DNA from: a virus | DNA length: 24,163 nt | Strand: one strand, 5' to 3' | IMG/VR virus record: IMGVR_UViG_3300021964_000521 | Coordinates: 1-24,163 of that record | In this document: positions 1 to 24,163 of the stretch, piece by piece | Layout: each line of letters starts with the position of its first letter | How positions within the stretch are numbered: position 1 is the first letter of the stretch | The notes under the pieces: model-generated | The model's database searches: none | What the model was told of the DNA's origin: nothing | The model's input: the letters and a program-made list of their open reading frames with translations, nothing else | Translations under genes and position numbers: made by a program

Positions 1-3000
1 TCCCAACATGACACACTTGATTTGGAATTGTTTGAAGCTTGAATATAGAACGTCATTAATTGTTGCCGCTCCCGCTGTTGCACCAGTTCCAGAACCACCC
101 GTTAGAGTAACAGTTGGTGCTGATACATAGTCTCTACCGCCATCAACGATATCAATACGTGTGACAGCACCGCCAGCGTCTACAACTGCAACTGCTCTTG
201 CACCTTTTCCTGGGTCTCCAGGTGCTGGAGTAATGATTACTTTTGGTTGTTCGGTACCGTAACCAGATCCTCCAGCAGAGAGTGCTATTGCTCCAATTCT
301 GCCGATGCTGTATTCAAAGACACCAGTGCTAGTATTAACTCCACGCGGGAAGTCATCAGCACCATCAAATTCTGGCAGTGTATAAACATACTCTTGTGAT
401 TCTGTGGTTGGCTTAAGTGGCGCACTTTCTACATCCAGTTTAGTCCAACGTATGTCAGAAGACATAGAGCTTAAATCGTCATCAAATGCTTTCAATTTAG
501 CATAAACTTCAACAGTATTTGTCAAGGGTTTTGTCATGGTTAGATAGACTTTTAAATCTTCTGCGTCTTGTCCATCTGCCAAGGTTACCTGTTGCGAGAT
601 CCATTTTGAATACGCCTCACCACCAGAAGCGGCGTCCTCGCCAGTAGAATCGTTATTGAGCCTATTGTGCGTTAAGAATAGTTCAAATAGAGCAAAGTCT
701 ACTCTAGGACTAACTGGAGTATAGTGAGTATCTAAATGTCTAAAAATAATTTTACCAGTAAAAGTTCTGTTGCCTTCAAAGTAAAGAAGTTCATTGCTTC
801 TAGAAGTAACGTTATATTCTTTTTGATACTCATAGATATAATCTGTGTCTTGATCAAAGAATGTTGTAGATACTGCGTTATTTGAAATCAGTTTATAATC
901 TGGATCGTACTCAGTAAATGCCAATTGCAAATCTACTGTGGTCGGTGCCTGTGTTGTCTTAACAAACTTGACCTGTGAAGCATTAACTAGTCTGTCTTCA
1001 ACTTCAGCAACATATCCATTTGTATTAGGCGAGCCAAAGTATCCGCTGGTACGCCCTACAATACTGCCACTTTGCAGTGATGTGATTGCAGAGAAGTCTA
1101 ATCTATCTACTTCTATCACAAGCGTGATGCTACCACCAAGTACCGTTGAGTCAATTTCAATGGTATCACCCACAGAATAACCAAGGCCTGGATTTACTAA
1201 AGTAACTGTTGCCTCACCAGCCGCATCGACGCTTATATCAAAAGTGGCTGTAATAGTAGGTGTAGAGCTATATGTGCCACCCGTTGCCGCTTGATTTGAA
1301 TAGGACGTTGAAAGCGTTCTAGTTGCGTCAGTACCACCACTAGATATTGAGTGTGACTTTATAGAAGATCTTTCAGCAACTCTAAAAGCAGTCCTCGGTG
1401 CGTTAACACCAGTAGCGTGGGTCTGAACACTGCGATCCAAAACAATATTGGCATTCAACAAATCGATACTGTCAACCACAGATTTAACACGATATGCAGT
1501 TGCTTGCGCGGCGGTGCTAGGACTACCCCCACTAAATGTAATTGTGGGATTACCCGTATAACCATAACCAGGGTTTGTTATTCGGATACTGTCTACTTCA
1601 CCCGAATTATTAATTGTAGCAACACCCGTTGCAGTTGAACCACTAGCTGGGGCACTAAACGTTATTGTTGGTGCAGAAGAATATCCAGCGCCAACGTTTG
1701 TTATTTCAACGTTCAATGCATCAAAGTCTTGACCAGCAAATAGTGCGCCCGAATAATTTGTTACCTTAACATAGTCTACTTCCTCACTATTAAAGGTAAT
1801 GGTTTGGTCACCCGTGGCGAATTGCGCGGTTTTTACGCGGAACATCAAGTCTTCTTTTTGAATCGCATTCCATGTAGTGTTGTTAGATGAAACAAATAAT
1901 GTTCCGCTAGAATTGACAGAAGAAATTCTTGAGTTTCTGGCAGTATCTCCAATCTCGGTCAAGTTATCTTCACCCAACTCCGCAATCCAAATTTCATATT
2001 CTTCGTTGTTGTCTTCTGGTAAGAAAACAAAACAATACTCTACGTTTGGCAAAAGATAAATTGGTCTTTCGAATGTAAAGGTATTTTCATATCCAGAGAA
2101 GGTAAAGTTTTCACCACTCGCTGGTGTTTTTCGCAACTCGCTTGCTGGTTTATATACACTACAAAGAACTGTTGGTGCGGGGTAGCCATTTACCATTGTA
2201 CGTAATTGACACGTCACACCTTTTGGACTTGCTCTTTCATCAATTTCTCTAAACCAAACATCAACAGATGTTACAAAAGATCCATGCTTTCTTGTGTCAG
2301 TAGAGTTCGAACTTACATCAGCACTGATTTGGAACCCCTGAGCAACTGGATCATAGAATTCAATTCTTGTTTGAGTGGATGTCTCCGTTCTTGGCACACC
2401 AACGGGATTATTTCTCGTCTCAGTAGCCTCTGGATCAACAGAAACAGTTGCGGTACCCTCTGTAATAGTTACATCAACCGCATCCGTGTTTATTGTAGTA
2501 GATGTAATGGTTGCAACACATCCAGTTGTTTCAAATTTTGTTCTATTGAATTCATCATCCGAAAACTTAAGTATGCTAACTCCCGTGTTAAAGCGATTAG
2601 CTGGAATTAGAAACACTACATCTAGATCACCACTACTGTCAGTAATTAGATCTTTTTTTACGTTTACATTAGTATTTGTGTAAAAAAGATGGTCAGAAGA
2701 TGATATGGTTGTTCTTGAAACTGACTCATCATCATAAAAAGCATATAAACGAGTGTCTGGTTTCATTCTCCGCAATTGACAGGTTATTGCTTTTTGTTGT
2801 TGGAAATCGTTAAACGAAATATCTTCAATTGCAGTGAAGTTTACACTACCACCAGTACCCGTGGTTGCTGAAAAAGTATTTCCCTGTCGTATCTGCGGTT
2901 GAACATCTTGAACAACATCAGTTCTTTCGCGAGTAAATTGTCGAACCGCGAAACCTGAACCTGGAATATTATTCGGGTCGGTAATCAAAGTCGGATCATT

Positions 3001-6000
3001 CAACCATGCTTGAACACGGGGATCATTCATAACCGCATTCATGTCTCTACTAATAAATCCAGTTGCCCCTGTTCGCTCCCAATTACCCCAAGATCCCTGT
3101 GATATAGTTTGAGTATAGGCATTACCGTTATTTTCCCAATCGCCCCAAACAGTTCCAAGATTGTTGGCAATTTGGGCAATGGCGGCGGCGTTCTGCTCAC
3201 CAAATGTTTGATTGATAGCCTGTCTCTGGGAATTAAGTCTTGAATTGTTAGTTCTTGGGGTTACCTCAAGTTTTCCAGAGTAATGGAACAACAACATACC
3301 AAGAAGATTTCTGGTCTTCGATGCCTGTAACTGCTCTAGATAAGTTACTTCTGTATATGACTTGGTATAGATTTTTGCAGAAGTGCCAGTACCAGCAACA
3401 GTACTTCCAACATCTGATATTTCTGGAGCAAATTTGTCTACAACGAAAAACGGTCTCATTGAAGATAATTCTGATTGTACAGCCGCCTTATAATCAAAGT
3501 TATTGATATCGGATCTAAAGTTATCATCAAAATCGTCAATAAAAATACCATTCTTAAAACGATCAACACCATCGGCATCTTTGACGTGCAATGATTCTGA
3601 TTGCTGTTCTAACAATGTCAAAGAAACATATTTCTCAAGTGCTTTAATTCTCGTATCTAAAGCACGAATATCTTTATATGTGAATCCTCTATTATCGGTG
3701 ATGAATATAGTGGTTGCTAAATCTTCTCTCCTAGAAAGTCTGGCTTCTTGAGGCGATAGAGTAGGATAGAATGAGAAACGTCCCTTTGCAATTTCCATTG
3801 TTCTCGGAGGAGTTGCTGGAATTTGTGGACGCAAACCAGAGTTTGACAAAATAACTGAATATTCATTTGAAGATGAATCAAAAACAAGTTTCCAAGCTTT
3901 TCTTAAATAGAAGCTATAATCACCGACAAAAAATTCCGTTGGCAAAGGAATGTGAATACCAGCACCTGGGTCTTCCATCTCTGCAACATTTAGCGGATTG
4001 ACATTATCCCCGTTTCCGCTGTCCCATGCATCTGATACAGTGGTTGCATCAGCCGCAACTGAAGTGTCAGTTAGCCTTGGCCTAAAATCAATACAGTTTC
4101 TTAGATCATACCTACCGCGAACATTTGAATAATAAATTGGCACGTCTTGTAATTGAAAGTCACCAGTTCCTACGGGATAGGAATCGACTGTAAAATAAGA
4201 GCCACTGGGGTTTGTTGCGCTATGTTCAAAGTAATTTAATGAAACAACCAGCTTGGCATAACCCGCAAACATAGTGGATGATACTGGTTCAATAGAGCAG
4301 TGGTTATAGTAAGAGTCTCTTTGACCATTATCAAAATAAAAATCTGACGTTCTTTCTTCGCCACCTACAACATCTAAATCAAAAGATGCATCAGCCAAGG
4401 CGTTCCATTCTTTTGTTGTAAAAGCGCGAATGGTAGAAAGAGAATAACCATCACTAAATCCCAGATTAAATGGGCCAGTAGTTCCGTTCGGGTGTGTTGT
4501 CATATCGATGATAACGTAGTTGTTTTCTGACAACGTTTTGGTTAGCGGATTAACACTGGTTTTCTTTACGGGTAGATATACAGTGACAGCACAAGAAGCT
4601 GGTATAAGCCCCAATAGATCTGAAGTTACTTTTCTAAAGGTATATGTCAACGTGCTTGTTGTTGCGGTGTAGCTAGCCAGATATGTATCATCAAGAGGAA
4701 TCGGTTGACCTGGATCAATTGCAACCATTGTACCACTAGAATTTTCCATGTAAACGGTGCTTGAATTTTCAGATATCATTACTTGTCGAGTATATCGGCT
4801 CGACGCACTAGTACCAGTGTCAAATTGTTCGTTTTGTGCGGTGTTGGCATTAAAAATAAGCGTAGGTGTTGGAGCACCAATAGTTGCATTATCTTTCTTT
4901 AGATAATAAAAATTATTACCAGTTACAGTATGAGTTTCAATTGCTTCTTCTGGTAGTGTCCAAAGAAGACTCTTATATGTTTGCTCTTTTAAGACTGCCG
5001 TTTCTGGAGTCCCATCATTATTCAAGTCTTCTAAAATTGTATCGGCAATGCCCTTTGCTGTTGTGTCTTGGTATACAATGGACTTAACATCAGCAAATTT
5101 GTTATTTGTTCCAAAAATGTTTATGTCATACAAATAAAGTTTGTATTGAGTATTTGAATCTGCCGCATTTCCAGAAAAATATTGTAGTGCTCTTGCTCTT
5201 GCCGTACCAATTAAATTTGAGGAAGATGTGGTGGTGCTACTATAAGTTCCACTTGTCGCAGATGTATATGCAGTGTCGTGTAGTTCTACCAGACCACCAG
5301 AAGCAAGAAGCCAATTACCAGCAAGCTCATTTACATATACAAAGCTACCAAATTCTGTGCTTAAACTATGGTTATCTACCTCAACAGTATCTTGTGGTTT
5401 ATCAACTTCGATACTAATCTTGTTTTGGTGTGGGAAAGACCTACCATTGGCAACAACTTTACCAGAAGTAATTTCCATCACAAGCTTATTGGCATCACCG
5501 CCATCTGCTAGTGTATATTTTCCACCATTAGTTCTGCTGTTATTTGCTAGGTGTTCTCTCCAGCTTGGTTTCGTACCAGAAACGATATAATCGCCAAGTG
5601 AATCTCTACGATATGTTGCTAGAATTTCACCAAAAGCCGCTAATGGATCTTCCCCGTAAACAGGAGTTGTTTCAACTAAATTTTCTTCTACTTTTACATA
5701 GCGAATAAAGTTGTCTGGCGCGGTGGCTCCAGAGGCATAAGAATCTAAGGTCACCTCTATCTTAAGACGGTCAGCACCTGGGGCATTAAAATTATATGTA
5801 CCAGAAGCTGGGTCTAATAAGCTCGCATCATCAGAGGATTTTACTATACTTTCTGTAATCAAAAAGCCAACATAGCGTTTTTGTAGTTCGCCGTGTAGTG
5901 TTGCAAAAGTACTGATCTTATCTGTAGTAACAAACTTTCCATCAATAAAAACAATACCAGGACTTAATTGAATTTCGTTTCCAAAACCATAATAGTAATT

Positions 6001-6552
6001 TTCTGGTGTCGATTCTGTACCTGTTGTATTGAGTGTTCGGAAAGTATCTCCTGCATTTGCACTAGCAACACCGTTTGCGTTTGTAGCTTCAACGGTAAGT
6101 ACTTCAGATGCGGCGAAGTGGGTTAGGTTGGCAGAGTTAGTTGCCCCACCCATTGAAATATATTTCAGGTAAAGAGTTTTTGTTAAGGGAGCAGAACTTG
6201 CAAGTCCGTCTCTTACGGCAAGAATCTGAGCACGAATTCCAGTGGTACCACCAGAGATAATGTCACCGATATAATCTTCCAAATTTTCTACTGTTGCAGA
6301 AGGAGATCCAGCATCAGTGTCATCAATTTTTATATAAGCAATATTACTAAAAGTTTCATCACAGCCAGAAATAATAGTTCCATCAACAAAAGTAAATGTG
6401 CTGAATTTATGAATCTGATCAGAAAGGATTGTTTGAAGCTGAGTAAGCTCCCTTGCTTGAACAGCATATCCAGGCTTGAACAGAATGCGAGCAAACTTTT
6501 TATCTACATCAAAATCATCATAGTACGGTGACGTGTTTAGATTGAGTGCCAT
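1..6552 (-). CDS. Giant virion structural protein, DUF4815 type (partial, C-terminus outside window)
   Basis: The frame is open from ATG at 6552 to the window edge, giving 2184 codons without a stop, so the true protein is longer. The N-terminus (MALNLNTSPYYDDFDVDKKF, then FKPGYAVQARELTQLQTILS) matches the opening of the DUF4815 structural proteins known from marine T4-like cyanophages. Near residue 1398 there is a FYDPVAQGF segment followed by a region on constraining virion-type beta domains, also typical of those proteins. Gly-Tyr repeat modules (for example ITNPGYGYTGNPTITFSGG) occur in the C-terminal third, encoded between about 60 and 1730. A Shine-Dalgarno-like TAGGAA lies 8 bases before the ATG and overlaps the gp8 stop codon. 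It is the last visible gene of the leftward unit, next to gp8, so a peripheral baseplate or fibre-attachment role is likely but inferred. Family assignment rests on recalled sequence similarity; molecular function is unknown. Confidence 0.85.
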   Translation of the reverse strand, partial: MALNLNTSPYYDDFDVDKKFARILFKPGYAVQARELTQLQTILSDQIHKFSTFTFVDGTIISGCDETFSNIAYIKIDDTDAGSPSATVENLEDYIGDIISGGTTGIRAQILAVRDGLASSAPLTKTLYLKYISMGGATNSANLTHFAASEVLTVEATNANGVASANAGDTFRTLNTTGTESTPENYYYGFGNEIQLSPGIVFIDGKFVTTDKISTFATLHGELQKRYVGFLITESIVKSSDDASLLDPASGTYNFNAPGADRLKIEVTLDSYASGATAPDNFIRYVKVEENLVETTPVYGEDPLAAFGEILATYRRDSLGDYIVSGTKPSWREHLANNSRTNGGKYTLADGGDANKLVMEITSGKVVANGRSFPHQNKISIEVDKPQDTVEVDNHSLSTEFGSFVYVNELAGNWLLASGGLVELHDTAYTSATSGTYSSTTTSSSNLIGTARARALQYFSGNAADSNTQYKLYLYDINIFGTNNKFADVKSIVYQDTTAKGIADTILEDLNNDGTPETAVLKEQTYKSLLWTLPEEAIETHTVTGNNFYYLKKDNATIGAPTPTLIFNANTAQNEQFDTGTSASSRYTRQVMISENSSTVYMENSSGTMVAIDPGQPIPLDDTYLASYTATTSTLTYTFRKVTSDLLGLIPASCAVTVYLPVKKTSVNPLTKTLSENNYVIIDMTTHPNGTTGPFNLGFSDGYSLSTIRAFTTKEWNALADASFDLDVVGGEERTSDFYFDNGQRDSYYNHCSIEPVSSTMFAGYAKLVVSLNYFEHSATNPSGSYFTVDSYPVGTGDFQLQDVPIYYSNVRGRYDLRNCIDFRPRLTDTSVAADATTVSDAWDSGNGDNVNPLNVAEMEDPGAGIHIPLPTEFFVGDYSFYLRKAWKLVFDSSSNEYSVILSNSGLRPQIPATPPRTMEIAKGRFSFYPTLSPQEARLSRREDLATTIFITDNRGFTYKDIRALDTRIKALEKYVSLTLLEQQSESLHVKDADGVDRFKNGIFIDDFDDNFRSDINNFDYKAAVQSELSSMRPFFVVDKFAPEISDVGSTVAGTGTSAKIYTKSYTEVTYLEQLQASKTRNLLGMLLFHYSGKLEVTPRTNNSRLNSQRQAINQTFGEQNAAAIAQIANNLGTVWGDWENNGNAYTQTISQGSWGNWERTGATGFISRDMNAVMNDPRVQAWLNDPTLITDPNNIPGSGFAVRQFTRERTDVVQDVQPQIRQGNTFSATTGTGGSVNFTAIEDISFNDFQQQKAITCQLRRMKPDTRLYAFYDDESVSRTTISSSDHLFYTNTNVNVKKDLITDSSGDLDVVFLIPANRFNTGVSILKFSDDEFNRTKFETTGCVATITSTTINTDAVDVTITEGTATVSVDPEATETRNNPVGVPRTETSTQTRIEFYDPVAQGFQISADVSSNSTDTRKHGSFVTSVDVWFREIDERASPKGVTCQLRTMVNGYPAPTVLCSVYKPASELRKTPASGENFTFSGYENTFTFERPIYLLPNVEYCFVFLPEDNNEEYEIWIAELGEDNLTEIGDTARNSRISSVNSSGTLFVSSNNTTWNAIQKEDLMFRVKTAQFATGDQTITFNSEEVDYVKVTNYSGALFAGQDFDALNVEITNVGAGYSSAPTITFSAPASGSTATGVATINNSGEVDSIRITNPGYGYTGNPTITFSGGSPSTAAQATAYRVKSVVDSIDLLNANIVLDRSVQTHATGVNAPRTAFRVAERSSIKSHSISSGGTDATRTLSTSYSNQAATGGTYSSTPTITATFDISVDAAGEATVTLVNPGLGYSVGDTIEIDSTVLGGSITLVIEVDRLDFSAITSLQSGSIVGRTSGYFGSPNTNGYVAEVEDRLVNASQVKFVKTTQAPTTVDLQLAFTEYDPDYKLISNNAVSTTFFDQDTDYIYEYQKEYNVTSRSNELLYFEGNRTFTGKIIFRHLDTHYTPVSPRVDFALFELFLTHNRLNNDSTGEDAASGGEAYSKWISQQVTLADGQDAEDLKVYLTMTKPLTNTVEVYAKLKAFDDDLSSMSSDIRWTKLDVESAPLKPTTESQEYVYTLPEFDGADDFPRGVNTSTGVFEYSIGRIGAIALSAGGSGYGTEQPKVIITPAPGDPGKGARAVAVVDAGGAVTRIDIVDGGRDYVSAPTVTLTGGSGTGATAGAATINDVLYSSFKQFQIKCVMLG

Positions 6553-6562
6553 CTATAAATTC

Positions 6563-8170
6563 CTAAAAATTAAATATTGCTTTAACAGTTTCGACCTGTT
6601 CTTCTGATCGAACAATATTAGTTCTATTTTCTAAGTATATAATTCTTCCAGAACCAGAGTCTATTTCTGGAGTTGTTAAGGTATTTATGCTGATCTCCGT
6701 AGCATCATTCGTAATCAAAACATTACTAACAGAAATTAAAGGTACGAGAGGAACAAGAAAAACATTGTTGTTATCGTCCACATAAGATACAATAAAACGT
6801 CCATTTGCATCCGTTGTTAATACATCGTCTGGGCTTAAAAGTGCCGCATCTGAGCTAGAAACATTTGCTATGTAACAGGATTGACCGCTAGTAGAAGTAA
6901 ACATTGCCTCAGATGGATCTACCAAATTTTTTATCAAAGCAATTTGTCTAAAATCATTTTCAAGCATAAAATCTGGATCTTCATCTCCATTCACTGAGCT
7001 AACGACTGCCAAATTTTTTGCGAAAAGTTCTCTTGGTGCATGACCACCATGACCATGTGGTGGGGATACAACTGCTCTAGCAACAGCGTTTGTACCAGGC
7101 CCAGTTAATTGATCAAAAGTAACTTCTGCAAAAGTATATCCAGTTCCTCTGTTTGTAATAGTGACACCAGTTATAGCGCCATTAAGAACATTTACAATTG
7201 CCGAACCAGTAGCACCAGTACCGTCTCCGCGAATATTAACGGTAACATCTCCCGTTACATAATCCTGTCCCGTGTTTGACATTACAATTCGATCAACAGT
7301 ACCAAGTGTGCTCGCCGCAGTCGCTTCTACTGCGGATTGAAGTGCGGGAGCCGTATCCAAACTTCCTAAAGTAGCCGTGGCAGTTGCTTGTGTTGGTACG
7401 GGATCACTAGGAGAGGCTTGTCCACCAGAAAAAGAAATAATGGCAAAACTGTAGCCAGAACCTGAGTTGGTTATCGTTACAGAGTCTACAGAGCCACCAG
7501 AAATTGTTGCAGTAGCAGTTGCTCCAGTTCCGTCACCAACAATAGTAACACTAGGCGCTTCAGTGTAATCAGAACCGCTAGTGTCAATTGTTATTGCATC
7601 AAGTTCACCATTAACATCAAATGCTGGGTCTCCAGTTACCTTTCTAACTGGAATATATTCACTGTCTAAAAATTTCGTTTCATCGGCGGCTTGAACTTGA
7701 AACATAAACTGCCAAGTATAACCATCTCCCAAATCAAATGGTGTTGTGCCAGTTGATGTTGGTTCTACGGTGCTTGGAGAATTGTTGTTATTATTCAAGC
7801 ACTTATAAACGTTTAAATTTGTAGTCATCACATAAAAATTAGCACTTGCTAGGTTATTAGCACCAGAGAATGCTCTATTATCTGATGAATAACCATTGTC
7901 ATATACATCGTATGTTGTACCAGATACCCAATCTATTCTTCTTGCCAAAAGACAAACATCGGTTGTATTAACTCTTTTAACGAACAACATATTTCTACGA
8001 AAATCTGCCATATACGAATCATTATCGATAGGCGTTTCTGGATTCTCTTCGTCTGCCCACGCGCTTACTTTACCAAAACCAAAGTAATAGTAATCGTAGA
8101 CATTCTGAATGTCACGAAACATTGATCGCGCTAGTTCTGTTCTAGCTGTCTCTCTTAATACAACCGACAT
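6563..8170 (-). CDS. 8: Baseplate wedge subunit gp8-like, with Gly-Tyr repeat insertion
   Basis: This 535-residue protein resembles T4 gp8 (334 residues) at both ends. The N-terminal part has NVYKCLNNNNN followed by DLGDGYTWQFMFQV (about residues 120-158), like the KCL...GDGYVWEYLFEI segment of T4 gp8. The C-terminus has NDFRQIALIKN (about 405-415) and ends GRIIYLENRTNIVRS...VKAIFNF, like the ENRPPI...NILFTF end of T4 gp8. Residues about 190-365 are an insertion built from Gly-Tyr repeats of the kind seen in the neighbouring giant protein and gp7-like protein, followed by a His-Gly run (HGHGGH, 372-377). In T4, gp8 sits with gp7 and gp10 in the baseplate wedge. The gene starts 4 bases after the upstream stop, with only a weak GGTAAG upstream, so translational coupling is likely. 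Assignment is confident; the insertion's role is unknown. Confidence 0.88.
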   Translation of the reverse strand: MSVVLRETARTELARSMFRDIQNVYDYYYFGFGKVSAWADEENPETPIDNDSYMADFRRNMLFVKRVNTTDVCLLARRIDWVSGTTYDVYDNGYSSDNRAFSGANNLASANFYVMTTNLNVYKCLNNNNNSPSTVEPTSTGTTPFDLGDGYTWQFMFQVQAADETKFLDSEYIPVRKVTGDPAFDVNGELDAITIDTSGSDYTEAPSVTIVGDGTGATATATISGGSVDSVTITNSGSGYSFAIISFSGGQASPSDPVPTQATATATLGSLDTAPALQSAVEATAASTLGTVDRIVMSNTGQDYVTGDVTVNIRGDGTGATGSAIVNVLNGAITGVTITNRGTGYTFAEVTFDQLTGPGTNAVARAVVSPPHGHGGHAPRELFAKNLAVVSSVNGDEDPDFMLENDFRQIALIKNLVDPSEAMFTSTSGQSCYIANVSSSDAALLSPDDVLTTDANGRFIVSYVDDNNNVFLVPLVPLISVSNVLITNDATEISINTLTTPEIDSGSGRIIYLENRTNIVRSEEQVETVKAIFNF

Positions 8171-8174
8171 TAGA

Positions 8175-8627
8175 TTAGCTTACCGTGACCGTCCACGTGA
8201 TGGACATTGAATCCGCTACACCCTTATTCACAACTGAAAAAACCGACCTGCACAGCATGTCTCCAGCGGGATCAGCATTAAAGAGACCTGCCTCTTCAAC
8301 AGCACCCGTTCCAGTTCCAGCGGGGAATGTAGCAACATATTCTACCGCATTGTTTGTTACGGTACCACCAGCAGTAGCCAATGCAACTCGGCCCAACTCG
8401 GAACCAAGAGCGGTGTCACCAGATGCGGCGGCAGTGTTGTCTGATCCGATTGCCATGTGAGACATTTCGGCTGGTGAGCCAGTGTCTTTCATGCGCTCTG
8501 CGATGTAATCAAGGCCAGAATCAACTACAAGGTTTTCTGTAAAAACTTCATCTTTAATGTTGCCGTTTTCGTCACGAACAACAATATGAAGCTTGCCTGT
8601 TACATTCATGTTATTTTTGAAATTCAT
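8175..8627 (-). CDS. Small phage structural-type protein (150 aa), function unknown
   Basis: This 150-residue protein has a recognisable phage tail-associated pattern: an N-terminal beta strand region (GKLHIVVRDENGNIKDE), then MAIGSDNTAAASGDTALGSE, then a VATFPAGTGTGAVEEAGLF segment, and a C-terminus SMSITWTVTVS. Proteins with this AIGxGxTxxxxxDTxLGxE ... AGLF ... TWTVTVS layout are common in tail and fibre clusters of marine T4-like and other phages, usually annotated only as structural or hypothetical. It has the strongest ribosome binding site of the leftward unit, AGGAG about 7 bases before the ATG, suggesting high expression. It lies between gp7-like and gp8, where T4 has no gene, so it is an accessory insertion in the wedge cluster. 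A role as a decoration or fibre-base protein is inference. Confidence 0.7.
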   Translation of the reverse strand: MNFKNNMNVTGKLHIVVRDENGNIKDEVFTENLVVDSGLDYIAERMKDTGSPAEMSHMAIGSDNTAAASGDTALGSELGRVALATAGGTVTNNAVEYVATFPAGTGTGAVEEAGLFNADPAGDMLCRSVFSVVNKGVADSMSITWTVTVS

Positions 8628-8639
8628 TTGTTAATCTCC

Positions 8640-11057
8640 TTAAAAAGTTGCACCACTACCAATAAAGATGTCGGCAAAATATGCACCCTCGACATAATCT
8701 TGACTCACAGCATTACCAGCATCAGAAGGGATAGCGGTGTCTGTAATTTGCGTGGACAATGAGAACGAAGTCGCCTCAGATGTCGTTGCAGTATCGTTTA
8801 AAGCTTTAGATGTATTTATAAAGTTAATTGACTCTGTTGCTAATTTATTTTCATTTATTGCCTTAGAAAGTAAAATATTGTTTATAGAGTCAGATGCTGT
8901 CTGATTTTCAGTTTGTGTCCCTTGATTAAAAGAAATTTCTTTTGCTTCAGAAGCATTAAAAGTGTCTTCAAAAACTAAATTTTTACCGATAAACAAATCA
9001 TCGGTAACAGTCACTGTTTCAGCAAATTGTGAAAACTCTGGTGCTTGTCTTACATAAGCGACAACTCTGCTGAAATCATCTGTCGCGGTTGAAGTATCAC
9101 TCCTTCCAGTGCTGAAGGATTTTACCAGAGATTCAGAAACTGTTACCGTTTCTGTTTTAACCAAATCTACAGTTAATGTTGGTATTGAAATTGATACACT
9201 TGATGTTTCAGTAAGAACCTTAAATGTATCAATGTGTGTTAGTGCGGTACTAAATTCATCACTAAAGATTGAAACACCGTCAGTAAGAATCTTGGTAACC
9301 AAAGTTCCTTTTGGTTCAACTCCAAAATTGCTAGCAAAATCAAGCTTTGTTTTCAGCGCAATATCACCGAAGAAAGCAATACCCGATGGGTGGATTGCTT
9401 CTTTTAATGCGTTGTCCCAAAGATTTTTTGACAGACCAGATTTTACAATGTATGAATATGCTTGATATCGATTGTTGTCCTGCAATACGTTTACATCTGA
9501 CAAAAATCCTTTTTGATTTAGGAAAACGCCAGGGGGATTGAAGAAATATGAAGTTGTCAGTGTGAAAGTAATAATTTCATTTAAAGGACTTGCTAAAGCA
9601 ACTTCTGTTGAGACGTTAAAGAAGTTAGAACCTGGGTTCAAAATTTCAAACGCGGTTGGTACACCCATAGAATCTACTGCGGAAACTTTGACAACCGCTT
9701 CGTTAACACCACCAATAAACACATAGTCTTCACCAAAATAATCCAAAGCATACCCAAGATTATCTGCGCCAGCCTCATTAACAACATATAATTGTCCAAC
9801 TTCAAAACCAACTTCAGAGGCAGAACCAGCGTATGTTATGTTGCTAATATTTGACAATACTCGTCCAACATATGCACAGCGCACACCATCTTCATGTGGA
9901 TCATCTACAGATAGCGTAATAAATGTCCTAATAGGATCGGTATTCAAAATAACTTCTGGATCTGTATACCCAGAGCCACCATCAACAATTACAATTTCAC
10001 TTATTTTTCCATCTTCTACACGTATTGAAAGCTCTGCTTCTGATGTTGGCGTGCCCGAATCTGTTATCACGTATGACGGTGCGGCAAGAAATTCTGCACC
10101 ACCATTTGTAATGGGAACAGAGGTAATCGCACCGCTTCCATCAAGAGTAGGAGTTCCGAATGTGTAGCCAGCACCTGGGCCAGGAACTGTGGTGTCTGTT
10201 TGATTTGAAAATTCAAATGAAATATCGTATGTGTTAGGAAAAAGATAAGCAATTTTAGAAACAGCAGTAACCACTGCTGGTATACTTTTCAAAAATGTAG
10301 CAGTACCAATAGTTTCATAGTAATTTAAGTTTATAAGTCTGCCTTCAAGTTTTAGTGGGTCTTGATCAGCATCTCCTTCAGTAACACGCAAGGTTTTAGA
10401 CTGTTGCCACTGTCCACCAGAAGCAATAAGAATTTTATCTTGCGGCTTTTCTATCTCAACGGTTTCTCCATAAACCGCTCTAAAGAAAGTTTTTATTGCC
10501 GCTTCTGTTCCTTTAGCTTCATAGATATCACGAATTCTGGAATAAAACAGTTCTTTATTTGTAGCTTCTATTCTTCGCGGAAAGTCTACCGCAGTTTGAT
10601 TAATCCACTGCTCTTGATATGTTCCAGTTAATCCCAAAAGTGGATGTAGCAACTCACTATATTGAGCATCCATATAGTCATAGTATGTTTCTAAGAATTT
10701 TATAAACTTTGGATAGTTTGTTTTAATATGTGCGGGTAAGCGCTCTTGTAAGAAAATCTTTTCTTTTGTTTGATAGGTTTCAACCGCTTGTGCGGCACTA
10801 TTAATTTGAACTGCAAGAACGGCACCAGAACCACCCCCACCAGAAACGGTTGCTGTTGGAGTAGTCTTATATCCATCACCTGGGTTTGTAATATAAACAG
10901 CAGTCACTCTTCCATTTGTTAAAGATGCTTCTGCCGTAGCGCCTGTCCCACCACCACCAGATATTGTTACTGTAGGAACAGTAGTATAATTACTGCCGCC
11001 ATTTGTGACAGTAATTTTTTCGACATAAAAAATATCTGTTGGTATATAATGAGCCAT
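8640..11057 (-). CDS. 7: Baseplate wedge protein gp7-like, shortened core with repeat modules
   Basis: This 805-residue protein lies between gp6 and gp8, where T4 has gp7 (1032 residues). Residues about 110-203 carry a gp7-type helical segment: NYPKFIKFLETYYDY, then IYEAKGTEAAIKTFFRAVYG and ETVEIE, comparable to the FYSTKGIEASYKFLFKVLYN and EEVEIE region near the T4 gp7 C-terminus. A second match is ALKEAIHPSGIAFFG (about 550-564), like the FVHPVGFGF segment. The large N-terminal region of T4 gp7 is absent and replaced by two Gly-Tyr repeats (residues 14-90); more repeats lie at about 296-370. Residues 644-780 form tandem repeats of about 19 residues, and the tail ends YVEGAYFADIFIG. In T4, gp7 organises the wedge. 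The start overlaps the gp6 stop as TAATG. The assignment combines synteny with recalled similarity. Confidence 0.75.
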   Translation of the reverse strand: MAHYIPTDIFYVEKITVTNGGSNYTTVPTVTISGGGGTGATAEASLTNGRVTAVYITNPGDGYKTTPTATVSGGGGSGAVLAVQINSAAQAVETYQTKEKIFLQERLPAHIKTNYPKFIKFLETYYDYMDAQYSELLHPLLGLTGTYQEQWINQTAVDFPRRIEATNKELFYSRIRDIYEAKGTEAAIKTFFRAVYGETVEIEKPQDKILIASGGQWQQSKTLRVTEGDADQDPLKLEGRLINLNYYETIGTATFLKSIPAVVTAVSKIAYLFPNTYDISFEFSNQTDTTVPGPGAGYTFGTPTLDGSGAITSVPITNGGAEFLAAPSYVITDSGTPTSEAELSIRVEDGKISEIVIVDGGSGYTDPEVILNTDPIRTFITLSVDDPHEDGVRCAYVGRVLSNISNITYAGSASEVGFEVGQLYVVNEAGADNLGYALDYFGEDYVFIGGVNEAVVKVSAVDSMGVPTAFEILNPGSNFFNVSTEVALASPLNEIITFTLTTSYFFNPPGVFLNQKGFLSDVNVLQDNNRYQAYSYIVKSGLSKNLWDNALKEAIHPSGIAFFGDIALKTKLDFASNFGVEPKGTLVTKILTDGVSIFSDEFSTALTHIDTFKVLTETSSVSISIPTLTVDLVKTETVTVSESLVKSFSTGRSDTSTATDDFSRVVAYVRQAPEFSQFAETVTVTDDLFIGKNLVFEDTFNASEAKEISFNQGTQTENQTASDSINNILLSKAINENKLATESINFINTSKALNDTATTSEATSFSLSTQITDTAIPSDAGNAVSQDYVEGAYFADIFIGSGATF
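8718..9128 (-). repeat. Tandem ~19-residue repeats at the C-terminus of the gp7-like protein
   Basis: Residues 644-780 of the gp7-like protein can be cut into units of 18-19 residues, with one longer unit of 26. The clearest consecutive units are INNILLSKAINENKLATES, INFINTSKALNDTATTSEA and TSFSLSTQITDTAIPSDA. Each ends in a Thr/Ser-Asp/Glu-rich turn, and the pattern is roughly xxxxxxSKAxNDxATxSEx. The nucleotide sequence is diverged, so this is an old protein repeat rather than a recent DNA duplication. The regular period suggests a repetitive beta or fibrous structure, which is inference. Confidence 0.65.
8813..8820 (-). promoter_or_regulatory. Possible internal late promoter element (TATAAATA)
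   Basis: An exact TATAAATA on the minus strand lies inside the gp7-like gene, about 185 bases before the 150-residue gene. It could start transcripts for the 150-residue protein, gp8 and the giant protein. It also simply encodes Ile-Asn-Thr in the repeat region, so chance is a real alternative. Confidence 0.25.
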
Positions 11058-12967
11058 TACAATTCTGGATCTCTTGGTTGCATTACAACGTTAATTCCTA
11101 GTGAAACCCCAGCGACATTATCTACAGCCGAGTCATTTTTTGTGAGAATAATGTTTGTTGCTGGATTTGGATAGACTGCACCCGATGAGGTTTCGGTTCG
11201 ACTTACTAACAAATTGCTTTCTATGTCATATGAATAATCATGCAAGTCAGTCGTAAGTCTCAAATATTGTTCCGTAGAATATAGATTATCAATATAAAGG
11301 TTAGTTAATTCCATACGACCAGTATCGTAGTTAATGGTTCCAACGTTGGCAAGAGTGGTATCGTCTGCTACTTTTTTTGCAACCACGGTACCGACACCAG
11401 AATAATCTTTTGGTGTAGTTCCATCTAACGGTGTATCGGTCAAATACGCTTTAAAATTTGAACCGTTGGCGTCTTTCATATTAAACCAAGAACTTTTTAA
11501 ATAGCGAGGCTGAAGTTTTGCATTAAAGTTAACAACATAATTTTCATATATGTCAAGCGTTGGTAGCAACCTTTTTTGAATCGTGGGTGAAATTGATACT
11601 GAAAGAATTGCGTTTGAAACAGATTTTATAGCGTCATGTACTCGCGAGATGTAAAAGCTTTTACCTAGCACATTTAAATCGTTAACAAAATAATTATCAA
11701 CAGCGTTTCTCACAAGCTGTTCGATTGTTGCCGAAGTTGCTACTGTTTTGGTAACATCAAAGGTTACTCTAATGTCTAGCCCCACATAGGAATATTCTGG
11801 GTCAACAAATTCTGGGATAACCGTAACCGTTGCTTTTGGAGCAATCACATTATTAATGATTGTATTTTTATCGTTTAGCGTAATCACAGAACCTTCTCTT
11901 GGTTGCAGAGAGATAAAGATTTTTCCATATATTGGTGGGATATTATCTTCGCCACCCCAAACAGCAACAGATTGAATACTGGAATTGCTGTTCTTAATTA
12001 AAATTTCATAATCCTTTGCTGTGACTGCTCTGTTTTTGGTTGAATTATATAAAGGAGCATTACGCTTTATAGTATCTACTGTTTCTCTATTAGCTCCAGC
12101 AGTAGCGGCATTTAATAAATTAACTGTCACAGATTCTCCAGACCCTGTTATCTGTGCAGACATACTAAAAACATTAGAACCATTTGAAACTTTACCATTA
12201 GAAACAATATAATCTACAATAACAACATTATTAAGAGTCAATTTTTTACCATTGATGTCATCACCAAAACGGATTTCCAGTAATCCGTCTACACCTTCTG
12301 TAACAAAAAATGCTTCGGTATCACCGTCAGCTTCTAAAATATTATCATATTGCGTCCACGAATTAATCAAGAATGAGTTTCTATTTTCTTGAACTCTAAC
12401 TCTTATTGTGGTGGTATCAATGTCTTGGTTTGGTAAAACAAAAGGCCCAGATAAAGAATCTCCGCGTGCGAAAAAAGAATTTTCGACTCTATTTCCTTCG
12501 ATTAACTCTATCTCTGCAAACTCAAAAGTAGATACCCCGTCTACCGTTTGAAGTGATGCCGTATAGTCTTGTTTTGGTACAAACAAGAAGGAACCATCTG
12601 CATTGGAACTAGTAAATTTTGTGTTCCTTGAAATGGTTGCCGTTTGATTTGTATATGATGGTGAAGGCGAAATAGAAGCCTCAACTTTTGCTCGTGAACT
12701 TCTAACACTTCTTGGCAAATAACCCAATGATTGTGCAAGAGATGTCACTGAACTTCTCTTAATCGCAGTATCCAGAAATGATTCGTTGGCAAGAAGGTGT
12801 GTCAATACGGCATTATAGTGTGTGTTGTATGCCAGTACATCCAACATCGTGTCAAGAGCAGATCCAGAAAAATTATAATCAGAAAAGTCTTCTGATGCTT
12901 CAAAATAAGATTTTAAATTTGCTTTGATTTGTTCGAAATCAAGTTCGTTGACATTTAATATTGTCAT
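11057..12967 (-). CDS. 6: Baseplate wedge subunit gp6
   Basis: The 636-residue protein is close in length to T4 gp6 (660). The N-terminal region ASEDFSDYNFSGSALDTMLD, then LAYNTHYNAVLTHLLANESF and SLGYLPRSVRSSRAKVEASI (about residues 23-100), is the hallmark of the gp6 / baseplate J-like family and closely resembles T4 gp6 (NDDFKDYNFEGSGISTLLDL). In T4, gp6 forms the continuous ring that joins the six wedges and controls sheath contraction together with gp25 and gp53. The gene follows gp25 after 4 bases, with AAGG 9 bases before the ATG, and its stop overlaps the gp7-like start as TAATG. No truncation is visible. Confidence 0.95.
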   Translation of the reverse strand: MTILNVNELDFEQIKANLKSYFEASEDFSDYNFSGSALDTMLDVLAYNTHYNAVLTHLLANESFLDTAIKRSSVTSLAQSLGYLPRSVRSSRAKVEASISPSPSYTNQTATISRNTKFTSSNADGSFLFVPKQDYTASLQTVDGVSTFEFAEIELIEGNRVENSFFARGDSLSGPFVLPNQDIDTTTIRVRVQENRNSFLINSWTQYDNILEADGDTEAFFVTEGVDGLLEIRFGDDINGKKLTLNNVVIVDYIVSNGKVSNGSNVFSMSAQITGSGESVTVNLLNAATAGANRETVDTIKRNAPLYNSTKNRAVTAKDYEILIKNSNSSIQSVAVWGGEDNIPPIYGKIFISLQPREGSVITLNDKNTIINNVIAPKATVTVIPEFVDPEYSYVGLDIRVTFDVTKTVATSATIEQLVRNAVDNYFVNDLNVLGKSFYISRVHDAIKSVSNAILSVSISPTIQKRLLPTLDIYENYVVNFNAKLQPRYLKSSWFNMKDANGSNFKAYLTDTPLDGTTPKDYSGVGTVVAKKVADDTTLANVGTINYDTGRMELTNLYIDNLYSTEQYLRLTTDLHDYSYDIESNLLVSRTETSSGAVYPNPATNIILTKNDSAVDNVAGVSLGINVVMQPRDPEL

Positions 12968-12971
12968 GAGA

Positions 12972-13370
12972 TTACCTTAATTTTTCTATTAACTGCGTAA
13001 GACGCTGTGGCTCTTGTATTCCAATGACATGAAACAATAAATCAACCTTTAAATGATGGTCTACAAAACTTGCTTTCACCGAATCTATTCTTATGCGGGG
13101 TTCATACCTAGTAACCGCTTGTTCAACAGACTTTTCTATTGCGATTGCTGTTAGATCATCAGCGGGTTCAAACAAAAGGCCAGAAATTGCGGTTCCAAAA
13201 TCTGGTCTAAAAGGTCTTTCATAAAAATTTGTTAGCAGTATATTTCTTAAAGATTGTTTTACTGCATTCACATCGTATTTTCGTGTGACATCGGAAGACA
13301 CTGCACTTGCGGCAAACGCAAAGTCCAAGTCCTTATAAATTCTACTTAATTTTAGTTTTTCGTCGCTCAT
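12972..13370 (-). CDS. 25: Baseplate wedge subunit gp25 (gpW/gp25 family)
   Basis: The 132-residue protein matches T4 gp25 (132 residues) in length and motifs: NILLTNFYERPFRPDFGTAI (residues 43-62) and the conserved EPR motif at 90-92 (YEPRIR), which in contractile systems contacts the sheath and wedge core. It would lie between the gp6 ring and the first sheath layer and help start sheath polymerisation. The gene has no Shine-Dalgarno sequence; instead an exact TATAAATA ends 5 bases before the ATG, so it may also be made from a leaderless late transcript. It is followed closely by gp6, as expected for partners in the wedge. Confidence 0.95.
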   Translation of the reverse strand: MSDEKLKLSRIYKDLDFAFAASAVSSDVTRKYDVNAVKQSLRNILLTNFYERPFRPDFGTAISGLLFEPADDLTAIAIEKSVEQAVTRYEPRIRIDSVKASFVDHHLKVDLLFHVIGIQEPQRLTQLIEKLR

Positions 13371-13375
13371 AAGAG

Positions 13376-13383
13376 TATTTATA
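13376..13383 (-). promoter_or_regulatory. 25: T4-type late promoter element (TATAAATA) directly before gp25
   Basis: The minus strand reads TATAAATACTCTTATG, with the ATG of gp25 only 5 bases after an exact match to the T4 late -10 consensus. T4 late transcripts start a few bases after this element, so a transcript from here would begin at or beside the start codon. There is no Shine-Dalgarno sequence before this gene. The gap of 21 bases between the upstream stop and gp25 is non-coding, so the match is not explained by protein coding. Confidence 0.55.
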
Positions 13384-13391
13384 AAGAATTT

Positions 13392-14090
13392 TTAGAGTGT
13401 ACTGTATTTTTTTCTATTTGAACTGTCTTCCTCAAAATAAAGTGGGGCGCTCTCACTGTGATAAGAATTTTCTTTTCTGGTTTTCTTGAGAATTTTCACT
13501 AACTGCTCTTCCCAATCCACTCCACCAGCAGACCATTGTTTAGTAAAGAAGCCAATGTCATACCCCTGCACTGAATACGGATTTTGTATTGCGGTACCAA
13601 CATTTTTAATATCGTATGCATACTGTTGAAATATTGTTTCTATTTCTGGTTTGTAATTAACCCTTGCGAAACTAATTTTTTGTGTCAACTTTTCTATTTT
13701 ATCTTGGGGTATTGCTTTAGTAATAAACGCATAGCCTACTCTAGAAACTAGGGTATTGTCTGAATACACTAAACAAAAGCCAGAATCTTGTACATTGTAA
13801 AGATCTGATAGTTTCTTTTTATCAGAAGAATAAAGTATTAAATTATCAATTGTAAAATTTTTCGGTGCTTGCCATAATGATGGGTTTTGGAGAAACACTA
13901 AAAATTTCCAATACTCGTCAACTTGTTTTTTCCACAGCAAGTAGTTTGGATTAGATTTAAGGTTTTTTGGATTTATTTTTTCTGGTGCTATCTGTGGAAG
14001 CACAGGTGGATATCTTCCCTCTTGAGAAGCATACTTTTTTTTAAAATTTTGCCAATAGTTATAGTTTACCCAAACAGGTGGTTCAGCCAT
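13392..14090 (-). CDS. Conserved-context protein of unknown function (232 aa)
   Basis: I do not recognise this family. The 232-residue protein is basic and aromatic, with no signal peptide or membrane segment. It starts MAEPPVWVNYNYWQNFKKKY and contains a Trp/Tyr-rich N-terminal half (LWKKQVDEYWKFLVFLQNP near residue 53) and a C-terminal part with DIGFFTKQWSAGGVDWEEQL. Its start codon overlaps an ATATAAATG sequence, with AGAGAG upstream that may serve as ribosome binding site. It sits between the unknown 817-residue protein and gp25, inside the baseplate operon, so a virion or assembly role is likely by context only. Confidence 0.6.
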   Translation of the reverse strand: MAEPPVWVNYNYWQNFKKKYASQEGRYPPVLPQIAPEKINPKNLKSNPNYLLWKKQVDEYWKFLVFLQNPSLWQAPKNFTIDNLILYSSDKKKLSDLYNVQDSGFCLVYSDNTLVSRVGYAFITKAIPQDKIEKLTQKISFARVNYKPEIETIFQQYAYDIKNVGTAIQNPYSVQGYDIGFFTKQWSAGGVDWEEQLVKILKKTRKENSYHSESAPLYFEEDSSNRKKYSTL

Positions 14091-14108
14091 TTATATTCTC
14101 TCTTTTAA

Positions 14109-16562
14109 CTAAGTTTCACCAAACAGTAATCCAAACGCTAATCCAGAATTATCACCAGAATAATCACCAGCTTCAAACGCGGATGCAAAATTTGTAAGAC
14201 CGCTTCGGGTTTTATTTTCTGCGGGGAATTCTATTCTCGGCCCTTGCCCTAAATTATCAACAGGCTTTGATAGTCCTCCGACCAGCTTAACTTGAGATGT
14301 TACATGAATTGAGTCAAAATTATTTGCTTTAGCTAGGTTTTCGTCTTTATTGACCCTAACAAAGACTGTACCCCCATGAGTTCCAGATGTAACACCTGAA
14401 CCGTAATTAGAAAGACGGTAAAACTTAGGTTGAGGTGTTCCTTGGTATTCTTGTGAATAGGTACCTTCTAAATTGACGTATAGAGCGTTGCTATAGCGAT
14501 AGAATAATTGTGTTGGATCTACATCAAATGTTAATTGTATTTGCCATGGGACGAGACCACCAGAAAGTTTATAACTACCATCTGGGTTAAGGGGTGCCCA
14601 CGCCGCGCATCCAGTTATTGCAAAATTATCGAAGGTTGTACCAGTGAAACCAGCGTTTTTAACTATGGTTTTGTAATAGTTCTCCATATAATAAGACATA
14701 CTATTTCCACCGTATCCAGCACCGATAACCTTCACGGGATCACCGTTGTTTAAATGTGAAAACCTCTGAACTTGAACAAGTTTCTGTTGAAATTCTGGAT
14801 TGTCCTCAATATTTTGCCACATCCCCACTAAGAGTGCTTGTTTCTTTCCGTACCAAGTAAATCTGTCAAATCTAAAAGGACGCCTCATCCAATAGCCTGG
14901 TACATTTTCCCCTTCGTCGAAAGGAGCGTTGTACGTATCGGGTGTCCAATCGTCATCATATTGTGCCCAATTGCCAGAACCATCTGTAGTGGTGCCATCA
15001 CCCCCGCCGCCACCACCAACATCGGGTCTAGGAAGACCAATCGATTCAATTAAATCTGCAAACTTATCCATTGGAGACGGGCCAGCCTCTTCTCCATTGA
15101 CGAGATCTGTTTGCAAAAATAATTTGCCAAACTTTGGTTGGGTATCTATCGCTCCAATAATTGGGCCAGCCTGCGACGACTTATCTTCAATAGTGTATGG
15201 ATATGCAGGCCAATCTTCATTAGTGCCTTGACGCGGATCCATCGTTGAGGTACCATTAAATATGTTTAATTTTTTTGTTCCCGATTCTAGTCGATAGTCA
15301 GGTATTCTTGAATAATTTGCACCGCCTGTCCAAAGTATCGCGTGTGTAATACGCCCTTGTGCAGAATCTGGTTCAGAAGCACTGCTTTCTCCAAGGCGCG
15401 GGGGTAGTGTTTCGATATAAACAAAACCAGTTGCGTTTTGCCTTCCTTGACCAATTGTTCTAGGCGCGGAAAAAATTAAAGGATACCAACCATCAAGAGA
15501 GTAATATGGCGAAAGGCCATATGGCTCAGAATTATCTAATCCTCTGTCATTATCACGGAAGGTTTGTCTTAAAGTAACCAACCCTTGATCAAGCACTTCT
15601 AAGAAATAAATGCCGTTTTGAGGATCCCAGCTAGTAGACTCAGCCAAAACGCCTTCTGTTACTTCTTCTTCAGTTTCGTCTTGAGGATCTAGCTTATCTT
15701 CATTGTTTTTAACTAAACTTGACAACTCACTAACACCTTTAGCTTTTACTTCAGTTGCACTCAATCCAGTGATTTCCGAAATAAAACTAGCGGCGTTTTC
15801 ATATTCACTATTAAAATTACTAATCTGTTTGTTGGCGATATCTTTTGCAATTCCAGACGGTAGACGATTTGTCAATTTTGATGTGATCGAAGAGCCAGTT
15901 ATTTTATTAACATCCAAAATTCTAAGAGCGGCGGGTGCTGTCAAAATTTTATCAATGTTTAATAATTTATCTTTTGCTTTTGTAACTACTTCAGAAGCAG
16001 TTTCAATAATATCATTGATGCCAGTTTCGGGAAACTCAATTGGAAGTGCCTTTTCAATTGATGTTCCGTCTGGAAGAATAGAAACATTCGGTAAAATATC
16101 ACACAACATTTTGGGATTGATATCACCCGTTTGTAAATAATCTGCTATTAGTAATATATCAATGCCATATTCTGTTAAAATTTCGTCGTACTTGTCTTTG
16201 ATAATTTCAATATCAGCCCCAAAAAGCGCGATTGCCGCAATTCCTTCTGTGGATACGGGGCCAAACTGCTCTAATACACTTTGTAGTTTTTTTGTTTTAT
16301 CAAAAATTTCATCCAACATTGTTGGCGGGGACATTGCCGAAATGCTATCTCCCAGCCCAGAAACTTTACCCACCAATCCCTCATTCGCACCCTGTAGTAA
16401 ACTAACGTTGGCAAGAACAAGCGATGCAATTTTTCCTGGGTCTGAACCAATATTTTGAATTCTGGTAAATGTGGTTTGCGCCAATAGCTTAACACTCTCT
16501 ACTTCGTCAAAGAGTGCGCCAAGTTCTTCGCCAAGACCGCATGGAGATGGTATCTTAGCCAT
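14109..16562 (-). CDS. Large putative baseplate/tail structural protein (817 aa), function unknown
   Basis: This 817-residue protein is unrecognised. Its layout shows an N-terminal half (about 1-300) rich in predicted helices with leucine and isoleucine heptad-like spacing, a middle beta-rich part with many aromatic residues (SPYYSLDGWYPLIFSAPRTI), a Gly-rich linker around residues 514-522 (VGGGGGGDG), and a C-terminal beta-rich domain (SHLNNGDPVKVIGAGYGG, later GGLVPWQIQLTFDVDP). The linker separates two modules. It starts 2 bases after the PAAR gene, implying coupled translation, and its product is probably needed with the spike. No lysozyme, peptidase or glycosidase motif was recognised. 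In T4 no gene of this size lies between the gp5/PAAR genes and gp25. Hub, spike-associated or central-fibre roles are all possible. Confidence 0.65.
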   Translation of the reverse strand: MAKIPSPCGLGEELGALFDEVESVKLLAQTTFTRIQNIGSDPGKIASLVLANVSLLQGANEGLVGKVSGLGDSISAMSPPTMLDEIFDKTKKLQSVLEQFGPVSTEGIAAIALFGADIEIIKDKYDEILTEYGIDILLIADYLQTGDINPKMLCDILPNVSILPDGTSIEKALPIEFPETGINDIIETASEVVTKAKDKLLNIDKILTAPAALRILDVNKITGSSITSKLTNRLPSGIAKDIANKQISNFNSEYENAASFISEITGLSATEVKAKGVSELSSLVKNNEDKLDPQDETEEEVTEGVLAESTSWDPQNGIYFLEVLDQGLVTLRQTFRDNDRGLDNSEPYGLSPYYSLDGWYPLIFSAPRTIGQGRQNATGFVYIETLPPRLGESSASEPDSAQGRITHAILWTGGANYSRIPDYRLESGTKKLNIFNGTSTMDPRQGTNEDWPAYPYTIEDKSSQAGPIIGAIDTQPKFGKLFLQTDLVNGEEAGPSPMDKFADLIESIGLPRPDVGGGGGGDGTTTDGSGNWAQYDDDWTPDTYNAPFDEGENVPGYWMRRPFRFDRFTWYGKKQALLVGMWQNIEDNPEFQQKLVQVQRFSHLNNGDPVKVIGAGYGGNSMSYYMENYYKTIVKNAGFTGTTFDNFAITGCAAWAPLNPDGSYKLSGGLVPWQIQLTFDVDPTQLFYRYSNALYVNLEGTYSQEYQGTPQPKFYRLSNYGSGVTSGTHGGTVFVRVNKDENLAKANNFDSIHVTSQVKLVGGLSKPVDNLGQGPRIEFPAENKTRSGLTNFASAFEAGDYSGDNSGLAFGLLFGET

Positions 16563-16564
16563 TA

Positions 16565-16876
16565 TTAATTACCATTAATAAAAACATTGTTCGATCCTTT
16601 GTGTACTGTACCACCACAATCTAATGCATGACCTTTACGGGCGGCTTTTTTGTTATTAATGAAAACATCATCTGATCCTTCGTTTATTTTCTTAGTCGAA
16701 TGCGTATCGCTACCTTTTGTGTGCGTTTCAACGGGATCATCTTTACGTGCCGCTGGTGCACCATTAATAAAAACATTAGATGAACCAGAAGTTATTTTTA
16801 AAGGATCTGGTGACCAACTGATATGCTGGGCATCTTTATAACTTCCTTCTCCAAAAACTCTAGCGGCGGCTGGCAT
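16565..16876 (-). CDS. 5.4: PAAR-domain spike tip protein (T4 gp5.4-like)
   Basis: The 103-residue protein is the size of T4 gp5.4 and has the PAAR layout: three short repeats SSNVFINGAPAARKDDPVET, SDDVFINNKKAARKGHALDC and SNNVFINGN. Between them lie conserved His and Cys residues (THTKGSDTHS; GHALDCGGTVH) that could bind the metal ion at the cone tip. PAAR proteins cap the gp5/VgrG beta-helix and form the membrane-piercing point. The gene follows the gp5-like spike gene by 10 bases with AAGGA as ribosome binding site, the expected pairing of spike and tip. Confidence 0.92.
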   Translation of the reverse strand: MPAAARVFGEGSYKDAQHISWSPDPLKITSGSSNVFINGAPAARKDDPVETHTKGSDTHSTKKINEGSDDVFINNKKAARKGHALDCGGTVHKGSNNVFINGN

Positions 16877-16886
16877 TTTATTATCC

Positions 16887-18248
16887 TTATTTGTTCAGAT
16901 GTATGTTTTCGCCAGCAACTAAAACGTCTTTGGTGGCGGCAACCGCCACTTCGCCGCCACCAGCAATATTAAAATTCTTTCCAGCGCCAAGCTCAAAATT
17001 TTCGCCAGCAAGAACTTTGTAACCACCAACGGCGAGTGCTCCTAAATTTTTCATAACTGTTTGATTCTTTTCACCACTAACAGTCTCTGAGCTATCACCA
17101 CCAATTGTTGTGTCTTTGTTACCAGATACCATGTGCTTCTGTTCACCACCTATAGTTTCATGATCCTTACCGTTTACTCTGGTTCCTCTTGTGCCTTCTA
17201 CTAAATTTGCTTGGTCTCCCTTCACCTCAAGAATATCGTTTCCTTCAACGTGAGTAACGCGATCACCTTTCACCGTAGTAACTAAATCTCCTTCAACCTC
17301 TTGCACCACATTTCCTTTGACATAAATTCTTGATGTGCCCTCAATAGTAACATCTGAGTCACCTTTGATGAATATTTTTTTATCTTTAAGAAATATTTCA
17401 AAATCTTCACCAACAACCTTTGTAATTCTTTTTCCATCTGCTTGGATTTCTTCAAATGTTCCAGACTTATGATATGTATGAATTCTTTCGTTATTTGGTG
17501 TATCGTCAACCTCAAAAATGTGACCACTTTCTGTCTCTCTTACACTATTATATGGGTACCGAGAGTTGACAGCATCTTGCCCAGAGGCGGCATAATCTGG
17601 TTGCTTATCTCCAAATCTTGGTGCGGGTTCACTCCAATAACTCTTTGCATCATTTGCAGTTCTGGTATATTGAATCGAATCCTTCTTGTCTCGTGAAACA
17701 ACTTCTTGTGCAATGGCGCGAGGCACATCCTCAGTAAGTGTTTCTTTTTTGTTAATTAGAGAGTGGTGAGATTCTGCCGCTTCCCCACGAGCAAGTCGAG
17801 AAACGTCTGGTTCTCCAGTACCAGAAATACTATCATCAGCATAATCAGAAACATCGTCTTGAGATCTTGGATATTTTTTCGATGGATCAGCAAAGCCCTC
17901 ATTGTCATTAAAATGCGATGCTGATTTATCAAAGGGCATGCCACCAACGGAACCAATAATAATTGGTTGCTGACCATCTTCTCCATCTGCAAAAAACCCA
18001 ACTACAACAGAACCTTCAATAAGATTCGTCGGAGAAAAACCAATACCGTTCATCAGCGACCCAGTAGTTGGTTGAATTGGTACAGCCCACGGAAGTTCTT
18101 TTGTAGGAAGAGTTGACTTATCAGCAGTATGGTATCCCATGACACGAACTTTAACACGGCCTAATTGATCGGGATCGACTCGCCCTTCTACTACACCAAC
18201 AAACCAGTAGAAATCTGGGACATTAAAATTTCCTTTAATCAAAGCCAT
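16887..18248 (-). CDS. 5: Baseplate central spike protein, gp5-like, lacking the lysozyme domain
   Basis: The 453-residue protein has a gp5/VgrG-type OB-fold at residues 12-105 (GVVEGRVDPDQLGRVKVRVM, then WAVPIQP and IIIGSVGG). After a polar linker (about 106-240), residues 241-400 form the C-terminal beta-helix, with the eight-residue VxGxxxxx repeat (VEGDLVTTVKGDRVTHVEGN and similar). T4 gp5 (575 residues) carries a lysozyme domain between these parts; here the linker shows no lysozyme catalytic motif and is too short and polar for it. The protein would form the trimeric needle, attached to the gp27-like hub upstream and capped by the PAAR protein downstream. An AAGGA site precedes the ATG. 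Confidence 0.92.
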   Translation of the reverse strand: MALIKGNFNVPDFYWFVGVVEGRVDPDQLGRVKVRVMGYHTADKSTLPTKELPWAVPIQPTTGSLMNGIGFSPTNLIEGSVVVGFFADGEDGQQPIIIGSVGGMPFDKSASHFNDNEGFADPSKKYPRSQDDVSDYADDSISGTGEPDVSRLARGEAAESHHSLINKKETLTEDVPRAIAQEVVSRDKKDSIQYTRTANDAKSYWSEPAPRFGDKQPDYAASGQDAVNSRYPYNSVRETESGHIFEVDDTPNNERIHTYHKSGTFEEIQADGKRITKVVGEDFEIFLKDKKIFIKGDSDVTIEGTSRIYVKGNVVQEVEGDLVTTVKGDRVTHVEGNDILEVKGDQANLVEGTRGTRVNGKDHETIGGEQKHMVSGNKDTTIGGDSSETVSGEKNQTVMKNLGALAVGGYKVLAGENFELGAGKNFNIAGGGEVAVAATKDVLVAGENIHLNK

Positions 18249-18259
18249 TCATTATATCC

Positions 18260-19738
18260 TTATGTTGATTCGGTTCCAAGACTTTCATTAATTCCATTTT
18301 TAACAACTTCCATATACATAACATGATCATCATAATTTATTCGGTGATGTATAGAGGATATTAAATATCTTCCAGAAAGCATCTCATCATATATATCTCC
18401 AGCCGCGTCTGTTAGTTTTTCTCCAACAGATGGATATAAGATATCAATACAAGCTCCAACTTCAATGTCAGTTCTTCCAGGGACTGTTACTTCAAATGTA
18501 AATTGATCAAAGCCAGTTAAATAACCAAGTCGTTGTCCAGACCTAGAAAGTTTATTTACATTGGTTGAAGTATAAGCATCGGTGCTGGGATTTGTTTCAA
18601 ACATGTTTCCAGAAGAAGGTACGACATCATCTGCCGAGATATCACCAAATCTATTAAGATCGGTTGCTTTCCACACTCGCCTAGAAAATGGATTTGGTGC
18701 GGTGTTATATGGTATTGGAATACCGCCACCAGTGTGTTTATAATCGTCCCAGTTTTTCATTAAATCAAAAGTAAATTCTCTAATTTTTTTAGTACTAAAC
18801 TCATAAGACATAACGCTATTTGCTAAAGCACCAGAATTATAATATTTTAAAATATCAATTCTAGACGCCACTTTCATATCGTTTATTTTTGTATAAGTTT
18901 CTGGTAACAAGTTGCCAGTGTAATTATCAGAAAGATTTCTTCTTGGAATATCTTTCATCGATTCTGGTAAGAAATTATACTCATCAAAACTTTCTCTTCT
19001 GTCTACGTTCCATTCAAGAGAAGTAAAATAAAAACCTTTATTCGACTCATAAAAAAGAAATGAAGGAGAGTTCAAAGAATTTCCCACAGTGTTTTTTGCA
19101 ATGTAATTCAAATTTTGAAATGGTGTCCAATAGTTTGAGATATAAGTAATCGTGTTCCCGTGTTTAGAATTATTATCCATATCTCCGACATAAAGAGGTG
19201 TGCTATTATTAGTTCCTCGGTTAAGAGCTTCAATTCTTTTTAGGCGAGTTGAGTTATCGTTGTCAATTTTTTCTATGTGGTCGTCGTAAATACGTTTTGC
19301 TAAAGTTGCAGTGTCACCAGAAAATCGATTGGTTAAATAGGTGGTTTTATCTCTATAGGTTTCTAAAGAAGTAAAGCACAACTTATAAATGGCTTCTCTG
19401 TCACCATTCAATATCATATTGCTTACTTTATATAACTGGAAAGACTTGTATATTAAATTTCCCCATTCATTTTCAAGTTGTGCAGTTCTAAGTTTAAGAG
19501 TGATTATTTCAGTTCCATAAATTGGAAATTTTTCTATCGCATTGATAGCATCTGTTATAACTATATCACCATACATTGTAGGAGAAAAAACATCTTCATA
19601 AAGATTAATTTCCACCACCATAGTTTTCAAATCAAAAACAGCACCAGTGCTATTACTGGTTGTTTCAGCATCATTTTTTGGTTGATATAATAGAACTTCT
19701 TCTATTATGGTCTCACCAGCAGTTCCTTTGAATCCCAT
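18260..19738 (-). CDS. 27: Baseplate hub protein, gp27-like
   Basis: The 492-residue protein lies between gp53 and the gp5-like spike. Its N-terminal half has EINLYEDVFSPTMYGDIVIT and KFPIYGTEIITLKLRT, a beta-barrel pattern of hub proteins that form the ring on which the gp5 trimer sits. The C-terminus has RTDIEVGACIDILYPSVGEK then GRYLISSIHHRINYDDHVMY, comparable to the [20 protein letters not shown] end of T4 gp27 (391 residues). T4 gp27 trimers link the tube to the spike. The start overlaps the gp53 stop as TAATG, and the spike gene follows after 11 bases. Pairwise similarity to T4 gp27 is weak by eye; the call relies on the C-terminal pattern and position. Confidence 0.72.
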   Translation of the reverse strand: MGFKGTAGETIIEEVLLYQPKNDAETTSNSTGAVFDLKTMVVEINLYEDVFSPTMYGDIVITDAINAIEKFPIYGTEIITLKLRTAQLENEWGNLIYKSFQLYKVSNMILNGDREAIYKLCFTSLETYRDKTTYLTNRFSGDTATLAKRIYDDHIEKIDNDNSTRLKRIEALNRGTNNSTPLYVGDMDNNSKHGNTITYISNYWTPFQNLNYIAKNTVGNSLNSPSFLFYESNKGFYFTSLEWNVDRRESFDEYNFLPESMKDIPRRNLSDNYTGNLLPETYTKINDMKVASRIDILKYYNSGALANSVMSYEFSTKKIREFTFDLMKNWDDYKHTGGGIPIPYNTAPNPFSRRVWKATDLNRFGDISADDVVPSSGNMFETNPSTDAYTSTNVNKLSRSGQRLGYLTGFDQFTFEVTVPGRTDIEVGACIDILYPSVGEKLTDAAGDIYDEMLSGRYLISSIHHRINYDDHVMYMEVVKNGINESLGTEST

Positions 19739-20250
19739 TACGCTATTGCCACCTCAAAATCTTTTATAAAGTCTGTCAAAGCAGTTGCTTTTAATAGATT
19801 TATCTGAGATTTTTCTGAATTTAAACCAGACTCATATTCATAATTTGTAACTGGTTCAATATCTCCAGAAGCAATGAGTGCTTCATCATAATCTACAATA
19901 AGATTTGTTTCATGATCTATGTAATGATGAGGCTCCCTAAGATTATTTTCTCCGTACTTATCCACCGCATAATCATATAAAACATCGTCTGACATAGGCC
20001 ATTCTGTATAAATATTAACGATATTATTGACAAGAAGGATTGTCCAATAATATTTTACGTTCCCATAAATACGATAGGAAACTTCATCTGGTGTTTCACC
20101 ATTCTGAACAAAATATGGCTCTAAAATATTTGCTTGCACAATATTTCTTACTGGATGTGCTCTAGCAAAGATATCGGTTATTAGTGTGCGGTTTACTTTA
20201 TCAAGAGGATAAATTAAATCTTTTCTAAACGGTTTAAAGAAATTAGACAT
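19738..20250 (-). CDS. 53: Baseplate wedge subunit gp53
   Basis: The 170-residue protein matches the gp53 family: TLITDIFARAHPVRN, then YFVQNGETPDEVSYRIYGNV (about residues 66-85), then YYWTILLVNNIVNIYTEWPM, comparable to T4 gp53 PRPEELANAIYGNPQLYWVL. In T4, gp53 locks neighbouring wedges together around the hub in complex with gp6 and gp25. It overlaps both neighbours by one base (TAATG at each end), so its synthesis is probably coupled to theirs. No Shine-Dalgarno is needed to explain its start. Confidence 0.93.
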   Translation of the reverse strand: MSNFFKPFRKDLIYPLDKVNRTLITDIFARAHPVRNIVQANILEPYFVQNGETPDEVSYRIYGNVKYYWTILLVNNIVNIYTEWPMSDDVLYDYAVDKYGENNLREPHHYIDHETNLIVDYDEALIASGDIEPVTNYEYESGLNSEKSQINLLKATALTDFIKDFEVAIA

Positions 20251-21374
20251 TATAGGCCACCCACCACAACAGTATTTCCATCACTGTCTACTCTTGTTCC
20301 ATCCAACGCAACACGATTTGAAGTGAGAGTTTCAAGTTCAGTAAAGGAAAGGTTTATTGTAATTTCAGATGGGATACCGAGAGTTCCCTTGATTGAATTA
20401 AAACTTTCACTACCTCCGTATGTAATTTTCATATCGGTAAGAACACACGAGGAAATTCTGTTAACGTGTTCATTTACTCTATCCTTGTAACGATATTCAA
20501 TATTAAATTCCCCAGGAAACGCTAGGAAAAACCCGCTCTCAACTCTGGTGGGGTGCATGTTTGTTTTAAACAAATCTATGATAGCCCTAACTTGATTATA
20601 TTCAGCTTGACTTCTAGGAACAAAATCAAAATTAAAACCAAACTTTCTAAATGCCATACTTGTGAAAAGCTGTTCTTTGTATGGGTTTGCGACCTTTTTA
20701 GATGTTGCCGCCGCCGCACCAGAAACATTTGCATCAACCCCAAGTGCTTTTGGTACAGATGCCGCCGCTATAATAGCGCTTCTTGCAACAAAAGACCCAG
20801 CGTTCCCAGCAGTTTCTAACAGACTATCAGCATTTAGTCCAGTTTCTGCTATTTTTCCAGCGATAGTGCCAATATCTTCTTCATTATAGTTGGCAACATA
20901 TTGTGTGACTATTGGTTGTGGTATATGAAGTTGTACCACCGCTCCAAGTCTTTCTGTTGAATATGCGTCAGAAACTAGGTCACCAGCCGCATAACCAGCC
21001 GCCGCGCCAGCCGCTGTTCCGACCAACTTACCAACAAAACTACCACCAAATTGCCCAGCCGCATAGTTTCCAAGGGCACCACCACCAATAGCTCCCGCCG
21101 CACCCAAAACTGCCGAAGCGTTGTCAGTAAAAAGTCTTGCTTCTTGTGCATACTGATCTTCTAAGTCAGTCTGACTAGCGGCAACAGCCCTTGTATAATC
21201 TGGATTGCCATTTTGTGGAGATCTTGTTACTTGACCTTCAACACGCCTATTAAAAAAGAAAACAACAGAGTGTGGAGAATCTTGATCGGCAACTTCTAAC
21301 GGATATCTATAAAGTTGGGGATAATTACTACCACCCCCAATTGTGACACCCCTTCTTACGTCTAAAACCGCCAT
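20250..21374 (-). CDS. Baseplate tail-tube junction protein (gp48/gp54 family)
   Basis: The 374-residue protein is the first gene of the leftward unit. Its C-terminal domain has NPYKEQLFTSMAFRKFGFNF, FVPRSQAEYNQVRAIIDLFK, SGFFLAFPGEFNIEYRY and SCVLTDMKITYGGSESF (about residues 230-340), the tube-like fold pattern of the marine T4-like baseplate tube cap/initiator proteins. T4 uses gp48 and gp54 for these two adjacent layers; I cannot tell which this is. Residues 86-131 are an unusual Gly/Ala-rich stretch with GxxxG spacing (GAAGAIGGGALGNYAAGQFG). The leader contains AAGGG as a possible ribosome binding site about 11 bases before the ATG, and a late promoter lies just upstream. Confidence 0.75.
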   Translation of the reverse strand: MAVLDVRRGVTIGGGSNYPQLYRYPLEVADQDSPHSVVFFFNRRVEGQVTRSPQNGNPDYTRAVAASQTDLEDQYAQEARLFTDNASAVLGAAGAIGGGALGNYAAGQFGGSFVGKLVGTAAGAAAGYAAGDLVSDAYSTERLGAVVQLHIPQPIVTQYVANYNEEDIGTIAGKIAETGLNADSLLETAGNAGSFVARSAIIAAASVPKALGVDANVSGAAAATSKKVANPYKEQLFTSMAFRKFGFNFDFVPRSQAEYNQVRAIIDLFKTNMHPTRVESGFFLAFPGEFNIEYRYKDRVNEHVNRISSCVLTDMKITYGGSESFNSIKGTLGIPSEITINLSFTELETLTSNRVALDGTRVDSDGNTVVVGGL

Positions 21375-21381
21375 ATATAAG
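21374..21381 (+). promoter_or_regulatory. Possible rightward late promoter element (TATATAAG)
   Basis: TATATAAG resembles the late element TATAAATA loosely and lies 34 bases before the gp4 start, a suitable distance for a short leader. It overlaps the start codon of the leftward first gene. The match is imperfect, so this is a candidate only. Confidence 0.25.
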
Positions 21382-21408
21382 GTACCCTTAAATTATTTTT
21401 TATTTCTC

Positions 21409-21416
21409 TATTTATA
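21409..21416 (-). promoter_or_regulatory. Late promoter element (TATAAATA) for the leftward baseplate operon
   Basis: The minus strand carries an exact TATAAATA here, 34 bases before the ATG at 21374. T4 late promoters use this sequence as their only core element, recognised by the phage late sigma gp55 with gp33 and the gp45 clamp. Transcription would start near 21402 and give a leader of about 28 bases that includes AAGGG. Its last base on the plus strand is the A of the gp4 start codon. Position before a long co-directional baseplate gene series supports function. Confidence 0.7.
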
Positions 21417-21865
21417 TGGTTTATCGAAAAGATTTGCACCAAGGTAGGTTTATACCAGAAAATATTTCAAAATACGTTGGAGATTATCGAAATATCTTTT
21501 ATCGTTCTGGATATGAACTTAAATTTATGAAATGGTGCGACAAAAATCCAGCAGTTTTAGAATGGGGATCTGAGGAAATAGTAATTCCATATCGATCTCC
21601 CATAGACAACCGCATTCACCGTTATTTTGTAGATTTTTATATTAAAATTCAAGAAAAAAATGGTAAACTATCTAAGTATTTAGTCGAAGTAAAACCATCC
21701 CGTTTTGCTCAAGAACCCAAGATACCAAAAAGAAAAACAAAAAGGTTCATTGAAGAAGTTAAACAGTGGGGTGTGAATCAATCAAAGTGGAAAAGCGCAA
21801 AAGAGTTTTGTAAAGATCGCGGTTGGCAGTTTATAATTGTTACCGAAAAAGAACTTGGCTTATAA
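21416..21865 (+). CDS. 4: Head completion protein gp4 (TnsA-like nuclease fold)
   Basis: The 149-residue protein matches T4 gp4 (also called 50/65, about 150 residues): NIFYRSGYELKFMKWCDKNP, then VLEWGSEEIVIPYRSPIDNR, then IHRYFVDFYIKI and YLVEVKP. The last segments resemble the TnsA N-terminal endonuclease family, with E34, D73, and the E91-x-K93 pair as candidate catalytic residues. In T4, gp4 is needed to finish the filled head before tail joining. The start at 21416 fits the usual short family N-terminus. No Shine-Dalgarno sequence is visible upstream. It is the first gene of the rightward unit. Confidence 0.93.
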   Translation: MVYRKDLHQGRFIPENISKYVGDYRNIFYRSGYELKFMKWCDKNPAVLEWGSEEIVIPYRSPIDNRIHRYFVDFYIKIQEKNGKLSKYLVEVKPSRFAQEPKIPKRKTKRFIEEVKQWGVNQSKWKSAKEFCKDRGWQFIIVTEKELGL

Positions 21866-21868
21866 ATA
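21861..21868 (+). promoter_or_regulatory. T4-type late promoter element (TATAAATA) at the start of the next gene
   Basis: The sequence TATAAATACAGCATGG holds an exact late element whose end lies 4 bases before the ATG at 21873. It overlaps the gp4 stop codon (TTA TAA). A transcript from here would begin at or next to the start codon. The gene has no Shine-Dalgarno sequence. Position and sequence parallel the element before gp25. Confidence 0.5.
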
Positions 21869-21872
21869 CAGC

Positions 21873-22445
21873 ATGGAAAATATATTCGAATCTATTAGCC
21901 AAAAAGCTGGCGATACTGAGCGTTCGTATCAGTGGTATGTTGCGAACATTAAAAAGTTAGCTGGGAACATTCGTTCACCACAATCTGTGTACACATCAGA
22001 TCTTGGTGAGCTTACTGGTGTTTTGGAGCCAGGAAATTTGTACATGTATATGTACGATCCGAAATATAAAAAGAAACTGCCGTACTATGACACGTTTCCC
22101 CTGTGTTTTCCCTTTAAAGAAGATAGTAAAGGGTTTACTGGTTTAAACTTACACTACCTTCCACCGATGTTACGCGCACAGCTTTTTGGTAAATTGCTAG
22201 AATATACGGATAGCACAACACTGATGGAAGACACAAAGATTATGGCAAAATGGGAATTATTAGAAAACTATTCAAAATTTCCAGAGACAGTTCCAACTGT
22301 TAAAAAATATCTTTACAACAATGTAAAATCAAGATTTTTAAAAATTAATCCACTACATTGGAAGGCGTCACTATTTTTACCATTAGCAAACTTTGAGAAA
22401 GCTTCAAACCAACAAGTGTGGAGAGAATCAAGGGATATGCTATAA
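21873..22445 (+). CDS. Conserved T4-like phage protein of unknown function (190 aa), possibly packaging-related
   Basis: I chose ATG at 21873 because the longer frame from 21837 would run deep into gp4 and give an atypical N-terminus; from 21873 the protein reads MENIFESISQKAGDTERSYQ. Its core PGNLYMYMYDPKYKKKLPYY, then DTFPLCFPF and GFTGLNLHYLPPMLRAQLF (about residues 60-120), is a pattern I associate with a conserved protein of marine T4-like phages. The C-terminus NPLHWKASLFLPLANFEKAS fits the same family. T4 has gene 2 (DNA end protector) next to gene 4, so a gp2-like role is conceivable, but I cannot show similarity. The stop overlaps the next start as TAATG. Confidence 0.7.
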   Translation: MENIFESISQKAGDTERSYQWYVANIKKLAGNIRSPQSVYTSDLGELTGVLEPGNLYMYMYDPKYKKKLPYYDTFPLCFPFKEDSKGFTGLNLHYLPPMLRAQLFGKLLEYTDSTTLMEDTKIMAKWELLENYSKFPETVPTVKKYLYNNVKSRFLKINPLHWKASLFLPLANFEKASNQQVWRESRDML

Positions 22446-23098
22446 TGGGAATTTTAGATGATTTTCTAAACGGTTTCTTCGGCGGTTCTGGCGGTAATTC
22501 TGGAACCGTAGACACTGGAATTACTGGTAAAGGATCTGCACTAGATTCATTTATTTCAGCAGTAAGAACAAAAGACTTTCAAAGGACAGAAAGATTCCGC
22601 GTTGTTATATCTCCACCACCAGCATCTGGTGTTGATCTAAATGCAACTAAAGATGTAGCCTTAATGGTAGAGGAGTGTAATATACCTGGTCTAATTCTAC
22701 AGAATCGTGCCGTCAAATATAATAATAGAACCCAGTATCAACCAACAGCATTAGATTTTTTGGGTCAAGAAGCAACTTTTGTATTTTATTTGCAGTCCGA
22801 TTGGACACAGAGAAATATGATTGAAACTTGGATAAATTATTGCGTTGATCCAAAAACAAGAGAAGTTGGGTATAAGGATGACATCATCGGTGAGATTAAA
22901 ATATACCCAGTAAATAGAAAAGGCGAAGATGCAAAAAATCCCAATAATCAATCTATTTACTATACGCTTCATCGGGCATTTCCAAGATCGATTAGTGTAA
23001 TGCCGATGTCACAGGGAACCAGTGGTGTTGCTAGAACAACAGCAACGTTTACGTTTGATTCATGGTCATCAGATGTTATTGATGGCAGTAAAAAATAA
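22445..23098 (+). CDS. 19: Tail tube protein, gp19 family
   Basis: The start is placed at ATG 22445 (MGILDDFLNGFFGGSGG), coupled by TAATG to the upstream stop and with AAGGG about 10 bases before; a frame start at 22418 lies inside the upstream gene. The 217-residue protein has a Gly-rich N-terminus (about 10-30), then the tube-protein pattern: DFQRTERFRVVISPPP, ECNIPGLILQNRAVKYNN, TFVFYLQSDWTQRNMIETWI, and a C-terminal ATFTFDSWSSDV. T4 gp19 is 163 residues, so this one is longer at the N-terminus. Because it lies beside gp26 and apart from any sheath gene in this window, it may be a second tube-like paralogue acting at the baseplate end (a gp54-type initiator) rather than the main tube subunit. 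Confidence 0.78.
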   Translation: MGILDDFLNGFFGGSGGNSGTVDTGITGKGSALDSFISAVRTKDFQRTERFRVVISPPPASGVDLNATKDVALMVEECNIPGLILQNRAVKYNNRTQYQPTALDFLGQEATFVFYLQSDWTQRNMIETWINYCVDPKTREVGYKDDIIGEIKIYPVNRKGEDAKNPNNQSIYYTLHRAFPRSISVMPMSQGTSGVARTTATFTFDSWSSDVIDGSKK

Positions 23099-23115
23099 TT
23101 TATGGAGAATTTATA

Positions 23116-23805
23116 ATGCCGTTACCGCAAATTATGCACCCAACATTTGAAATTAAAGTTCCATCAACGGGTGAAAAATATACCGCAAGACCGTTTTTGG
23201 TAAAAGAAGAAAAAATATTAATTATGGCAAGTAGCTCAGATGATACCAGAGACATGATCAGAGCGTGTGTCCAAATTGTAACGAACTGTACATTTGGAGA
23301 ACTTGATGCATCGAAGCTGGCAATTTTTGATCTTCAGAAAGTTTTTCTAGAAATCAAATGCCAATCTTCTGGATCAAAACAAAACTTCACTTTGACTTGT
23401 GGTAACTGTGACGATAGTATTGACTACGAATTAGATCTGAGCACGTTGGAAATTAAAAATCTAGAGAACGCCAAAAATAACAAAGTTCAAGTGGATGATA
23501 ATATGGTGATCTTTTTGAAGTATCCATCATCAATGAATCTTGTTGATTATGACGATGATGAAAACATGTTAGTGGCATGTGGAATTGAAGAAATTTATTA
23601 CGGGGATGAAAGATATACTTTAGAAGAAGAAACTATAGGCGAGATTATTAACTTTATTGATAATCTTCCTGTTACCGCTCTTGATAAAATTAAAAAATAT
23701 TTCTTTAAATCACCATTTATGGAGCACATAGTCGAATACAAATGTAAGGGTTGCGACAAAGATAATATTGTCTCAATTAACGGGTACGAAAATTTTTTCG
23801 GTTAA
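23116..23805 (+). CDS. 26: Baseplate hub assembly protein gp26 (0-frame product)
   Basis: The 229-residue protein fits the T4 gp26 baseplate family (T4 gp26 is 208 residues). It starts MPLPQIMHPTFEIKVPSTGE and has RPFLVKEEKILIMASSS, two CxxC pairs (CGNC at 95-98, CKGC at 210-213) that could form a zinc ribbon, and a C-terminus IDNLPVTALDKIKKYFFKSP. T4 gp26 takes part in hub assembly. A GGAG ribosome binding site lies 8 bases before the ATG. The final codons contain a -1 slippery sequence leading into an open frame of 60 more codons, so part of the product may be longer. It directly precedes a possible tape-measure gene, the usual site of tail-assembly chaperone genes. Confidence 0.85.
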   Translation: MPLPQIMHPTFEIKVPSTGEKYTARPFLVKEEKILIMASSSDDTRDMIRACVQIVTNCTFGELDASKLAIFDLQKVFLEIKCQSSGSKQNFTLTCGNCDDSIDYELDLSTLEIKNLENAKNNKVQVDDNMVIFLKYPSSMNLVDYDDDENMLVACGIEEIYYGDERYTLEEETIGEIINFIDNLPVTALDKIKKYFFKSPFMEHIVEYKCKGCDKDNIVSINGYENFFG

Positions 23806-23978
23806 CTCTTTCTCAAGACACCTTGGAGAACTTTTTTAAAACAAATTTTCTACTTACACATGAACACAATTATAGCGTAGAGTCAGTAGAAGATATGATA
23901 CCTTGGGAAAGAGAAGTTATAGTAAACATGTTATTAACTCACCTAAAAAATAAGGCCGAGAGGAACAAACTAAGGTAA
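23781..23978 (+). CDS. Start-less -1 frame extension of gp26 (predicted frameshift product end)
   Basis: In the -1 frame relative to gp26, an open frame runs from the base after an in-frame stop at 23778-23780 to TAA at 23976-23978. It reads RLTLSQDTLENFFKTNF, then EHNYSVESVEDMIPWEREVI and VNMLLTHLKNKAE, a protein-like sequence with a helical, charged end. It has no plausible start: the first ATG (23895) would give only 27 residues, and no Shine-Dalgarno sequence precedes it or the TTG at 23823. Entry from gp26 by -1 frameshifting at 23790-23796 would give a 287-residue fusion (227 gp26 residues plus 60). The next gene starts 4 bases after its stop, so the region is used as coding space. Confidence 0.68.
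   Translation, partial: RVRKFFRLTLSQDTLENFFKTNFLLTHEHNYSVESVEDMIPWEREVIVNMLLTHLKNKAERNKLR
23790..23796 (+). other. Putative -1 ribosomal frameshift slippery heptamer (A AAT TTT)
   Basis: In the gp26 reading frame the codons are GAA AAT TTT TTC GGT TAA, so the heptamer A AAT TTT has the canonical X XXY YYZ form. It lies 9 codon-bases upstream of the gp26 stop region and within the only window (23781-23805) where both frames are open. Slippage replaces the last two gp26 residues by the extension. Confidence 0.65.
23810..23830 (+). promoter_or_regulatory. Possible hairpin downstream of the slippery site
   Basis: TTCTCAAG and CTTGGAGAA can pair as an eight-base-pair stem with one bulged G and an ACAC loop. 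The stem starts 13 bases after the heptamer, somewhat farther than the usual 5-9, so a stimulatory role is possible but not certain. A pseudoknot partner was not identified. Confidence 0.35.
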
Positions 23979-23982
23979 TAAA

Positions 23983-24163
23983 ATGGCAGAAGAAAATAAT
24001 AATAATGTAGGCGATATTGCTGGTTCAATCAAATCGGGTCTTACTCCAACCCGTGGTATGACTCGCACCAGCACAGCCACTGTTGCCAGCATGTCATCAT
24101 CGTTTTCTAATAAAATTGGCGAAAACAAAGAAAGTTTTGATGCACTCATATCATCAAACTCTC
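23983..24163 (+). CDS. N-terminus of a possible tail tape-measure protein (partial)
   Basis: The frame begins MAEENNNNVGDIAGSIKSGL and stays open to the window edge (60 codons). AAGG about 7 bases before the ATG is the ribosome binding site. The visible part is low-complexity, rich in Asn, Ser and Thr, with a following TRTSTATVASMSSSFSNKIG and no recognisable domain. Being directly downstream of gp26 and its frameshift-type extension, it occupies the position of tape-measure genes in many tailed phages. The sequence itself does not prove this; another hub or tail protein is equally possible. Confidence 0.45.
   Translation, partial: MAEENNNNVGDIAGSIKSGLTPTRGMTRTSTATVASMSSSFSNKIGENKESFDALISSNS

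Follow-up and report, generated by a model that had tools for sequence, protein, structure and literature searches.

The question raised by this locus is whether a T4-like gene 26 yields one protein or two, that is, whether an open frame that follows it in the -1 register is joined to it by a programmed ribosomal frameshift, as the initial annotation proposed. The window analysed here is the whole of a 24,163-base viral record, itself a fragment. In it gp26 lies at 23116–23805 on the + strand, directly downstream of a gp19-like tail tube protein (22445–23098, +; phrog_45, E = 3.6e-27), with an SD duplex of -6.4 kcal/mol before its ATG and a short form of 229 residues. Profile searches match it to PF12322, the T4 baseplate/hub assembly chaperone family, over residues 9–228 (E = 2e-46, 158.9 bits against a cut-off of 24.5) and to phrog_150 (E = 7.7e-51). 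With this full-length match above the curated cut-off it is a member of the T4-like gp26 family, and it is the only PF12322 match in the record.

The anatomy of the junction is as first described. gp26 closes with the codons AAT TTT TTC GGT TAA, preceded by GAA and with its stop at 23805; the open stretch of the -1 frame spans 23781–23978 (+ strand) and overlaps gp26 by 25 bases. Slippage on the heptamer T_TTT_TTC would bring the codons at 23799–23975 into use, with a stop at 23976–23978, and would join gp26 residues 1–228 to 59 further residues in a product of 287 residues, ENFF being followed by RLT at the junction. The extension fills the space up to the next gene (23983–24163, +, cut by the window end), four bases separating its end from the ATG at 23983.

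Two heptamers overlap within AAAATTTTTTC, namely A_AAT_TTT (23790–23796, +) and T_TTT_TTC (23793–23799, +). The first, named initially as the slip site, is present at the end of gp26 but is not conserved: the codon preceding the T run varies among relatives (AGT, TCT, GAT, GGT, GCT or AAT), and A_AAT_TTT is broken in nearly all of them, including a close relative of the window, L208, which reads GAA AGT TTT TTC. It was rejected. Loss of the heptamer in close relatives, which had been named as grounds for abandoning the proposal, is thus found for A_AAT_TTT, whereas T_TTT_TTC is kept in the window's closest relatives and is, from the alignments, most likely the site of the predicted slip.

Conservation was examined in about 200 loci from viral contigs and 21 from annotated phages, which gave 145 distinct gp26 genes, counted as distinct where they differ in the last 120 bases. 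All 145 carry NNT TTT TTC/T in register, no more than three codons from the stop, and have an open -1 frame; in several relatives this frame opens only from the slip codons onward, and all six T positions of the run are invariant. One of the locus searches used extension patterns, including one that spans the junction, and is possibly biased towards Phe-Phe codons; searches with gp26 patterns distant from the 3' end gave the same result for the site. Phe-Phe at the site is written TTT TTC in 141 of the 145 genes. Elsewhere in the same genes it is mostly TTC TTT (114 of 144, against 2 of 144 for TTT TTC), and the codon choice at the site is therefore not due to the protein. Serine preceding the pair is encoded by AGT or TCT in every case. 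As a measure of the chance background, the 1327 distinct ends of long ORFs in the loci retrieved were screened for T_TTT_TTY in the last seven codons together with a -1 frame that stays open 50 codons or more beyond the stop; the combination was found at 169 ends, and those listed from outside the first gp26 set were gp26 homologues at other loci. A similar site occurs in phages of Caulobacter, Stenotrophomonas, Xanthomonas, Delftia, Agrobacterium, Vibrio and Cronobacter, and, as TTT TTG, of Rhizobium. The alignment that the initial annotation recommended as a check speaks in its favour, with T_TTT_TTC as the conserved heptamer and with the codon constraint at the site, and the reading of gp26 as a tail chaperone with a putative -1 frameshift, conserved across well over 150 relatives, is strongly supported. 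The locus has the layout predicted for a frameshifted tail assembly chaperone of the G/GT type, a short form and a -1 extension joined at a conserved heptamer near the stop.

The extension, which was said to look like real protein, is recognisable as such: it matches phrog_634, the profile of gp51, in profile searches (E = 1e-21), matches the last 52 positions of phrog_150 (E = 1e-8), and can be aligned with the extensions of relatives. By homology, it is the C-terminal domain of the "baseplate hub assembly catalyst", gp51. The gp51 of T4, a protein of 249 residues, also belongs to PF12322 (E = 3.9e-52); it spans phrog_150 from 13 to 280 and matches the same profile as the window's extension, phrog_634, with E = 1.2e-23; the shared C-terminal domain includes ...YSLNSIMKMIPAER... 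in T4-type gp51 and ...YSVESVEDMIPWER... in the window. By these matches, T4 gp51 is a gp26 homologue carrying a C-terminal domain homologous to the extension. T4 makes its short and long forms from two genes, 26 and 51, on opposite strands, whereas the window holds a single locus able to give both; in the window phage and its marine relatives, both forms most likely come from this one locus by frameshifting. At the gene ends examined in T4, Aeromonas phage 31 and an RB43-type phage, all of which have two genes, no such site was found. In an unrooted tree of the gp26 domain one branch, with support 98/95, splits the frameshift genes from the two-gene sequences. We regard it as an even question whether the single frameshifted gp26-gp51 locus is ancestral, the unlinked genes of T4 having arisen from it inside the Straboviridae through a duplication and a fusion while vibriophage QD01 and the Nanhuvirus LPCS28 retained the frameshift. 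QD01 (L186:2965-3980) and Cronobacter phage LPCS28 (L188:2932-3842) are both listed in the Straboviridae and keep the frameshift arrangement; T4 and others there have two genes.

GenBank annotation of relatives offers a different account, in which gp51 is a separate small protein with its own start or with translation coupled to that of gp26. The examined cyanophage, pelagiphage and other annotated records do list a separate gp51 gene, and the start codon of the small ORF overlaps the gp26 stop in six phages that infect other hosts, for which reason coupled re-initiation of the downstream ORF is possible in those six. The window, however, has no usable start codon or SD for the extension, as had been claimed: among its first 30 codons the sole ATG, GTG or TTG is the TTG at 23823, where SD pairing amounts to -0.7 kcal/mol, and an independent start for gp51 in the window was rejected. 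The relatives of the window have no early start codon in the extension either, and across the wider set of relatives the first ATG of the extension lacks an SD (mean -0.6 kcal/mol, none of 143 at -5 or below). A separate start with a ribosome binding site in relatives, which would have counted against a frameshift, is therefore absent from the window's relatives, the overlapping start codons being those of the six other-host phages. Moreover, the annotated gp51 starts fall within the conserved domain, and a separate start leaves unexplained both the invariant T run and a -1 frame that is open up to it. We judge this account improbable for the window.

Slippage of RNA polymerase, rather than of the ribosome, on the T run would also give both forms, and a run of six Ts is present; the run is, however, six or seven long and in one fixed register relative to the codons, and bacterial transcriptional slippage usually requires longer runs, which makes this explanation less probable still. 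A relic, or a sequencing or assembly error in a once-fused gene, is hardly credible as the origin of the extension even though homopolymer runs are frequent sites of error, since the identical arrangement is found in close relatives, in all 145 genes and in the independent contig L005, a separate record 99.0% identical to the window over 4048 bases without gaps, whose identical slip site makes a single-base sequencing error unlikely.

We consider it highly probable, then, that, by a -1 slip on T_TTT_TTC, the locus gives a short and a long form of a T4-like chaperone for tail (baseplate hub/tape measure) assembly. We infer that slippage occurs, and the efficiency and molecular roles given here are conditional in the same way: most ribosomes would terminate at the gp26 stop at 23805, and a minority would slip back one base on the heptamer at 23793–23799, read the -1 frame to 23978 and release a gp26-gp51 protein of 287 residues. 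On the model of lambda G/GT, its gp26 moiety would attach to the tape measure or hub protein, and tube subunits would be brought in by the gp51 moiety. Lambda likewise has a short form and a -1 frameshifted long form adjoining the tape measure gene, here a probable one, although no sequence similarity was found, its slip site is another one and the relation in fold is only suggestive; by comparison, a predicted role of this type is well supported. The AlphaFold model of gp26 is confident (pLDDT 92.5), and a Foldseek search of it against the PDB gave 3FGX (probability 0.72) and 2OB9 (0.44), the only matches above 0.2 among those listed; both have E above 1, and nothing in this search was significant by E-value. 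The two structures are described as phage tail assembly chaperones (PMC9603447), and the modelled fold is suggestive of a relation to them. A fold search with the model of a T4-type gp51 (pLDDT 90.7) gave no useful match, neither of the 3FGX nor of the 2OB9 type, and a sequence search of solved structures gave nothing significant.

The gene at 23983 had been taken for a possible tape measure gene, and its position and relatives support this while its own sequence does not. In HTVC008M the gene at the corresponding position matches tape-measure PHROGs (E = 8e-12), and the one in Cr30 is annotated as a tape measure; in the window's own lineage the gene, complete in L005 with 786 residues, matches no tape-measure PHROG, its sole match being phrog_26249, of unknown function. 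By position it is likely a tape measure gene.

Elements that might stimulate frameshifting were also sought. The weak bulged hairpin of the initial annotation can be formed (23809–23829, +; -5.3 kcal/mol; 10 bases past the heptamer) but is not more stable than shuffled sequence (z of 0.33 and -0.69 for two stretches), and the region shows no excess stability against codon-preserving shuffles (z = -0.99). The window has no clear stimulatory structure and, by eye, no SD-like element upstream of the site. In the 145 genes taken together, the stretch of 63 bases past the site is more stably folded than its codon-preserving shuffles, with a mean z of -1.9 in which the relatedness of the sequences overstates their independence; RNAalifold predicted no consensus downstream structure in relatives, and a structure of 9 bp plus 4 bp was dropped as unsupported. 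Some covariation in a 5-bp stem is seen among 51 cyanophage-type sequences and not in the window. Many cyanophage-type relatives have a compact palindromic stem of the GGTCC-ATAT-GGACC type 11 bases after the heptamer (alignment columns 18-31; L154:3168-3181), with some paired changes, and this stem is a possible stimulator. Relatives also carry an SD-like stretch of the GGAGGGA type 8–15 bases upstream of the heptamer, over conserved Glu-Gly codons (L138). It is stronger than the start sites of those genes and averages -7.1 against -5.75 for codon shuffles, the relatedness of the sequences again overstating independence, and might possibly act as a stimulator in them. As an explanation for the window it was set aside: strong in cyanophage relatives, where the Glu-Gly codons mostly account for it, it is missing here.

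The initial annotation held that gp26 in this lineage is usually described only as a hub protein; it missed that T4-like gp26/gp51 chaperones were described by Vladimirov, Gautam and Davidson (2022, Virology 566:9), as cited in PMC10885494 and PMC12846349; going by these citations, a frameshifted T4-like gp26/gp51 chaperone is already published and the arrangement is known in related viruses. The family and its short and long forms are the same, in separate genes on opposite strands in T4 and in one locus here. Citing that work, PMC10885494 states that some T4-like phages have, in place of frameshifting, one short gene and one long, fused gene, and PMC12846349 mentions poly-T signals for frameshifting in the short-form chaperone genes of T4-like phages. 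An earlier account found G-T frameshifting widely conserved in long-tailed phages, T4 excepted (PMC5009743, 2016), and T4 gp51 is needed yet not in the particle (PMC3004832). Vandenendeviridae and Andersonviridae, families other than the window's, resemble it in a conserved GTTTTT motif that ends the short form and in a -1 extension; their downstream ORF is routinely annotated as separate, as in the window's relatives (PMC12846349).

What is new here is a member from a distant marine lineage, together with evidence of two-gene annotation in public records. The cyanophage and pelagiphage gp26 and 'gp51' (HTVC008M, S-PM2, S-H68) share the window's gene order, T_TTT_TTY site and -1 extension, but are annotated as two genes and are about 33% identical to the window's gp26. 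Cyanophage gp51 was reported as about 20% the length of other gp51 proteins, its first ~200 residues missing (PMC3037559, 2010), which the proposed frameshift explains. Our analysis points to gp26 itself, supplied by frameshifting, as the "missing" N-terminus of marine phage gp51, and for that reason a single chaperone is probably entered as two genes in many records of T4-like genomes. One chaperone family whose short-to-long ratio would be set in some phages by frameshifting and in others by two genes offers a clean comparison. In L001:4753-4890, L178:3750-3893 and L179:3762-3896 the GenBank gp51 starts lie 30–54 bases past the annotated or slip-site gp26 end, inside the conserved domain, and the conserved residues upstream are consequently missing from the annotated protein.

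Some further features were observed. The gp26 genes of contigs L167 and L059 are broken into two or three pieces in different frames, probably through indels introduced in assembly or sequencing. The window's gp26 (23116–23805) contains two pairs of the CxxC type, LTCGNC and YKCKGC, a feature shared with T4 and with vibrio and Xanthomonas phages; these pairs probably form a zinc ribbon and are lost in most cyanophage relatives. Finally, the neighbouring tail genes at 1–6552, 6563–8170 and 8640–11057 (- strand) have in common a glycine-rich repeat of the ITNxGxGYTxxPTxTxSGG type.
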